Below are positions 1-64,000 of a stretch of 64,000 nucleotides of DNA, piece after piece. The notes beneath the pieces are model-generated. The model was not told the origin of the DNA. It worked only from the letters and a program-made list of their open reading frames with translations, and did no database searches. The stretch comes from Chitinophaga pinensis. Its GTDB lineage: Bacteria > Bacteroidota > Bacteroidia > Flavobacteriales_D > Crocinitomicaceae. Location: NCBI GenBank assembly GCA_945863605.1, contig CAMAZP010000014.1, positions 1-64,000 of the forward strand, in the 5' to 3' direction. The translations under genes were made by a program, and so were the position numbers. Numbering within the stretch: position 1 is the stretch's first letter; every line of letters begins with the position of its first letter.

Positions 1-900
1 TACGCAAGTGGAACTCCTTCTCCTGCTGCTGCTAAGATTATGGCAGAAAACAATGTTGCAGCTACACAAGTAAAAGGAACTGGAAAAGATGGTCGTATCA
101 CAAAACAAGATGTGATTAGTGCGATGTCTGCTGGATTCTCTACTGCTGATGCACAAGGTTGGGGTGGCTCACGCAATCAAAGTCGTGAAAAAATGTCGAT
201 GTTGCGTCGCAAAATTGCAGAGCGTTTAGTTGCTGTAAAAAGCGAAACGGCAATGTTGACGACTTTCAACGAAGTGGATATGAAACCAATTATGGACTTG
301 CGCGCCAAATACAAAGACGCTTTCTCAAAACACCACGAGGTGAATTTAGGATTTATGTCTTTCTTCACCAAAGCAGTTACAGAGGCATTGAATTTATACC
401 CTGCTGTGAATGCACAAATCGACGGAAACGAAATGGTTTTCCACGATTATGCAGATATTGGTATTGCGGTTTCTTCTCCGAAAGGATTAATGGTTCCAGT
501 TGTGAGAAACGCTGAACAACTATCTTTGGCAGAAATTGAAAGAGAAATCAAACGTTTGGCTATCAAAGCACGCGACGGAAAAATTACGCCAGAAGATATG
601 ACTGGTGGAACATTTACGATTACTAATGGTGGTGTTTTCGGATCGATGTTGTCAACGCCAATAATTAACCCACCGCAATCAGCGATTTTAGGAATGCACA
701 ACGTAGTTGAACGTCCAGTTGCGATTAACGGGAAAGTGGAAATTCGTCCGATAATGTATGTTGCGCTTTCGTATGATCACAGAATCATCGATGGAAAAGA
801 GTCGGTTAGTTTCTTGGTGAAAGTGAAAGAAATGTTAGAAAATCCTGAAAGAATGTTGTTTGGCTCTAAAGATCCAATTCAAGTTTTGTTGGGACTTTAA
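1..900 (+). CDS. sucB: 2-oxoglutarate dehydrogenase E2 (dihydrolipoyl succinyltransferase), 3' part
   Basis: Open from base 1, so the N-terminal lipoyl domain lies outside the window and 299 C-terminal residues are visible. The first ~45 residues ([27 protein letters not shown]) are the peripheral subunit-binding domain that docks E1/E3. The rest is the acyltransferase core, with the catalytic DHRIIDG near the C-terminus and the usual LLGL ending. The enzyme moves the succinyl group from lipoate to CoA in the TCA cycle. A pyruvate or branched-chain E2 is possible, but the C-terminal sequence fits the succinyltransferase better. A hairpin terminator follows at 954-983. The reading frame is intact up to the window edge. 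Confidence 0.9.
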
Positions 901-907
901 TAATTTG

Positions 908-923
908 TCCGTCAGCTGACGGA
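908..923. repeat. 16-bp perfect palindrome
   Basis: TCCGTCAGCTGACGGA is a perfect 16-bp palindrome just after the sucB stop codon. A variant with one changed central base occurs at 42166-42181. Such short palindromes are typically dispersed in intergenic DNA; function is unknown. Confidence 0.6.
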
Positions 924-953
924 TGAAAATCAGATAGCACATTAAAAATACAG

Positions 954-983
954 AACCACTGAGTGAAAGCTTGGTGGTTTTTT
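954..983 (+). terminator. Rho-independent terminator after sucB
   Basis: Stem AACCAC (954-959) pairs with GTGGTT (974-979), followed by a T-run (980-983). Only the plus-strand transcript gets a U-tract, so it serves sucB and not the convergent methyltransferase gene. Confidence 0.6.
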
Positions 984-1007
984 CGTTATTAAGAAATAAG
1001 GTTTTAG

Positions 1008-1724
1008 TTACTGACTAACACCAATTAAAAATACAGCAGGAATTTTTCCAAGGTCGTAAGCATTTTCGCGCCATTCGGTGATTTTCATGGTGCGTACGGT
1101 ACCATTGAAGTTAGTGAGGTTGGATGCAATACATAATTCTGAAGAGTCCCCAAGCTCATTTAAAATATCTTCCAAAACGTGATTATTACGGAAAGGTGTA
1201 TCCATAAAAATATGAGTTGTGCCGTTGCGTTTTGCGTCCATTTCGTAGTCTTTCAACTTGCGAATGCGTTCTTTGCGCTCGCGTGGTAAATAACCGTGAA
1301 ATGCGAATTGTTGTCCAGAAAAACCACTCGCCATTAGTGCTAACAAAAATGAAGATGGCCCTACTAAAGGTTCAACTATAATGTTTTGGGTGTGTGCTAA
1401 AGCTACTAAATCAGCACCTGGATCGGCAACACCCGGACATCCTGCTTCAGAAATAATTCCAACGTCGTTTCCTTTGGTTAAAGTCAACAACACTTTCATC
1501 AATTCAGCTTCGTTGGTGCGTTTGTTCAAAATGGTAAATTGACAATCATCAATCGGAAACTCGCGGTCCATTTTACGCAATAATCTTCTTGCTGATTTAA
1601 TTTCTTCCACCGCAAAATGACGGATTTGTGTCGAAATTTTAATAACGTCAGCAGGTATAATATCACTGATGCTTTCTCCACCCAAGGTATTTGGGATGAG
1701 GTACAATTTACCTAATTTTTCCAT
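1008..1724 (-). CDS. SAM-dependent methyltransferase, tetrapyrrole methylase / RsmI-like family
   Basis: 238 residues. An EAGCPGVADPGA motif near residue 95 and a GPSSFLLALMASGFSGQ stretch match the RsmI-type branch of the tetrapyrrole (corrin/porphyrin) methylase superfamily. RsmI 2'-O-methylates C1402 of 16S rRNA. Bacteroidota usually carry a bona fide RsmI plus this shorter relative, so the rRNA target is uncertain. It is the last gene of a dnaA-phosphatase-methyltransferase operon and its start overlaps the end of the phosphatase gene by 17 nt, which implies translational coupling. Confidence 0.8.
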   Translation of the reverse strand: MEKLGKLYLIPNTLGGESISDIIPADVIKISTQIRHFAVEEIKSARRLLRKMDREFPIDDCQFTILNKRTNEAELMKVLLTLTKGNDVGIISEAGCPGVADPGADLVALAHTQNIIVEPLVGPSSFLLALMASGFSGQQFAFHGYLPRERKERIRKLKDYEMDAKRNGTTHIFMDTPFRNNHVLEDILNELGDSSELCIASNLTNFNGTVRTMKITEWRENAYDLGKIPAVFLIGVSQ

Positions 1725-2178
1725 TTTTTATTTTTTCGATAATGCAATCGGTAGCTTTATCCAATAGGTGATAAACTGCTTCAAAATCGTTCATTGAACC
1801 ATAATAAGGGTCAGGAACAGCAGCGTTTGAGTTGGGTTCTAGTTCATTCAAAATGAGTAACACTTTCTGACGGTCCGCATCATTTCTTGCAAGCGATAAA
1901 ACGTTTGTCAAGTTGGAACTATCCATACAATAGATTAAATCGAAATTATCAAAATCAGCGACTTTAAATTGTCTTGCTCGAAGTTCATCGATGGGTGTTC
2001 CAAACTTAGCACCAGTTACAATCATACGGTAATCGGGGGCTTCTTCAATATGAAAATTTGAAGTTCCTGCAGAATCAACAACCACCTCTAAGTTTAAATC
2101 TTTCACTTTTTTGCGTAGGTGGCCATCTGCCATTGGAGAACGACAAATATTACCCAAACAAACCATCAAAATTCGCAT
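1708..2178 (-). CDS. Low-molecular-weight protein-tyrosine-phosphatase
   Basis: 156 residues, normal length. The N-terminal P-loop CLGNICRSPMA matches the C-x5-R-S active site (nucleophilic Cys7, Arg13), and DPYYG near residue 123 supplies the general-acid Asp. It removes phosphate from phosphotyrosine in the cytoplasm. Some LMW-PTP homologues are arsenate reductases, but the intact DPYYG loop favours phosphatase. It lies between dnaA (20-nt gap) and the RsmI-like gene (overlap), in one minus-strand operon. Confidence 0.92.
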   Translation of the reverse strand: MRILMVCLGNICRSPMADGHLRKKVKDLNLEVVVDSAGTSNFHIEEAPDYRMIVTGAKFGTPIDELRARQFKVADFDNFDLIYCMDSSNLTNVLSLARNDADRQKVLLILNELEPNSNAAVPDPYYGSMNDFEAVYHLLDKATDCIIEKIKNGKIR

Positions 2179-2198
2179 GGAATTTTCTGTGAAATGAA

Positions 2199-3629
2199 TT
2201 ACTGAATCGTCAATTTTTTCTCTAAATCTTCCAAGTAGTGACGGAACTGTTTATCTGTTTCAGAAAGATTCACAACCGTTCTACAAGCATGTAATACTGT
2301 TGCGTGATCTTTTCCACCACAATGTGCACCAATATTTGCCAAAGAAGATTTTGTCATTTTCTTAGAGAAGAACATCGAGATTTGACGTGCTTGTACTACT
2401 TCACGCTTGCGAGTTTTTGATTTCAACATCTCAATCGGTAAGTCGAAATAATCACAAACAATTTTTTGAATATATTCTATTGAAACTTCACGAGCAGTGC
2501 TTTTTACAAATTTATCAACCATTTGTTTGGCTAACTCTAGTGTAATTGCTTTTTTATTTAAAGAAGCTTGCGCTAATAATGTATTTAAAGCTCCTTCGAT
2601 TTCGCGAATATTAGTATTTATTGAGTAAGCTAGATATTCTACAACGTCCTTTGGAAGTTCGATTCCACTTCCATACATTTTCTTTTCTAGAATTGCGATT
2701 CTTGTCTCTAAATCAGGAACACTTAAATCAGCTGACAGCCCCCATTTGAAACGAGAAAGCAGTCTTTGTTCCATTCCTTGCATTTCGATTGGTGGTTTAT
2801 CAGATGTCAGGACAATTTGTTTTCCATTTTGGTGCAAGTGATTGAAAATAGAGAAGAATACATCTTGTGTTTTTTCTTTACCTGTGAAGAATTGTACATC
2901 GTCAATAATCAGTACATCAACCATTTGATAGAAATGAACGAAATCATTTGTTCTATTATTCTTTAATGCATCTATAAATTGATGTGTAAATTTTTCTGCT
3001 TGAACATATAACACAATTTTATTGGGATGTAAATCTTTAATTGATACCCCTATTGCTTGTGCTAGGTGTGTTTTTCCTAAACCAACACCTCCATAAAGTA
3101 ATAATGGATTGAAAGCAGTACCACCTGGTTTGTTTGCGACTGCATAGCCTGAAGCACGAGCTAAACGGTTGCATTCTCCTTCGATAAAGTTTTCAAAAGT
3201 GTGCTTTGGTTGAAGGTTAGATTCAATATTAACTTTCTTTAATCCTGGTATTATAAATGGATTTCTGATTTGCTTCTCGTTCATGTCAATTGGAACATTA
3301 ACCGGAGCATTTTTTAATGAATTGGTATTATTAGTTGGGATTTTTACCGTGTAAGGGCTTGATTGAGAATTGTTATTTTCCATTACAATACTGTACTCCA
3401 GACTTCCTTCTGCTCCAATTTCTTTCTTAACAACTTTCCTTAAAAGTGTTATGTAATGCTCTTCTAACCATTCGTAAAAAAAATGTGAAGGCACTTGAAT
3501 TGTTAAAATACTGTTTTCTAACTTGATTGGTACGATTGGCATGAACCAAGTTTTGAAAGCTTGAATAGAAATATTGTCTTTTATAACTTTTAGGCACGAT
3601 TCCCACGCACTTTCGTGATTATTACTCAT
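2199..3629 (-). CDS. dnaA: Chromosomal replication initiator protein DnaA
   Basis: 476 residues from the ATG at 3629 (MSNNHESAWESC). An in-frame start 20 codons upstream would add an unrelated N-terminus and was not used. Domain I spans ~1-80, the linker ~80-140, and the AAA+ domain follows, with Walker A GGVGLGKT (180-187) and Walker B VLIIDDVQ (~239-246). The domain IV helix-turn-helix carries the AHCGGKDHATVLHA DnaA signature near the C-terminus. It binds DnaA boxes and opens the origin. The 278-nt upstream spacer is very AT-rich but has no convincing DnaA-box cluster, so I do not call oriC here. Confidence 0.97.
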   Translation of the reverse strand: MSNNHESAWESCLKVIKDNISIQAFKTWFMPIVPIKLENSILTIQVPSHFFYEWLEEHYITLLRKVVKKEIGAEGSLEYSIVMENNNSQSSPYTVKIPTNNTNSLKNAPVNVPIDMNEKQIRNPFIIPGLKKVNIESNLQPKHTFENFIEGECNRLARASGYAVANKPGGTAFNPLLLYGGVGLGKTHLAQAIGVSIKDLHPNKIVLYVQAEKFTHQFIDALKNNRTNDFVHFYQMVDVLIIDDVQFFTGKEKTQDVFFSIFNHLHQNGKQIVLTSDKPPIEMQGMEQRLLSRFKWGLSADLSVPDLETRIAILEKKMYGSGIELPKDVVEYLAYSINTNIREIEGALNTLLAQASLNKKAITLELAKQMVDKFVKSTAREVSIEYIQKIVCDYFDLPIEMLKSKTRKREVVQARQISMFFSKKMTKSSLANIGAHCGGKDHATVLHACRTVVNLSETDKQFRHYLEDLEKKLTIQ

Positions 3630-3841
3630 ATTTTTAATTAGTTTATATTTGTTTCTGTTCAAAAGACAAACAAAAAATTGATTTATCAACTTTTTGTTGT
3701 TGAATAATTTGAGAGTACAAATGTTTGAATAAAAAAGTTATAAAAAAAGTGAAAACATGCTTGATTTTTTAATAAATTTTACACTATTAAAAAAAAATCA
3801 ATAGAATCAATAGAATTTAATTTTTTTACTTTTTCTATATC

Positions 3842-3849
3842 CAAATATA
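3842..3849 (-). promoter_or_regulatory. Candidate -7 element upstream of dnaA
   Basis: The minus strand reads TATATTTG, matching the Bacteroidota TAnnTTTG -7 consensus, ~213 nt upstream of the dnaA ATG. No clear -33 TTTG is present. In such AT-rich DNA the match is weak evidence. Confidence 0.25.
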
Positions 3850-3907
3850 ATAAAATTTGAACAACTATAATTCATGTTTTTTATATTACTTTGAATAAAT
3901 TTCATCA

Positions 3908-4330
3908 ATGGAACTAAATTTTAAACACAGGCATTCAATACGTGTACGCTATTCAGAAACCGATAAAATGGGTTATTGTTATTATGGAAATTATGCTTCG
4001 TTTTTAGAGGTTGGACGAGTGGAAGCGCTGCGTTCACTTGGTGTTTCGTATCGCTCCTTAGAAGAAAATGGAGTCATGATGCCCGTTTTGGAATTTTCAA
4101 TAAAATATTTCCTTCCTGCAAAATACGATGACTTATTATTCATACACACAACAATTACGAAAATCGAAGGAACGCGCATCTATTTTGACTATGAACTTTT
4201 CAACGAATCAGATAAAAAAATTGTCTTTGCTCAAACAACCTTGGTTTTTGTAAGTGCCTCAACAATGAAACCAATTCCAGCACCTAAAGAATTTCTTGAT
4301 TTATTTACAATTGATAATGAAGACAAGTAA
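3908..4330 (+). CDS. Acyl-CoA thioesterase, YbgC / 4-hydroxybenzoyl-CoA thioesterase-like
   Basis: 140 residues, a single hotdog fold. YSETDKMGYCYYGNYASFLEVGR is the family signature (RYxETDxMGxxYxxxY), with the catalytic Asp in ETDKMG near residue 19. It hydrolyses acyl-CoA thioesters; the substrate cannot be read from sequence. It is the first gene of a two-gene plus-strand unit, and its last 14 nt overlap the probable start of the ureohydrolase gene. Well supported as a hotdog thioesterase, not to substrate level. Confidence 0.85.
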   Translation: MELNFKHRHSIRVRYSETDKMGYCYYGNYASFLEVGRVEALRSLGVSYRSLEENGVMMPVLEFSIKYFLPAKYDDLLFIHTTITKIEGTRIYFDYELFNESDKKIVFAQTTLVFVSASTMKPIPAPKEFLDLFTIDNEDK

Positions 4331-5279
4331 AAACAACAACTTTTCCTTTGAACTTTTCACAAAGGAGCAAGCAACAAACTTTTACACGAAACGAGCTGGT
4401 GAAACACGAGTTGGTGAAATCGTACCTGAAAATTCAGTAGCCTCGTCAAAGTTCATGCTTTTAGGAATTGAGGAAAGCGCTGGTCCAATTGCGAATAATG
4501 GTTTTTCTGGAAGTGAAAATGCTTGGTCAGCGTTTTTGGCTAATTTTCTAAATGCACAAATTCACAAAAATTTTACTGGAAAAGAAATTGCTGTTTTAGG
4601 GTCCATTAAAAATATAAATCCACCTGTTTCGATAGAGGATGCGAAAATACAAGTGGAAGAATTAGATGCGTTTGTGCTAGAAATCTTAAATCAAGAATTA
4701 AGTCAAAGTCAAATTCCAATTGTCATTGGTGGAGGACACAACAATGCTTTGCCTTTAATGCGATGGTCGGCACAAACGAATGGAATAAGTTGCATAAATA
4801 TTGACCCGCACGCTGATTGTCGCAACACAGATTCACGTCACAGTGGAAATTCTTTCTCAACAGCGCTTGAAGAAAAAACCATTGAAAGTTATTCTGTTCT
4901 TGGTTTACACGAAGCTTACAATAATCAATTCATACTTAATTTTTTAGAAAAGCATTCTTGTTTTCATACTTATTATGAAGATTATATTCTCGGAAAAAGC
5001 ACTTTACTAACTGATTTTCAAAAAAGAGTAGATGAGTTAATTCCAACTGAAAAAATCGCGATGGAAATAGATATGGACGCTATTGCGTTTATGCCAAGCT
5101 CTGCTCTATCACCTAGCGGTTTTTCTGTTGATCAAATTAGGGCTGTTTGTTTAAGTATAAGAACGATTCAATCAAAAGTGTCTTATCTTCATTTTCCAGA
5201 AGCAGCACCAAAAACACCAATTGAACAAAAAATCGTTGGAAAAGCATTGTCGTATTTTGTGAGAGATTTTGTAGGGTGA
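4317..5279 (+). CDS. Formimidoylglutamase / arginase-family ureohydrolase
   Basis: 320 residues from the ATG at 4317 (MKTSKNN), overlapping the thioesterase stop by 14 nt; an in-frame ATG seven codons upstream is less likely. The manganese-binding motifs of the arginase fold are present: GGGHNN (His), NIDPHADCR (Asp-His-Asp) and EIDMDAI (Asp-Asp). The motif spelling fits the formimidoylglutamase (HutG) branch, which hydrolyses N-formimidoyl-glutamate in histidine degradation, better than arginase or agmatinase. No other hut gene is nearby, so the substrate is inferred. Confidence 0.75.
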   Translation: MKTSKNNNFSFELFTKEQATNFYTKRAGETRVGEIVPENSVASSKFMLLGIEESAGPIANNGFSGSENAWSAFLANFLNAQIHKNFTGKEIAVLGSIKNINPPVSIEDAKIQVEELDAFVLEILNQELSQSQIPIVIGGGHNNALPLMRWSAQTNGISCINIDPHADCRNTDSRHSGNSFSTALEEKTIESYSVLGLHEAYNNQFILNFLEKHSCFHTYYEDYILGKSTLLTDFQKRVDELIPTEKIAMEIDMDAIAFMPSSALSPSGFSVDQIRAVCLSIRTIQSKVSYLHFPEAAPKTPIEQKIVGKALSYFVRDFVG

Positions 5280-5367
5280 GAAAAGTGATTAAATCAACTA
5301 TAATTAAGTCATTTTCAAATCAGCTTCAAAATTTGGAAAAGTCTTTTATTTGTAAATGAATATCCTT

Positions 5368-5512
5368 AACTAGAAAAAACATCGAAACTCCTTGTGCGTC
5401 AATAGAGAATCGTACAAAAACGTTTGTTCATTTTGGTTTTATTTAACTTGCAGATACCTGAAAAGATTTTAAGCAGCGGAAACGTTTCTCTAATTCTTTT
5501 CAGGTTTTTTTA
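5368..5512 (+). ncRNA. Putative small RNA gene / structured dispersed repeat, copy 1
   Basis: The core at 5414-5511 is identical to 13274-13371 at all but about two positions. It contains a TTTG, then 17 nt later TAACTTGC (near the TAnnTTTG -7 element), then an 11-bp perfect stem: ACCTGAAAAGA (5456-5466) with TCTTTTCAGGT (5495-5505), a 28-nt loop and a T-run to 5511. This layout predicts a ~55-60 nt transcript that is essentially one long hairpin ending in a terminator. Upstream flanks are far more diverged, so the core itself is conserved. It could instead be a repeat or terminator element; no protein is encoded. Confidence 0.5.
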
Positions 5513-5574
5513 TGCCTAAGAATTTGGGGTTGTTACTTCTTATTGACGAAAATTCATTTTTTTGGAAGTTTTTG

Positions 5575-5760
5575 TCAGTAGCGAAGAAATACCACGCCCC
5601 GACGAAAGCGAATAGCTTTGCGAACAAGTGCACACAGCCACAAGCTGTAAAAAGCGACCAAGGGAAGCTCTTTTGCTGTTTTTTTCGTGGCGTAATGCAA
5701 CTTGGAGCAAACTTGCAGCTTTAGGCGGTGTGCCCTGTTTGTGTGTTGAAAGGCGCCCAA
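5575..5760. repeat. GC-rich intergenic segment, possible mobile or palindromic element
   Basis: About half of the bases in 5581-5640 are G or C, well above the AT-rich background. Several short self-complementary pieces are visible, such as ACAGC/GCTGT and AAAGC/GCTTT. It ends directly at the 3' end of the AddB-like gene. I do not recognise the element, and only one copy is in this window. Confidence 0.35.
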
Positions 5761-5765
5761 AATAT

Positions 5766-8558
5766 CTAACAATAACTACAATATTTAGAATCGGGATTGT
5801 GTGAAATTACTTCTTCTGTTTCGTATAGTTCTGTGATGATATCCGTTACCAAATCCACTAAAGAATTACAGACGTCATCCGTTGTACCATCTTCAATGTT
5901 TAAATTGTAGTTGGCTTTTACGTCCACTAAAGAAATGATTTTTGCCTCCGCAGGAAAATGATTGAAACGTTCCTTGAAAAATAAACAATACAAGGCCAAT
6001 TGCACGGCGTGTTTACAGTTTTTAAATGACAAAATGGGAGTGTCAAGTTGTTTGAATTTCACATCTTTTTCCGTCACCTTCCCACTTTTGTAATCAATCA
6101 CTCGGTAGTTATTTCCTACTTTATCGATACGATCTACCAAACCACTGAAATGAATCAGCTTTTTTGTGCCATTTACCTCAATTTCAATCGATTTTGTCAA
6201 TTTCATTTCAAGCATAATGATGTCAATTGGCTCGCTGCTTTTGTTCACAAATTCTCGTTCTTCCAACAATAAATTGCGCGTTATTGCCATCGCCATTTCG
6301 TAGCTCAAGAGATTTTTTCCTTTCAAGAAAAGGGATTCATCGCCATTGAAATGCTTCATAAATTGCTTGTGAAGAATCTGTTTGTATTGACTAATCATCG
6401 TGTCGATTCCAGAAACGGATAAAGGCGGAGGTGTTGGTGTTTTCTTTGTTCCATCGGAAGTGTAGTGCGCATAAGGCGTATATAATTCCTCCAAGGTGTC
6501 GTGAATGAAAGTTCCAAAAGTGTTGGCTTCCAGTTCTTCCTCGACGTCTTGATCTTCGCCCAAATCAGCTAGGTAACGGTAATAGAAATCCAATGGACAA
6601 GCCAAATATTTATTCATCGCAGAAGCGGAAAGTGAACGTTCAAAAAAGGCATCTAATCGAGTAATAATTTCGGGCGTTTTTTGAATTTCGTTCAATGCTT
6701 GCATTTTTTCTTGTGGAAAAGGAACGTTGTAAAAATGGCGATTGATGTGAATTTTAGGGTTGGAACGCGTCAATTCTAATTCCAATTGGGTGATATAGCG
6801 ACTGGCTTCATTGCTTCCAATTTGCTCAATTGCAGTAGTATAAGTTAAAGTGAGTTTTTTACATTGGTTCAGTAAGCGGTAAAAATGATGCGCATAAATT
6901 CCTTGTTTGTCGCGCGTTGAAGGCAATTCCAAACCATAGCGCAAGTCCATCGGAATAATCGTTTTGATTGGGTTTGTGCTCGGTAATTTTCCTTCATTGA
7001 GACCAAGCACCATAATATTTTCAAAATCCAACAAGCGCGTTTCTAATAATCCCATTATTTGCAGACCATTGATGGGATTTCCGTGATAAGCAATGCTTTT
7101 TTTGTTCCAATGTTGAAAGAACAGCAATTTAAAACTGCGCAAATTGAAGTAAGGAATGTTTTCGCTCAAAATCTGTTGAAATCCAACGAGCGCTTCATCA
7201 AAAATCGCTAAAATGTTGCGTTCAAAAGCGGCGGTTGAAGGCATCAAATTCAAAAGTAAGGTGTTGATTTTACGCACACAATCCATTGCAAGCTGCCAAT
7301 CATTTTTCCAATCGGTATTCATCAGCTCCAACAATTCCATCACTTTTGCATCCAAGGGAAGATTGGCAACATTTTGAAAGATTTTATTCTTGCGAATCGT
7401 TTCTTGCTCCACATTAATCAATGCTTGTTTTTCCTTTAGTCCAAATGCAGAAATTGTAAATACGTGATTGATAATTCGCTGCAGGTCTTTGTGATAGATT
7501 GCTTGCGTTTTGAATCGACCTTTGTTTTCTTGAATTTCAAATAATAATTCAACCCACGTTTTGACAGGTGTTTGATTCAGAGGTAAACCCAAGGTAATGT
7601 TTGCTTTACCAACATTCGCTGGAATATTTTTCACCATCGAACTAATCAAACTTTCGTCAGCCAATAAAATCAAGGTTTTGTTAATTTCTTCTTGACTTAG
7701 TTTCGCGAGTTCAGTTGCCGCTACTTTTACTTGTCCGGTATGTTGCGCACATTCTACAATGTCAATCGCTAATTCTTTTTCCAATAACTCGTTTTGAACG
7801 AATGTAGGTTTTTGAATTTCAAGCGTTTGAAGATTTTTACGTATAAATGTTCCTGCTTCGTGTGCTTGATTTTTAAAGTAGAAATCATCGACATCAACAA
7901 TATAATCAGCTTGTTTCAGGTTTTTTAATTTTTTAATGATTGTCAATTCCGAAGTTGAAAGCGCATTGAAACCTGCAAAAATGAAGTGTTTTCCTTCTCT
8001 ATCTTTAATTAAATCGATGTCTTCAGCTATTTTTCGATAAGCCAAAGCAGAAGTAATGTAATCGTTTGCCCGCACTTTTAGATGCAAACCTTCATAATAA
8101 ACAGGAATTCTATCCCAAAACTCCATAAATTTTTGCTGTGAAACCGATAATTTATCATCGTCGATATTCCAACTTTCTAATTCTTTGATAGCTTTTAGAT
8201 TTTTGAAAACCTGCGCGTGGTCGAGCATATAGCGGTCAATGTCTTCAAAATCGCTCAATAACATCGTCCCCCAAGTCAGAAAATCTTCAAATGTCGCCTC
8301 TTTACCTTCAGGCGTTTTTTGGTAAATTTCAAAAAGGTAAAGCAACAAACGTGTTTTGTCAATGATTGGCAGTGAATAGCGTTTTACCCAGCGATCAATC
8401 GTCGTGATTTCAGGAGAAAAAATAGGTTTTTCATACACCGAAACAAGCGATTTTACGAGGTATTTTGACGCGCGTTCAGAAGGTAAAATGATTACTAATT
8501 TACGTAAATCAAAATCGTTTTCTTTGATAAAATGAGCAAGTCTATCGGTGAAATTCAT
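5766..8558 (-). CDS. PD-(D/E)XK nuclease family protein, AddB/RecB-like
   Basis: 930 residues. The N-terminal ~600 residues resemble the inactivated helicase part of AddB (LVIILPSERASKYL at the start). The C-terminal RecB-type nuclease has GTFIHDTLEELY, then LVDRIDK...RVIDYKSGK (catalytic DYK near 823) and QLALYCLFF. AddAB-type complexes resect double-strand breaks for recombination. AddB nucleases bind an Fe-S cluster through one Cys before the domain (here ACPLDFYY, ~650) and C-x2-C-xn-C at the end. Here the protein stops at CSYC, so the last expected Cys is missing. The helicase partner AddA is not adjacent. The stop lies six bases from the GC-rich segment. Confidence 0.85.
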   Translation of the reverse strand: MNFTDRLAHFIKENDFDLRKLVIILPSERASKYLVKSLVSVYEKPIFSPEITTIDRWVKRYSLPIIDKTRLLLYLFEIYQKTPEGKEATFEDFLTWGTMLLSDFEDIDRYMLDHAQVFKNLKAIKELESWNIDDDKLSVSQQKFMEFWDRIPVYYEGLHLKVRANDYITSALAYRKIAEDIDLIKDREGKHFIFAGFNALSTSELTIIKKLKNLKQADYIVDVDDFYFKNQAHEAGTFIRKNLQTLEIQKPTFVQNELLEKELAIDIVECAQHTGQVKVAATELAKLSQEEINKTLILLADESLISSMVKNIPANVGKANITLGLPLNQTPVKTWVELLFEIQENKGRFKTQAIYHKDLQRIINHVFTISAFGLKEKQALINVEQETIRKNKIFQNVANLPLDAKVMELLELMNTDWKNDWQLAMDCVRKINTLLLNLMPSTAAFERNILAIFDEALVGFQQILSENIPYFNLRSFKLLFFQHWNKKSIAYHGNPINGLQIMGLLETRLLDFENIMVLGLNEGKLPSTNPIKTIIPMDLRYGLELPSTRDKQGIYAHHFYRLLNQCKKLTLTYTTAIEQIGSNEASRYITQLELELTRSNPKIHINRHFYNVPFPQEKMQALNEIQKTPEIITRLDAFFERSLSASAMNKYLACPLDFYYRYLADLGEDQDVEEELEANTFGTFIHDTLEELYTPYAHYTSDGTKKTPTPPPLSVSGIDTMISQYKQILHKQFMKHFNGDESLFLKGKNLLSYEMAMAITRNLLLEEREFVNKSSEPIDIIMLEMKLTKSIEIEVNGTKKLIHFSGLVDRIDKVGNNYRVIDYKSGKVTEKDVKFKQLDTPILSFKNCKHAVQLALYCLFFKERFNHFPAEAKIISLVDVKANYNLNIEDGTTDDVCNSLVDLVTDIITELYETEEVISHNPDSKYCSYC

Positions 8559-8561
8559 AGT

Positions 8562-9689
8562 CTATTTTTGAGTTAAGAAGGTTAAATAACCAGTTCTATT
8601 GATGCTTTTGAAAAGTACTTTTGGGTAGTAAGCACCAAACAAAGGCGGATTTTTCATTTTTTTCTTTTTATCTAAAATAAAGCGATAAGCTGTTGTCTGG
8701 TTTTCTTGCAATTCAATGAAATCGATTTGTTGACGGGTATGACTTCTCCAGAAATAGTAGGCGAAATTTTTACCATTCATTTTGTTCCATTTAATGCGTT
8801 CTGCAATCAACCAATTTTTCCAAAGCGCATCCTCGTCCATACGCATCGATAAGGGATTAAAGTTATTGATGAGCGCGTTTCTAATTCCATTATCTGCGAA
8901 ATAAACGAAGTGTAGTTTTTTCAATTCGTATTTCTGTTCGGTGTGATAACTGGGTAATAAAAACAGAATATGTGCTTTTTGTAATAATTCAAGGTAGCGT
9001 TGAACTGTTTCATTATCTACACCAATTTTCTCTGCAATTTGATTGTAAGAAATCGCTTCTCCAACTAAATGTGCAGCTATTTGCAGTGTTCGCATTAAAG
9101 CCGCTTTTTTATTTACTCGATCTTCCACACCCAATTGTGTTGCGATGGTTTCATCTACGATTTTCAATAAAAGTTCGGCTGCATTTTCTGGGAAATCTGC
9201 AATCTGTGGGTAATTTCCAAAAATCAAACGGTGTTCTATTCGTTGGTCTTCACGTGCCATTCCATAGATTTGTGTCAACTCGTAGTAAGTCGGCGCAGGA
9301 AGATAATAGTCTAAACCTTCCCATTTCAAAGCTTCTTTTAATTCTTCAATTATTGGCGGTTCAAAGGCACAAGAAAGAATCACACTCGCTTTTATATTTT
9401 CTGAAAGCACTTCATTTAGCACCTGTTGCAAGGACTCAAAAAGTTGTGCGTTTCCAATAACCACGAATTGAAATTGATTAAAATACCAACGCATTTCCTC
9501 TTCGGTAAGTTGTGAGAATTTCTTGCGAATTTTTTTGTTTTTGAAGTCAACCACTTCATATTTCACGCCAAGCTGTTGTAAGCATTTTTCTGCGAAAGGC
9601 ATTTTCCCAACACTCTGTGGTCCTGAGAGTAGTATTATTTTATTTGTTTTTAATTGTTCTGTAAAGTTAGACTCAATAATGCGTTGCAT
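8562..9689 (-). CDS. DUF4143-type AAA ATPase-like protein with degenerate nucleotide site
   Basis: 375 residues with the layout of the AAA_14/DUF4143 family: an N-terminal P-loop ATPase, a winged-helix segment near residue 215 (SYNQIAEKIGVDNETVQRYL), then a DUF4143 C-terminal domain with FWRSHTRQQIDFIE, a PD-(D/E)XK-like strand. Walker A reads GPQSVGKMPF, with Met where Thr/Ser should be. The Walker B region reads VVIGNAQ where the family has V(I)DEAQ/IQ, so both acidic residues are lost. ATP hydrolysis is therefore doubtful. Family function is unknown. It ends 3 nt before the AddB-like gene, probably co-transcribed. Confidence 0.75.
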   Translation of the reverse strand: MQRIIESNFTEQLKTNKIILLSGPQSVGKMPFAEKCLQQLGVKYEVVDFKNKKIRKKFSQLTEEEMRWYFNQFQFVVIGNAQLFESLQQVLNEVLSENIKASVILSCAFEPPIIEELKEALKWEGLDYYLPAPTYYELTQIYGMAREDQRIEHRLIFGNYPQIADFPENAAELLLKIVDETIATQLGVEDRVNKKAALMRTLQIAAHLVGEAISYNQIAEKIGVDNETVQRYLELLQKAHILFLLPSYHTEQKYELKKLHFVYFADNGIRNALINNFNPLSMRMDEDALWKNWLIAERIKWNKMNGKNFAYYFWRSHTRQQIDFIELQENQTTAYRFILDKKKKMKNPPLFGAYYPKVLFKSINRTGYLTFLTQK

Positions 9690-9953
9690 GAAAAATTTTA
9701 TTTGAAAATTGATTTTAAAGTTACATTTTTTTTGATAATTAAAACTTTTAAAAAACGCGAGATTAAAATTTTATTTGCGAAATAGAATACAGATAAAGTA
9801 AATTTTTAATTTACACAACTTTATAAAATTTTATCTTTTGCTTATATATTTGCTTTTATTGAATTAAAAAAAGTTATTAAACATAACGCTTTCTTCTATC
9901 TAAATATCTGTCTTTCTTCGGGCTATTACTATCAGATTCTCAACTTCTATCCG

Positions 9954-9961
9954 TAATTTTG
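9954..9961 (+). promoter_or_regulatory. -7 promoter element of the YgiQ gene
   Basis: TAATTTTG matches TAnnTTTG and ends 4 nt before the ATG at 9966. Transcription would begin at or within a few bases of the start codon, giving a leaderless or nearly leaderless mRNA. Confidence 0.5.
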
Positions 9962-9965
9962 CACC

Positions 9966-11858
9966 ATGAATAACGAAAGACCATTATCCGACTGGTTACC
10001 TATGTCCTTGAAAGAGGCAGAAAAGCGTGGCTGGGAGGAATTTGATGTGATATTAATCTCTGGTGACGCCTATGTAGATCATCCAGCTTTCGGAACCGCT
10101 GTGGTTGGACGCATCATCGAGGATGAAGGTTTACGAATAGGAATTGTGGCGCAACCCAACTGGAAAGACGATTTGCGCGATTTCAAGAAATTGGGAAAAC
10201 CACGATTGTTTTTTGGCGTAACTGCTGGCTGCATGGATTCAATGGTCAATCATTATACAGCGAATAAACGTCTGCGTTCCACCGATGCATACTCACCAGG
10301 AGGAGAAGCTGGTTTCCGTCCTGATTATGCTACGATAGTTTACAGCACTATTTTAAAGGATTTATTTCCCGATGTGCCTGTACTTCTGGGTGGAATAGAA
10401 GCTTCATTGCGAAGAGTAACACATTACGATTACTGGAAAGACCAATTGATGCCATCTATTTTAGTCGATTCAAAAGCCGATTTATTGGTGTATGGCATGG
10501 GGGAACAACCCTTACGCGAATTGTTGCGATTATTGAAAAAAGGAGTGCCGTTTAATCAAGCTAAAACCTTAAAACAAGTTGCTTTTTTACAAGAAAAAGA
10601 ATTGGACTTACCCAAAAACAAAAATTGGGAAACGGTTGAATTAGCAAGTCACGAAGACTGTTTACAAGATAAAATTAAATACGCTGCCAACTTCAAAATC
10701 GTTGAAGTGGAATCCAATAAATGGGAAGCGAACCGCATTATTCAGCACGTTGGAAAGGAAACATTGGTCATCAATCCTCCTTATAAAACAATGACGGAAA
10801 ACGAGGTTGACAAATCGTTTGATTTGCCTTATACCCGCATGCCTCATCCCAAATACAAAAAGCGTGGTGCGATACCAGCGTATGATATGATCAAGTTTTC
10901 CATCAATATGCACCGAGGGTGTTTTGGTGGTTGTAGTTTCTGTACAATTTCAGCACATCAAGGAAAATTTATTGCCTCAAGAAGCGAAAAATCGATTTTA
11001 GCGGAGGTTGAGGAAGTGGTTAAACATCCAGAATTTAGAGGTTACATTTCTGATTTAGGTGGACCTTCAGCGAATATGTACAAAATGAAAGGGAAAGATG
11101 AAGCGATTTGTGCACGTTGTACTTCTCCAAGCTGCATTCATCCTGTTATTTGTAGTAATTTGGATACCTCTCATAAACCTTTGACAGAATTGTATCGCAA
11201 AGTGGACGCTAATCCGAAAGTGAAAAAAGCGTTTGTTGGCTCTGGAATTCGCTACGATTTATTGGTAGATGATTTCAATAAAAACAACGAAGACGGCAAC
11301 CACGACGAATACATTGAGCAAGTAATTACGCGTCACGTCAGTGGTAGATTGAAAGTGGCACCGGAACATACTTCTGATGCAACTTTACGAGTTATGCGCA
11401 AGCCGTCGTTTAAATATTTCCATAAATTCAAAGAGAAGTACGACAAAATATCTGAAAAACATGGTTTGAAACAACAATTGATACCTTACTTTATATCTTC
11501 TCATCCAGGTTGTGAGGAAGAAGATATGGCGAATTTAGCTGCGGAAACAAAAGATATGGGTTTTCAATTGGAACAAGTGCAAGATTTTACACCTACACCA
11601 ATGACGGTTGCAGAAGTGATATATTACACTGGCGTTCATCCTTACACCTTAAAACCAGTAAAAACTGTAAAAACCAAAGAAGAAAAACTGAATCAAAATC
11701 GTTTCTTTTTCTGGTACAAACGCGAAAATCAAGCGTGGATCAAGCAGCGATTGGAAAAAGCAAAACGTCCAGATTTGATCGAGAAACTGTTAGGCGAAGA
11801 AAAAACTAAATCTGAAAAGCAAATTCCTAGTTGGTTGGAAAACAGACGAAAAAGATAA
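9966..11858 (+). CDS. YgiQ family radical SAM protein
   Basis: 630 residues. The opening LSDWLPMSLKEAEKRGWEEFDVI and the GGIEASLRR motif are typical of the YgiQ (UPF0313) family. The radical SAM cluster motif is RGCFGGCSFCTISAHQGK (C-x3-C-x2-C). The C-terminal ~100 residues form the YgiQ-specific extension, with EQVQDFTPTPMT and YYTGVHPY, ending in a basic tail. The enzyme would reductively cleave SAM to generate a 5'-deoxyadenosyl radical; the substrate is unknown. It is transcribed alone, convergent with fabD. Length and motifs are complete. Confidence 0.93.
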   Translation: MNNERPLSDWLPMSLKEAEKRGWEEFDVILISGDAYVDHPAFGTAVVGRIIEDEGLRIGIVAQPNWKDDLRDFKKLGKPRLFFGVTAGCMDSMVNHYTANKRLRSTDAYSPGGEAGFRPDYATIVYSTILKDLFPDVPVLLGGIEASLRRVTHYDYWKDQLMPSILVDSKADLLVYGMGEQPLRELLRLLKKGVPFNQAKTLKQVAFLQEKELDLPKNKNWETVELASHEDCLQDKIKYAANFKIVEVESNKWEANRIIQHVGKETLVINPPYKTMTENEVDKSFDLPYTRMPHPKYKKRGAIPAYDMIKFSINMHRGCFGGCSFCTISAHQGKFIASRSEKSILAEVEEVVKHPEFRGYISDLGGPSANMYKMKGKDEAICARCTSPSCIHPVICSNLDTSHKPLTELYRKVDANPKVKKAFVGSGIRYDLLVDDFNKNNEDGNHDEYIEQVITRHVSGRLKVAPEHTSDATLRVMRKPSFKYFHKFKEKYDKISEKHGLKQQLIPYFISSHPGCEEEDMANLAAETKDMGFQLEQVQDFTPTPMTVAEVIYYTGVHPYTLKPVKTVKTKEEKLNQNRFFFWYKRENQAWIKQRLEKAKRPDLIEKLLGEEKTKSEKQIPSWLENRRKR

Positions 11859-11927
11859 ATCAAAATCAAAGATTCGATTAAATTCCACTAATTGTTGCTA
11901 TTATTTTTTGCTTCAATACTACCAACG

Positions 11928-12809
11928 TTATAACCCTGCGCTACTCGTCGGTAAATCTCTGTTCACTTTTTTGAATAAACCTTGCAATACTTTACCTGGT
12001 CCAACTTCAATTACTTCGGTACATCCATCAGCAAGCATATTTTGCATAATTTGAGTCCATTTTACAGCGCCTGTTAATTGAAGAACAAGATTTTCTTTAA
12101 TCACTGTTGGGTCAGAGACTGCTGCTGCATTGATATTTTGATAAACGGGACAAATCGGTGTAGAAAATTGCGTTGCTTCAATCGCTGCTGCTAATTCCTC
12201 GCGCGCTGGTTCCATTAAAGGAGAGTGAAAAGCACCACCAACAGGTAAAATTAAGGCACGTTTTGCTCCGGCTTCTAACAATCTTTTACATGCTTCTTCC
12301 ACTGCAGGAATAGCACCTGAAATCACTAATTGTCCTGGGCAGTTGTAATTTGCTGGTACAACAATTCCGTCAATTTCACTGCAAATTTTCTCGATTACTT
12401 CGTCTTCCAAATTCAATACAGCTGCCATTGTTGAAGGTTGTGCTTCACACGCTTTTTGCATTGCCATTGCGCGTTGGTAAACCAATTTCAAACCGTCTTC
12501 AAAACTCAATGTTTTATTTGCAACTAAAGCTGAAAATTCACCTAATGAATGTCCCGCCACCATATTTGGTTGAAAAGCATCACCTAAACAAGCGGCTAAA
12601 ATTGTTGAGTGTAAAAAGATAGCTGGTTGCGTTACTTTCGTTTGTTTCAACTCTTCATCCGTTCCTTCAAACATAATTTTCATAATGTCGAAACCAAGAA
12701 TTTCATTGGCTTTGTGGAAAAGTTCTTTTGCTAATTCAGAGTTTTCATATAAGTCTTTACCCATTCCTGAGAATTGAGCACCTTGACCAGGGAATACATA
12801 AGCTTTCAT
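11928..12809 (-). CDS. fabD: ACP S-malonyltransferase
   Basis: 293 residues. FPGQGAQFSGMGKDL opens the protein, the nucleophile elbow is GHSLGEF (~90), and AFHSPLM (~200) contains the catalytic His. It transfers malonyl from malonyl-CoA to acyl carrier protein in type II fatty acid synthesis. No other fab gene is adjacent and the gene appears monocistronic. A TACCTTTG -7 element lies 14 nt upstream of the ATG. The length is typical of FabD. Confidence 0.95.
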   Translation of the reverse strand: MKAYVFPGQGAQFSGMGKDLYENSELAKELFHKANEILGFDIMKIMFEGTDEELKQTKVTQPAIFLHSTILAACLGDAFQPNMVAGHSLGEFSALVANKTLSFEDGLKLVYQRAMAMQKACEAQPSTMAAVLNLEDEVIEKICSEIDGIVVPANYNCPGQLVISGAIPAVEEACKRLLEAGAKRALILPVGGAFHSPLMEPAREELAAAIEATQFSTPICPVYQNINAAAVSDPTVIKENLVLQLTGAVKWTQIMQNMLADGCTEVIEVGPGKVLQGLFKKVNRDLPTSSAGL

Positions 12810-12823
12810 AAAGGGATTTTTTA

Positions 12824-12831
12824 CAAAGGTA
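12824..12831 (-). promoter_or_regulatory. -7 promoter element of fabD
   Basis: The minus strand reads TACCTTTG, a match to TAnnTTTG, 14 nt upstream of the fabD start codon. No good -33 motif is visible. Confidence 0.4.
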
Positions 12832-12944
12832 AAATTATTTTAGTGAGTGAATTCTGACGCTAAATTAGAATTAGGTGCAAATCTCAGGTTGAGATTAATT
12901 TTCTTTTCTTTTTTTCTTGACAAAAAAAGAAACAAAAAAGTCAA

Positions 12945-13112
12945 GGCTTTGAATTTCTTTTTGTTCGCAATCTTAAACTCAAAAAAATATTTACAACTCG
13001 TAGCGAACAATTTTAACTCCTTTCTGAAACTGGATTTTGGCGGATGTTTTTACAAAAATCCTTAAAATTAACCAGTTTCAGTTCAGTAGCTAAAACCTAG
13101 AAATTCAAGGCC
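12945..13112. repeat. 168-bp dispersed element with inverted ends, copy A
   Basis: The ends GGCTTTGAATTTCT (12945-12958) and AGAAATTCAAGGCC (13099-13112) are inverted repeats with 13 of 14 bases matching. Inside, CTGAAACTGG (13024-13033) pairs perfectly with CCAGTTTCAG (13072-13081). A diverged copy of almost the same length lies at 23010-23176, with both pairings preserved. Similarity extends about 10-15 nt outside the ends (GTTCGCTAA on the right). No transposase is present. It is either a MITE-like element or a structured RNA. Confidence 0.55.
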
Positions 13113-13225
13113 GATTCAGTTCGCTAACGTTTGTTTTTTGGTTTCAGTTCTAATTATTTGTTTTGACTTTTTATTTAAGTAATTGGTATGAAAGCGTACA
13201 ATTAAACTTTTTTTTAAAATTTCTC

Positions 13226-13374
13226 AACTAAAAAAGCAACCTCGAGAAATCCATGTTCGTCAATGTAGTGTCGAACAAAAACGTTTGTTCTTTTTGGTTT
13301 TATTTAACTTGCAGATACCTGAAAAGATTTTAAGCAGCGGTAACGTTTCTCTAATTCTTTTCAGGTTTTTTTTT
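13226..13374 (+). ncRNA. Putative small RNA gene / structured dispersed repeat, copy 2
   Basis: The core at 13274-13371 is nearly identical to 5414-5511. The 11-bp perfect stem ACCTGAAAAGA (13317-13327) with TCTTTTCAGGT (13356-13366) is followed by a T-run of nine. The two differences from copy 1 fall in the spacer before the promoter-like TAACTTGC and in the loop, not in the stem. It sits ~110 nt after dispersed element copy A and ends ~30 nt before the stop of the convergent 147-residue gene, so it may also act as a plus-strand terminator. Confidence 0.5.
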
Positions 13375-13406
13375 GCTTAGGAAATTGCTTGAGTAAATTA
13401 TTTATC

Positions 13407-13844
13407 TTAATTGTAAATAAATTCTCGCAATTCTTCCAATTTTGTGATCATTGGATTGATGAAGTTTTGTTTCTTCTCTACAGCTTCAAAATAGTTACAA
13501 ATAATAGGTTGGTTATTTTCTATCACCATCACTTTCGTTCGATTGAAGAAATCAACAGCTAATTCTGCTCCGAGATTTTTTACAAATCGAACCGAACTAT
13601 CAATAGAACAACCGGAAGCTGATTCTATTTCTTCATTTACTGCTAGGATTAGATATTGATTCAAAAGCAAACTACCGTCACAAGTAAGTTTGTTGTTGTG
13701 TGCTGACCAATTTGACAAGAAATGTTGCATTTGTTCAGTGACATAGTGCGCTTCTGTTGCATCTAGTTTTCGATTGCCAAGATATAACCAAACGCGACTA
13801 TGAGCAGGCAAATTAGGAAAAAGTTGACTAAAGTTCGGCAGCAT
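13407..13844 (-). CDS. Conserved Bacteroidota protein of unknown function (147 aa family)
   Basis: 145 residues from the ATG at 13844 (MLPNFSQLFPNLPAHSRVW); an ATG two codons upstream is also possible. I see no Walker, ABC-signature or membrane motif. From memory, relatives are sometimes labelled ABC transporter ATPase, which the sequence does not support. It has no signal peptide and so is probably cytoplasmic. Its start overlaps the upstream Fe-S protein gene by ~17 nt, so it belongs to the same operon and may act with the Fe-S proteins. Function is unknown. Confidence 0.7.
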   Translation of the reverse strand: MLPNFSQLFPNLPAHSRVWLYLGNRKLDATEAHYVTEQMQHFLSNWSAHNNKLTCDGSLLLNQYLILAVNEEIESASGCSIDSSVRFVKNLGAELAVDFFNRTKVMVIENNQPIICNYFEAVEKKQNFINPMITKLEELREFIYN

Positions 13845-14616
13845 TTGCAATTAATTCAGCAACGTCTAATACTTTAATTTCTTCTTCTTTATTGAAGTTT
13901 TTCACTCCATCAGTCATCATTGTATTACAGAAAGGACATCCAGTTGCAATAATTCCAGCTTGTGTTTCCAAAGCATCTTCTGTTCTTTCAATATTGATTT
14001 CTTTGTTTCCTTTTTCGGCTTCTTTAAACATTTGTGCTCCTCCAGCTCCACAACACAATCCTTTGGTTTTACAACGTTTCATTTCCACTAACTCAGCGTC
14101 TAATTTTTCAATTAAACTACGAGGCGCTTCATAAACATCATTCGCTCTTCCTAAATAACAAGGATCGTGGAAAGTGATTTTTTTGCCTTTGTAAGTTTGT
14201 TTTCCTTCTAAAGCTAATTTTCCTGTATTGATTAAATCTTGAATCAATTGTGTGTGGTGAACCACTTCGTAATTACCACCTAATTCAGGATATTCGTTTT
14301 TCAAAGTATTAAAACAATGTGGACAAGCCGTTACGATTTTCTTCACTTCATAGCCGTTTAAGACTTGAATGTTCATCATTGCTTGCATTTGAAAAGTAAA
14401 CTCATTTCCAGCGCGTTTTGCAGGATCGCCTGTACAGCTTTCCTCCGTTCCTAAAACAGCGAATTTTACGTTACAATGGTTTAAAATCTTCACCAATGCT
14501 TTCGTAATTTTCTTTGCTCTATCATCAAAACTTCCGGCACAACCCACCCAAAATAATACATCTGGTGTTTCGCCATTAGCCATCATTTCGGCCATTGTAG
14601 GTACATTCAAACTCAT
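13828..14616 (-). CDS. (Fe-S)-binding protein with two CCG domains, HdrB/LutA-like
   Basis: 262 residues with two cysteine-rich CCG-type segments. The first has LFWVGCAG, then ACPHCFNTLKNEYP; the second has HDPCYLGRANDVY, KGLCCGAGG and ATGCPFCNTMM. These C-xn-CC(G)-x~35-C-x2-C motifs bind Fe-S clusters in heterodisulfide reductase subunit B, GlpC and LutA. It probably passes electrons together with the membrane Fe-S protein encoded 3 nt upstream. The physiological donor and acceptor are unknown. The layout is HdrB-like rather than a complete lactate-oxidation (lut) set, since lutB and lutC are absent. Confidence 0.85.
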   Translation of the reverse strand: MSLNVPTMAEMMANGETPDVLFWVGCAGSFDDRAKKITKALVKILNHCNVKFAVLGTEESCTGDPAKRAGNEFTFQMQAMMNIQVLNGYEVKKIVTACPHCFNTLKNEYPELGGNYEVVHHTQLIQDLINTGKLALEGKQTYKGKKITFHDPCYLGRANDVYEAPRSLIEKLDAELVEMKRCKTKGLCCGAGGAQMFKEAEKGNKEINIERTEDALETQAGIIATGCPFCNTMMTDGVKNFNKEEEIKVLDVAELIANAAEL

Positions 14617-14619
14617 AGC

Positions 14620-15960
14620 TTAATCTTCTTTAGCCCAATTTAATCGGTCACTTGGTGAAAACTGCCAAGGTGCACCATTATTTTCAATATTTGTAAGCAT
14701 TCCTGTTAATTCTGTAGGTATTTTTGATTCTTCCATCACTAAATAGCGACGTAAATCAATAATAATTGAAAGCGGATCGATATTCACTGGACACTCATCT
14801 ACGCAAGCATTGCAACTTGTACATGCCCAAACTTCTTCTTCTGAAACGTAGGAAAATAAACTTTTTCCATCATCATAATCTTTACCGTGCTGACGAACAT
14901 TTTCACCAACTTCCACCAAGCGATCGCGTGTGTCCATCATGATTTTTCGAGGAGAAAGCAATTTCCCTGTTTGGTTTGCAGGACAAGAAGAAGTACAACG
15001 CCCACATTCGGTACAGGTGTAGGCATCCAATAAGTTTTTCCAAGTTAAATCTTGTACATCTTTTGCTCCAAAACGTAAAGGAGTAGCGTTTGGATCAGCT
15101 GGTGCAGCATAGGGATCAGCACTTGGATCTAACATTAATTTTACTTCATTGGTAACAGATTCCATATTGGTGAATTTCCCTTTCTTCTCCAAGTTGGAAA
15201 AATAAGTATTTGGAAATGCTAATAAAATATGGAAATGCTTGGAATAAGGTAGGTAATTTAAAAAAGCAAAAACCATTGCAATATGTCCCCACCAACCTAT
15301 TCGTTCCATTAATTCCAAAGTACTTGTTGGATATCCATCAGCAAACATTGGCATCAACAGATCAGCAATAAAATTCGAAATTATGAATCCAAAAGAACCA
15401 TTTGCATGCTCTACGTGTGAGCCTCCAATTCTAAATAGCACTTCGTCTGTAGTATTCATTGTAAAGATACAAGTCACCAAAACTATTTCCATAATTAGAA
15501 TTAAGTTCGCATCTTTTGTTGGCCAACCTACTAATTCTTTCATTGTGAATCTTGGCAATTTCAATAAATTTCTTCTCGCTAGGAATATAATTGTTGCAAT
15601 TAAAGCCAAAAGCGAAAGCACTTCAATGAAACTTATCATAAACGTATAAAAGCCACCAAGTGCAAAGTAAAAAAAGCGATGTTGACCACTCAAACCGTCA
15701 ATTATAATCTCAATTAATTCAATCTGTGTAATTACAAATGCAACATAAAGTGCTAAATGCAACAAAGCAGGAATAGGTCTGCTAAACATTTTTTGTTGAC
15801 CAAATGCCACCAAAAACATTGTTTTCCATCGTTCGCTAGAATTACCTTTTCTGTCGATGTCTCTTCCGAGTAGAATGTTATTGCGAACTTTCCAAATATT
15901 GTATCCAAAAACGCCAAAACCGACGATGGAAATAAGTGCGAAAACGATAATTTGAATCAT
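14620..15960 (-). CDS. Membrane (Fe-S)-binding protein, HdrE/HdrC-like fusion
   Basis: 446 residues. The N-terminal ~260 residues contain about five membrane segments resembling the b-type-cytochrome-like NarI/HdrE membrane domain (IQIIVFALISIVGFGVFGYN; later ALIATIIFLA). The C-terminal part has two 4Fe-4S motifs, CTECGRCTSSCP and CTSCNACVDECP. With the CCG protein downstream it forms a likely membrane-to-cytoplasm electron-transfer module. It is in the amidase-mlaD-FeS-FeS operon with 3-9 nt gaps. Confidence 0.85.
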   Translation of the reverse strand: MIQIIVFALISIVGFGVFGYNIWKVRNNILLGRDIDRKGNSSERWKTMFLVAFGQQKMFSRPIPALLHLALYVAFVITQIELIEIIIDGLSGQHRFFYFALGGFYTFMISFIEVLSLLALIATIIFLARRNLLKLPRFTMKELVGWPTKDANLILIMEIVLVTCIFTMNTTDEVLFRIGGSHVEHANGSFGFIISNFIADLLMPMFADGYPTSTLELMERIGWWGHIAMVFAFLNYLPYSKHFHILLAFPNTYFSNLEKKGKFTNMESVTNEVKLMLDPSADPYAAPADPNATPLRFGAKDVQDLTWKNLLDAYTCTECGRCTSSCPANQTGKLLSPRKIMMDTRDRLVEVGENVRQHGKDYDDGKSLFSYVSEEEVWACTSCNACVDECPVNIDPLSIIIDLRRYLVMEESKIPTELTGMLTNIENNGAPWQFSPSDRLNWAKED

Positions 15961-15969
15961 ATTTTTAGC

Positions 15970-17007
15970 TTAATCTGGGATGGTATCCAATAATTTTCTA
16001 AATTTCTTTTCTTCTTGTGATGTCAAAGGAACACCTTTAGTTTTTGCACCAAATACTGAAAAATGAATGTATCGTTCAGGATGTAATTGCAAGTCATTAA
16101 CAAGATTTTGGAGCTCATTGTTCGTTTCAACTAACTCTGTGTATAGCTTTTCGTCTTTTAGTAGTTTACCCATCGTACCCGTACCACTCTCAACATCTGC
16201 TAAAACTAAATTCAATTTCTTAATCGTTGTTTGTGCATCCAACACTACACTTTTAAAATCAGCAGTTACTAAATCGTCTGAGATTTTCTTTGTGTTACCA
16301 ATTATTGCGGTAACTTGATCGTTACTTTTCTTTAAATTTCCTGTGATGTTTTCAACGTTGGTCATTATTCTTGCAAAAAGAATTTTTTCTTCTCCAACAA
16401 AAGACTCAATTTCTTGAGCAACATTTCCTAACTTTTGAATTGTGATTTTTACTTGTCGTAAACTCCCTTCGATTTCAGAAGTTGCTGTTGTGTCCCAAAA
16501 AGAGGAAAGTGAAACAACCATTTTGTCAATTGAACTCATCATTGCTTGCAAACGTTGTGAAATCGGATCTGCGTATTGTTTCACTTGCGACATCATATCT
16601 ATTGATAGTTTACCGGGCAAAACTTCTCCAGATTTATAATATCCTTTATTGAAACTTAAAGGAATTTGAATGATTATAGCTTTGGTAAGAACATCCAAAG
16701 AACCAATTTCAATCACCGTACCTTTCGGTAGTTTAATGTTCTTGTCTTGAATACTAAATTCAATTTTGACCCTTTTGTCGGGAGGGTTGGTAGGAATATT
16801 TTGGATAGACATTACTTTCCCAACTACAACACCATTTAGCGTTACATTACTTGAAACCATTATGTTTCCTGAGTTTGGAAAGTATGATGTATATTTTATA
16901 TCACCGCCAAAAAAACTATTTCCTTTCAGAAAATTTACTCCAGCTACCAAAATGACAATTGCCATTACAGCAATAACGCCAACTTTTATTTCTTTTGCGA
17001 ATTTCAA
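15970..17007 (-). CDS. MlaD family (MCE domain) protein
   Basis: 345 residues. One N-terminal transmembrane anchor (VGVIAVMAIVILVAGVNFL) is followed by an MCE domain at ~38-118 (GNIMVSSNVTLNGVVVGKV) and a long helical tail. MCE proteins form hexameric rings that carry phospholipids across the periplasm with an MlaFE-type ABC transporter. No mlaE or mlaF is in the window. It sits 4 nt after the amidase gene, in an envelope-related operon. Confidence 0.9.
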   Translation of the reverse strand: MKFAKEIKVGVIAVMAIVILVAGVNFLKGNSFFGGDIKYTSYFPNSGNIMVSSNVTLNGVVVGKVMSIQNIPTNPPDKRVKIEFSIQDKNIKLPKGTVIEIGSLDVLTKAIIIQIPLSFNKGYYKSGEVLPGKLSIDMMSQVKQYADPISQRLQAMMSSIDKMVVSLSSFWDTTATSEIEGSLRQVKITIQKLGNVAQEIESFVGEEKILFARIMTNVENITGNLKKSNDQVTAIIGNTKKISDDLVTADFKSVVLDAQTTIKKLNLVLADVESGTGTMGKLLKDEKLYTELVETNNELQNLVNDLQLHPERYIHFSVFGAKTKGVPLTSQEEKKFRKLLDTIPD

Positions 17008-17011
17008 TTGT

Positions 17012-18217
17012 TTATTTTTCTGCTAATTTAATAGCTTTTTCAATACTAATTCGTTCTCCATTAAAGAAAGCTACAACAAATGCATTTTGAAATCCATTTT
17101 CAATCAGTTCATTTTTATGACTTTTTGCTGCTTGAAGATTATTTTGAAATAAACCAGTGCAGTATTTATAAAGGTTATCTTGTTGATATTCAAATATTTC
17201 CATCCCTTTGAAGCGTGATGATGTTAACGGTGTTTTTTTATCAGAAGTGTGAATTTGAACTCTGAAGATTAAACCTGTGCTGTCTTTTGTTACGGATTGG
17301 TTTTCAATTGTATTTGTAGAAGTGTTATCTGTTGTTGGGTTTTCGCCCGAATTAATAGTTTCTTTTGTGTTATTTATTACTGATTTACCCTCCAATTGAT
17401 TTTTGTAATTCTCAAAAGCTTTAAACATTGATTGAGCCATTTGATCTTGCCCGTCTTTAACACCTAAAAATTTTTCTTCCGTTGGATTTGTTAAGAAACC
17501 TGTTTCTATCAATACGCTTGGCATTGTTGTTTTGTATAGCACTAAAAATCCAGCTTGTTTCACACCGCGGTCATAACGCCCTATTTTTTTAAACTCGCGC
17601 TGTAGATTTTCAGCATATAAAATCGAATTATTTAGATAAACAGCTCCTTGTAATTGCTTTGCAATGATTGCATCAGGCGACATATCAAAATCTTTGTATT
17701 TAGCACCTTTGTCATCTTCTAAAGTAATAATTGAGTTTTCACGTTCCATTACTTTTTGTTGGGCTTCTGTTCGGTGAAGTCCAAGCACGTAGGTTTCTGT
17801 TCCAAAAGCAGCAGCACTTCCAGCGTTGGCATGAATGCAAATAAATAAGTCGGCTTTATTGCGGTTAGCGATATTTGCTCGTTCAATTAACTCAACAAAA
17901 ACATCTTTGTCACGAGTGTAGATTACTTTAATATCTGGATACTTGGCTTTTATATGTGAACCTAATTTTAAAGCCATTTCCAAACAAACAACCTTTTCGT
18001 GTGCAAAGTTCCCATGACATCCAGGGTCTTTTCCACCATGACCAGCATCGATGACAACGGTTTTAATTGATTGTTTTTCTACTTTTCCACTTTGAGAAAA
18101 TACACTTAGTGATAACAAGTTGAAAAACAGAAACACAAACTGAACAAATATTTTTACTTGTTTTTCGTTTTTCGTTCGCACACTGAATTTTGGTAAATTT
18201 GCACCAATTTCCTCCAT
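17012..18217 (-). CDS. N-acetylmuramoyl-L-alanine amidase (Amidase_3) with SPOR-like C-terminus
   Basis: 401 residues from the ATG at 18217; a GTG 12 codons in would start directly before the signal peptide (KIFVQFVFLFFNLLSLSVFS) and is an alternative. The zinc amidase domain has VVIDAGHGGKDPG, HANAG and VLIETGFLTNPTEE (zinc-binding and catalytic residues). After a Thr/Asn-rich linker, the last ~85 residues (IFRVQIHTSDKK ... NAFVVAFFNGERI) look like a SPOR peptidoglycan-binding domain. It cleaves the bond between MurNAc and the stem peptide in the periplasm, probably at division sites. It is the first gene of the five-gene operon. Confidence 0.92.
   Translation of the reverse strand: MEEIGANLPKFSVRTKNEKQVKIFVQFVFLFFNLLSLSVFSQSGKVEKQSIKTVVIDAGHGGKDPGCHGNFAHEKVVCLEMALKLGSHIKAKYPDIKVIYTRDKDVFVELIERANIANRNKADLFICIHANAGSAAAFGTETYVLGLHRTEAQQKVMERENSIITLEDDKGAKYKDFDMSPDAIIAKQLQGAVYLNNSILYAENLQREFKKIGRYDRGVKQAGFLVLYKTTMPSVLIETGFLTNPTEEKFLGVKDGQDQMAQSMFKAFENYKNQLEGKSVINNTKETINSGENPTTDNTSTNTIENQSVTKDSTGLIFRVQIHTSDKKTPLTSSRFKGMEIFEYQQDNLYKYCTGLFQNNLQAAKSHKNELIENGFQNAFVVAFFNGERISIEKAIKLAEK
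18194..18201 (+). promoter_or_regulatory. -7 promoter element of lptD-like gene
   Basis: TAAATTTG matches TAnnTTTG, 38 nt before the TTG start at 18240. It lies inside the 5' coding end of the divergent amidase gene. Confidence 0.4.
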
Positions 18218-18221
18218 ATTA

Positions 18222-18229
18222 CAAAATTA
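18222..18229 (-). promoter_or_regulatory. -7 promoter element of the amidase operon
   Basis: The minus strand reads TAATTTTG, 4 nt upstream of the ATG at 18217. The very short distance predicts a leaderless transcript, or use of the internal GTG. Confidence 0.4.
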
Positions 18230-18239
18230 ATAATCAAGC

Positions 18240-20777
18240 TTGACCAAGTACATCAACATACAACAACTTTTCTTCGTTACATTGTTAATAATGTTGGTTC
18301 AATTTTTTGTTTCAGCACAGGTTGTGCAAAAAGATACGCTTGTAGTTAACGATAATTCATTGGAAAGTATCATTCGTTATAGTGCTCGCGACTCTATTTT
18401 TAATGATTTTAAAAAAAAACAAGTGCATCTTTATGGTGAAGCAAAAATCCAAATGGATGAGGTAAACATGACTGCTGGTTATATTTTAGTGGATATGAAT
18501 ACTAATGAAATTTCAGCAAGTTATGCTTATGACAAAGACAGCAACAAGGTTGAATTCCCAACATTTACGGATGGTAGCGAGATGGTTACAGCACACAAAT
18601 TACGCTACAATACCGAGACAAAAAAAGGATTTTTGGAGGAACTTTCTATCAAGCAAGATGAGTTTTATTTCCACATGGGAATTGCAAAACGTCACCCGAA
18701 CGACGAAATCCATTTAAGGCAGGGAAGGATAACTACCTGTGATTTGGATGAACCCCATTATCATTTCCAATTGTCGAAAGGAGTGGTTATTCCGAATGAG
18801 CGCATTGTTACAGGACCGATGAATTTATGGGTAAAAGGAATCCCGACACCTTTTGGTTTACCTTTTGCACTTTTGCCAACGAATCAAAAAGAACGGACTT
18901 CTGGTTTGTTGTTTCCAGAATTTGTCCCGATTTCTCAATATGGATTTGGGTTTCAGAATTTAGGTTACTACATTCCAATCAATGATAATTTACAGACATC
19001 ACTTTATGCCAATTTATACAGCCGTGGAAGTTGGGGCTTAAGAAACGACTTAGATTATTCTAAACGCTATGGTTTTTCAGGGAGAATATCTGTTGGTTTT
19101 CAACAGTTTAGATCTGGATTTCCAGAAAATAGTAATTCAAATAAAGTAAGTGTTAATTGGTCGCATCGAAAAGAACCAAAGTCAAATCCGTATTGGAATT
19201 TTTCTTCGAGTGTGAATTTTATTTCGGATAATACCACCAAAAATAATTTAGACCCTATTAATCAGGAATACTTTAATAATTCCTTTAATTCCGACATCAA
19301 CATTAATCGCTTGTTTCCAGGAAAACCGTTGACAACGGGTATGAAATTATCAATGCGTCAAAGTTCAACGGCTAAAAGTATTTCGTTGATTAGCCCTGTT
19401 TTTAATGCCAATTTAACACGTGTCTTTCCTTTTAAAAACCTCTTTAAAGTAGCAAACAAAGAATGGAAAAAAACAATTGCTCGCATTGGTTTAACTTACA
19501 ATTTAGAAGCTCAAAATCGTTCTAATTTTGGAGACACATTATTATCTCAAGGCGATTTTCAACGAATATCCGATCAATTTTTAAATGGTATATCTCAAAC
19601 CGCAGCACTGCAAACTACTTTTGGTTTAATTGGAAACACCATCAAAATCAATCCTTCTATCAATTACGGTAATAAAATCAATTTTCAACAAGTTGATAAA
19701 TCTTATGACATTCTCACTAACAAAACAATAACTGACACGATCAAAAAATATGGAATGGGTCATGAATTCAATATGAATCTAAGTTTGACTACCATTTTAT
19801 ACACGTACTATAATTTCGTAGGTAAAAACAAACCCAAAGTGCGCCATTTAATGACACCAAGTGTTGGTTTTCGATATGTTCCATTATTAAATCCATTGAT
19901 TTCAGAGAATGTGGGAGTGAATCAATCGCTTGTTACTTACTCACCATTTGAGCGCAGTATTTACAACGTTGGTAATTCAAACCAAGCTGCCTTTTTGAAT
20001 TTTGGTATCAATAATACTTTTGAATTAAAGTATAAATCGGATAAAGACACAGTAACTGGTTTTAGAAAAACACGATTGATAGATCAGTTTTCAATCAACG
20101 GAAATTATGATTTTATGAAAGATTCGATGAATTTATCGAATATCACACTTGCTCTAAGAATTAGTCCTGTAGATTGGTTAAACTTTGTTTCCAATGCCAC
20201 CTTTAGTCCGTATGCATGGGATGTAGAAACTGGTAAAATATTAGGGAATTACGCTTTAAATCAATCTCAGAATTTGGGTCGTTTTTTAAATACTGGACTC
20301 ACAACTGCCTTAACGATCGCCCCACCAAAAGACCGAAAAAAAATTCAGGAAACGGGTGAACGATTAAACACCAATTGGAACAGTGATTTCAATTATTTTG
20401 CATTGTATCCTGAACGTGCGATTTACTTCGATATTCCTTGGAAAATGTCGCTCTCACACGTATATACAATCAATGCTAATCAGTCAATAAATACGCTTTC
20501 TCCAAAGAAAAATAATCAAGTTCAAACGTTAGTGTTGAATGGTGATATGAGTTTTACCAAGCGTTGGAATATTTCTGGTAATTTAAACTTGAATTTACAA
20601 GAATTTGAAGTGACCAACCTTTATTTCTCCTTAAATCGCAACATGCATTGTTGGGCGCTTTCCTTTTTCTGGACAACAATCGGAGGCAATAAAAGTTTCT
20701 TGTTCAGCATTCGCAACACATCGTCCGTATTCAAAGATGCGAAGATTGAAATTCGTAAGCCACCTGCGTTTTTGTGA
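18240..20777 (+). CDS. lptD: LptD-like outer-membrane LPS assembly protein
   Basis: 845 residues. The start is a TTG at 18240; no upstream ATG is available, and the resulting N-terminus (YINIQQLFFVTLLIMLVQFFVSA) is a good signal peptide. An OstA/LptA-like beta-jellyroll at ~40-200 (KKQVHLYGEAKIQMDEVNMTAG) precedes a long beta-barrel rich in alternating aromatic strands, ending in a short C-terminal strand. It would insert lipopolysaccharide into the outer leaflet of the outer membrane. LptE and other Lpt genes are not nearby. It is transcribed divergently from the amidase operon. Confidence 0.88.
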   Translation: MTKYINIQQLFFVTLLIMLVQFFVSAQVVQKDTLVVNDNSLESIIRYSARDSIFNDFKKKQVHLYGEAKIQMDEVNMTAGYILVDMNTNEISASYAYDKDSNKVEFPTFTDGSEMVTAHKLRYNTETKKGFLEELSIKQDEFYFHMGIAKRHPNDEIHLRQGRITTCDLDEPHYHFQLSKGVVIPNERIVTGPMNLWVKGIPTPFGLPFALLPTNQKERTSGLLFPEFVPISQYGFGFQNLGYYIPINDNLQTSLYANLYSRGSWGLRNDLDYSKRYGFSGRISVGFQQFRSGFPENSNSNKVSVNWSHRKEPKSNPYWNFSSSVNFISDNTTKNNLDPINQEYFNNSFNSDININRLFPGKPLTTGMKLSMRQSSTAKSISLISPVFNANLTRVFPFKNLFKVANKEWKKTIARIGLTYNLEAQNRSNFGDTLLSQGDFQRISDQFLNGISQTAALQTTFGLIGNTIKINPSINYGNKINFQQVDKSYDILTNKTITDTIKKYGMGHEFNMNLSLTTILYTYYNFVGKNKPKVRHLMTPSVGFRYVPLLNPLISENVGVNQSLVTYSPFERSIYNVGNSNQAAFLNFGINNTFELKYKSDKDTVTGFRKTRLIDQFSINGNYDFMKDSMNLSNITLALRISPVDWLNFVSNATFSPYAWDVETGKILGNYALNQSQNLGRFLNTGLTTALTIAPPKDRKKIQETGERLNTNWNSDFNYFALYPERAIYFDIPWKMSLSHVYTINANQSINTLSPKKNNQVQTLVLNGDMSFTKRWNISGNLNLNLQEFEVTNLYFSLNRNMHCWALSFFWTTIGGNKSFLFSIRNTSSVFKDAKIEIRKPPAFL

Positions 20778-21540
20778 TATTTGCGAATGAATAACAATTA
20801 TGCTTGAAAGTTTTATAAGCGCATAAGAATGTTGGTTATTGATAGCCCTCTCTGTAAGTGTCTTGATGGGAACGAATTTGTACAACATCCAAAATTCTTA
20901 ATTTACAAAATCGAGCGTGTTCACTAAAACTACGTTGTAAAAGAACAAAATGCCAAATTACAAACTGATTGCACTACCTTGATTTTTCTTTGCACCGATG
21001 ATGGGAATTTCTGTCTGAGGTGGAATCCTGCGAGCCAGCTATGCAGGAAAGTAGAATTGTCAATAATGCAATGTATCTATTTCTTTTAGTTGTAATAGAA
21101 AACGCCAGCGAAAAAATTGAAATTAAGTGTATGCTTTTATTCCAATATTTCTTTTTTTGAGGCTGCTTCGAGTTATCTTTTCATTAGAAAAACTATTAGT
21201 TGAAATACTATTGTGTTAGGTAATTTCCTTAAAAAAACACATAGGTTGAAATGACAACTACTAAGATTCCTCACCTTGTTCGGAATGACTTTTGGGTTAG
21301 GGAAGTAAGCGAAAATGCGTAGCATTTTCGCAATCCTCCTTGATGAAAAGGTCCTTCCGAACGGAGTGAGGAATCTTTAAAAAAAGAGGAACTTTAGTTT
21401 AACAATCAAATGTTGTCATTGGTACTGAAAGGAGGAATCTTTATTAAAGAGTGGTCTTTCCATTGAAAAAAGTTTTACCATTTTTTTATGAATGAAGGTT
21501 GTCATTTATGTTAAAGGAAAGTATTTACAATTGCATACAC
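20778..21540. other. 763-nt intergenic region between lptD and the sigma-factor unit
   Basis: No credible gene is present; the longest plus frame near 20829 is 32 codons. Features seen are a TCCTGC/GCAGGA hairpin (21026-21048) within a moderately GC-richer patch, an inverted-repeat element (21263-21377), and a short AAAGGAGGAATCTTTA segment near 21430 resembling one arm of a related element. Confidence 0.5.
21263..21377. mobile_element. MITE-like / REP-like inverted-repeat element
   Basis: The left end at 21263-21284 (AAGATTCCTCAC...) and the right end at 21356-21377 are 22-nt inverted repeats differing at three positions. The middle contains a perfect 10-bp hairpin, GCGAAAATGC (21309-21318) with GCATTTTCGC (21322-21331). 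The element is 115 bp long with no coding capacity. Sequences of the AAGATTCCTCACT...GTTCGGAATGAC type are, from memory, frequent intergenic repeats in Bacteroidota genomes. Confidence 0.6.
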
Positions 21541-22275
21541 TCATTCTGAAGTGTTATCAATTTCTTCAATACGATTCTTAGCAGCTTTTTTAAGCTCTAA
21601 ATCTGTTGAAGAAGTGAGTTGAAGTAACTTTTTCTTTGCTTCTTCTCGCTTGTTTCGTTTCCAATCGATCATTGCTATGAAATAAAGTGAACGGTCGTTG
21701 TATGTACTTTGAATTTGACGGTTTTGCTTAAAATATTTTTCAGCTTTTTGTATTTGATTCGCGTTGAAATAAACAAGACCACCAAAATAAAGAACGGTAT
21801 CATTTTCAGGTGCAATTTTTTGAATTTTTTGCCATTCTGAAATTGCTTTTGAAGTACTTTCTTTTTTCATTGCAAACATCAATGTTCCCCAAGCTATTTT
21901 TGGATTTTCGCTCATGTAGATAGGAATTCCAGGTTCAACGAAAAATTCTTTTTTATCAGCAGTTTTTGAAGTTAGATTATTTGCAGGAGTTGAATAGTAA
22001 TAGAAATAACCACCAAGGCCCATTAAGAATGCAATTCCAGCAGCATATTTTAAAAACGAAAATGAAGTTGATTTTGCTTGCAAAGGCGCAAGAATTTGTG
22101 TTTTAGTAGAACTTAGATACTTCTTAATGGCTTCGCAGTCCCCTTCAAAACTATCGTAAAGTACAATGAAACCATTTATTTCTTCAGAAACGTTGGCATT
22201 TGAGCGTAGTATTTCTATTTCAACTTGAAGTTGAGCAGGATTATCTAAAAGCTTCTTTATATCTTTTAGCTCCAT
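21541..22275 (-). CDS. Membrane-anchored TPR-like protein, putative sigma-factor partner
   Basis: 244 residues from the ATG at 22275 (MELKDIKKLL); an in-frame start 14 codons earlier is less likely. The N-terminal ~80 residues are helical and presumably cytoplasmic. One transmembrane segment follows (FLKYAAGIAFLMGLGGYFYYY), then ~130 residues with TPR-like helices (SEWQKIQKIAPENDTVLYFGG, AEKYFKQNRQI) outside the membrane. It overlaps the end of the sigma-factor gene by 10 nt. The position and topology suggest an anti-sigma or sensor role, but it has no FecR or zinc anti-sigma motif. Confidence 0.65.
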   Translation of the reverse strand: MELKDIKKLLDNPAQLQVEIEILRSNANVSEEINGFIVLYDSFEGDCEAIKKYLSSTKTQILAPLQAKSTSFSFLKYAAGIAFLMGLGGYFYYYSTPANNLTSKTADKKEFFVEPGIPIYMSENPKIAWGTLMFAMKKESTSKAISEWQKIQKIAPENDTVLYFGGLVYFNANQIQKAEKYFKQNRQIQSTYNDRSLYFIAMIDWKRNKREEAKKKLLQLTSSTDLELKKAAKNRIEEIDNTSE

Positions 22276-22820
22276 ACGAAAGCAATTAGTAGAATCATTT
22301 GGTGCCACAATTTCCAAATAGACTTTCTTGTTAAACTCAATTTATTTCGAACTGTTTTTTCACTTAGGTTTAACTTTAAAGAAATTTCATGGTTGCTATA
22401 ACCTTTTAAATGTAACTCCATCAATTGTTTTTCATCTGGTTTTAATTCTTGAATACAAGTAGTCAAATGTGCAATCATATCTATCTTTTCAACGTTGGAG
22501 CTTGTTTCAACTAAAATTTCATTGTTTATTCGCTCTCGATTTTGTGTAATTTTTAAGAAATCTAAACATTTATTTCTAACTATCGCCAATAACAAAGCTT
22601 GATGGTTTTCAATTTTATTCCAACTCGATTGTCTTACTTCTTTGTCCAATTCCAATAAAGAGACGAATAAACTACTTACAATGTCCCGAGCAATTTCAGG
22701 TTTTTTGGTATAAAATATAGCTTTAAGAACTAATGGTTCAAATAACTCCACGTACAATTTGGCAAGTGCGTCATTGTCACCTTTAAGATAACTTTGCCAA
22801 TATTGTGTTGTATCGTTCAT
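22266..22820 (-). CDS. ECF-type RNA polymerase sigma factor
   Basis: 184 residues. Region 2 (LAKLYVELFEPLVLKAIFYT ... ARDIVSSLFVSLLE) and region 4 with a helix-turn-helix (YSNHEISLKLNLSEKTVRNKL) match sigma-70 family ECF factors. It would direct RNA polymerase to a special promoter set. It is encoded with the membrane TPR-like protein as a two-gene unit. No clear -7 element precedes it; autoregulation cannot be judged. The targets are unknown. Confidence 0.85.
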   Translation of the reverse strand: MNDTTQYWQSYLKGDNDALAKLYVELFEPLVLKAIFYTKKPEIARDIVSSLFVSLLELDKEVRQSSWNKIENHQALLLAIVRNKCLDFLKITQNRERINNEILVETSSNVEKIDMIAHLTTCIQELKPDEKQLMELHLKGYSNHEISLKLNLSEKTVRNKLSLTRKSIWKLWHQMILLIAFVWS

Positions 22821-23272
22821 TATAATAAAAATAAGAATTTATTATAATTAAAAGAAATTCTGTGGATAATAAAATTGATTTAAAAAAAATGATTGTGCGC
22901 ATTTTTACCACCAATATTTAAAATCATAATTCTAATGAAAATCCCAAATTGAGCTAATAATTTCATTTTGCCATTCTTTTTCCTTGATGAAAAAGAGTTG
23001 AAAAATCAAGGCTATGAAATTCTTTTTGTTCGCAAATTGTTGTTATACATGTGTTTATAACTCGTATAGAACAATTTTAATTCCTTTCTGAAACTGAAAT
23101 TTTTTAAAAATGTTCTTGCAGAAATTTTAAAAATTACAAGTTTCAGTACAGTAGCTAAAACCAAAAATTCAAGGCCGAAGATTGTTCGCTAATATTCACA
23201 AAATAGCTCTCGCTTCGATTAAATTTTGATTTTCAACATTCAAGTATTTTTCTGTCACGATTGCGAACACCC
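22821..23272. other. Intergenic region holding dispersed element copy B
   Basis: The spacer upstream of the sigma-factor gene is very AT-rich. A single TGTGGATAA at 22861 matches the DnaA-box consensus, but one 9-mer is expected by chance. The rest is occupied by dispersed element copy B (23010-23176) and AT-rich DNA leading to the terminator of the small Lys/Cys-rich gene. Confidence 0.5.
23010..23176. repeat. 167-bp dispersed element with inverted ends, copy B
   Basis: A counterpart of 12945-13112 in the same orientation. The ends are GGCTATGAAATTCT (23010-23023) and AAAAATTCAAGGCC (23163-23176). The internal stem CTGAAACT (23088-23095) with AGTTTCAG (23139-23146) is retained. Blocks such as TTCTTTTTGTTCGCAA, ACAATTTTAA and CAGTAGCTAAAACC are shared, while the middle has diverged strongly. 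The outer TGTTCGCAA (23027-23035) and TTGCGAACA (23261-23269) are also inverted. Confidence 0.55.
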
Positions 23273-23304
23273 AAAAAAAAACCACCAATCTTTTGATTGA
23301 TGGT
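23273..23304 (-). terminator. Rho-independent terminator of the small Lys/Cys-rich gene
   Basis: On the minus strand ACCATCAATC pairs with GATTGGTGGT across a four-base loop; the ten pairs include one G-U. A run of eight or more T follows. It lies ~20 nt after the stop codon of the 70-residue gene and probably ends the rsfS-to-psd transcript as well. Confidence 0.8.
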
Positions 23305-23325
23305 TTTTATCTTAAAAGTTGTTAA

Positions 23326-23538
23326 TTAGTTTGCTGCCTTTTTAGTACAACAAGCTTTTTTCTCTGTAGAAGAGCAAGAAGCTTTAGTTTGAGAAGCACA
23401 ACAAGCACCTTTTTTCTTTTTCTTTTTCTTTTTGTCGTCGTTTTTAACAACTTCAATTCCGTTTGCAGCTGCGTAAGCTGTAGTTGCCATTGAACCAACA
23501 AATGTTGTCAAAGCTAATGCTAAAAAAATCTTTTTCAT
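23326..23538 (-). CDS. Small exported Lys- and Cys-rich protein
   Basis: 70 residues. A clear signal peptide (KKIFLALALTTFVGSMATTAYA) precedes a mature part of ~47 residues. That part starts with a run of eight lysines after NDD and then carries ten residues or fewer between cysteine pairs (ACCAS, SCSS, ACCTK). The double-Cys motifs suggest metal binding or disulfides; the basic stretch suggests binding to nucleic acid, LPS or a membrane. No family is recognised. It lies 28 nt after psd in the same direction and has its own strong terminator. Confidence 0.75.
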   Translation of the reverse strand: MKKIFLALALTTFVGSMATTAYAAANGIEVVKNDDKKKKKKKKGACCASQTKASCSSTEKKACCTKKAAN

Positions 23539-23566
23539 AGTTCCTAATTTTTGTAAAGTTAATAAA

Positions 23567-24232
23567 TTATTTAAATGTTGCCAAACGCGTTAACTTAGAT
23601 TTAACAACGTCTCCAACCTTGACATCGATTTTAGTGCCAATTGGTAAGAAAACATCAATTCTTGAGCCAAATTTTATAAATCCAAATTCTTCAGCTTGTT
23701 TCGCTTCGTTTCCTACTTCGGCATAGTAGCAGATTCTTCTTGCTACTGCACCAGCGATTTGTCTAAAGAGTAGTTCAGTACCATTTTTGTTTTCAACAAC
23801 AATCGTTGAACGTTCATTATCAGTGCTACTTTTTGGGTGCCAAGCAACTAAAAACAAACCTGGATGATATTTCACATATTTAGTTATTCCACTTATTGGA
23901 TAATAGTTGGCGTGTACATTTAATGGAGACATAAATATAGAAATTTGAATTCTTTTGTCATTAAAGTATTCATTTTCTTGTGTTTCTTCAATTACAACAA
24001 TTTTGCCATCTGCGGGACAAACAATATCGTTTTCACCAAAAGTACATAAACGTGATGGAATTCTAAAAAATTGAACAACCAAGATCAAGAATGTAATAAG
24101 TACCAATTCTATCAAAATAAAAAGTGATAATAACTCATGTATTTTGAATCCCCAATAGTTTAGAATGCTCAGAGCAGTAATTAGAACAACTGTACCTAGC
24201 ATAATACCATAACCTTCTCTGTGTAATTTCAT
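23567..24232 (-). CDS. psd: Phosphatidylserine decarboxylase family protein
   Basis: 221 residues with two N-terminal membrane segments (IMLGTVVLITALSILNYWGF; LLSLFILIELVLITFLILVV). The domain contains ICPADGKIVVIEE-type and NVHANYYPISG sequence and the autocleavage motif FGSRIDVFLP (Gly-Ser, giving the pyruvoyl group). It belongs to the short proenzyme class that decarboxylates phosphatidylserine to phosphatidylethanolamine. It follows cdsA by 9 nt, so two phospholipid steps are co-transcribed. Confidence 0.93.
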   Translation of the reverse strand: MKLHREGYGIMLGTVVLITALSILNYWGFKIHELLSLFILIELVLITFLILVVQFFRIPSRLCTFGENDIVCPADGKIVVIEETQENEYFNDKRIQISIFMSPLNVHANYYPISGITKYVKYHPGLFLVAWHPKSSTDNERSTIVVENKNGTELLFRQIAGAVARRICYYAEVGNEAKQAEEFGFIKFGSRIDVFLPIGTKIDVKVGDVVKSKLTRLATFK

Positions 24233-24241
24233 AGTTTGTTT

Positions 24242-25063
24242 TTACCAGTAATTGTAAATCATTGACCAACAATAAAAGAATGGAATTCCAAATAAAGCTG
24301 CGTCAAATCTATCTAATATTCCACCATGTCCTGGAAGAATTGAACCTGTATCTTTAATATTTAGACTTCGTTTAAACAAAGATTCTAATAAATCACCATA
24401 AATTGCACATGGAGCAATAATTATTGCAGAAATCATCCAAAAAACCTCTTCTCCTTTGTTTATAAATGCACCAATAATATATCCAAAAATTAAGGTAAAT
24501 AGTATACCGCCGATAGTACCTTCCCATGTTTTTTTTGGAGAAATTCGTTCAAATAATTTTGTTTTTCCAAAAACTCTTCCTGTTAAAAATGCAAAGGAAT
24601 CATTTGTCCAAATCAATAAGTACATTCCAACAACAGCGGGCAAGTAGGAGGTGTCACGAAGGTTTAAATCAATTGTTAGATAGAAGGGTATAACAATGTA
24701 AATTATACCAAAAACTAGAACGGAAATATTAACTATTGGATTTTCTTTTTTTTTCCATAATTCACTTAACACTAATGTAAAGAATAAAGGAAATATGACA
24801 GTGATTGAAATTATAGGTAGTATTCTCGCACTTATTCCAACCAATAATGTAAAAATAAATAAACCAATAAAAATACCAATTTCGGAACTAACGCTTACAA
24901 TTTTATCATTATTAAACATTCGATAAAATTCAATCAGACCAAGTACCATAAATACTGAAAAAACTACTGTCTGAGCGTAAGGGCTCCATAAAATAGAACC
25001 AATAACAACGAATGCAAATACAATACCTGTTAAAGTTCTTGTGCCTAAATTACCCAGTGACAT
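24242..25063 (-). CDS. cdsA: Phosphatidate cytidylyltransferase
   Basis: 273 residues with about eight membrane segments. The C-terminal CDP-alcohol signature is complete: SLFKRSLNIKDTGSILPGHGGILDRFD. It makes CDP-diacylglycerol from phosphatidate and CTP, the precursor for phosphatidylserine and phosphatidylglycerol. Its start overlaps the DUF2007 gene by 14 nt and it is followed closely by psd, within the rsfS-ftsH operon. Confidence 0.95.
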   Translation of the reverse strand: MSLGNLGTRTLTGIVFAFVVIGSILWSPYAQTVVFSVFMVLGLIEFYRMFNNDKIVSVSSEIGIFIGLFIFTLLVGISARILPIISITVIFPLFFTLVLSELWKKKENPIVNISVLVFGIIYIVIPFYLTIDLNLRDTSYLPAVVGMYLLIWTNDSFAFLTGRVFGKTKLFERISPKKTWEGTIGGILFTLIFGYIIGAFINKGEEVFWMISAIIIAPCAIYGDLLESLFKRSLNIKDTGSILPGHGGILDRFDAALFGIPFFYCWSMIYNYW

Positions 25064-25250
25064 CTTTCAAGATTTTTTCTACTTCTTCTCTATATTCTTT
25101 GTTGATGTAAAGTTCGTAGCTCCCAAAATTATTATACATTGAAGAAACAGTATTACGCTCTTTAAAATTGATATTGTGAGCATCAAGTACCATTTTTAAT
25201 TGCTCAAATAGAAAAACATCAGTAGTAGTATGTATACAAATCCAATCCAT
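25050..25250 (-). CDS. DUF2007 domain protein (putative signal-transducing)
   Basis: 66 residues. The single domain, with LFEQLKMVLDAHNINFKERN and a YELYINKEYREEVEKIL tail, fits DUF2007, a small ferredoxin-fold-like domain often labelled putative signal transducing protein. No catalytic motif is visible. It overlaps both neighbours (1 nt with ftsH, 14 nt with cdsA). Function is unknown. Confidence 0.8.
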   Translation of the reverse strand: MDWICIHTTTDVFLFEQLKMVLDAHNINFKERNTVSSMYNNFGSYELYINKEYREEVEKILKDVTG

Positions 25251-27286
25251 TAGATAGGTTCATGATTATTTGACTCAGTAGAACTGTTTGCTTCATCTAT
25301 TGATCCTTTGATTGATTCGTCACTAGTAAGAGCTGGTTGTTCAGAGATATTATCTTCAATTACCGATTCATCTGATACAATTGTAGCATCTTTATCCCAT
25401 TGACGTTTTCCAAAAATAGTTTCTAAATCTTCTTTGAATATTACCTCAGACGTTAAAAGTTTTTCAGCTAAAGCTTGTAGTTTATCTTTATTTTCTTTTA
25501 ATAGTTGAATTGCTCGCTGGTATTGACTTTCAATTAGTTTACTTACCTCTTCGTCGATTGTCTTTGCAGTATCATCAGAGTAGGGTTTGGTGAAAGAATC
25601 TCTACCTTGAGAGTCATAATATGAAATATTTCCTATTTTATCATTTAAGCCGTATATGGATACCATTGCATATGCTTGCTTTGTAACTTTTTCTAGGTCA
25701 CTTAATGCTCCTGTACTAATCTTCCCAAAAGTAACTAATTCAGCTGCACGACCACCAAGTGTTGAGCACATGTCATCTAAAATTTGTTCGGTAGTTGTAA
25801 TACTTCTTTCTTCGGGTAAGTACCAAGCAGCTCCTAACGATTGTCCTCGAGGAACTATAGTAACTTTTATAAGTGGGTGAGCATGTTCTAATAACCAGGA
25901 AATTGTTGCATGTCCTGCTTCGTGATAAGCAATTGATTTTTTCTCTTCGGGAGTAATGATTTTATTTTTCTTCTCAAGCCCTCCAACAATTCTGTCAACA
26001 GCATCTAGGAAATCTTGTTTCTCAACTTGTTTTTTATCGTTTCTTGCAGCAATTAATGCAGCTTCATTACACAAGTTTGCTATATCAGCCCCTGAAAAGC
26101 CAGGTGTTTGTTTTGCCAAGAAATCGACATCAATATTTGGTTCTAATTTAATTGGTTTTAAATGCACCGCAAAAATTTCCTTGCGCTCATTAATGTCTGG
26201 CATGTCAACGTAGATCTGTCTATCAAAACGTCCAGCGCGCATCAAAGCACTGTCAAGAACGTCTGCTCTGTTAGTAGCAGCAATAATAATTACACCCGAA
26301 TTAGTACCAAAACCATCCATTTCTGTCAATAATTGGTTTAAGGTATTTTCACGTTCATCATTTGAGTTAAAACCATTGTTTTTACCTCTTGCCCTTCCAA
26401 TTGCATCAATTTCATCAATAAAAATTATAGATGGTGCTTTTTCTTTTGCTTGGCGGAATAAATCGCGCACCCTTGAAGCCCCAACTCCAACAAACATTTC
26501 AACAAAATCGGAACCAGATAAAGAAAAGAACGGAACTTTTGCTTCACCAGCAACTGCTTTTGCAAGTAAGGTTTTTCCTGTTCCTGGAGGGCCAACTAGT
26601 AAAGCTCCTTTTGGAATTTTCGCACCTAGCTCAGTATATTTTTTTGGGTTTTTAAGAAACTCAACAATTTCAACAATTTCTTCTTTAGCACCCTGTAAAC
26701 CTGCTACGTCTTTAAAAGTGATATTAGTTGTTTTTCCTTTTTCGTAAACTTGTGCTCTCGATTTTCCAATGTTGAAAATCTGACCACCACCACCTGAACC
26801 ACCAGCCATTCTTCGCATTACGAAAATCCAAATAATAATAATTAGTGCGAATGGTAACAAATAACTTAATATTTGTCCAACATAATTAACTTCGTTAACA
26901 TTCTCATATTTATGATAACCTCTGTCATCTAATGATTTTTCGAAATTCATGTGGTTACCTATGTTTTCTAACTCAAAAGTTACCTCTTTATTTTTAACAG
27001 AAGTTCCTTTTGCAAGCTCTTTTCTCATTTCCACAAACTCGCCTTTATTTGCTTTTTTAACAAGCTCAATGCCTTTGGCTGTTAGCTTAAATTCAGCATG
27101 GCTTTGATTAACAATTTTAACATTTTTTACTCCTTGCTTATCTACAAGTTCAAAAAATGTCTCTCTGTATTTTATTGTGGCGTGCCCACCAGTATTCATG
27201 TAAATTTGAAAGGCTATTAAAGCAACTCCCAAAGCAGCGTAAATCCAATAAATTGAAAATGGATTTTTTTTCTTATCTTCTGACAT
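25250..27286 (-). CDS. ftsH: ATP-dependent zinc metalloprotease FtsH
   Basis: 678 residues. There is a transmembrane segment at ~13-30, a periplasmic domain, and a second segment at ~138-157. The AAA+ domain has Walker A GPPGTGKT (232-239), Walker B IIFIDEID (287-294) and the second region of homology (NRADVLDSALMRAGRFDRQ). The protease domain has HEAGH at 455-459. The acidic, Ser-rich C-terminal tail is variable in the family. It degrades misfolded membrane proteins and regulatory substrates at the inner membrane. It follows rsfS by 6 nt. Confidence 0.97.
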   Translation of the reverse strand: MSEDKKKNPFSIYWIYAALGVALIAFQIYMNTGGHATIKYRETFFELVDKQGVKNVKIVNQSHAEFKLTAKGIELVKKANKGEFVEMRKELAKGTSVKNKEVTFELENIGNHMNFEKSLDDRGYHKYENVNEVNYVGQILSYLLPFALIIIIWIFVMRRMAGGSGGGGQIFNIGKSRAQVYEKGKTTNITFKDVAGLQGAKEEIVEIVEFLKNPKKYTELGAKIPKGALLVGPPGTGKTLLAKAVAGEAKVPFFSLSGSDFVEMFVGVGASRVRDLFRQAKEKAPSIIFIDEIDAIGRARGKNNGFNSNDERENTLNQLLTEMDGFGTNSGVIIIAATNRADVLDSALMRAGRFDRQIYVDMPDINERKEIFAVHLKPIKLEPNIDVDFLAKQTPGFSGADIANLCNEAALIAARNDKKQVEKQDFLDAVDRIVGGLEKKNKIITPEEKKSIAYHEAGHATISWLLEHAHPLIKVTIVPRGQSLGAAWYLPEERSITTTEQILDDMCSTLGGRAAELVTFGKISTGALSDLEKVTKQAYAMVSIYGLNDKIGNISYYDSQGRDSFTKPYSDDTAKTIDEEVSKLIESQYQRAIQLLKENKDKLQALAEKLLTSEVIFKEDLETIFGKRQWDKDATIVSDESVIEDNISEQPALTSDESIKGSIDEANSSTESNNHEPI

Positions 27287-27292
27287 AATTTA

Positions 27293-27670
27293 TTAATCTA
27301 AATTTGGTATATCTGTTCTGATTGCATCAGACCAAAGCTCTTCTATTTGGTAAAAACCTCTTGCATCTTTGTAAAAAATGTGTGCAACAACATCTATGTA
27401 ATCTAACAAAATCCATTCACTATTGTTTTTACCTTCAATATGCCATGGTTTTTCTTGAAGAATTTTTCTTGTGAATCGTGATGTAGCATTTGAGATACCA
27501 TCTACGTGTGTACTTGAATCACCACTTGAGATCACAAAAAAGTCACAAACTGAGCTTGTTAAATGACGTAAATCTAATACCACAATATTTTTAGCTTTAT
27601 TTTCTTGCATTCCTTCAACTATCGTTTTACACAATAATTCCGACTCAGTTATACTTTTTGTTTTTCGCAT
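27293..27670 (-). CDS. rsfS: Ribosome silencing factor RsfS
   Basis: 125 residues of the RsfS/Iojap family. The motifs VLDLRHLTSSVCDFFVISSGDSSTHV and GKNNSEWILLDYIDVVAHIFYKD are characteristic. It binds ribosomal protein uL14 and blocks subunit joining under starvation. It is the first gene of the operon leading through ftsH to psd. A TAGATTTG -7 element lies 18 nt upstream. Confidence 0.95.
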   Translation of the reverse strand: MRKTKSITESELLCKTIVEGMQENKAKNIVVLDLRHLTSSVCDFFVISSGDSSTHVDGISNATSRFTRKILQEKPWHIEGKNNSEWILLDYIDVVAHIFYKDARGFYQIEELWSDAIRTDIPNLD

Positions 27671-27688
27671 TTATTTTTTGTTGTTTCA

Positions 27689-27696
27689 CAAATCTA
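27689..27696 (-). promoter_or_regulatory. -7 promoter element of the rsfS-ftsH operon
   Basis: The minus strand reads TAGATTTG (TAnnTTTG), 18 nt upstream of the rsfS ATG, back to back with the birA promoter. Confidence 0.45.
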
Positions 27697-27708
27697 AGGG
27701 ATAAATTT

Positions 27709-27716
27709 TAATTTTG
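27709..27716 (+). promoter_or_regulatory. -7 promoter element of birA
   Basis: TAATTTTG lies 23 nt before the GTG start at 27740, in the 69-nt divergent spacer shared with rsfS. Confidence 0.45.
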
Positions 27717-27739
27717 ACTTGAACCATTAAAGTATTAAG

Positions 27740-28477
27740 GTGATACAAGCTCTTTTCGGAAAAGAAATCATTCATTTATCAGAGATAGATTCAACCAACA
27801 ATTTTGCTGCCAAGTTGCTTTCAGAGAACCTTTGTCAAAATGGTTCGGTAATAATGGCAGATGTTCAAACACAAGGAAAAGGACAAAGAGGAAACATTTG
27901 GTTGTCAGAATCAGGAAAAAACCTGTTATCATCCTTTATTTTTAAATCCGACAATCTGTCAGTAGATAGGCAGGCTACATTGACTTGGGCAACTAGTCTT
28001 TCACTTATAGAAACATTAAGAAAATTTAACATTGAAGTTCAAGTAAAATGGCCGAATGATATAGTTGTTGCAGGAAAAAAAATCGCTGGTATTTTAATAG
28101 AAAATCAACTTCAAGGATCAAAAATTAACTGTTCAATTATTGGAATTGGCGTAAATTTAAATCAAACTTCTTTTGAAAATTTAAATGCAACAAGTTTACT
28201 ACTTGAAACAAAAAAAACAGTTGAGCCAAAATCATTTTTAGCTTTCTTAGCTCAGGAGATGAATCTACTATTTCAATTTGATAATAATTCTGATTTACTA
28301 AAAAAAGAATATGAAAACAACTTGTTTCAAATGAATGAGTTAAAAAGATATAAAGATGAAAACGGTGAATTTTATGGAAAGATAATTGGTACAAGTGATG
28401 AAGGTAAACTGATAATTGAAAAGTCGAATAAAATTGAAACTTATGGAATGAAAGAAGTGGTTTTTCTAGACATATAG
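27740..28477 (+). CDS. birA: Biotin--[acetyl-CoA-carboxylase] ligase
   Basis: 245 residues starting at a GTG (27740). The catalytic motifs are DSTNNFA, QGKGQRGNIWLS (the biotinyl-AMP loop) and VKWPNDIVVAGKKIAGILIE. It attaches biotin to the carboxyl carrier protein. It lacks the N-terminal DNA-binding domain of E. coli BirA, so it is a group I ligase and not a repressor. It is divergent from rsfS. Confidence 0.94.
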   Translation: MIQALFGKEIIHLSEIDSTNNFAAKLLSENLCQNGSVIMADVQTQGKGQRGNIWLSESGKNLLSSFIFKSDNLSVDRQATLTWATSLSLIETLRKFNIEVQVKWPNDIVVAGKKIAGILIENQLQGSKINCSIIGIGVNLNQTSFENLNATSLLLETKKTVEPKSFLAFLAQEMNLLFQFDNNSDLLKKEYENNLFQMNELKRYKDENGEFYGKIIGTSDEGKLIIEKSNKIETYGMKEVVFLDI

Positions 28478-28502
28478 TTAGCGTTCATTATATCAGCCAA
28501 AA

Positions 28503-28516
28503 GGATTTTAAAATCC
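28503..28516. repeat. 14-bp palindrome between birA and the helicase gene
   Basis: GGATTTTAAAATCC is perfectly palindromic and is bracketed by AGCGTT (28480-28485) and AACGCT (28519-28524), giving a nested stem. It may end the birA message, but there is no T-tract. Confidence 0.35.
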
Positions 28517-28554
28517 AAAACGCTTTGACATGTATTAGTTTAAGTATCTCCAAC

Positions 28555-28562
28555 TATCTTTG
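28555..28562 (+). promoter_or_regulatory. -7 promoter element of the DbpA-like helicase gene
   Basis: TATCTTTG ends 4 nt before the ATG at 28567. Its position inside the longer open frame supports 28567 as the true start. Confidence 0.5.
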
Positions 28563-28566
28563 CAAC

Positions 28567-29886
28567 ATGAGTTCAAAACAACAAATCAATAACGTTCTTT
28601 CTAACATAGGATTTTCAGAACTAAATGAATTGCAACAAGAAATACTTACGAAAAGTGAATCCGAGCGTAATCTGATGATTCTTTCGCAAACAGGTTCAGG
28701 AAAAACATTTGCCTTTTTATTGCCCTTATATTTGAAACTCGATGTAAGTTCAAAAGAAATTCAAGCTGTGATTTTAGCGCCATCACGTGAATTAGCGATA
28801 CAAATTGAGGGTGTTTTTCGCGCGATGAAAACCAATTTCAAAGTGTTGACTTGCTACGGCGGTCACTCGATGTCTGTGGAAAAGAAAAGCTTGAAGGAAG
28901 CACCAGCGGTTTTAATTGGAACGCCCGGAAGAATTTGCGACCACATTTCAAGAAATACCTTAGATTTATCAAAAGTAACGCAATTCGTTGTAGATGAATA
29001 CGATAAAAGTTTGGAATTTGGATTTGAAGATCAAATAAAATACATTTATCAAGAATTATACGCCTTGGAATTTACGACTTTGGTTTCTGCCACAGAACAT
29101 AAAGAATTCCCTGATTATTTAGCTTTTAGAAATCCTGCAATTGTCAATCACTTAGCAAATTCGGAAGATCCAGCGATTACTTTTTGGAATTATCCTGTTC
29201 GCAACAGCAATAAATTCTACAAGCTTTTCGATTTATTATGTTCGTTCAAAGGAGAATTAACGATTGTGTTTTGCAATTTCAGAGAAGCCACCGAATCCGT
29301 TCGCAATCATTTGTACGACAACGGTTACGATTCAATAATTTACCACGGAGGAATGGAACAAGACGAGCGCGAACGTGCATTGATTCAGTTTCGAAATGGA
29401 AGTTACCACACGTTGATTTGTACCGATTTAGGTTCTCGCGGTTTGGACATTCCAGAAATTCAGCATGTTGTTCATTTTCAATTTCCACACAGCGAAGAAG
29501 CATTTATTCACCGAAATGGTCGAACGGCGCGAATGAAAACGAATGGTTCTTCGTATTTATTGCTCAACAAAGACGAAAACACGCCTGATTATTTGGAAGT
29601 TCCACGAGCTGAATTTAAAGTTCCAACAAACTTACCTCATCCAGTTGCAAGTCCTTGGGTGACACTTTATTTTAGTGGCGGGAAAAAAGACAAAATCAAT
29701 AAAATCGATATTGTTGGATTTTTAGGTCAAAAAGGAAACTTATTGAAAGAAGAAATTGGTTTGATTACGGTGCTTGATTTTGCCGCTTATGCTGCTGTGA
29801 AAAGAGACCATGTAAAATCGCTTCTTGCAACCATTCGCCACGAAAAAGTAAAAGGGAAGAGGTTGAAGATTGAAATCTCGAAATAA
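28567..29886 (+). CDS. DEAD-box-type RNA helicase with DbpA RNA-binding domain
   Basis: 439 residues from the ATG at 28567 (MSSKQQINNV). Helicase motifs: SQTGSGKTFAF (Walker A), APSREL (Ia), GTPGR (Ib), VVDEYD (motif II), SAT (III), DLGSRGLDIP (V) and HRNGRTAR (VI). Motif II reads DEYD instead of DEAD, an uncommon variant that keeps the catalytic Asp-Glu. The last ~75 residues (KDKINKIDIVGFLG ... GLITVLDFAAYAAV) match the DbpA C-terminal RNA-binding domain, which in E. coli targets 23S rRNA hairpin 92. A role in 50S assembly is inferred. Confidence 0.9.
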   Translation: MSSKQQINNVLSNIGFSELNELQQEILTKSESERNLMILSQTGSGKTFAFLLPLYLKLDVSSKEIQAVILAPSRELAIQIEGVFRAMKTNFKVLTCYGGHSMSVEKKSLKEAPAVLIGTPGRICDHISRNTLDLSKVTQFVVDEYDKSLEFGFEDQIKYIYQELYALEFTTLVSATEHKEFPDYLAFRNPAIVNHLANSEDPAITFWNYPVRNSNKFYKLFDLLCSFKGELTIVFCNFREATESVRNHLYDNGYDSIIYHGGMEQDERERALIQFRNGSYHTLICTDLGSRGLDIPEIQHVVHFQFPHSEEAFIHRNGRTARMKTNGSSYLLLNKDENTPDYLEVPRAEFKVPTNLPHPVASPWVTLYFSGGKKDKINKIDIVGFLGQKGNLLKEEIGLITVLDFAAYAAVKRDHVKSLLATIRHEKVKGKRLKIEISK

Positions 29887-29988
29887 GTTTTTTACAAAAA
29901 CTTCACTTAAAGATGTAATTTTTTCTTGTGATTTGAAGCTTAAAATTTAAGCTGATAAATGTGTTACCGTTTAAATAAATCATTTTAT

Positions 29989-30558
29989 TCAACTCAACTC
30001 CTTATCAATCGCAACCAACTCATTGAAAAAATCTGCTCCAAAAGCTCTAGTTAGTGGGCCTTTCAAGAATTTATACACAGGAACATTTAGTTTTTCACCA
30101 CAAGCACAAGCAGCTTTGCAGATATCCCATTCTTCGTAATTGATTGCAGTGTATTCACCAATTTTCTTGGTGCGAATTGGATATAAATGACACGATAAAG
30201 GTTTGTTGAAATCAATCTCGCCTTTGTTGTAAGCATGTTCAATCGAACATTTTGCTTTATTTTCTTCATCAAAAAACACAAACGCACATTCTTTATTATT
30301 GACCAAGGTCGTCACAGGATCGCCCTCTTTGTCGGTGTAAAAAATTCCGTTTTCAGCAATCACTTCTAATCCTTCTTCGCGCATGTAAGGTTTTAACTTA
30401 TCTAAATGAGTGGAAATATTTTCAATTTCTTGCTCCGTCATTGGTGCACCACCATCGCCTTCCACGCAACAAGCCCCTTTACACGCATTCAAATCACACA
30501 CAAATTTCTTCGAAAAAATCTCTGTGGAAACTATTTTATTATCAATTTCAAAAAGCAT
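29989..30558 (-). CDS. DUF3109 family cysteine-rich protein
   Basis: 189 residues. The Cys pattern CDLNACKGACCVEGDGGAPM near the N-terminus, then ECAFVFFDEENKAKCSIE, PLSCHLYPIR and WDICKAACACG, identifies DUF3109, related to the YkgJ Cys cluster family and probably an Fe-S or zinc binder. Function is unknown. It is convergent with the DbpA-like gene and divergent from rimP. The spacer downstream contains an AGCTTAAAATTTAAGCT palindrome (29937-29953). Confidence 0.85.
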   Translation of the reverse strand: MLFEIDNKIVSTEIFSKKFVCDLNACKGACCVEGDGGAPMTEQEIENISTHLDKLKPYMREEGLEVIAENGIFYTDKEGDPVTTLVNNKECAFVFFDEENKAKCSIEHAYNKGEIDFNKPLSCHLYPIRTKKIGEYTAINYEEWDICKAACACGEKLNVPVYKFLKGPLTRAFGADFFNELVAIDKELS

Positions 30559-30617
30559 AAAGCAAAGGTAGAGTCATTTTTTTATCAAATTACTATTTTT
30601 TATTTCAATTTAATTAC

Positions 30618-30625
30618 TATATTTG
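30618..30625 (+). promoter_or_regulatory. -7 promoter element of the rimP-nusA-infB operon
   Basis: TATATTTG matches TAnnTTTG, 56 nt upstream of the rimP ATG. It places the GC-rich hairpin at 30651-30670 inside the 5' leader. Confidence 0.5.
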
Positions 30626-30650
30626 CATAAGATTTATGGAACTAAAATGA

Positions 30651-30674
30651 GAGGGGACGAAAGTCCCCTCTTTT
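30651..30674 (+). promoter_or_regulatory. GC-rich leader hairpin in front of rimP
   Basis: GAGGGGAC (30651-30658) pairs perfectly with GTCCCCTC (30663-30670) around a GAAA tetraloop, followed by TTTT. It is the most stable short hairpin seen in this AT-rich window and ends 11 nt before the rimP ATG. It could work as an attenuator (stem plus U-run), a translation block or an RNA-binding site. NusA and RimP encoded downstream make autoregulation plausible, but this is inferred. Confidence 0.6.
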
Positions 30675-30681
30675 GTTGAGT

Positions 30682-31158
30682 ATGATTGATAGAAAAGAAA
30701 TTGAGCGTTTAGTAGAAGAAAGAATTCAAGAATTGGACAACGGTTTGTATGTTGTTGAGATGACTATTTCTTCCACCAATGTCATTCGAATTGAGATTGA
30801 CAAAATCAATGGAGGTGTATCTGTTGCCGATTGTGTTTCAGTTTCCCGAAACGTAGAACACAACTTGGATAGAGAAAAGGCAGACTTTGAATTACACGTT
30901 TCTTCAGCAGGTTTAGACAAACCTTTTAGACATATCAATCAATACATCAAAAACGTTGGGCGAACAATCAATGTGAAAACAAAAGATGGTCGCACTATTG
31001 AAGGAGAAATTGTTAAGGTAGCAGATGAAAAAATCATTCTTTCTACTGAAGAGATGCAATTATTGGAAGGAAAAAAGAAAAAAGAAAAAGTAGAAGTAAT
31101 TTATGAAATAATGCTTACTGAGATTAAAGAAGCAAATATTGTTATATCATTTAAATAA
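30682..31158 (+). CDS. rimP: Ribosome maturation factor RimP
   Basis: 158 residues from the ATG at 30682; in-frame TTG codons just upstream fall in the hairpin's U-run and are not used. The N-terminal alpha/beta domain (LYVVEMTISSTNVIRIEIDK) and ADCVSVSRNVEHNLD, followed by LHVSSAGLDKPF and a C-terminal SH3-like barrel, are typical. It aids 30S subunit maturation. It is the first gene of the conserved rimP-nusA-infB operon, 6 nt before nusA. Confidence 0.94.
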   Translation: MIDRKEIERLVEERIQELDNGLYVVEMTISSTNVIRIEIDKINGGVSVADCVSVSRNVEHNLDREKADFELHVSSAGLDKPFRHINQYIKNVGRTINVKTKDGRTIEGEIVKVADEKIILSTEEMQLLEGKKKKEKVEVIYEIMLTEIKEANIVISFK

Positions 31159-31164
31159 TAATTT

Positions 31165-32400
31165 ATGAACAGTGCTGAATTAGTAGACTCGTTTTCGGAG
31201 TTTAAGGAATTAAAAAACATTGATAAGCAAACGATGCAACATGTGCTTGAAGATGTTTTTCGTGCCATGTTAAAGAAAAAATTTAACACCGACGAGCATA
31301 TTGATATCATCGTAAACATCGACAAAGGAGACGTTCAAATTTTCTTAAATAAAGAAATAGTTGACAATGGAGAGGTTGAAGACCCTAACACGGAAATAGC
31401 TTATTCAGATGCGATTAAAATTGAACCAGATTTTGAAATCGGAGAAGAAGTGACAGAGGAATTCAAATTTGCTGACTTCGGAAGAAGAAATATTCTTTCA
31501 CTTCGTCAAAACTTGATTTCTAGAATCTTAGAATTAGAGAAAGATCATTTATACAAAAAATACAAAGAAAGAATTGGCGAAATCGTTACTGGCGAAGTTT
31601 ACCAAGTTTGGAAAAAAGAAATTTTGGTTATGGACGATGATAACAATGAGTTGATTTTACCAAAATCAGAGCAAATACCCGCCGACTTCTTCAAAAAAGG
31701 AGAGTCTGTTCGTGCTGTCGTTTCCAAAGTGGATATGCGCAATAGCTCACCAGTAATTATTCTTTCACGTACTGCTCCAGAGTTTTTGGAGCGCTTATTT
31801 GAGTTAGAAGTGCCAGAAGTATTTGATGGTTTAATTACCATAAAGAAAATTGTTCGTGAACCAGGAGAAAGAGCTAAAGTTGCTGTTGAATCCTACGATG
31901 ACCGTATTGATCCAGTTGGAGCTTGCGTTGGAATGAAAGGTTCTCGTATTCATGGAATTGTACGTGAGTTGAGAAACGAAAATATAGATGTTATCAATTA
32001 TACTACCAATAATCAATTGCTTATACAACGATCTCTTTCACCGGCTAAGGTTACTTCCATGGAAGTAATGGAAGAAGATAAACGTGTAAAGGTATTTTTA
32101 CGCCCGGACCAAGTTTCTTTAGCTATAGGTAAAGGAGGTAATAATATTAAATTAGCAGGAAGACTTTGTGGTTATGAAATTGATGTTTATCGTGATGGAG
32201 AGGTTGATGTTGAAGATGTTGACTTAGAAGAGTTTGCGGATGAAATAGACAGCTGGATTATTGATGAATTGAAAGCTATCGGTTGCGATACAGCAAAATC
32301 AGTGCTTGAAATTGGTGTAAACGATCTTGTACAACGTACTGATTTAGAAAAAGAAACAATAGAAGAAGTATTCCGAATTTTGAAAGCAGAATTTGAATAA
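31165..32400 (+). CDS. nusA: Transcription termination/antitermination factor NusA
   Basis: 411 residues. The N-terminal RNAP-binding domain (~1-125) is followed by an S1 domain (IGEIVTGEVYQVWKKEIL) and two KH domains with GACVGMKGSRIHGIVREL and LAIGKGGNNIKLAGRL. The C-terminal acidic repeats of E. coli NusA are absent; a short helix-hairpin-like tail remains. It modulates pausing, termination and antitermination. It lies between rimP and infB. Confidence 0.96.
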   Translation: MNSAELVDSFSEFKELKNIDKQTMQHVLEDVFRAMLKKKFNTDEHIDIIVNIDKGDVQIFLNKEIVDNGEVEDPNTEIAYSDAIKIEPDFEIGEEVTEEFKFADFGRRNILSLRQNLISRILELEKDHLYKKYKERIGEIVTGEVYQVWKKEILVMDDDNNELILPKSEQIPADFFKKGESVRAVVSKVDMRNSSPVIILSRTAPEFLERLFELEVPEVFDGLITIKKIVREPGERAKVAVESYDDRIDPVGACVGMKGSRIHGIVRELRNENIDVINYTTNNQLLIQRSLSPAKVTSMEVMEEDKRVKVFLRPDQVSLAIGKGGNNIKLAGRLCGYEIDVYRDGEVDVEDVDLEEFADEIDSWIIDELKAIGCDTAKSVLEIGVNDLVQRTDLEKETIEEVFRILKAEFE

Positions 32401-32430
32401 CTTTGAACAATTAAGGAGAAATAGAATAAA

Positions 32431-35286
32431 ATGGCAGGAAAACCAATAAGATTAGGAAAGGCAGCAAGCGAATTAAATGTTGGGTTACCAACCTTGGTGG
32501 ACTTCCTTGACAAAAAAGGATTGAAAATTGATTCGAACCCAAATACACGTTTGGAACCAGAACATTATGACCTTTTATGTCAAGAATTTGCAGCCGATCA
32601 CGATCTTAAAGAACAATCTAAGGTTGTCAATCCTAGAAGAGGAGAAAAAAGAGAAACACTATCATTAAAAGACAAGCCTCAAGATGAAATTGAAAAATCA
32701 GTAGAGGTTGAAGAGGAAGAAGATGATACAGATTTGAATTTTGAGGAAATAAAAAGACAAGTTTTAGAGTCTAAACCAATTGCAAAACAAGCAATTGAAA
32801 AAGAAACGTCGTTGGTTGATACACCAGTTTCTGAGCCAATAATTCAAAACAATGAAGTTACAGAAACCATTGTTGAAGTATCAAAAGAAGTTCAAGAGGA
32901 TAAAAAAGAAGGTGTCCAAATCGTTGGAAAAATTGACTTAGATGCTATTAATCAAAAAACACGTCCAGACAAGAAAAAATACGATAGTCCGAAAGTAAAT
33001 CAACAAAAAGTTGATCAACAAAAATCAGTTGTAGATAAAGAAGAGGTTAAACCTGCCGAAATTAAAGTTGAAAAATCTGCAGAGCCTGTAGTTGAAGCAC
33101 CAAAAGAAATTGAAACCATTCGTTTTGAACGTCAAGTTTTAACAGGTCCAACCGTACTAGGTAAAATCGAGTTACCGGTAGAAAAACCAAAGTCAACAAG
33201 TCCTTCGCACGAAAGTGCAAACTCAAAGAGAAAGAGAAAAAGAATTAAAAAGGTCGAAACTCCAGCTGCTAGTGATCCAAACAAGCCAGCAACACAAGGA
33301 AACAACCAAAATAATAATCAAAACAATCAAAATAAGTTCAATAACACCAAACCTGGCGCTCCAAAAGTAGAGAAGAAAGAAGTTACTGAACGCGATATTC
33401 AAAAAGAAATTAAAGATACTTTAGCGCGTCTTTCGAATCAAGGAGGAAAGTCTAAATCTTCTAAGAATAGAAAAATTAAACGAGAGTCTTTTGCTCAACG
33501 TCGCCAAGAAGAAATGGCAGCAGCTGAGTTGGAAGATAAAATCTTGAAATTGACAGAATTCGTTACAGTTTCTGAGCTTGCTTCCATGATGAGTGTGCAA
33601 CCGACACAGGTAATTTCTGTGTGCATGTCACTTGGAATTTTTGCCTCCATTAACCAACGTTTAGATGCAGAAACAATACAAATTGTTGCAGATGAATTTG
33701 GTTATGAAACTCAATTTGTTAGTGCAGAAGTACAAGAAGCTATTCAAACTGTTGAAGATAAGGAAGAAGATTTAATAGATCGTCCGCCAATCATAACAGT
33801 AATGGGTCACGTTGACCATGGAAAAACATCATTATTGGATAAAATCCGAAATGCAAATGTTACCGCTGGTGAAGCTGGTGGTATTACCCAACATATTGGT
33901 GCTTATTCGGTTACTTTGAAAGATAATCGTAAAATGACCTTCTTGGATACACCGGGTCACGAAGCCTTTACTGCAATGCGTGCTCGTGGTGCCCAAGTAA
34001 CTGACGTCGCGATTATCATAGTGGCAGCTGACGATGACGTGATGCCACAAACAAAAGAGGCAATTTCTCACGCTCAAGCAGCTAACGTACCAATGATTTT
34101 TGCCATCAACAAAATTGATAAACCAGGAGCAAATCCTGATAAAATCCGCGAACAACTTTCTGCTATGAATATCTTAGTAGAAGATTGGGGTGGAAAATAC
34201 CAAGTACAAGAAATTTCAGCTAAACAAAATCTTAATGTTGATTTGCTTTTAGATAAAGTTTTATTGGAAGCTGAGATGTTGAATTTGAAAGCGAATCCAA
34301 ACAAAAATGCTGTTGGAACTGTAATTGAATCCTCATTAGATAAAGGAAAAGGTTTCGTAACAAACATGTTAGTAGAAGCTGGAACAATGAAAGTTGGAGA
34401 TGTAATTTTGGTTGGTCGTCACTATGGTCGTGTTAGAGCGATGCATGACGAACACGGAAAAGCATTATCAGAAGCAGGTCCAGCGCAACCAGTATCTGTT
34501 TTAGGTATTGGCGGTGCACCTAGTGCAGGTGACAAGTTCAATGTAATGGATGATGAGAAAGAAGCAAAAACCATCGCTCAGAAACGTGAACAATTGTACC
34601 GTGAACAAGGATTGCGTACAACTAAACATATTACTTTGGATGAAATCGGTCGTCGTTTGGCAATTGGAGACTTCAAAGAATTAAATATTATCGTTAAAGG
34701 TGACGTAGATGGTTCAATTGAAGCATTATCTGATGCTTTGATTAACTTGTCTACAGAAGAAATTCAAGTGAATGTTATTCACAAAGGTGTTGGTGCAATT
34801 ACTGAGGCGGATGTGAATTTAGCTTCTGCATCGGATGCTGTAATTATTGGCTTCCAAGTTCGTCCATCTATTGGTGCACGTAAATTAGCGGAGGCTGAAC
34901 AAATTGATATTCGTTTGTACTCCATTATCTACAAAGCAATTGAAGAATTGAAAGCAGCGATGGAAGGAATGTTATCACCAGATATTGAAGAAAAAATCAT
35001 TGGTTCTGCAGAAATTCGCGAAACATTCGACATCACGAAAGTGGGAACAATTGCAGGATGTTACGTTATGGATGGTATTATCAAACGCTCTTCAAAAATC
35101 CGAGTTATCCGCGATGGAATCGTTGTTCACACTGGAACATTAGGTTCATTAAAACGATTCAAAGACGATGTTCGTGAGGTTAAAAACAATTACGAGTGTG
35201 GTTTGAATATCGATAAATTCAATGACATCAAAATTGGCGATATAGTAGAAGCATTTGAAGAAGTAGAAGTTGCTAGAAAGTTGTAA
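32431..35286 (+). CDS. infB: Translation initiation factor IF-2
   Basis: 951 residues. The N-terminal region starts with the IF2 N domain ([21 protein letters not shown]) and continues as a long, charged, Asn/Lys/Glu-rich linker to ~350. The G domain has [11 protein letters not shown] (G1), DTPGHEAF (G3) and NKIDKP (G4). The C-terminal domains bind initiator tRNA. It delivers fMet-tRNA to the 30S subunit. The linker composition is normal for Bacteroidota IF2. It is 30 nt after nusA. Confidence 0.97.
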
Positions 35287-35345
35287 TTTGTTAAGGAATC
35301 AGTATTCTAAGTAAAAACGATTAATTTTACAAAAAAAAGATAGTT

Positions 35346-35534
35346 ATGTTCGCATTAGTAGTAGGTCCAGGGCAAGGTTTGATAATTATCCTAGTGATTG
35401 TTGTACTTTTCTTTGGTGGAAAAAAAATTCCTGAATTAATGAAAGGTTTAGGACAAGGTGTTAAAGAATTTAAAGATGCATCTAAAGGTGAATCAGAAAA
35501 ATCGAAAGACATTGTAACAACTGACGATAAATAA
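35346..35534 (+). CDS. tatA: Sec-independent translocase protein TatA/TatE
   Basis: 62 residues. One transmembrane helix ([15 protein letters not shown]) is followed by the conserved [23 protein letters not shown] amphipathic helix and a charged tail. It forms the protein-conducting element of the twin-arginine pathway. tatC is not in the window. It is 60 nt after infB and 5 nt before gatA. Confidence 0.93.
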
Positions 35535-35539
35535 ATCTT

Positions 35540-36949
35540 ATGTATCGTACGATTAAAGAAGTAAAGGAAGCATTGCTATCCGGTGAATCTGTATTATCAA
35601 TAACGGAATATTTTCTGGGAAAAATTGATGAACATAAACACCTCAATGCATTCTTAGAAGTGTTTACTGACTCAGCAAAAGTGCAGGCACAAATCGTAGA
35701 TGAAAAGATAAAAAACGGTACAGCTGGAAAATTAGCCGGTGTTGTTATCGGAATCAAAGATAATATCTGCTATAAAAATCATAAAGTTTCAGCTTCATCC
35801 AAAATATTGGAAGGGTTTGAATCGCTTTATACAGCAACAGCACTTCAACGTTTAATTGATGAAGATGCTATTGTAATCGGAAGATTAAATTGCGATGAGT
35901 TTGCGATGGGAAGTTCAAACGAAAATTCAGCTTTTGGTTCGGTTGAAAATAACTGGAAAAAGAATTATGTCCCAGGTGGATCATCGGGAGGTTCTGCAGT
36001 TGCAGTCTCGGCTAATCTTTGTACCGTTTCTTTAGGGAGTGATACAGGTGGTTCTGTACGTCAACCTGCCTCTTGGACAGGAACATACGGATTAAAACCA
36101 ACTTATGGAAGAATCAGTCGCTATGGTTTAATTGCTTATGCTTCTTCTTTCGACCAAATTGGAACATTCACAAATAACTTAGAAGATGCTGCACTTTTAC
36201 TCCAAATTATGGGTGGAAAAGATGAAATGGACGCAACCACTTCTTCTAAAGAATTAACATTAAAAACTTTAACTAAAGTTCCTAACAGCAGAATTGGGAT
36301 CATTAAAGAATATATTTCAAATCCTGGTTTAGATGCAGAAGTAAAACATCATCTCGACAAAACAATCGAAGGATTGAAAAACGACGGACACGAAATTGTT
36401 GAATTGAGTTTTCCTTATCTTGATTACTTAGTTCCTACTTATTATGTTTTAACAACTGCAGAAGCTTCCTCCAACCTATCTCGTTTCGATGGCGTTCATT
36501 ACGGACACAGAAGTTCAGAAGCTAAAGGAGTGGAACAAACTTATATTAAATCAAGAAGTGAAGGTTTCGGCCCAGAAGTTAAACGTCGAATTATGACTGG
36601 AACGTTTGTGCTATCTCACGGATATTACGATGCGTATTACACAAAAGCTCAAAAAGTTAGACGTGTTTTACAAGACAAAACCAATGAAATGTTAGCGCAA
36701 GTGGATGTTTTAATTATGCCTACCACACCTTCAACAGCATTTGAAAAAGACGCAGTAAAAGATCCGATTCAAATGTATTTACAAGATATTTTTACAGTTC
36801 ACGCCAACCTTACAGGTAATCCTGCAATAAGTATTCCTTTGACAATTCACTCTAATGGTTTACCTTTCGGATTACAATTAATGACAACCCATTTTGCTGA
36901 GCAAGCGTTATTTGACTTTGCAAAAAGCATTGAGAAATTAAAAGAATGA
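35540..36949 (+). CDS. gatA: Aspartyl/glutamyl-tRNA(Asn/Gln) amidotransferase subunit A
   Basis: 469 residues of the amidase-signature family. The Lys-Ser-Ser triad is visible: K73 (GIKDN), S148 (PGGSSGGSA) and S172 (DTGGSVRQPA), with spacing as in known GatA. It releases ammonia from glutamine to amidate mischarged Glu-tRNA(Gln) or Asp-tRNA(Asn). gatB and gatC are not adjacent. It overlaps the next gene by 4 nt (ATGA). Confidence 0.95.
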   Translation: MYRTIKEVKEALLSGESVLSITEYFLGKIDEHKHLNAFLEVFTDSAKVQAQIVDEKIKNGTAGKLAGVVIGIKDNICYKNHKVSASSKILEGFESLYTATALQRLIDEDAIVIGRLNCDEFAMGSSNENSAFGSVENNWKKNYVPGGSSGGSAVAVSANLCTVSLGSDTGGSVRQPASWTGTYGLKPTYGRISRYGLIAYASSFDQIGTFTNNLEDAALLLQIMGGKDEMDATTSSKELTLKTLTKVPNSRIGIIKEYISNPGLDAEVKHHLDKTIEGLKNDGHEIVELSFPYLDYLVPTYYVLTTAEASSNLSRFDGVHYGHRSSEAKGVEQTYIKSRSEGFGPEVKRRIMTGTFVLSHGYYDAYYTKAQKVRRVLQDKTNEMLAQVDVLIMPTTPSTAFEKDAVKDPIQMYLQDIFTVHANLTGNPAISIPLTIHSNGLPFGLQLMTTHFAEQALFDFAKSIEKLKE

Positions 36950-38454
36950 TTAAAACAATAAGCATACTTTTTTCCATTTTATTTCTCGGGCAAATCTTTG
37001 CTCAACTACCACACAATTACAATAAAAACGATCTCAACCCTATTGCATTTATTAATACGGTAGAACAAAGTTTGAATTTATTTTATGCTGACTACGTAAA
37101 TGACAAACGCTACGATTCAATCATTAACGCTTTAAATTACGAACCAAACGAAGCACCACTTTTTTCTGACGAAATTTACTGTCAACGCTTAGAAAAAATC
37201 AATCAGATGTCCACATTTCCAATGGACTGCAACCCAATTACGCTCTCGACAATCCGATTTTTCGCATCAAAAAGAAGAAGTTTTGCGCGCATAGTACTTG
37301 GTCGTTCTGCTTTGTATTTCGATATGTTTCGCGAAAAATTAATTGAATACGGCTTACCCGAAGAATTACGTTTCTTAGCAGTGATTGAAAGTGGTTTAAG
37401 ACCACAAGTGAAATCAAGAGCGGGCGCTTTAGGATTATGGCAATTTATGTATCGAACTGGTTTACAATATGGTTTAGAAGAAAACAACTACATTGACGAC
37501 CGAATGGATCCTGATAAAGCGACAGATGCGGCTTGTAAATTCTTAAAAAAATTATACGGAATCTATGGCGATTGGAACCTTGCTTTGGCTGCTTACAACG
37601 CTGGACCTGGAAATGTAAATAAAGCCATAAAACGTTCTGGAAACAAAACAACTTATTGGGAAATTCGTCCGTATTTACCTTCTGAAACACAAGGCTATAT
37701 TCCGAATTTTATTGCAGCAGCTTACCTTTTAACTTATCACGCGGAACATAATATCATTCCGATGGAAGCTAAAATTCACTATATCCATTTAGATACCGTT
37801 TGCTTGCGCGAAGCAGTTCACATGAATACAATAGCTAAACTTTTAAATTGGGACTTGAATGAAATCAAAGCTTTAAATCCAGTTTACAAAACGACATTCA
37901 TTCCAAAATCTGAAAAAGGACGCTGCATTTCAGGACCAAACTACTTGATTAGCACTTTAGCAGGAATGGAAGATTCTTTGTATAAATTAGAAAAATCAAT
38001 TTATTCGCCTGTAATTGTTACGCCTACAATCATTCAAAGTCCTACGATAAATGATACTATCAACGGAGAAGCGGGGTCTTCTAGTACTACAGATTCTCTA
38101 GCGCCAACTGTCCCCTTGTATTTGAGTTATCACAAAGTTAAATCACAAGAAAACCTCAAAAATATTGCCTTGAAGTACAACGTTACTGTTGAAAATTTAA
38201 TGGAATGGAATAATTTGCGTTCAACAAGTATTTACGTTGGGCAAAAACTAAAGGTGTATACTGCTGAAGCGCCACAAGTTGCCCCGACACCGACACCTCC
38301 AGCGGTTACTAAAAAATATTACAATGTTCGCTCTGGAGATACTTTTGTAAAAATCGCACAAAGACATAATATGACGATGGATCAATTGAAAAAAATAAAT
38401 CCAGGAATTAACATCAGTCGTTTAACCGTTGGTCAAAAAATTAGAGTAAAATAA
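36946..38454 (+). CDS. MltD-like lytic transglycosylase with two LysM domains
   Basis: 502 residues. A signal peptide (MIKTISILFSILFLGQIFAQ) is followed by the SLT domain at ~120-260 with the catalytic Glu in LAVIESGLRPQVKSRAGALGLWQFM and AYNAGPGNVNKAI. Two LysM domains follow, near 390-440 (YHKVKSQENLKNIALKYNVT) and 455-502 (YYNVRSGDTFVKIAQRHNMT). It cleaves peptidoglycan to 1,6-anhydromuropeptides in the periplasm. It is translationally coupled to gatA. Confidence 0.94.
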   Translation: MIKTISILFSILFLGQIFAQLPHNYNKNDLNPIAFINTVEQSLNLFYADYVNDKRYDSIINALNYEPNEAPLFSDEIYCQRLEKINQMSTFPMDCNPITLSTIRFFASKRRSFARIVLGRSALYFDMFREKLIEYGLPEELRFLAVIESGLRPQVKSRAGALGLWQFMYRTGLQYGLEENNYIDDRMDPDKATDAACKFLKKLYGIYGDWNLALAAYNAGPGNVNKAIKRSGNKTTYWEIRPYLPSETQGYIPNFIAAAYLLTYHAEHNIIPMEAKIHYIHLDTVCLREAVHMNTIAKLLNWDLNEIKALNPVYKTTFIPKSEKGRCISGPNYLISTLAGMEDSLYKLEKSIYSPVIVTPTIIQSPTINDTINGEAGSSSTTDSLAPTVPLYLSYHKVKSQENLKNIALKYNVTVENLMEWNNLRSTSIYVGQKLKVYTAEAPQVAPTPTPPAVTKKYYNVRSGDTFVKIAQRHNMTMDQLKKINPGINISRLTVGQKIRVK

Positions 38455-38464
38455 ACTTATAGAT

Positions 38465-39523
38465 ATGCGTTTTTTGATGTTTATACTGCTTTCTTGCACG
38501 CTATTTTTAGGTGCTTGTGATGAGCGAAGATACAGTGGTGGATTGGTCGTTACAGGAAAAGTTGGAGAGATTTTAGTGGTTTGCGACCAAGGCGTTTGGA
38601 ATTCTGATTTGAAAAAATGTTTGGATACAAATCTCACCCAATTCATAATGCCCTACTTTCCGGACGTGGTAACTTTTGAATTAATTCATCGCACTCCAGC
38701 AAATTTTGAAGGTGCGATTAAGCGTCACAGAAATATACTTTTCATCACTTTAGATGCGAAAGCGAAAATTAAAAAAGGAACGATTCAAAAACGCAAAAGT
38801 GTTTGGGCAGACGATCAATTAGTGGTGGAAGTGATTGCAAAAGATATGAATCAATTGGTTGAAACTTGTCAGTCAGGACTGAAGTTTGCGCATTCTGAAT
38901 TTGATTATATGGAATGGAAACGATTGCTGAAATATTTCAAATCCAACGATGACGAGCGCATTCAAAGTAAACTTAGAAAGAATTTCGGTATTCAAATTGC
39001 ACTTCCACAAGGTGCTGAAATCGTAAGTACTCGTCCTAATTTCTACAGAATCGAAATGCCCACAGCATCGCGTCCTATTGAATTTGTAGGTTCAGGCACG
39101 CAAGATGTTGGAGCAATTTTTTCTGGTGTAATGATTTACCAATACGATTTCAAAGATAAATCGCAATTGGAACTTAAAAATCTACTTCAAGCTAGAGATA
39201 CAATGCTGAAATACAATGTTCCACACGAAATTCAAGGATTGTATATGGGAACACAATTGACTGAATTTGTTTATCCAGAAATGACAATGACAACCAATTC
39301 TAATAAAACAATCAAAGGTTTTGAAATGCGTGGAATGTTTCAGTTTAAAGGAAATTCCACTTATTCAACTGGTGGTGCATTCTGGTCGTTTCATTTCGTT
39401 CACCCAAGAACAAAGAAAGTTATTTGCGTAAGTGGCTACGTTGATGCACCTTCAACTACTAGTTGGACCCATTCATTGCGTGAAATAGAAGCTATTTGGA
39501 AAAGCGTTGAAATAGCGAAATAA
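38465..39523 (+). CDS. DUF4837 family lipoprotein
   Basis: 352 residues. A lipoprotein signal peptide with lipobox LGAC (Cys18) precedes a ~330-residue globular domain. GKVGEILVVCDQGVW at the N-terminus and the SGVMIYQYDF and GGAFWSFHFVHP strands fit DUF4837, a family seen in Bacteroidota. It is anchored in the outer or inner membrane facing the periplasm. Function is unknown. It is 10 nt after the transglycosylase gene and 1 nt before the GT2 gene. Confidence 0.82.
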   Translation: MRFLMFILLSCTLFLGACDERRYSGGLVVTGKVGEILVVCDQGVWNSDLKKCLDTNLTQFIMPYFPDVVTFELIHRTPANFEGAIKRHRNILFITLDAKAKIKKGTIQKRKSVWADDQLVVEVIAKDMNQLVETCQSGLKFAHSEFDYMEWKRLLKYFKSNDDERIQSKLRKNFGIQIALPQGAEIVSTRPNFYRIEMPTASRPIEFVGSGTQDVGAIFSGVMIYQYDFKDKSQLELKNLLQARDTMLKYNVPHEIQGLYMGTQLTEFVYPEMTMTTNSNKTIKGFEMRGMFQFKGNSTYSTGGAFWSFHFVHPRTKKVICVSGYVDAPSTTSWTHSLREIEAIWKSVEIAK

Positions 39524-39524
39524 G

Positions 39525-40283
39525 ATGAAATTGTCAGTTGTAATTATCACTTTCAATGAAGAAAGGAACATTGAACGCTGTCTTTTATCTGTTCAAGAAT
39601 TAGCGGATGAAATTTTAGTGGTCGATTCTTTTTCAAAAGATAAAACGCTAGCAATTTGTGAAAAATACCAAGCGAAAGTGATTCAAAATCCGTTTGAGGG
39701 TCACATTCAGCAAAAGAATTTCGCAATGGATCAAGCTTCCAATGATTGGATTTTATCCTTAGATGCTGATGAAGCTTTAAGTGAAGAATTAGCATCAGCA
39801 ATTAAACAGGTTAAATCCACTGAAAAACCAAAAGTTAACTTGTACGAAATGAATCGCTTGACGAATTATTGTGGTTCTTGGGTGAGACACTGTGGATGGT
39901 ATCCCGACACGAAAGTGCGCTTGGTCAATCGGAAATTTGCAAAATGGGGAGGCGTTAATCCGCACGATAAATTAGAAGGCTCCAAACAAGAAAAAGTTGA
40001 ATTTTTGAAAGGTGATATTTTGCATTATTCCTATTACACCAAAGAAGATCACCTCAAACAAATTGAATATTTCAGTAAAATCGCCGCTGGAGAATTAGTT
40101 AAACAAGGGAAAAACGTTGGTCAATTTACTGTTTACTTAAAAATGGCTGCACAATTTTTCAAAAGTTTTGTTCTTAAAAGAGGTTTTCTTGATGGAAAAA
40201 CAGGATGGCAAATATCAAAATTAAGCGCTTTTGCCACTTACCGAAAATATTCACTTTTAAGAACATTAAATGAAACCCGCTAA
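39525..40283 (+). CDS. Glycosyltransferase family 2, LPS-core WaaE/KdtX-like
   Basis: 252 residues. The GT-A fold opens with LSVVIITFNEERNIERCLLS, has VVDSFSKDKT and the metal-binding DADEA (LSLDADEAL), and later HYSYYTKEDHLKQIEYF. This matches the short GT2 group that includes LPS-core beta-1,4-glucosyltransferase WaaE. It probably adds a sugar to the LPS core from a nucleotide sugar at the cytoplasmic face. It overlaps the GT9 gene by 14 nt. Confidence 0.88.
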   Translation: MKLSVVIITFNEERNIERCLLSVQELADEILVVDSFSKDKTLAICEKYQAKVIQNPFEGHIQQKNFAMDQASNDWILSLDADEALSEELASAIKQVKSTEKPKVNLYEMNRLTNYCGSWVRHCGWYPDTKVRLVNRKFAKWGGVNPHDKLEGSKQEKVEFLKGDILHYSYYTKEDHLKQIEYFSKIAAGELVKQGKNVGQFTVYLKMAAQFFKSFVLKRGFLDGKTGWQISKLSAFATYRKYSLLRTLNETR

Positions 40284-41259
40284 TATTCTTATTTCGCGAA
40301 CAGATAGCATTGGTGATGTTTTGTTGACACTCCCTTTTTGTGCTTGGTTGAAAAATCAATTTCCAACAGCCAAATTGACATTTTTAGGTAGAAATTATAC
40401 CCAAAGTGTTATCGAATCTTTTACTGTAATTGATTCATTTATTGCGCTTGAACAACTCAACAATCAGCCGACTTTAGAAAAGGTGAACCAATTGAAAGCT
40501 TTTGATTGCATCATTCATGTTTTTCCAAATAAAGAAATTGCGTCCTTAGCGAAAAAGGCGAAAATTCCTATACGGATTGGAACTTCACACCGTTTATTTC
40601 ATTTACTCACTTGCAACAAAAAAGTAGATTTCACACGCAAAAACTCAGACCTTCACGAAGCACAACTCAACTTTGAATTACTAAAACCACTCGGATTAAA
40701 AGAAATTCCAAGTTTTGCAAGTATTCAAGACGCCGGAGTGAATTTCAAAGTTCAAGCAACGGAACTTCCATTAGAAATCGCTTCGTTGGACTTTAAAAAT
40801 GTGGTGACTTTACACCCAAAATCGCAAGGAAGCGCTATTGAATGGCCTATAGAAAAATACATTGAACTGGCCTTGGAATTGGTAAAAACTGGAAAAACGG
40901 TTTGCTTCACTGGAACAGAAAATGAAGGCGTTTTATTTAGAGATTTATTACCCAAAAACGCAGCTATCATTGATACAAGTGGAAAACTGACCTTGCATAA
41001 ACTCCAATTGTTGATTTCAAAATCTTACGCTTTAGTTGCTTGTTCCACAGGTCCTTATCACATTGCGGGATTGTGCGGAATTAAAGCAATCGGATTATTT
41101 TCAGCCCGCAAACCTATTCATCCTGGAAGGTGGAAAGCCTTAGGAAAAAATGCGCTTGCACTGGTCTATGATGAAAATTGCACGAGTTGTAAAAGCAAGA
41201 ATGCATGTGTGTGTATTCAATCCATTTCTGTTGAAAAAGTGATGCAACAATTGCTGTAA
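40270..41259 (+). CDS. Glycosyltransferase family 9 (heptosyltransferase-like)
   Basis: 329 residues. The GT-B features of ADP-heptose:LPS heptosyltransferases are present: ILISRTDSIGDVLLTLPFCAWLK at the N-terminus, LHPKSQGSAIEWP and CSTGPYHIAGLCGIKAIGLF in the C-terminal domain. The end is Cys-rich (CTSCKSKNACVC), which may bind a metal. It acts with the preceding GT2 in LPS core assembly. The donor sugar is not provable from sequence. Confidence 0.88.
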   Translation: MKPANILISRTDSIGDVLLTLPFCAWLKNQFPTAKLTFLGRNYTQSVIESFTVIDSFIALEQLNNQPTLEKVNQLKAFDCIIHVFPNKEIASLAKKAKIPIRIGTSHRLFHLLTCNKKVDFTRKNSDLHEAQLNFELLKPLGLKEIPSFASIQDAGVNFKVQATELPLEIASLDFKNVVTLHPKSQGSAIEWPIEKYIELALELVKTGKTVCFTGTENEGVLFRDLLPKNAAIIDTSGKLTLHKLQLLISKSYALVACSTGPYHIAGLCGIKAIGLFSARKPIHPGRWKALGKNALALVYDENCTSCKSKNACVCIQSISVEKVMQQLL

Positions 41260-41260
41260 A

Positions 41261-42034
41261 ATGATTCAATCTGGACTGCTATTTTTTCAAAATTCTTCCA
41301 TTTTATTGGCGCTTTTTTCTTTTGTTTTCACGTTCGGATTGCATTCAAATTGGGAAGATAAATGGAGTTATTCTAGCGCTATTTTCTTTAGTGTACTTGG
41401 TATATACAACTTTCATCGTTTGTATAAATTTCAAAAAAATCAATTAAATTTTCCATTAAGTCAGTGGCTTGCAAAAAACCAACGAATCATTCAATTATTA
41501 AGTTTAATTGGAATGCTATCAAGTTCAATTCTGTTTTTTTTCTTACTCAAGTTTAACCTTGGAAACCTGCTTTTACTGAGTGCTTGTTTAGTCATCTCCC
41601 TGTTATATGTAATCTCCAACTGGCGAGAAATTCCTTTTTTAAAAGCTGCTTTTGTGGCCGTTGTTTGGACGCTTGTTTTAGTGATTTTGCCTTCGCTTCT
41701 TCAAGATACATTTGAAAGTCGAGCGTGGATTTTTTTACTTTTCTTTTATGCGTTAACCATTCCAGCGGATGCGAGAGATATGGAAACCGACCTGAAAAAA
41801 CTAAACACTTTACCTCAACTAATTGGTAAAAAGAAATCCTTTTGGGTAGCGCTGTTGTTGCTAAATCTCTTTACTTTGCTTTATCCCTTTTCTTTAGAGC
41901 TAAAAATCAGTTTGATTATTGTAAATTCTGTGTGGGTTTATTTGTACCAATATATGGAAGGCAAGCAAAAAATTAGCGCTGCATTTATGGATGCTTTGTT
42001 GTTGGTTTATGGGCTTGTTTTTACTATATATTAG
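41261..42034 (+). CDS. Membrane protein, UbiA prenyltransferase-like
   Basis: 257 residues with about eight membrane helices. ADARDMETD near residue 170 resembles the second Asp-rich motif (DxxxD) of UbiA-type prenyltransferases, followed by LPQLIGKKKSFW. The first motif is altered: GIYNFHRLYKF stands where NDxxD is expected. It may be a divergent or inactive UbiA family member. It follows the GT9 gene by 1 nt and is the last gene of the long plus-strand run. Confidence 0.55.
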   Translation: MIQSGLLFFQNSSILLALFSFVFTFGLHSNWEDKWSYSSAIFFSVLGIYNFHRLYKFQKNQLNFPLSQWLAKNQRIIQLLSLIGMLSSSILFFFLLKFNLGNLLLLSACLVISLLYVISNWREIPFLKAAFVAVVWTLVLVILPSLLQDTFESRAWIFLLFFYALTIPADARDMETDLKKLNTLPQLIGKKKSFWVALLLLNLFTLLYPFSLELKISLIIVNSVWVYLYQYMEGKQKISAAFMDALLLVYGLVFTIY

Positions 42035-42043
42035 ATAATTAAT

Positions 42044-42221
42044 GTCATCCCCTTAATCCCCTTTCAAAGAGGGAAATTTTAATCTCACTTCGGAAGAAAT
42101 TCTTGATTTGAGTAAAATCTATCTCTTTTCCAACAGTTTAAAGCTCACCCACGATTCAGTTTCTCTCCGTCAGCAGACGGAAGATTAAGAGGGGTGACCA
42201 ATATTGATTAAGGGAGATGAC
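42044..42221. mobile_element. 178-bp MITE-like element with inverted ends
   Basis: The left end GTCATCCCCTTAAT (42044-42057) and the right end ATTAAGGGAGATGAC (42207-42221) are inverted repeats with one extra base. Inner copies of the same theme occur (CCCCTTTCAAAGAGGG near 42058; GATTAAGAGGGG near 42183). The near-palindrome TCCGTCAGCAGACGGA at 42166-42181 echoes the one at 908-923. No coding capacity. Confidence 0.55.
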
Positions 42222-42248
42222 TATTTTCAAAATTTAATCAAACATCGT

Positions 42249-42340
42249 ACCCCTAGCCCTGATGGTAGTGGAAATCCTTTATTGGTGTTTTTCACTACCA
42301 ATAAAGATTGCAACGGATAGCAGGAAATAGCTCCGAAAAA
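42249..42340 (+). repeat. Structured repeat or RNA element
   Basis: CTTTATTGGT (42277-42286) pairs perfectly with ACCAATAAAG (42297-42306). Outside it, AGC-CCTG (around 42255) can pair with CAGG...GCT near 42321, giving a two-tier stem with conserved-looking internal loops. Sequence of the TAGCCCTGAT...GGAAATAGCTCC type is, from memory, repeated in many Flavobacteriia genomes; I cannot verify this here. Orientation is arbitrary. Confidence 0.4.
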
Positions 42341-42519
42341 TTTAACTCATTCTGAACATCATAGAAAAGGAGGAAGAACACAATTTTCTATTTCATTTCT
42401 GAGACCCAAATAAAGAACCAAAACCATCAATGCAACTAAATCCATTTTTCCTTGTGATTTTTTATCGTTTAAATCCTTTCATTTTTTTGAATGACAAGCA
42501 ATTTTAGAATAATATCAAG

Positions 42520-42527
42520 TAACTTTG
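42520..42527 (+). promoter_or_regulatory. -7 promoter element of the TraB-family gene
   Basis: TAACTTTG ends 8 nt before the ATG at 42536, which decides that start over the in-frame ATG at 42491. Confidence 0.45.
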
Positions 42528-42535
42528 GGCAACTT

Positions 42536-43759
42536 ATGAAGCACGGCGTTTTATTTTTCCTATTAATCTTTTTTACGAATTGGTCACAAGCTCAAATTGT
42601 AAACCGTGAAAAAGAATTGTTGTGGGAAATTTCTGGAAATGGGCTAAAGGAAAAATCGTATCTCTTCGGAACGCTTCATTCTAACAATAAAGCCTTGTTC
42701 AATCTCGCAGATAGTTTATATGTTGCGCTTGAAAAAGTGAATATGATTGTACTCGAGACAGATATTTTTTCACTTTTTGAAGAATTAGATACTCGGAAAT
42801 CAACTTCCAATACCTTGTACGATAAAAACGGTTTACCCTACACTGCAAGCAACGAAGCATCGACCACTTACTTCGGTTCGGAAGACGGTATGCCTCAGTT
42901 TTTAGATGCTTATTTTCAGGAATATTGCTTCAACGCTGGTAAACGATTTTTAGCTTTAGAAACGATTAAAAATCAAATGGAACTCAGTCTTGATATTCCG
43001 ATTACGCAACGAAATTTGGTCAATACTCAATTTTCAAACTTCACACAAGAAAAGTTAATCGATTTGTATTTGCAAGGTGATATCAACGCAATTGATCGAT
43101 TTATGCGTGCAAATATGTCCACTCAAAAGGATTTGTACAGTAAACTGATTATCAAACGCAACATTGCAATGGCGAATAAAGTTGATTCTGTATTAAAATC
43201 CAAAACAAGTTTATTTTGTGCTGTTGGCACTGGACATTTAGCTGGATCAGAAGGAATTATCAACTTATTGCGTTCTAAAGGTTATCGTTTGCGTCCCGTT
43301 TTATGGACGATTTCAGAAATTGCGATTCCTGCGAAAAAATCAGTTAAATCGAAACGAAACTATGTCTTTAATGACGAAACATCTGGAATTATTGCCAATT
43401 TTCCCGGTCAACCTTTTTCGAAAAGAAGAGAAGACGGAAGTTTGCTTTTAAAATACTGTGATTTTGGTCAAGGAAATACCTACGAAGTAGAGGTTATACC
43501 TTATGATGAAAGTTTAAGTTTTGAGGAAATGGCCGCCATTTATATTGCAAGTCCGCCAAATTCACCTTACAGTCGCAAAACCCTAGATGATGGAACTGAG
43601 TTATTTGTAGGTTTATCCGACACCTATCCTGAAGGTTTGAGCTGGGTTCAAATTCAAATAAGTGAAGGCTATTTTGCAGTGATTAAAACCTATGGTGGCA
43701 ATAAATATATGCACTCTGACCGACCGAAGAAATTCTTTGAAAAGGTTTGGTTTGAGTAG
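42536..43759 (+). CDS. TraB/GumN family protein
   Basis: 407 residues from the ATG at 42536 (MKHGVLFFLLIFFTNWSQAQ, a signal peptide). The TraB/GumN domain follows: LLWEISGNGLKEKSYLFGTLHSNN, MIVLETDIF and later FCAVGTGHLAGSEGIINLL with the family's conserved GTxH and GxxHL histidines. The extra C-terminal ~120 residues are not part of the core domain. The family is metalloprotease-like (Tiki-related); activity here is unproven. Exported. Confidence 0.85.
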   Translation: MKHGVLFFLLIFFTNWSQAQIVNREKELLWEISGNGLKEKSYLFGTLHSNNKALFNLADSLYVALEKVNMIVLETDIFSLFEELDTRKSTSNTLYDKNGLPYTASNEASTTYFGSEDGMPQFLDAYFQEYCFNAGKRFLALETIKNQMELSLDIPITQRNLVNTQFSNFTQEKLIDLYLQGDINAIDRFMRANMSTQKDLYSKLIIKRNIAMANKVDSVLKSKTSLFCAVGTGHLAGSEGIINLLRSKGYRLRPVLWTISEIAIPAKKSVKSKRNYVFNDETSGIIANFPGQPFSKRREDGSLLLKYCDFGQGNTYEVEVIPYDESLSFEEMAAIYIASPPNSPYSRKTLDDGTELFVGLSDTYPEGLSWVQIQISEGYFAVIKTYGGNKYMHSDRPKKFFEKVWFE

Positions 43760-43876
43760 TATTGATTAAGAATAATCGTTTCTGCCATAATTTGTATAAG
43801 AACCTCCAACTTATTTTCACATTGCAATAACTATGATTTATTTCTTTAGGCAACTCTTTCTTGCTAATTTTACAAA

Positions 43877-44881
43877 ATGATATTAGTCACAGGTGCAACA
43901 GGACTTCTAGGTAGTCATTTACTTTATGAGTTAACTTCAAATGGTGAAACTTGTTTGGCGCTCTGTCATTCAAGAAGTAAAATTTCACAAGTTATTGACC
44001 TTTTCAAGTATTATAATCCAACTAAAGCGGATGAATTCTTGAAACAAATTACTTGGAAGGAAGGCGATATATTAAATGTTTTCTTTCTCAAAGAGTTGTT
44101 TACTGATGTAACTCACGTTTATCATTGTGCTGCAAAAGTTTCTTTTTTCAGATCTGATTTTTCGGAATGTATTCGCCAAAATAGGGAAGCAACCGCAAAC
44201 ATCGTTAATTTTTGTTTGAAATATAAGGTTAAAAAACTATGTTATGTTAGTTCAACGTCAGCAATTGGCAACAATTCGAAAGGTTTAACAACAGAGAAAG
44301 ATAAGTGGCAAATTGATGAGAATAAAAGTGGTTATTCTATTTCAAAATTTTCGGCAGAAAAAGAAGTTTGGAGAGGGATTGAAGAGGGTTTAAGTGCTGT
44401 AATAATTAACCCTTGTGTGATTCTTGGTCCAGGAAATTGGGAGAGTGGATCATTATCTATTTTCAAAACTGGAAAAAAAGGTTTGCGCTTTTATCCAAGC
44501 GGTAGTAATGCAACAGTTGATGCACGTGATGTAGCTTTTTGTATGTGTTTTTTAATGAAAAGTACTGCTCAGTCTGAACGCTTTTTATGCGTTGGAACAA
44601 ATCAATCATTCAAAGAATTATTTACTGTTGTTTGTTCCAAAATGAAAAGTAGCTTACCAAAGTATGAAGCTCCAAAACCTTTAGCTCTTTTTTTTGCTTA
44701 TATAATAGAATTTTTCAGCCGTTTTAGCAGTAAAAAAAGTGGATTGACAGTAGAAACAGTTCAATCTGCTTACAATAATATTTCCTACGATGTTTCAAAA
44801 ATTGAAGCACTTGTTCCTATTCAATTTAGAACGTTAAAAGAAACAGTAGAAAATGTTTTAAATGCACGAACAAATCAATAG
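43877..44881 (+). CDS. NAD-dependent epimerase/dehydratase family (extended SDR)
   Basis: 334 residues. The Rossmann motif is MILVTGATGLLGSHLL, and the active-site motif is YSISKFSAEKEVW (Tyr-x3-Lys), with SST before it. The second half (SGLTVETVQSAYNNISYD) resembles dihydroflavonol-4-reductase-like SDRs. It reduces or epimerises a sugar- or isoprenoid-like substrate; the substrate is unknown. It lies 20 nt upstream of the carotenoid genes and is probably co-transcribed, so a role in carotenoid tailoring is possible but unproven. Confidence 0.85.
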   Translation: MILVTGATGLLGSHLLYELTSNGETCLALCHSRSKISQVIDLFKYYNPTKADEFLKQITWKEGDILNVFFLKELFTDVTHVYHCAAKVSFFRSDFSECIRQNREATANIVNFCLKYKVKKLCYVSSTSAIGNNSKGLTTEKDKWQIDENKSGYSISKFSAEKEVWRGIEEGLSAVIINPCVILGPGNWESGSLSIFKTGKKGLRFYPSGSNATVDARDVAFCMCFLMKSTAQSERFLCVGTNQSFKELFTVVCSKMKSSLPKYEAPKPLALFFAYIIEFFSRFSSKKSGLTVETVQSAYNNISYDVSKIEALVPIQFRTLKETVENVLNARTNQ

Positions 44882-44901
44882 CTATCAACGTTTAAAGCGC
44901 A

Positions 44902-45528
44902 ATGTCATTAAAAATTAAAATTCTTATTGCAGTTCTTGTTATTCTTTACACTGTTGGTGTTTTTGGAATTATGACACCACAATATAGAACTATGTTTTTG
45001 GCTTTGTCTGATGTAAATTTATTTATCTCTTTTTTGATTCTTATTATTGCCCGTAAACGAAAAATAAGTAAATGGTATTTATTTATTGCATTCACTTTTA
45101 TTGTTGGAATGGCTGTAGAATGGATTGGCGTTCATACAGGTTATTTGTTTGGTAATTATGAGTACGGACATAATTTAGGACGAAAATTAGATGGAATTCC
45201 GTATGTTATTGGCTTTAATTGGGCCTTAATTGTCATATGTTCAGCAACGCTAGCCAAACATTTTTTCCGTTATTCTTACTTAACTCCATTATTTGCTTCG
45301 CTTATTATGGTTGGTTTTGATATTTTGATGGAACCGGTAGCTATTTCAAGTGATTTTTGGACATGGAATGATGGTTATATTCCAATATTTAATTACGTTT
45401 GTTGGTTTTTAGTTGGTATTTTTTTACAGCTTATTTATCACTATTTTAAATTAAACGAATCAAACAAAGTAAACGATTCCTTGTTTTTAATTATGTCATT
45501 GTTTTTTATTATACTAAATATTTTTTGA
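44902..45528 (+). CDS. CruF-like carotenoid biosynthesis protein (carotenoid hydratase family)
   Basis: 208 residues with about seven membrane helices. The motif AVEWIGVHTGYLFGNYEYG and the later GFDILMEPVAISSDFWTWNDG fit the carotenoid biosynthesis protein family that includes CruF 1',2'-hydratase and bisanhydrobacterioruberin hydratase. It would hydrate an acyclic end group of gamma-carotene-type or C50 carotenoids. It directly precedes crtZ-like and cyclase genes (1-nt gap, then overlap). Confidence 0.82.
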   Translation: MSLKIKILIAVLVILYTVGVFGIMTPQYRTMFLALSDVNLFISFLILIIARKRKISKWYLFIAFTFIVGMAVEWIGVHTGYLFGNYEYGHNLGRKLDGIPYVIGFNWALIVICSATLAKHFFRYSYLTPLFASLIMVGFDILMEPVAISSDFWTWNDGYIPIFNYVCWFLVGIFLQLIYHYFKLNESNKVNDSLFLIMSLFFIILNIF

Positions 45529-45529
45529 T

Positions 45530-46009
45530 ATGTATTGGTGGGGTCCTATTGTTTTGATATTAACTTTTTTCGGAATGGAATTTATGGCTTGGGCTACTCA
45601 TAAGTTTCTAATGCACGGATCGATGTGGTATTTTCACAGAGATCACCATCAAGAAGAACCTGGTTTTTTTGAAAGAAATGATGTTTTTTTTCTAATCTAT
45701 GCAGTTCCCTCTTGGCTATGTATAATGCTTGGGATAATGTATAATAATTATGTTGCTGTTTGGATTGGTTACGGAATTGCGGCCTATGGTTTTGCTTATT
45801 TCCTTATCCACGATGTTTACATTCATAGAAGATTTAAATGGTTGAGAGATATTGATCATCCGTATTTTTATGCAATTCGTAAAGCTCACAAAATACATCA
45901 CAAACATCAAGGAAAAGAACATGGGGAATGCTTCGGAATGTTGATCGTTCCCCCAAAATTTTACAAAGAAGCAAAACGAACTTATAAGCGTAAAACAGCA
46001 ACTAAATGA
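45530..46009 (+). CDS. crtZ: Beta-carotene hydroxylase, CrtZ-like
   Basis: 159 residues in the fatty acid hydroxylase superfamily. The His boxes are complete: HKFLMH, HRDHH, HDVYIHRR and HKIHHKHQ. These bind the di-iron centre. It hydroxylates the beta-ionone ring at C3, giving zeaxanthin-type products. It overlaps the cyclase gene by 4 nt. The length is that of bacterial CrtZ. Confidence 0.9.
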   Translation: MYWWGPIVLILTFFGMEFMAWATHKFLMHGSMWYFHRDHHQEEPGFFERNDVFFLIYAVPSWLCIMLGIMYNNYVAVWIGYGIAAYGFAYFLIHDVYIHRRFKWLRDIDHPYFYAIRKAHKIHHKHQGKEHGECFGMLIVPPKFYKEAKRTYKRKTATK

Positions 46010-46680
46010 GTTTGTATTTATGGGTTATTTTGTTGGCATTTATTGGTCCACTTGCCCTTAGTTTTGATAAAAAAGTCCATTTCTACACTTATTGGAAATC
46101 TGTTTTTTTAGGAATTATTATTGTTGCAAGTGTCTTTATTGCAGGTGATGAACTATTTACACAATGGAAAGTTTGGGGGTTTAATCCAGATTATGTTTTA
46201 GGCATTTATTTTGGTAATTTACCACTTGAGGAGGTACTGTTTTTCATTATTGTCCCTTACAACTGTTTGTTTATTCACGAAGTACAAAAATCTTATTTTC
46301 CTGAGCTCAGGCTAGAAAAATTATCCAATTACTTTCTGCCATTATTTGGATTGAATTGTTTACTATTAATTATTCTCAATTGGGGTAATTATTACACTGT
46401 CACCTATTGTACAACCTCTCTAATTTTGAGTATCGTTTTCTATCTCAAGAGATCAATTTGGTTTCCCCGTTTTGTCCTTACTTATTTAATATCAATCCTT
46501 CCTTTTTTAATTGTAAATGGAATTCTAACTGGTATGTTTACGCCTTCGCCTATTGTTTGGTACAACGAGGCACACATTATTGGTTGGAGAATTGTGACGA
46601 TTCCAATTGAAGATCTATTTTATTGTTTTAGCATGCTGTTACCCGTGATTTGGATACATGAGCGAATGTTAAAGAATTGA
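46006..46680 (+). CDS. Lycopene cyclase domain protein (CrtYc/CrtYd fused type)
   Basis: 224 residues with two copies of the lycopene cyclase domain, each with an acidic motif: LPLEEVLFFIIVPYNCLFIHE (~75) and IPIEDLFYCFSMLLPV (~195). This matches the membrane-type cyclase of Actinobacteria, Archaea and Bacteroidota, here as a single-chain fusion rather than two subunits. It converts lycopene to gamma- or beta-carotene. It is the last gene of the carotenoid run. Confidence 0.88.
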   Translation: MSLYLWVILLAFIGPLALSFDKKVHFYTYWKSVFLGIIIVASVFIAGDELFTQWKVWGFNPDYVLGIYFGNLPLEEVLFFIIVPYNCLFIHEVQKSYFPELRLEKLSNYFLPLFGLNCLLLIILNWGNYYTVTYCTTSLILSIVFYLKRSIWFPRFVLTYLISILPFLIVNGILTGMFTPSPIVWYNEAHIIGWRIVTIPIEDLFYCFSMLLPVIWIHERMLKN

Positions 46681-46691
46681 AATACGATTTA

Positions 46692-49600
46692 TTACCGAAC
46701 CAAATGTAAAAAAGTTTGTCCTTCTTTTTCTTGCCCATTTAAACCAACAATTTTATATTTCATAAAATACACACCTTCAACTGCTTCTATTCCACCAACA
46801 GTGCCGTCCCAAGTTGAATTAGGAGTATTTAATTCAACGATTTTATTTCCCCATCGGTTATAAATAGCAGCTTTTTGTGTGGCAGCATTGATAGTGAAAA
46901 TTCCGAAAATATCGTTTGATTCGTCACCATTTGGACTGAAAACATTAGGGATTTCAATTACAATTTCTCCAATTGGAATAACGGTGATATTACCTTCCCA
47001 AGAATCAGTACATAAACCATTTGAAGCAACTAAAGTAACGATATAGTTTCCAATTTCAGTATAGGTTGTGTTTACGTTTGCAGTTGTTGTAGTTGTTTGG
47101 GTTTGACCGTTTCCAAATGTCCAAACATAATTTGTAGCATTGGAACTAAGGTTTGAGAAATCTACTCCTAATGGAGCACTTCCTGCAACATCTTCAGGGC
47201 TACCAAGTGCAGTTGGTGTTGGTAGAACTGTAATTGTTATGTCGTCAAATCCTACACAGCCATTTGCATCAGTTGCTGTCATCGTGTAAGTTGTTGTTTC
47301 AGTTGGAGTAATGGAGGGATTCGAACCAATAAGGACACTACCCCAAGTGATTATGATTGCCCCAGCCCCGCCAGATCCACTTCCATTTAATAATGTGCTC
47401 TGGCCAGAACAAATGGAAAGATCAGCAGCTGCTGTTGCTTGAACAGGAGGAGGAGAGGTAATGGTTGAGGATTGCGTTGTTGGGCAGTTATTTGCATCAA
47501 AAACAGTTAATTGATATGTGCCAGCGGCTAAATTGTCGAAGGTTGCAGAAGTTTGAGGTGTACCTATTCCTAAAGCGAAAGTATAGGGAGCTGTTCCTCC
47601 TGTTGCACTAGCTGTAATTGAACCATCAGCACTAGTAGCGCATAAAGTTTGGATATTTGTTAATGTTAATGTCGGACCACCAAGGGCAGGCACAATGAAT
47701 TGTAAAGTTTCTTGACAACCACTAGTTTGGTCTGTAACTATAACATCATAAATTCCAGCAGCAATATTTGTGGCGATTGCATCTGTTCCACCTACAGGAC
47801 TCCAATTATAAGTATAGTTTCCTGATCCATTAGACGCAACAACAGTTGCACTTCCATTTGATGCACCACAGTCAGCAGAAACGATTGTTCCTTGAGTTAA
47901 GGTGAACGATGTTGGAGCTGTGATTGTTGTTGTTGCTGAATTAGAACAATTTACATCACTAACAGTAATTGTATAAGACCCTGCTGGCAAATTAGAAAAC
48001 ACATTACTTGCTTGTGAGGTTCCTGTTCCTAATTGATAACTTAAATTACCAGTACCTCCAGATGCCGTTACTGTGATACTGCCACTGTTTGGATCAAAAC
48101 ATGTTGGATTGACGGAAGCAATATTTGAAATCGTTGGTCCACCTGTGTTTGTAACTGTAATTATTAAAGTCTGTGAACATTGATTAAGATCTTGAACTGT
48201 AACTGTATAATTTCCTCCAAAAATGTTTGATGCAGTAGCTCCAGACCCACCATTTGGACTCCAAGAATATGAGTATGCGCCCGTACCACCCGTTGCATTT
48301 ACAGTTGCGGCACCATCGGCAGATCCACATGTTGCACTAATAATATTCGAGCTGGTTAAAGTAATTATTGTTGGTTCTGAAATTGTTATTGTTGTTGAGC
48401 CAGGGCAATTTGCTGCGTCTACTATATTGATTGTATAAGTTCCTGCAGCTAAGTTATTTTGTGAAGCGCCTGTTAAATTACTTGTGCCACCGGTCCACAA
48501 ATAGGTGTAAGGAGCAGTTCCTCCTGTTGTTGACACTGAAGCGGTTCCATTAGTTAAACCGTTACAAGTTATATTTGTTGAAGTTGCTGTCGCTACTAAA
48601 GTTGGGCAAGGACTACAGGTGGTAAGGTTTGCTAGTGTGAAAACCGTAACAGTTCCTGATCCATCTGTAACTTGTACTTGAGTTTGACCACTTGGCACCG
48701 TTGCATTTGTTCCAGTTGCAAAATTAACCCATTGAGCTGGAGTATTGCATGTTGTAAGAGGTGTAATTCCACTTAAACATTGATTAATAAAAGGCGTCCA
48801 TGTTCCACCACAAGCGATACATTGAGCTTGGTTTGTTATTGGTGTATTTGTTGCTGGTTGAAAAGTTGCCCAAGTATAGGGTGCAACTCCGTTTGAAACT
48901 GTAATAGAACCATTTGATTCAATACAAGCATTCAAAGATTGGCATGGACTTACAACAACTGTTTGAGTTTCAGAACCACACAACAAAGTATAAGTGATTA
49001 CATGTGTGCCAACACCAGCTATAGTTGGATTAAAAGTACCATTTGCACTCATTCCTGGCCCTGACCAAGTCCCGCCGATAGTTGAGGCAGTAAGTGTAAC
49101 TGGAGCATCTGTTTGACATAAATTTGGAATTGGGCAGATTGATGCATCACAACAGGATATGGCTATTGGAGCACAAGCTGCAGCACTAATGTGTTGAATA
49201 CCGCCAGATCTTGTATTATCCTGAGAAGTACCACTTGATCCCCCAGCAATAATATTACCACTTGTTGTAACATGCACATCATAAACTTTGAATGAGGTTG
49301 GGTATGAACCTTGCTGAACTAAGTTTTGGTCATATTTTATCACAGCATTTGTTGCACCAACGTATACATTTCCGCAGTTATCAATGTCAATTCCGCTACA
49401 ACCAACTTGTCGAGTAGTAAAACCAAATGTAGTTGTATTGATAAAATTACCACCTGGTATATTTACTGTTGCGATAATCGCGCCTGTGTTGAAGTTTCTT
49501 TTTTCAAGAATATCGCCTCTGTGAACAAAAATAAAATTACCAAACGATTTTAATGCTTGAATACCTGAGTTTCCTTCTCTAAAATTTTCATTTTTATAAC

Positions 49601-51023
49601 TAAAGTTATGGCCACTGCCTATTTTAACGTTTGATCCACCAAGACTTCCACATGCACTTAGGTTGGAATTAATATAACCTATTGTGTCATGGGATAAATA
49701 ATAATATTTGTTGTTATCGCATTCAGTCAAGGCTCTGACTTCATGTCCGACTCCAAATCCTGAGGGGGTACCACTAACTTGAAGGCTTGCTAATATGTTA
49801 CCATTCGACATATTAACATCGTACAGCCATGGAGATGGATTTAATCCTAAAAGCTTTGTACCACCGATTACTAATTTTGTTTGATCGCAATTAAATGAAA
49901 TGGTCCAAAATTCAGAAGTTGCACCAGCACCAGAGGGATTGTTATTTAACCAAGCCACTGACCCATTGGTGTTTACTTTTAAAATTTTAGCGCTTGAACC
50001 ATTACAAACAAAAGATTCTCCTATATCGTTAACTGCAAATCCACCGAGCCAACTTCCTCCAGTTGTATCATAAGGAGTATTGTATGTCCATTGTAGGTTT
50101 CCTGCAGGATCATATTTTAATAATTGCATTGGTGTAATTCCTCCAATTGCATAAATATTTCCGACATTATCTTTTTCTACCTCCCAAATACAATCCCAAT
50201 TTGAAGGAAAGGCAGGTGTTTGTGTCCATGGGTCCATTACTACTGTTTTCCTTCTATCGTAATTTTCTAACTTAAACTTGATAATTTGTCCAATTTGCTC
50301 AAATGATGATTTGATTATATTAGTTGAATTTTTTTCATAAAAAGTAAAAGGTTCATGGTCTATAATATCTCCAAATAATGTGGCAACTTTCACTTTCCCG
50401 TTTTCAATTCTAACTGCTCTGTCGTAAACCATTTTAACATCATTTGGATTTGCTCCTGGATGAAGAATCACAGCATACTTTAGCCCTTCTTGGGGATGTA
50501 TAACATACTCAATATCGATTTTAGGATAAATATTTTTATAGCTAATTTTATTGAATCCTTTTACATTATTTACGTGTGATTCCTTTCCAAATTTGTCGAT
50601 ATAGGAGTAAGAATGATAGTCATTTTTCTCACCTTCTGCTACTATAAATGAGTAATTTGCATTACCCCAAACCATATTAACTTCATCTGCTTGATAATGA
50701 AATTTACCAATAATTTTTTCCCACTGCTTATAGTCATCTGAGGTTTTTATCTTCAACTTAGCACTTAACTCTGCCCTTTCGTCTTTTGGGACTTTTTTTG
50801 CATTTAAAAAAGAATAATTAACTCCTTTTTCACCAAAAAACACACGAGTTGATCCAAAGTCAGCAGCGAATTGTATGTCGCCAATTAATTGATTTCCATT
50901 CGCATCGAATTGCCCTTTGTTTTCAATAAATACCTTATTAGATGAATATTCTTGTTTCCATGATACTTGATTTACTGCTACTATTGGAAAAAGAAGAAAA
51001 AGAAGAAATTGTAGTTTTTTCAT
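46692..51023 (-). CDS. Giant secreted T9SS protein with SprB repeats, PKD domain and gliding-type C-terminus
   Basis: 1443 residues from the ATG at 51023 (MKKLQFLLFLLFPIVAVNQ, a signal peptide); an ATG 16 codons upstream is not used. N-terminal ~250 residues with FIENKGQFDANG and IDIEYVIHPQEGLKYAVILHPGA form the DUF7948-type module. A beta-propeller-like region follows, then a Cys-rich stretch, five SprB-type repeats (each ~78 residues, with GGTAPYTYLW-like cores), an Ig-like segment and a PKD domain (GNYIVTLVASNG). The final ~95 residues (NVFSPNGDESNDIF ... IYNRWGNKI ... WDGT) are the T9SS type B sorting domain. Likely cell-surface adhesin; substrate unknown. Confidence 0.9.
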   Translation of the reverse strand: MKKLQFLLFLLFPIVAVNQVSWKQEYSSNKVFIENKGQFDANGNQLIGDIQFAADFGSTRVFFGEKGVNYSFLNAKKVPKDERAELSAKLKIKTSDDYKQWEKIIGKFHYQADEVNMVWGNANYSFIVAEGEKNDYHSYSYIDKFGKESHVNNVKGFNKISYKNIYPKIDIEYVIHPQEGLKYAVILHPGANPNDVKMVYDRAVRIENGKVKVATLFGDIIDHEPFTFYEKNSTNIIKSSFEQIGQIIKFKLENYDRRKTVVMDPWTQTPAFPSNWDCIWEVEKDNVGNIYAIGGITPMQLLKYDPAGNLQWTYNTPYDTTGGSWLGGFAVNDIGESFVCNGSSAKILKVNTNGSVAWLNNNPSGAGATSEFWTISFNCDQTKLVIGGTKLLGLNPSPWLYDVNMSNGNILASLQVSGTPSGFGVGHEVRALTECDNNKYYYLSHDTIGYINSNLSACGSLGGSNVKIGSGHNFSYKNENFREGNSGIQALKSFGNFIFVHRGDILEKRNFNTGAIIATVNIPGGNFINTTTFGFTTRQVGCSGIDIDNCGNVYVGATNAVIKYDQNLVQQGSYPTSFKVYDVHVTTSGNIIAGGSSGTSQDNTRSGGIQHISAAACAPIAISCCDASICPIPNLCQTDAPVTLTASTIGGTWSGPGMSANGTFNPTIAGVGTHVITYTLLCGSETQTVVVSPCQSLNACIESNGSITVSNGVAPYTWATFQPATNTPITNQAQCIACGGTWTPFINQCLSGITPLTTCNTPAQWVNFATGTNATVPSGQTQVQVTDGSGTVTVFTLANLTTCSPCPTLVATATSTNITCNGLTNGTASVSTTGGTAPYTYLWTGGTSNLTGASQNNLAAGTYTINIVDAANCPGSTTITISEPTIITLTSSNIISATCGSADGAATVNATGGTGAYSYSWSPNGGSGATASNIFGGNYTVTVQDLNQCSQTLIITVTNTGGPTISNIASVNPTCFDPNSGSITVTASGGTGNLSYQLGTGTSQASNVFSNLPAGSYTITVSDVNCSNSATTTITAPTSFTLTQGTIVSADCGASNGSATVVASNGSGNYTYNWSPVGGTDAIATNIAAGIYDVIVTDQTSGCQETLQFIVPALGGPTLTLTNIQTLCATSADGSITASATGGTAPYTFALGIGTPQTSATFDNLAAGTYQLTVFDANNCPTTQSSTITSPPPVQATAAADLSICSGQSTLLNGSGSGGAGAIIITWGSVLIGSNPSITPTETTTYTMTATDANGCVGFDDITITVLPTPTALGSPEDVAGSAPLGVDFSNLSSNATNYVWTFGNGQTQTTTTTANVNTTYTEIGNYIVTLVASNGLCTDSWEGNITVIPIGEIVIEIPNVFSPNGDESNDIFGIFTINAATQKAAIYNRWGNKIVELNTPNSTWDGTVGGIEAVEGVYFMKYKIVGLNGQEKEGQTFLHLVR
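47450..48600 (-). repeat. Five tandem SprB-type repeats inside the giant secreted protein
   Basis: Each repeat unit is about 230-235 bp and encodes a C...GxA-GGTxPYxYxW...NLxxGxYTxxVxDxxxC module. The units are recognisably related but diverged, so recombination between them is not obvious from the DNA. Confidence 0.7.
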
Positions 51024-51148
51024 TTTAATAATTCTGTAGATTATTTGCTTTTTTAGTGGTCTAAAATACAAAAAATATATTATTTCATCACATTATAGTA
51101 ACAATCTAGACACATAATAATTGTAATAGTTTAAACAAAGATTTAGCT

Positions 51149-51156
51149 TAACTTTG
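51149..51156 (+). promoter_or_regulatory. -7 promoter element of the osmC-like gene
   Basis: TAACTTTG matches TAnnTTTG, 22 nt before the ATG at 51179. Confidence 0.45.
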
Positions 51157-51178
51157 TAGCAGTTTTAAATCAATTATA

Positions 51179-51577
51179 ATGACTTCCAAAGTATCCTATC
51201 TCGGAAATTTACGAACATCATGTACTCATTTAGCATCAAATACTGTGATTATTACGGACGCACCAGTTGATAATCATGGGAAAGGAGAAGCGTTTTCTCC
51301 AACTGATTTGGTAGCAACTTCGCTAGCTTCATGTGTTATGACGATAATGGGTATTTATTGTCAAGAACACAAAATTGATTTTATTTTTTGTGAGGCTTCA
51401 GTTTTAAAAATAATGGCAAGTTCTCCCCGACGAATAGAAAAAGTGAGAATAGAAATGGATTTGAGTGGTAATAATTGGGAAGAAAAAACAAAAAGTAAAG
51501 TTATAGCTGCAGGAAAAGCATGTCCGGTTGCTAAAACTTTGGACGGTAATGTGGAATTAGAATTTATATTTAAATAA
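51179..51577 (+). CDS. OsmC family protein
   Basis: 132 residues. The features are FSPTDLVATSLASCVMTIM with the first redox Cys, and GKACPVAKTL with the second. OsmC/Ohr proteins detoxify organic peroxides by a dithiol mechanism; this one is closer to the YhfA-like OsmC group than to Ohr. It is followed directly by rlmB. Confidence 0.9.
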   Translation: MTSKVSYLGNLRTSCTHLASNTVIITDAPVDNHGKGEAFSPTDLVATSLASCVMTIMGIYCQEHKIDFIFCEASVLKIMASSPRRIEKVRIEMDLSGNNWEEKTKSKVIAAGKACPVAKTLDGNVELEFIFK

Positions 51578-52369
51578 ATGGAAAGAGATAATATGCGTCG
51601 TGGCGCAGAAAGAGAGAGTTATAAACGAAAAGAACGTTCCGATTTAATTTTTGGAGTTCATGCCGTAATTGAAGCAATAAAATCAGGGAGAGAATTAAAT
51701 AAAATTCTGATTCAGAAAGGAATGAATAAGGAATTATTCTTGGAAGTAAAAGAAGCTTTAAATGGTAAGAGTTTTCAGTTACAATTCGTCCCTGCTGAAA
51801 AAATGAACTCCTTGACAACGGGTGTTCACCAAGGAGTAATTGCGATAGTAACGCCGATTGAATATCAAGATATAGAAGTGATTGTAAATGATTTGTTAGA
51901 TGCAGAAAAGCACCCCAATATTCTTGTTTTAGATAGAATTACAGATGTTAGGAATTTTGGAGCCATAGCTCGTACTGCTGAATGTCAAGGAGTAGATGCT
52001 ATTCTAATTCCATCAAAAGGTTCAGCATTGGTAACGTCTGACGCGATGAAAGCTTCAGCAGGAGCATTAAATAGAATTCCAGTTTGTAAGACGGATAATT
52101 TAAAAAATTCAATTTTCTACCTTCAACAAAGTGGTTTACGAATAATTGCTTGCACAGAAAAAACAGCTTATCCACTTTACGAAGTAAATCTTCGTGGTTC
52201 TGTTGCAATAATAATGGGCTCTGAAGAAAATGGAATTACCCAAGATTTAATCAATATGGCAGATATGCGTGCAAGAATTCCTATGAAAGGAGCAATTGAG
52301 TCGTTGAATGTAGGAATTGCTTGTGGAATGGTACTTTATGAAAAGCTAAGACAAGAATTAAATGGTTAA
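51578..52369 (+). CDS. rlmB: 23S rRNA (guanosine-2'-O-)-methyltransferase RlmB (TrmH/SpoU family)
   Basis: 263 residues. The N-terminal substrate-binding domain (LIFGVHAVIEAIKSG) precedes the SPOUT domain: LVLDRITDVRNFGAIARTAE (motif 1), AIIMGSEENGI (motif 2) and IPMKGAIESLNVGIACGM (motif 3, trefoil knot). It methylates G2251 of 23S rRNA if orthologous to E. coli RlmB. It starts immediately after osmC and overlaps the next gene by 8 nt. Confidence 0.92.
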   Translation: MERDNMRRGAERESYKRKERSDLIFGVHAVIEAIKSGRELNKILIQKGMNKELFLEVKEALNGKSFQLQFVPAEKMNSLTTGVHQGVIAIVTPIEYQDIEVIVNDLLDAEKHPNILVLDRITDVRNFGAIARTAECQGVDAILIPSKGSALVTSDAMKASAGALNRIPVCKTDNLKNSIFYLQQSGLRIIACTEKTAYPLYEVNLRGSVAIIMGSEENGITQDLINMADMRARIPMKGAIESLNVGIACGMVLYEKLRQELNG

Positions 52370-52805
52370 ACTTATCATACTTTGTATAATAGTACTTCCT
52401 TTTTTCAGCATTAGTCAGATAAGAGGGAAGGCAAGACATCTAGTAGGAAAATGGAATTACAAAGAAGGCAGTGGATTCGAGGTTTGGAGTCGAAATGGAG
52501 ACAAATTAGACGGTTCAGGTTTTCGTATCCTCAAATTTGGTGATTCAGTTAGAGTTGAAAGTTTGAATATTTCGTTTATTAACGGTCGCTACATCTACAC
52601 CTATTTTCCTTTAGATGAAAAAAAACAATCCAAGGAAATTAATTTTATTTCAAAAGGTAGAAAATTACAATTTTTAAGTACTAATTTAGAAACGCCAATT
52701 AAAATGCACTATCGTTTCAATCTTCGCAAAAATAAATTGAAACTTTATGTGACCATTGGCGAAGTCAATAATCGTGGTGTTCTTACTTTATTTAAAGAGA
52801 AATAG
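52362..52805 (+). CDS. Exported hypothetical protein
   Basis: 147 residues. A short signal peptide (MVKLIILCIIVLPFFSISQ) precedes a beta-strand-rich domain with HLVGKWNYKEGSGFEVWS and RGVLTLFKEK. This lipocalin-like pattern (a GxW near the N-terminus) suggests a small periplasmic beta-barrel binding protein. It overlaps rlmB by 8 nt at the start and the convergent HAD gene by 18 nt at the end. No function is assigned. Confidence 0.7.
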   Translation: MVKLIILCIIVLPFFSISQIRGKARHLVGKWNYKEGSGFEVWSRNGDKLDGSGFRILKFGDSVRVESLNISFINGRYIYTYFPLDEKKQSKEINFISKGRKLQFLSTNLETPIKMHYRFNLRKNKLKLYVTIGEVNNRGVLTLFKEK

Positions 52806-53504
52806 TTTTATTGCCATTTCAGAAACATCATTTAAATCACTTACAACCCAATCGTAATTGTAGGTGTTTTTAGATTCTGGATCAAAAAGTATTGCTTGAA
52901 TTCCCGAGTTTATAGCCCCTGTTATATCTGCGTAATAGTCATCACCAACCATTAAAGCGTTTTTTGGTTTACAGTTTGCCAATTCAAAAGCATGGTGAAA
53001 AATAGCAGGATCAGGTTTGTTTTTACCAATTAATTCTGAACATACGATTATATCAAAGAATTCTTTCAAACCTGAGTTTTCTAACTTGATAAATTGAACT
53101 TCTTGAAAACCATTAGTGATTATATGTAAAGTAAACCCGAGTGATTTTAAGTTTTTTAAGGTTTCAATTGCATTTGGGAAAAGTGCTGTTTGTCGAGGAG
53201 AAATTTCAACATAAGCATCACCAATCTTCTTAATTAAAAGTTCATCTGCAGGAAAAAAGACATGAAATGCAGCACGAAATCGTTCATACCGCAAACAATC
53301 TTTAGTGATTAAACCCTGTCCATACAGCTTCCATAAACGAGCGTTTTCAACAACATAAAAATCATGGAATTCTTCAAAACTTGGTAAATAATTGTATAAT
53401 TGCTCTTCCTGAAAAATATGTCGTAATGCTATTTCTGAATTTTTATCAAAATCCCAAAGCGTTCTATCTAAATCAAAAAAAATGTGCTTATCCGAGAATG
53501 GCAT
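52788..53504 (-). CDS. HAD hydrolase, YjjG-type noncanonical pyrimidine nucleotidase
   Basis: 238 residues. HAD motifs: FFDLDRTLWDFD (nucleophile Asp), TNG (motif II), KPDPAIF (motif III Lys) and VGDDYYADITGA (motif IV). The TLWDFD spelling and helical cap fit YjjG, which dephosphorylates noncanonical pyrimidine nucleotides. It overlaps the small membrane protein gene upstream by 17 nt. Confidence 0.88.
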   Translation of the reverse strand: MPFSDKHIFFDLDRTLWDFDKNSEIALRHIFQEEQLYNYLPSFEEFHDFYVVENARLWKLYGQGLITKDCLRYERFRAAFHVFFPADELLIKKIGDAYVEISPRQTALFPNAIETLKNLKSLGFTLHIITNGFQEVQFIKLENSGLKEFFDIIVCSELIGKNKPDPAIFHHAFELANCKPKNALMVGDDYYADITGAINSGIQAILFDPESKNTYNYDWVVSDLNDVSEMAIKLFLFK

Positions 53505-53952
53505 AGCTTATGAGAGTAGTAATTGCTGCATTTATTGCCATTCCTAATACAATTAGAGGATAAGTTTTATTGAGCTTGCCATAAAATTTAGCAACAATTA
53601 TACTTCCAAGCGGAACAGAGAAGAAGAAAGGAACCCAAAAGCAAATCCCATAAATTCCCAGTTTCATTTTCATTTTAATAATCAAGCGATTAGTTTTGGT
53701 GAACTTCTTTTTATGAGGAACTAATATTCCTTTTTCTAGTAGATCTTTTTCTTTTTTTACTTTTTTAATTTGTGAATATTCCATGAATTTATCACTTGCA
53801 AAATAAAAAACAGCTGCACTAATAGACCCACCGGCGAATGCTGCCAAAAATGTTTCATAGTAAGCTAATCCAAACGCAGGTCCTCCAACAGTTGAGAACA
53901 TAAATTTTACAGTAGCAATAGTGAAAATACCAGATATTCCAGCCCAATTCAT
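53488..53952 (-). CDS. Small membrane protein of unknown function
   Basis: 154 residues with about four hydrophobic segments: FTIATVKFMFSTVGGPAF, FLAAFAGGSISAAVFYFA, GICFWVPFFFSVPLGSII and LIVLGMAINAAITTLISYA. A basic cytoplasmic loop (KKVKKEKDLLEKG, PHKKKFTKTNR) lies between the second and third. No family is recognised. It is encoded between upp and the HAD gene in one minus-strand unit. Confidence 0.7.
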   Translation of the reverse strand: MNWAGISGIFTIATVKFMFSTVGGPAFGLAYYETFLAAFAGGSISAAVFYFASDKFMEYSQIKKVKKEKDLLEKGILVPHKKKFTKTNRLIIKMKMKLGIYGICFWVPFFFSVPLGSIIVAKFYGKLNKTYPLIVLGMAINAAITTLISYAILG

Positions 53953-53954
53953 AG

Positions 53955-54602
53955 TTAAACTTTTATTCCAAACGCTAAATCACCTGCATCACCCAACCCA
54001 GGTACAATGTAGGATTGTGCCGTTAGTTCTTCATCAATTGCTCCTACCCAAATTTCTGTATTTTCAGGAAAATTGCGTTTAATCAGTTCAATTGCAACAG
54101 GGGTTGCGATTGCAGACACAATATATACTTTAGAAGGTTTACCACTTTTTAATAATGCTTTGTAAACAGTCACCATCGAGCTTCCTGATGCTAACATTGG
54201 ATCGCTAATAATCCAAGTTCTTCCATCAAGTTGAGGGGAAGCTAAATATTCAACATAAATTTCAAATTCCTCAGGAGTCGTATGTTTTCTGTATGCAGAA
54301 ATAAACGCACTATCTGAACGGTCAAAAACACTCAAGAGACCGTTGTGCATTGCTAATCCAGCTCTTAAAATAGTCGCCAAAACAGGTTTCTCACTCACTA
54401 CCGTTTCGTTTGAAATACCCAATGGAGTTTTAACAGCAAGTAAATTTGAAGACATTTTTTTTGATAATTCATAACCCAAAATGGCAGCAATTCGCTCCAT
54501 ATTGAAACGGAAACGCATTGGGTCTTTTTGAATTTGTTCATCTCTAATTTCAGCCATAAAATTATTGAAAATAGAATGTTGTTGAGATAGATTAACGACC
54601 AT
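53955..54602 (-). CDS. upp: Uracil phosphoribosyltransferase
   Basis: 215 residues. ILRAGLAMHNGL is the UPRT hallmark, the PRPP-binding loop is DPMLASGSSMV (a Ser variant of the usual TGGS) and the uracil-binding end is YIVPGLGDAGDLAFG. It makes UMP from uracil and PRPP for pyrimidine salvage. It lies next to the YjjG-like nucleotidase, another pyrimidine-related gene. Confidence 0.93.
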   Translation of the reverse strand: MVVNLSQQHSIFNNFMAEIRDEQIQKDPMRFRFNMERIAAILGYELSKKMSSNLLAVKTPLGISNETVVSEKPVLATILRAGLAMHNGLLSVFDRSDSAFISAYRKHTTPEEFEIYVEYLASPQLDGRTWIISDPMLASGSSMVTVYKALLKSGKPSKVYIVSAIATPVAIELIKRNFPENTEIWVGAIDEELTAQSYIVPGLGDAGDLAFGIKV

Positions 54603-54894
54603 ATAATTTATTTTTTTTAAAGTTAATTAGAAATTTAAACCACAGTTTAGTTTTAATTTAACTTTTCGTTAAAATCGTTACTATTTATACATGTTTGTTT
54701 TAGTCTTAAAATAAATAATTTATTCTAAAAAATATAAACCTTGTATGAGTAGCAGACTCTGCTAGAGGTGGCGACTTTTATAATCTTTTCAGAATTACAA
54801 ACTCATAGCATCCTCATAACTCCCATTCGAAGATACGATGATGGATTGGAGGATTTGGGTTTTTTGGTGGTGGGGGAGGGTTGGGAATTAAGAA
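54603..54894. other. Spacer between the RM cassette and upp, with G-rich end
   Basis: 292 nt. AGCAGACTCTGCT (54751-54763) is a small hairpin without tRNA features. Four G-runs of three or more lie in 54857-54884 near the restriction-gene end and could form a G-quadruplex. Confidence 0.4.
54869..54879. repeat. Left 11-bp flank of the restriction-modification cassette
   Basis: GGTGGGGGAGG is the exact reverse complement of CCTCCCCCACC at 57416-57426. The two bracket both genes of the cassette. Confidence 0.45.
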
Positions 54895-56073
54895 TTACTT
54901 CCCGATAAATTCCTCATACGAATTAGTTTTCATAACGTCAATCCTGTAATTTTTTTCATTGTCTTTTATTACAATAACACTGTCAATGTCAATTTTCTTA
55001 AGCATTTCTATTGTTACAATTTCATTTTCTTTTAATTGTAATGCTTTTCTTAAAATCCAATCACCTAATCCTTTATTTGATTTGGTCATAAGTCCTTTAC
55101 CCTTATTGATTTTTTTTCCATTAATTTCTACCAAAGAAGTTTGACACATACTAGCTTCAAATGAGAGTCCATTAGGTAAATGAAGTAGAAAATGATTCTT
55201 TTCATTTTCTATTGGAGGAAAAAAATCTGGGTATAATTCATGAATAATTTTAGGGACCGGAATATAAACTTCATTTGAATCCCTTTTTCTACCATTTGCA
55301 TTCCATTGATTTAATCCTGAACCTTCCCCCAATTTTTTATCACTTAGATTTCTTGTACTAAACAAAGGTAGAATTACATAATTCTTTCCTTTTATTAAAG
55401 AATTGGTTGCAGACTTTAAATTTTTATTTTTCTCAAATAATTCTAACAATAAAGTATATGGATCTTCAATGATTTCAATCGGAAGCCTGAAAACATTTTG
55501 AGGAATAATAAATTTTCTAAAAAGTGTGCTTTTTGAATAGTTAAACACATATTGATGATTTCCATCTTCAAATTGAAGACTTGATTTATTATCCTTTACA
55601 GAATTTATATTTGCTAAATCAATTTTATTATAATCTGTTTCAAAAAGTAATAATTCCTTTTCTTTTCTAGCAACAATATGATAAAGTGAATCTTCTAAAT
55701 TATAGAGTCTGCTCGCAAAATCAATTCTCTCATTGCGACTTTCACCTAACTTTAAAGCTAGCTCTTTGCCTTTAAAATCTTGTAAAACCCTTGATAGTGA
55801 GTTAAATTCTGCCACTTTTTCTGTACTTGAATTTCCATTACAAATAAAAGTTTTTAGACCTACTCCAAGAGAATTATAATTTGCATCAAAAGCAGTGTCA
55901 GACCGAGATAAGTTTCCGGCATTAAAAGATTTACAAAAGATATTCTCAGCAACTCGATAATTAATAAATGGAACTGAACTTTCACTAAAAAGACCTGATA
56001 ACTTAGAAACTGCTCCAAGTAATTTTAAATAGTCACCATCATTTTCTTTGTCTATTTCAGCAAAAGATTTCAT
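54895..56073 (-). CDS. Putative type II restriction endonuclease, B3-like C-terminal domain
   Basis: 392 residues. The C-terminal ~140 residues (GSGLNQWNANGRKRDSNEVYIPV, FFPP, FLLHLPNGLSFEASM) resemble the B3-like DNA-recognition domain of NgoFVII/NgoAVII-type restriction enzymes. The N-terminal part has FDAN...GVGLKTF (D63, K74) and FNYSKSTLFRKF; a standard PD-(D/E)XK or phospholipase-D motif is not clear. It lies 16 nt downstream of a DNA cytosine methyltransferase in the same direction, the usual type II layout. Recognition sequence unknown. Very AT-rich codons. Confidence 0.65.
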   Translation of the reverse strand: MKSFAEIDKENDGDYLKLLGAVSKLSGLFSESSVPFINYRVAENIFCKSFNAGNLSRSDTAFDANYNSLGVGLKTFICNGNSSTEKVAEFNSLSRVLQDFKGKELALKLGESRNERIDFASRLYNLEDSLYHIVARKEKELLLFETDYNKIDLANINSVKDNKSSLQFEDGNHQYVFNYSKSTLFRKFIIPQNVFRLPIEIIEDPYTLLLELFEKNKNLKSATNSLIKGKNYVILPLFSTRNLSDKKLGEGSGLNQWNANGRKRDSNEVYIPVPKIIHELYPDFFPPIENEKNHFLLHLPNGLSFEASMCQTSLVEINGKKINKGKGLMTKSNKGLGDWILRKALQLKENEIVTIEMLKKIDIDSVIVIKDNEKNYRIDVMKTNSYEEFIGK

Positions 56074-56089
56074 AACATTAATTTTAGAA

Positions 56090-57316
56090 TCATGATATCA
56101 CTTTAGCAATTTGCGTTGCAATTCTTTCAACAAGTGAAGTTGTAACAGAATTACCTGCTTGCATATATAATTTACTATTAGCTAATTGAGGAAGTAAATA
56201 ACTATTCATAGGATAACCTTGTAAAGCAAAACATTCTTTTGGGGTTAATTTCCTAATTCCGTAATTATCCTTAATCAATGGAACATTGTGTCCGCCTGCA
56301 CCCATATTAGCTGTTAAAGTTGGGCACAAATTACTTTTATTCTCTCTTACATAAACACGTCTCCATTGATATACTGTATTTTTAGAAACAATTGTTTTTT
56401 CTAATTCAGGATAATACATATGACTTTTCTTATAATAAAAAACATCATCTTGTTTATCATTATCAATAAAATCGTGAATTGTATTGGTTAATTTAATCGG
56501 TTCTGGAAAAGTAAATTTGGAGTACTTTTTAACTTGTTTAGGATCAAATGCAACAATAAAAATTCTCTCACGATTTTGAGGAACATTAGCATGTGTTGCA
56601 GAATTTAAAACTTTATAAAAAACTTTATAGCCTAATTTTACTTCCAATGAATTCAGTATTGTTTTAAAGGTATTTCCTTTATCATGTGAAACTAAATTTT
56701 TCACGTTTTCGAGGAAAACAACTTTTGGCCTGTGTTTCTCTACAATTTGTTCAATGTCAAAAAATAATGTTCCACGTGTATCAGCAAATCCTTTTTGGTT
56801 ACCTGCTATAGAGAACGCCTGACATGGAAAACCAGCGCAAAGTATGTCAAATTTTTCAGGAATATAGTTTTTAATTCTATCCTTAGTTATATCACCAAAA
56901 GGAACATCGCCAAAATTAGCTCTGTAGGTCTTTTTTGCATCATTATTCCATTCACTTGTAAAAACACATTTACCTCCAACATTTTGCAACGCCAATCTAA
57001 ATCCTCCAATTCCTGCAAACAAATCAATGAAACTAAAGTCAATTTTGTAAGGTGTTGGATAAGGTACATTTTCAACCTCAAATAAAAGTTGTTGAAAAAC
57101 ATCCTCATTAACAACTGAAATATTATCAACCTTGTTCAAATTGTAAAGATTTCTTAATGATTGCAATGCATCTTTTTCAAAATACTTTTTTTCAGCATTA
57201 TTGTAATTATGTAAAAAGTGTGTTACAATTGCTTTATTATTTTCTTCTTCAATAAATTCAATTCTAAATTTTTTATCTTCAAAATCTTCAATACTAACTG
57301 TACGTTTTAACTTCAT
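56090..57316 (-). CDS. dcm: DNA (cytosine-5-)-methyltransferase
   Basis: 408 residues. C5-methyltransferase motifs: I DLFAGIGGFR (~98-107), IV GFPCQAFS with catalytic C165, VI FLENVKN (~201), VIII QNRERIFIV, IX/X RKLTPKECFALQGYP and QAGNSV. There is an extra ~92-residue N-terminal extension not needed for catalysis. It protects DNA from the partner nuclease encoded downstream. The target sequence is set by the region between motifs VIII and IX and cannot be read here. AT-rich composition suggests horizontal gain. Confidence 0.92.
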   Translation of the reverse strand: MKLKRTVSIEDFEDKKFRIEFIEEENNKAIVTHFLHNYNNAEKKYFEKDALQSLRNLYNLNKVDNISVVNEDVFQQLLFEVENVPYPTPYKIDFSFIDLFAGIGGFRLALQNVGGKCVFTSEWNNDAKKTYRANFGDVPFGDITKDRIKNYIPEKFDILCAGFPCQAFSIAGNQKGFADTRGTLFFDIEQIVEKHRPKVVFLENVKNLVSHDKGNTFKTILNSLEVKLGYKVFYKVLNSATHANVPQNRERIFIVAFDPKQVKKYSKFTFPEPIKLTNTIHDFIDNDKQDDVFYYKKSHMYYPELEKTIVSKNTVYQWRRVYVRENKSNLCPTLTANMGAGGHNVPLIKDNYGIRKLTPKECFALQGYPMNSYLLPQLANSKLYMQAGNSVTTSLVERIATQIAKVIS

Positions 57317-57415
57317 TTTTTAGAATTCTATTTAGTCCGCTAAATTAAAAATTAATAACCTTAAAATTCAATATGCAATTTTGGTTTTCTAATTACAATT
57401 AATTAAATTCACCTT

Positions 57416-57426
57416 CCTCCCCCACC
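57416..57426. repeat. Right 11-bp flank of the restriction-modification cassette
   Basis: CCTCCCCCACC, reverse complement of 54869-54879, lies ~100 nt upstream of the methyltransferase start and just before the promoter of the next gene. Confidence 0.45.
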
Positions 57427-57441
57427 TATCTTTATTTCCTG

Positions 57442-57449
57442 TAAATTTG
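57442..57449 (+). promoter_or_regulatory. -7 promoter element of the 57.5-kb gene
   Basis: TAAATTTG lies 12 nt before the TTG at 57462. It includes the upstream in-frame TTG (57447), arguing against that start. Confidence 0.45.
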
Positions 57450-57461
57450 CACTCCAAAATT

Positions 57462-58586
57462 TTGAAATTGAAGAAGATATTTAATAGCCGTTGGTTTAAA
57501 ATACCGTTTTTTACAGTCGTTTTTGCTTTCGCAGGAATTGGCTTTTTCTTAAGTGCCTCTTACGTTGCCATCAAGTTTCGCCTAACCGACCAGAAAGGAA
57601 GTGTCGATGTCAATAATCGTTATTTTCAGTCCATCAAAGGGAAATACAACCAAGCTTACACGCTGAGCAAGGAAGAAGTGAAACAATTGCGCTACGAATC
57701 TCTGGAGCGAATTTTAGTGTTGAACCGCTACCACCCCAAAAATGCACAGTACATTTTGAACGCTTGGCGCAAATCCAACAACAATGTGGAAGTCTTGCGT
57801 ATGCTCGATGCGGTAGATATTCAACTGAAAGACAACGCTGCCTATAAAGCGGAAATCAAAGCCTTGAAATCGAACAAAAACAAGAAAAAAGATTATTCTA
57901 AATTGAGCGTTTTTGAGTGGATGAATATCTCTGAATGGCAAGATTTCAAAATCGCTGTTGCCAAAGACAAACACCTGATTGACTCTGCTGCAGAAGTGAC
58001 AGGCGTTGAACCCCGCTTGATTGTTGCTTGCTTAGTTGGGGAACAAATTCGCTTGTTTAATTCCAATCGCGAGGCCTACAAAAAATGGATTTCTCCCCTT
58101 AAAATTCTCTCTGTTGAATCAATGTATTCCTTTGGTGTAACAGGGATTAAAGAACACACAGCCAAAAATATCGAAACGCATTTGAAAGATTCTTCCAGCA
58201 TTTATTACCTTGGAAAAAAATACGAAAAACTCCTTAATTTCAAAACAGGCGACCCACAAACAGAACGCATTTCACGTTTGACTTCTTACCGCAATCACTA
58301 TTATTCGTATTTGTATGCAGCGGTATTTTTGAAGCAAGTGAAAATTCAATGGGAAAAAGCAAACTATCCAATTGACAATCGCCCTGAGATTTTGGTGACG
58401 TTATTTAATGTTGGTTACCCACAATCAGTTCCAAAATCAAACCCTAAAGTGGGTGGCTCAACGATTATGATCAAAGACAAACCTTATACTTTTGGTGCGA
58501 TTGGTTTCCAATTCTATTATTCTGGCGAGCTTTTTGACTTGTTTCCGTTTAAAAAACAAAAATTTGACTGGAATGAAGTGGTTTAA
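57462..58586 (+). CDS. Membrane-anchored murein-hydrolase-like protein of uncertain function
   Basis: About 374 residues. No ATG precedes the membrane anchor; TTG at 57462 or 57468 (LKLKKIFNSRW) is the probable start. One N-terminal transmembrane helix (IPFFTVVFAFAGIGFFLSASYVAI) precedes a helical extracytoplasmic domain. GVEPRLIVACLVGEQIRLF and SVESMYSFGVTGIKEHTA recall the lysozyme-like fold of DUF1402 and lytic transglycosylases, with a possible catalytic Glu in the GEQ. The reading is tentative. It overlaps the glycosidase gene by 14 nt. Confidence 0.6.
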   Translation: MKLKKIFNSRWFKIPFFTVVFAFAGIGFFLSASYVAIKFRLTDQKGSVDVNNRYFQSIKGKYNQAYTLSKEEVKQLRYESLERILVLNRYHPKNAQYILNAWRKSNNNVEVLRMLDAVDIQLKDNAAYKAEIKALKSNKNKKKDYSKLSVFEWMNISEWQDFKIAVAKDKHLIDSAAEVTGVEPRLIVACLVGEQIRLFNSNREAYKKWISPLKILSVESMYSFGVTGIKEHTAKNIETHLKDSSSIYYLGKKYEKLLNFKTGDPQTERISRLTSYRNHYYSYLYAAVFLKQVKIQWEKANYPIDNRPEILVTLFNVGYPQSVPKSNPKVGGSTIMIKDKPYTFGAIGFQFYYSGELFDLFPFKKQKFDWNEVV

Positions 58587-59418
58587 CTTACTGTTCGTTT
58601 TTATAAGTTTAACTAGCTTCTGCCAAGTCGATCCTTCACTTCCTGATTATTCCGAATGGACTGTTTTAACCAAAGGAATGGAATACCGCGAAGTAAATGC
58701 GCCACTCAAGTCCGTAGTAGGCGATTCGAAACTGAGCATTCTACGCATGGATCCAAAGCACTTCGATTTCGGAATTCACGCAGCAACCGCTTACGACCGC
58801 AAACCAAGAACGCTTTATGATTGGGCAGATACCTTTCGTTTGAATGTTGTTTTCAACGCTGGAATGTATGATTTGAGTAAACCACTTATGAGCAAAGGAT
58901 ATTTAGGAACGAAAGACCATGTCAACAATGGCGTTTTGAGAGAATATTACCGTTCAATGATTGCAGTTGGTTCAACAGACACAAGCAAACATCAAAACAT
59001 TGAAATTTTAGATTTAGGTTGCGAAAGTTTCCAAAGTCGCAAGAATGATTTCCAAGGATTCGCACAAGGTTTGAGGATGATCAACTGTGACGGTGTTGCA
59101 ATGGCTTGGAACAAACGCAATCAGTCGTGTAGTATGATGGTGGCGGCGCAAGATACCAAAGGCTGGTTTTACTTGATATTTTGCCGTTCGCCATACACAC
59201 ACAACCAAATGATTCGCTTCATGAAAGATATGCCTTATGGCTTGACCAATGCGATTTATTTAGAAGGCGGACCAGAAACAAGTTTACTTATCGACGTAAA
59301 CGGGCATTGCATCGAGAAAGTCGGAAGCTACGTTTCTTCCACTTACGAGCGCGACGACAATACTAATTTTTGGAAGTTGCCGAATGTGATTGGAGTGAGG
59401 GAGAGAATTAGGAATTGA
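58573..59418 (+). CDS. Phosphodiester glycosidase family protein (NAGPA-like)
   Basis: 281 residues from the ATG at 58573 (MKWFNLLFVFISLTSFCQ, signal peptide), overlapping the previous gene by 14 nt. VVFNAGMYDLSKPLMSKGYL and NAIYLEGGPETSLLID match the phosphodiester glycosidase domain (PF09992, related to the N-acetylglucosamine-1-phosphodiester uncovering enzyme). It would act in the periplasm on a glycan phosphodiester, possibly together with the coupled murein-hydrolase-like protein. Confidence 0.85.
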   Translation: MKWFNLLFVFISLTSFCQVDPSLPDYSEWTVLTKGMEYREVNAPLKSVVGDSKLSILRMDPKHFDFGIHAATAYDRKPRTLYDWADTFRLNVVFNAGMYDLSKPLMSKGYLGTKDHVNNGVLREYYRSMIAVGSTDTSKHQNIEILDLGCESFQSRKNDFQGFAQGLRMINCDGVAMAWNKRNQSCSMMVAAQDTKGWFYLIFCRSPYTHNQMIRFMKDMPYGLTNAIYLEGGPETSLLIDVNGHCIEKVGSYVSSTYERDDNTNFWKLPNVIGVRERIRN

Positions 59419-59509
59419 GAATGTAGAATTTAGAATTTTTAAGTTAACTAGTAAATACTTCTTTTGATTTCGTACATCTGCAAAGCAAAAAAATGATTAA
59501 ATTAGGGGT

Positions 59510-59800
59510 ATGGAAAATCAAGAAGCAATAAAAGCCTTTTTGGAGAAATACAAAGATTTGTTTTGGCACTTTGACAAGACAAAATTGGAGCTCTTATCTG
59601 TTGATGTTGTCGTTGAATATATTCTTAATTATGGAGACGAACACGCAGTAAAAGAATTGTTTCAAGTATATGGATTAAAAGAAACTGCATCTGTATTTTT
59701 TAAAAACACATTTACTGGAAGAAGAATTAACTATTTACCTGAAGTAAAAAATTATTTCACTTTATATTTCAATAGACATGCACCTAGAAATCTTAAGTAA
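59510..59800 (+). CDS. DUF6922-like small protein, putative antitoxin
   Basis: 96 residues. DLFWHFDKTKLELLS near the N-terminus and VVVEYILNYGDEHAVKELFQVYG match the pattern of DUF6922-type small helical proteins found with AbiEii-like nucleotidyltransferases. No DNA-binding motif is obvious. It overlaps the toxin-like gene by 23 nt, which suggests a coupled toxin-antitoxin pair with the antitoxin first. The antitoxin role is inferred from position. Confidence 0.65.
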   Translation: MENQEAIKAFLEKYKDLFWHFDKTKLELLSVDVVVEYILNYGDEHAVKELFQVYGLKETASVFFKNTFTGRRINYLPEVKNYFTLYFNRHAPRNLK

Positions 59801-60395
59801 GGAGCAAATAGAGCTTTTGACTTTTATTGAAAAGTTTAAGTCGCGGTTTTATTTAGTTGGTGGTACAGCCATAGCTTTACAAATTGGACATAGACAATCT
59901 ATTGATTTTGATTTATTTAGTGAAAAAAAATTTTCAATTTCTACAATTCATAAAAAGGTTGTGGAAGAATTCCCAAATTGTCATATTATTCATCGTTCTG
60001 ATGACCAAATTCATTATCTTTTAAATGGAGTAAAATTTACTTTTTTTCATTATCCATTCTCAATTCCATTAGACAAAAAGCTTTCAAAAATTATTTCAAT
60101 GCCAAATTTAAAAACACTTTCAGCAATGAAGGCTTTTGCAATTGGAAGAAGAGCAAAATGGAAAGATTATGTTGATTTATATTTCTTACTTAAATCATAT
60201 ATATCTATAAACGAAGTAAGTTTATTAGCAAAAGAGATTTTTGGGGGAGAATTTAATTCAAAACTTTTCAGACAGCAAATTTCCTACTTTAACGATGTAG
60301 ATTATCGAGAGGCTGTTTTCTACCTCCCTGGTTTTGAGGTTAGTGAAGAAGAAGTTAAATCTTTTTTAATTGATGTTGCAACTGAACCTTTTTAG
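59778..60395 (+). CDS. AbiEii/AbiGii-type nucleotidyltransferase, putative toxin
   Basis: 205 residues. YLVGGTAIALQIGHRQSIDFDLFS holds the GG...HR-S-x-D-x-D nucleotidyltransferase motif (G28-G29, H38, D43 and D45). KWKDYVDLYFLL is the second conserved motif (K-x-x-D-x-x-D). AbiEii toxins transfer nucleotides to RNA or tRNA and underlie abortive phage infection. It pairs with the upstream DUF6922-like gene. It lies 2.5 kb from the restriction-modification cassette, with two envelope genes between. Confidence 0.85.
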   Translation: MHLEILSKEQIELLTFIEKFKSRFYLVGGTAIALQIGHRQSIDFDLFSEKKFSISTIHKKVVEEFPNCHIIHRSDDQIHYLLNGVKFTFFHYPFSIPLDKKLSKIISMPNLKTLSAMKAFAIGRRAKWKDYVDLYFLLKSYISINEVSLLAKEIFGGEFNSKLFRQQISYFNDVDYREAVFYLPGFEVSEEEVKSFLIDVATEPF

Positions 60396-60413
60396 CTGAA
60401 AAATCAATAATCC

Positions 60414-60992
60414 TTGTCAAAATATCAAACAATTTCTGGAGTAAGTGAAGGTTTCTACAAAGAAAAGGGATCAAAATTTTATGCTTTCGCTGTTCCTTGT
60501 AAAACAGAAGAAGAAGCAAAAACATATTTAAACAACTACCGCAAATCTCACCCTCAAGCAGTTCATGTTTGTTACGCTTTTCGATTTGGAAGTGATAAAA
60601 AAGTCTTCCGTGCTAGTGACGATGGTGAACCCTCCAATTCTGCAGGGCCTCCAATTTTAGGACAAATTCAATCCTTTGATTTAACCAATGTGTTGATTGC
60701 AGTTGTGCGGTATTATGGCGGAACAAACTTAGGTGTTGGAGGTTTGATTCAAGCCTATCGCACTGCAACAAAAGAAGCATTGGAAAACGCCCAAATTATT
60801 GATCAAGAGGACGAACAACTTTTGGAGCTAAATTTTAAGTACGAGCAGCTTCCTGTAATTATGAAAGTTATCAAGAATCATAGCTGTACAATAATTGAAC
60901 AAATTTTTGATAACCAATGCTTTATGAAAGTTTCTTTTCCTGTTTCTAATTTAATGTTAAGAGAACAAATCAATGAGCTAATAAAAGAATAG
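60414..60992 (+). CDS. YigZ/IMPACT family protein
   Basis: 192 residues. The start is TTG at 60414 (SKYQTISGVSEGFYKEKGSKF); no upstream ATG fits. EPSNSAGPPILGQI and VIAVVRYYGGTNLGVGGLIQAYR are the IMPACT N-terminal signature. The C-terminal ~70 residues form the DUF1949 ferredoxin-like domain. Its role is unclear; eukaryotic IMPACT regulates Gcn2 signalling. Convergent with the LysR gene, 9 nt apart. Confidence 0.9.
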   Translation: MSKYQTISGVSEGFYKEKGSKFYAFAVPCKTEEEAKTYLNNYRKSHPQAVHVCYAFRFGSDKKVFRASDDGEPSNSAGPPILGQIQSFDLTNVLIAVVRYYGGTNLGVGGLIQAYRTATKEALENAQIIDQEDEQLLELNFKYEQLPVIMKVIKNHSCTIIEQIFDNQCFMKVSFPVSNLMLREQINELIKE

Positions 60993-61001
60993 CTTTCTAC
61001 A

Positions 61002-61925
61002 TTAATACTTTTCCACCCACGAAAAATTCTCTTCAATAATATTTTCTTTTTCTTTTTCAATAAAATCAACAAAAGCCTTAGCAATTGGAGATAGTTTTTT
61101 GTTATCAAGATAAATCAAATACCAATCTGTACAAATAGGCAAACCTTCCATCGGAATTAGTTGTAATTGGTCGTTAAATAATTCATTACGTAAACCAATC
61201 ATGGGCATAATTGAATAACCCAATCCAGCGATGATTGCTTGTTTAATCGTTTCATTTGATACAAACTCCATTTTCTTGATGCCTGTCAATTGAATCTTAT
61301 CAATGTATTTTTCCATAGCATCGCGAGTAGCCGAACCCTCTTCTCTAAATATCAAAGGAATAGATTCTAAAATGGACTTATCATTAGAAACTGAATCGAA
61401 GGTTTTTTCCTTGTTACCAACCAAAAAAAGTTTATTCGGCATCAATTTAATTTTTTGGAAATTCATCTTTTCTGGAATAACCGAAACTAAGGCAAAATCA
61501 ACTTCATTTTTTATCAAGCTTTCAATAACTTTAGTCTTATTCGTTACGTCCAACATCAACTCAATATTCTGATACTTTTTCAAAAAAGGCGAAAGAAAAT
61601 AAGGAATAACATATTTCCCAGTTGATACCACTGAGATTTTTAATCTTCCCGTCAAATGTCCTTTGTATGCATTTACTTTATGGTTGATTGCATAAACTTC
61701 ATTTAAAATAGACTCAGCGGCCTCGCCAATTTCTCTTCCAAAATCGGTGATGAATATTTTCTTACCAATAATTTCTGTTAGTGGTATTTCAAATTGTTCT
61801 TGAAAATTCTTCAATTGAATAGAAACAGCAGGCTGAGTCAAATGTAATTCCTCAGAAGCTTTAGTAATACTTTCAGTTTGAACGATTTTCAAAAAAATAC
61901 GAAGTTGATTTAAGGTGTAATTCAT
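61002..61925 (-). CDS. LysR-type transcriptional regulator
   Basis: 307 residues. The N-terminal winged helix (LRIFLKIVQTESITKASEELHLTQPAVSIQLKNF) and the periplasmic-binding-like effector domain at ~90-290 are complete. The domain resembles the CysL/CysB group. It is transcribed divergently from the DUF6671 gene with a 79-nt spacer containing TTATGT (61935-61940) and ACATAA (61970-61975) as inverted halves, candidates for LysR binding. The effector is unknown. Confidence 0.92.
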   Translation of the reverse strand: MNYTLNQLRIFLKIVQTESITKASEELHLTQPAVSIQLKNFQEQFEIPLTEIIGKKIFITDFGREIGEAAESILNEVYAINHKVNAYKGHLTGRLKISVVSTGKYVIPYFLSPFLKKYQNIELMLDVTNKTKVIESLIKNEVDFALVSVIPEKMNFQKIKLMPNKLFLVGNKEKTFDSVSNDKSILESIPLIFREEGSATRDAMEKYIDKIQLTGIKKMEFVSNETIKQAIIAGLGYSIMPMIGLRNELFNDQLQLIPMEGLPICTDWYLIYLDNKKLSPIAKAFVDFIEKEKENIIEENFSWVEKY

Positions 61926-61949
61926 AACGATAACTTATGTTTTTTATTT

Positions 61950-61957
61950 CAAATATA
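61950..61957 (-). promoter_or_regulatory. -7 promoter element of the LysR gene
   Basis: The minus strand reads TATATTTG, 24 nt upstream of the LysR ATG. It lies between inverted TTATGT and ACATAA half-sites. Confidence 0.4.
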
Positions 61958-62004
61958 AATAAAAATAATACATAAAGAATTTTCATCTTTGCAAAAATTA
62001 GAAA

Positions 62005-62841
62005 ATGTTTCAAGATAGGAGAATTTTAATTGCGACTAATCACGGAAAAGAATCTGTTATTTCACCACTTTTGGAACAAGAACTTGGACTTAAATCCGAG
62101 TTGGTTGAAAATTTATTAACTGATAGTTTAGGAACTTTTTCTGGAGAAATAGAACGCTTTGATGATCCTCTTACAACCTTGAGAAACAAATGTTTATTGG
62201 GTTTGAAGGTTGCTGACTGCGATTTGGTTATTGCAAGTGAAGGTTCATTCGGTGCACATCCAAGTTTATTTTTTGTGCAAGCGAACGAGGAATTAGTAAT
62301 GTTACTCGATACAAAAAACAACCTTGAAATCAGCGCCAAATTTATTTCTACAGAAACGAATTTCGATGCAAAATCGATTTCTACTTTTATTGAACTAAAA
62401 GATTTTGCAGACAAATCACTTTTTCCAAGTCATGGATTGATTTTGCGACCAAGTAAATCAGATTACACTGAAATCTATAAAGGGATAAGCGATTGGCAAC
62501 AACTTGAATCAGTTTTTAATAAATTAAAGAAAACTCATTCATCCATTTATGTGGAAACGGATATGCGAGCGATGTTTAACCCTACACGAATGAAAAATAC
62601 TGAACAAGCAACACTAAAATTGATTGAAAAAATTAAATCATGTTGTCCAAATTGTCAAACACCTGGCTTTGGTATCTCAGAAGCTATTCCGGGACTACCC
62701 TGCGAATGGTGTGGGAAACCAACAGCAAGTGTTTTAAAATACCGTTTGAATTGTAAGAAATGTTCCTATTTGGAAGAAAAATTGTACCCAAATAACAAGA
62801 CAGTTGAATCACCTGAGTTTTGCGACAACTGTAACCCATAA
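62005..62841 (+). CDS. DUF6671 family protein with C-terminal zinc-ribbon pairs
   Basis: 278 residues. The N-terminal ~200 residues (ILIATNHGKESVISPLLEQELG; LVIASEGSFGAHPSLFFV) fit DUF6671. The C-terminal ~70 residues carry CCPNCQTPGF, CEWCGKP, CKKCSY and CDNC, two zinc-ribbon-like knuckles. No enzymatic motif is known to me. The divergent LysR regulator is a likely controller. The near -7 element CATCTTTG lies at 61984-61991. Confidence 0.75.
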   Translation: MFQDRRILIATNHGKESVISPLLEQELGLKSELVENLLTDSLGTFSGEIERFDDPLTTLRNKCLLGLKVADCDLVIASEGSFGAHPSLFFVQANEELVMLLDTKNNLEISAKFISTETNFDAKSISTFIELKDFADKSLFPSHGLILRPSKSDYTEIYKGISDWQQLESVFNKLKKTHSSIYVETDMRAMFNPTRMKNTEQATLKLIEKIKSCCPNCQTPGFGISEAIPGLPCEWCGKPTASVLKYRLNCKKCSYLEEKLYPNNKTVESPEFCDNCNP

Positions 62842-63033
62842 AAAATCATTTTTAGCGATGGGACTTAACGGTAATTAATGTATTACAATTAGAAAAAATC
62901 TTAATTGCTAGGATTTATATAGAATTGAAGATTATGCAGTATTCTTAACTACTATAATTTTTTGAAACGCTTTATTATTTTATAATTCAGTAATTCTAAC
63001 CAAAGGAAACAAGCTTTAAATTACCTTTACAGC

Positions 63034-64000
63034 ATGAATAATAAAACCATTAACGCTGTAGTTATTTTAGGCGTACTTTCCTTGATAAGTATTTTATTTG
63101 TCCAGCTTGTTTGGGTGAGTAAAACAATGGAAATGCAAGCGAAAAATATCGCCATCCAAGAAAAAGAAGATAGTCTAAACCTGAAAGAATTTTCGGAGCA
63201 AGTGCATATCGCTTTGACAAATGTATTGGAAATCATCACCCAAAAATCAGACGATAGTTCGGATTTATATGGAGCAGTAAAACAGTTGAGAACCAATCAT
63301 TTCACCGTTGATATCAATCAAGAATTACAACCTTTTTACTTAGAAACATTACTTAAGAAAGCATTATACAATCAAAATATTCATCAAGATTTCGTATATG
63401 GAATTTACGATTGTTTTACAGATACGTTGATTTTTAGTAATTTGATAAAATTCTCAAAAGATTCACTTTATGCTCCGGTAAATGAAAGTATTCCTGGTTT
63501 AACGTCAGCAAAATTGCGCTTAAAAAAAGATGGACACTATTTCACTGTTTTCTTCCCAAAAGTAAAGGCTAAATCGATTGAACCAGCTGTTTTTATTTCT
63601 CCTTGGATTTATATTTCGATTATAGTTGTTTTAGTATTAATTTTCTTTACCTATAGCTTAACAATCATCATCCGTCAAAAACGACTTTCCGAAGTAAAAA
63701 ACGACTTCATTAACAATATGACACACGAGCTTAAAACCCCAATTTCAACCATAAGTTTGTCGAGTGAATTACTTTTAAGAATGGATGAAGAAAATAACAT
63801 TGAAAAGGTTCGACGCTATGCCGGAATTATTTATAAAGAAAATAAACGACTTGAAAATCAAGTAGAAAGGGTTTTAAATGTCGCTAAATTAGATAAAGAC
63901 AAAGTGGTGTTGAACCAAGAAAATTTCAATATTCACGAACTATTGGATGAAGTAAAAGATAACTTTGAATTTAACCATTCTGAGGCTGGAGGTGAAATTG
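63034..64000 (+). CDS. Sensor histidine kinase, 5' part
   Basis: 322 codons are visible and the gene runs off the window. There are two transmembrane segments, near residues 7-27 (AVVILGVLSLISILFVQLVW) and 190-212 (IYISIIVVLVLIFFTYSLTI), enclosing a ~160-residue periplasmic sensor region. The dimerisation domain has FINNMTHELKTPIS with phospho-acceptor H231. The ATP-binding domain would lie beyond base 64000. It would phosphorylate a partner response regulator not seen here. The signal is unknown. Confidence 0.9.
   Translation, partial: MNNKTINAVVILGVLSLISILFVQLVWVSKTMEMQAKNIAIQEKEDSLNLKEFSEQVHIALTNVLEIITQKSDDSSDLYGAVKQLRTNHFTVDINQELQPFYLETLLKKALYNQNIHQDFVYGIYDCFTDTLIFSNLIKFSKDSLYAPVNESIPGLTSAKLRLKKDGHYFTVFFPKVKAKSIEPAVFISPWIYISIIVVLVLIFFTYSLTIIIRQKRLSEVKNDFINNMTHELKTPISTISLSSELLLRMDEENNIEKVRRYAGIIYKENKRLENQVERVLNVAKLDKDKVVLNQENFNIHELLDEVKDNFEFNHSEAGGEI

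Follow-up and report, generated by a model that had tools for sequence, protein, structure and literature searches.

MicA and RybB are sigma-E-dependent sRNAs, and promoters of the ECF class are marked by AAC at -35 together with CGTC at -10. To our knowledge, few sRNA regulons have been described in Bacteroidota, and we know of almost no sRNA in the envelope regulons of this phylum. In Fusobacterium, the sRNAs FoxI and FoxJ are under an ECF sigma factor, according to the part of the account consulted (PMC11005410). In Porphyromonas gingivalis, the ECF sigma factor SigP of the PorXY-SigP system is tied to T9SS genes, again according to the consulted part of the source (PMC4800418). Closer to the present locus, excerpts of a study of Flavobacterium psychrophilum (PMC9723704) describe the mapped promoter class SM5, with the motif TAnnTTGY, and the ECF-type motif SM6, with a conserved CGT box at -10. 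SM6 is listed there before T9SS genes and before Rfp11, a putative regulatory RNA that is named among the structured RNAs conserved in other species. Within the open-access literature searched, and in those portions of it that were consulted, the uncharacterised Rfp11 is the sole lead towards an ECF-promoter sRNA in Bacteroidota.

The element described here is, with good confidence, a predicted sRNA gene with an ECF-type promoter, and in related bacteria it is usually a single-copy gene. Like Rfp11, it is a putative sRNA under an ECF-type promoter motif alongside T9SS genes, a likeness drawn by promoter class only and from the excerpts cited above. With MicA, RybB, FoxI and FoxJ it would share a gene under an ECF sigma factor and a place in an envelope response as its noncoding arm, although those sRNAs belong to a different phylum and the likeness is by description. 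The SigP regulon offers the same tie between an ECF sigma factor and T9SS genes; however, the motif suggested for it does not resemble CAACC-N16-CGTC, and the consulted part of that account (PMC4800418) has no sRNA. Flavo-1 RNA (RF01705) is also a conserved flavobacterial RNA and lies in the same window, meaning the whole 64,000-nt stretch of DNA that was analysed, but its match is at 42251-42331 only and the element does not match RF01705. That Flavo-1 match (+ strand; 79.1 bits against a cut-off of 42) is located upstream of the ORF at 42491-43759.

Two copies of the element are present in the window. Their near-identity, reported by the initial annotation, is borne out: with the alignment in the correct register, 5414-5511 and 13275-13372 are identical except for 2 of 98 nt, the second coordinate having been given one position too low (13274-13371). 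Extending the comparison to the whole segment between CGTC and the T-run, 5397-5511 against 13258-13372, raises the number of differences to 7 in 115 nt. Positions 5413, 5430 and 5480 distinguish the copies. Outside this segment ungapped identity is 47% over 60 nt upstream and 37% over 60 nt downstream, and a gapped alignment allows the similarity to be traced ~45 nt further upstream. When up to 3 mismatches are allowed, a 26-nt probe matches nothing in the window but the two copies, with 0 expected. The initial annotation had also proposed searching the core against its own genome and against relatives. Whole-genome BLAST of the 3.09-Mb genome returns these two full copies and no third, the remaining matches being short with E values of 0.006 or worse, and BLAST matches are found in 44 of 100 genomes, the own genome counted. 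The coordinates of the predicted parts of both copies are collected in Table 1.

Table 1. Predicted features of the two copies and the nuclease gene next to copy 1 (window coordinates).
Feature	Position	Strand	Basis
-35 element GCAACC, ECF-type promoter, copy 2	13236..13241	+	CAAC(C) 15-16 bp before CGTC in 33/33 A6 loci
-10 element CGTC, copy 2	13258..13261	+	16 bp past the -35 element; same conservation
Predicted small RNA, copy 2	13268..13374	+	Start predicted ~6-8 nt past CGTC (+/-3); end in the T-run
5' stem-loop GAACAAA-AACG-TTTGTTC, copy 2	13273..13290	+	A6: 7/7 pairs change on both sides; A4: 5/7
Conserved stretch, putative pairing region, copy 2	13291..13314	+	CTTGCA at 13308-13313; CTTGCA in 33/33 sequences
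Intrinsic terminator, copy 2	13317..13374	+	11-bp stem 13317-13327/13356-13366 and T-run; A6: 98.0% of cells paired, 9/11 pairs change on both sides
-10 box, RNA part and terminator, copy 1	5397..5511	+	Alignment to copy 2
-35 region, copy 1, apparently altered by small deletions	about 5376-5388	+	No GCAAC at the right spacing
5' stem, copy 1	5412..5429	+	T5413 faces T5428, a broken pair
Terminator hairpin, copy 1 (the hairpin of the initial annotation)	5456..5511	+	-21.3 kcal/mol
PD-(D/E)XK nuclease gene ("AddB-like", our own label)	5766..8558	-	Pfam PF12705; convergent with copy 1

The two copies are not equally complete. Copy 2 contains the -35 and -10 elements, the 5' stem, the seed and the terminator, whereas copy 1 is without the -35 element and has a T-T mismatch in its 5' stem. 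Copy 1 adjoins the nuclease gene and copy 2 adjoins fabD, and two close relatives (L044 and L013) have one full copy between the nuclease gene and fabD. Because its parts are complete, because copy 1 is damaged, and because of the arrangement in these relatives, copy 2, which looks intact, is likely the working gene; copy 1 is probably a decayed duplicate with damage to its -35 box and 5' stem, and is probably silent. The direct copies flank a ~7.7-kb segment (5397-13374) that contains the nuclease gene, a DUF4143 ATPase gene, a radical-SAM-like gene (identified by eye) and fabD. The genes of this segment are ordered differently in close relatives, which suggests that the region was rearranged or, possibly, that the assembly is at fault.

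The hairpin that first drew attention to the locus, with its 11-bp stem, 28-nt loop and T-run, is present as described; in copy 1 its fold has a z-score of -5.5, and none of 200 shuffled sequences folds as well. This hairpin is the terminator, and sequence conservation is highest just ahead of it. The statement that the differences between the copies avoid the stem holds for the terminator hairpin; it fails for the 5' stem, a helix that the initial annotation had not seen and in which T5413 breaks a pair. The putative pairing stretch reads UGGUUUUAUUU..CUUGCA. The predicted RNA would thus be laid out as a 5' stem-loop, followed by an open stretch ending in CUUGCA and then by a Rho-independent terminator, with a predicted length of ~105 nt in this genome, against roughly 70-130 nt among relatives. 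The element is non-coding and free-standing and has its own intrinsic terminator, as is the case for sRNAs of the ECF-sigma-dependent kind.

Comparisons among relatives provide the evidence for this structure. Aligned loci show shared blocks consisting of GCAACC, 16 bp and CGTC, then an inverted repeat, a near-invariant stretch ending in CTTGCAG, and a terminator hairpin of changing sequence. RNAalifold returns no structure on the MAFFT alignment A1 (which omits L019, a locus cut by a contig end) because the arms are displaced by one column, a problem solved by covariance-model realignment. First, alignment A4, comprising 34 members realigned with the first covariance model R1 (matches with E <=0.001; copy 1, or L001, together with L013 and L042, deliberately left out), has 97.4% of its pair cells paired and 13 of 18 pairs that change on both sides; on four of five measures none of 500 shuffles equals it, whereas on the fifth, further pair types, 19 of 500 do. 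Second, alignment A6 of 33 members, 12 from the same genus and 21 from other genera, has 95.2% of cells paired and 16 of 18 pairs changing on both sides, with none of 500 shuffles as high on any of the five measures, although these covariation counts, like those for A4, lean towards the structure because the alignments were fitted to it. Third, two further lines of evidence agree with the structure: paired cells fall to 30-61% in slid controls, and most of the stems are found singly without the model. In the single-sequence stem search of 35 loci, the best stem is shorter or different in L001, L036, L051 and L061 and has only 4 pairs in L060. In A6 every pair of the 5' stem changes on both sides, although the innermost is unpaired in 13 of 27 cells. 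Covariance model R2 matches copy 2 at 13261-13372 with E = 3.2e-16, copy 2 itself being part of the model's alignment. The covariance model for which the initial annotation had called therefore exists, and both helices covary in A4 and A6.

CTTGCA is invariant across the A6 sequences. Over these 33 sequences the unpaired probability averages 0.75 at CUUGCA and 0.77 across the preceding 11 nt; the own copy 2 is predicted to be less open than most, with 0.44 and 0.63, respectively. The strongest constraint thus falls on a stretch that is predicted to be mostly unpaired. An open stretch that keeps its sequence, next to a 5' stem that keeps mainly its pairing, fits a base-pairing sRNA. A further motif, CTACC, recurs in the loops of the 5' stem or of the terminator in other genera (L154, L155, L162, L163, L269 and others) and is a possible second pairing site.

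Upstream of the RNA, CAAC(C)-N15/16-CGTC is found in all 33 A6 loci, the spacer (counted as CAACC-N-CGTC) being 16 bp in 28 and 15 bp in 5, and most positions between CAAC and CGTC vary. A conserved ECF-type promoter with fixed spacing directly upstream is a mark of ECF-sigma-dependent sRNA genes. Of 36 same-genus loci, 34 have GCAAC at this distance from CGTC (33 at 16 bp and one at 15; L063 gave no row in this count), and the two exceptions are the own copy 1 and one locus cut by a contig end. The evidence for the -10 element is not wholly independent of the model, because the first alignment was trimmed immediately past CGTC, whereas the -35 element always lay outside the model and is independent of it.

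The initial annotation had instead taken the TAACTTGC box as the promoter, with a transcript of 55-60 nt that starts just before the hairpin. An SM5 (TAnnTTGY) or sigma-A type promoter in this position, giving a 55-60 nt hairpin RNA, is improbable, even if somewhat less so than the alternatives that follow. The box in the own genome does fit SM5 as mapped in F. psychrophilum, according to the consulted part of PMC9723704, and 11 of 12 same-genus loci retain an SM5-like box; however, it occurs in 0 of 21 other-genus loci although CTTGCA stays, and a start there explains neither the covarying stem upstream nor the conserved CAAC-CGTC pair and would reduce the transcript in some relatives to a bare terminator of ~30 nt. 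The box is thus more readily placed inside the RNA, and the covarying 5' stem upstream of the proposed start argues for the length of ~105 nt. Because promoters of the TAnnTTGY class have been mapped in F. psychrophilum, a second, genus-specific start from the internal box is possible in addition to the ECF-type start.

The genomic neighbourhood bears on whether the element could be a cis element of an adjacent gene. In 30 of the 35 loci first scanned (among which the records L041 and L043 duplicate L012 and L013), relatives of the nuclease gene lie 3' of the RNA gene and opposed to it, and a ~120-aa gene often lies upstream; one of its members is without a Pfam match. Many loci place the RNA gene between these two genes, an arrangement that would suit an element belonging to the ~120-aa gene as its 3' UTR or its terminator, or one that works as a two-way terminator for the convergent nuclease gene. 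We regard both roles as very unlikely, since the element has its own promoter in 33 of 33 loci, its T-run is confined to one strand, and the nuclease gene is absent beside the own copy 2 and beside the element in G060 and G013. Furthermore, when 20 other-genus regions of up to 8 kb are searched by tblastn, one or both neighbours are found in 9 and neither in 11; with neighbours this variable, the RNA gene is not tied to them. The upstream ~120-aa protein is acidic and itself conserved (L067 6590-6949, L155, L165 and others), with 70-82% identity in 8 of the 20 other-genus regions.

About equally doubtful is a regulator-binding DNA palindrome (GAACAA...TTGTTC) at the promoter in place of an RNA stem. 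The 5' stem does double as a DNA inverted repeat, but it is positioned downstream of the -10 box and its sequence varies widely while pairing is kept; the G-U pairs that occur in it also favour RNA over a DNA palindrome. Least credible of all is a mobile repeat or integration site, such as a transposon end, REP-like element or att site: two direct copies surround the ~7.7-kb segment here, a PemK/MazF-like toxin gene with its small partner ORF is enclosed by one decayed and one full copy in G033 (L065, contig 21, 8224-9081), and a second, weaker copy is also present in L042 (1867-2722) and G117, but the element is single-copy in 72 of the 75 matching genus genomes, its structure is conserved beyond the genus, and the only duplications seen are those of G033, G117, record L042 and the own genome. 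Two copies in the own genome, against one in those 72, do not amount to the many copies of a dispersed repeat or transposon end.

A small ORF inside the RNA was considered and rejected, as TTG-started frames vary in length and some relatives read CTTGCAGTAA, with a stop two codons on. There is no conserved reading frame, which supports the earlier view of a small-RNA gene that would yield an RNA and not a protein. Recent duplication and strong selection had both been offered to explain the identity of the copies; a duplication and selection are both supported, the gene being found in at least 77 of 86 genus genomes with covariation in both helices. It is normally single-copy.

The distribution of the element was assessed at three levels. 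Within the genus, R2 finds it in 75 of 86 genomes and in 45 of the 50 of good quality, once per genome except for two copies each in G000, G033 and G117. Two genomes missed there, G036 and G007, have the promoter, seed and terminator by eye (R2 matches G036 in another search), which brings the total to the lower bound given above. In the order draw, 138 of 399 genomes and 12 of 70 genera match, which is no rate for the order because the draw is rich in same-genus and same-family genomes; the matches listed fall in the own genus and own family, plus two f10 genomes. In the class draw, 13 of 395 genomes match, of which two are judged to be chance and the others are in family f1 and, once, f8; model R3 gives no convincing match outside the own order in this draw. 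A pattern of promoter plus CTTGCA matches 143 of 398 genomes and adds two f3 genomes, an upper figure since some matches are seemingly coding (similar ones occur in f9, for example) and the reversed pattern is found in ~48 genomes. Members with promoter, seed and terminator recognisable by eye occur in families f10, f8 and f3, and the RNA gene is conserved in several families of one order, which is probably Flavobacteriales.

Several candidates were set aside. The two chance matches at class level, G524 and G627, are weak and are without CTTGCA and the promoter; the BLAST match in G093 is a 21-nt piece at the start of another gene; and the pattern match at L078 (G069 contig 45) has neither hairpin nor promoter. 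Two loci from genera g32 and g35 of the same family, L271 (G163) and L272 (G212), likely represent a variant of the RNA gene: promoter and CTTGCA are unchanged, and CTTGCA is preceded by a conserved hairpin that reads TTGAAGGGGTTCAA or nearly so. In Rfam 15, no family reaches its gathering score at the element, either in the window or in 18 loci with members; seven weak matches in 5300-5600, among them mir-722, TUG1_2 and CRISPR-DR65, score well below the respective cut-offs.

The promoter points to other genes that may share its control. The pattern RGCAAC-N17-CGTCWW has 35 matches in 12 genus genomes and its reversed form has 49, so there is no excess in number and only the position of the matches is unusual. 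Thirty matches have loci: 11 overlap ORFs, 10 correspond to the RNA gene, and the other 9 are intergenic, with a codirectional gene no more than 120 nt downstream. For the reversed control (32 rows with loci, 30 distinct sites), none is before a gene and all but two overlap ORFs. The nine downstream genes, which include orthologues (three sites of one gene and two of another), all encode signal-peptide-like protein starts, as judged by eye and not by a predictor. Ten proteins were scanned, six from the nine intergenic sites and four from other matches, and eight carry T9SS sorting domains (TIGR04183, TIGR04131, PF18962 or PF13585); L214 falls short of the NCBIfam type B cut-off but exceeds that of Pfam PF13585. 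Five of the 15 regions involved were left out: L217, L225, the open-ended L219 and L224, and L218, which is the RNA gene itself. In the own genome, CAACC-N16-CGTCWW finds just the RNA gene and one match inside an opposite-strand ORF, against 10 for the reversed control, and the T9SS link thus rests on the relatives.

On the target side, a 17-nt antisense search of six genomes gives no conserved target; 13 of 14 non-self loci have their match inside an ORF and none closely precedes a start. The seed shows no special pairing with the nine promoter-sharing mRNA starts, the lowest shuffled fraction being 0.04 among nine tests (mononucleotide shuffles).

An ECF-type sigma factor probably transcribes the RNA gene from CAAC(C)-N15/16-CGTC, and the RNA would then act in trans by base-pairing with mRNAs. 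Since related promoters precede T9SS cargo genes in the same genus, its most likely role would be that of a noncoding arm of an ECF/T9SS envelope regulon. A fuller proposal, which we advance tentatively and hold to be possible rather than probable, is that the element represents an old sRNA family, present in at least four families of the order, that serves as the noncoding arm of an ECF-sigma regulon controlling T9SS cargo and combines an invariant CUUGCA pairing site with a separate, freely evolving 5' stem.

The locus also illustrates that a one-genome reading can put the promoter inside the RNA, and that the likely anatomy is revealed by comparison with relatives. If the proposal is true, the RNA would be a functional counterpart of MicA and RybB in Bacteroidota. 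A conserved pairing site, together with an ECF-type promoter common to T9SS cargo genes, would offer a testable route into the balance of the secretion system.
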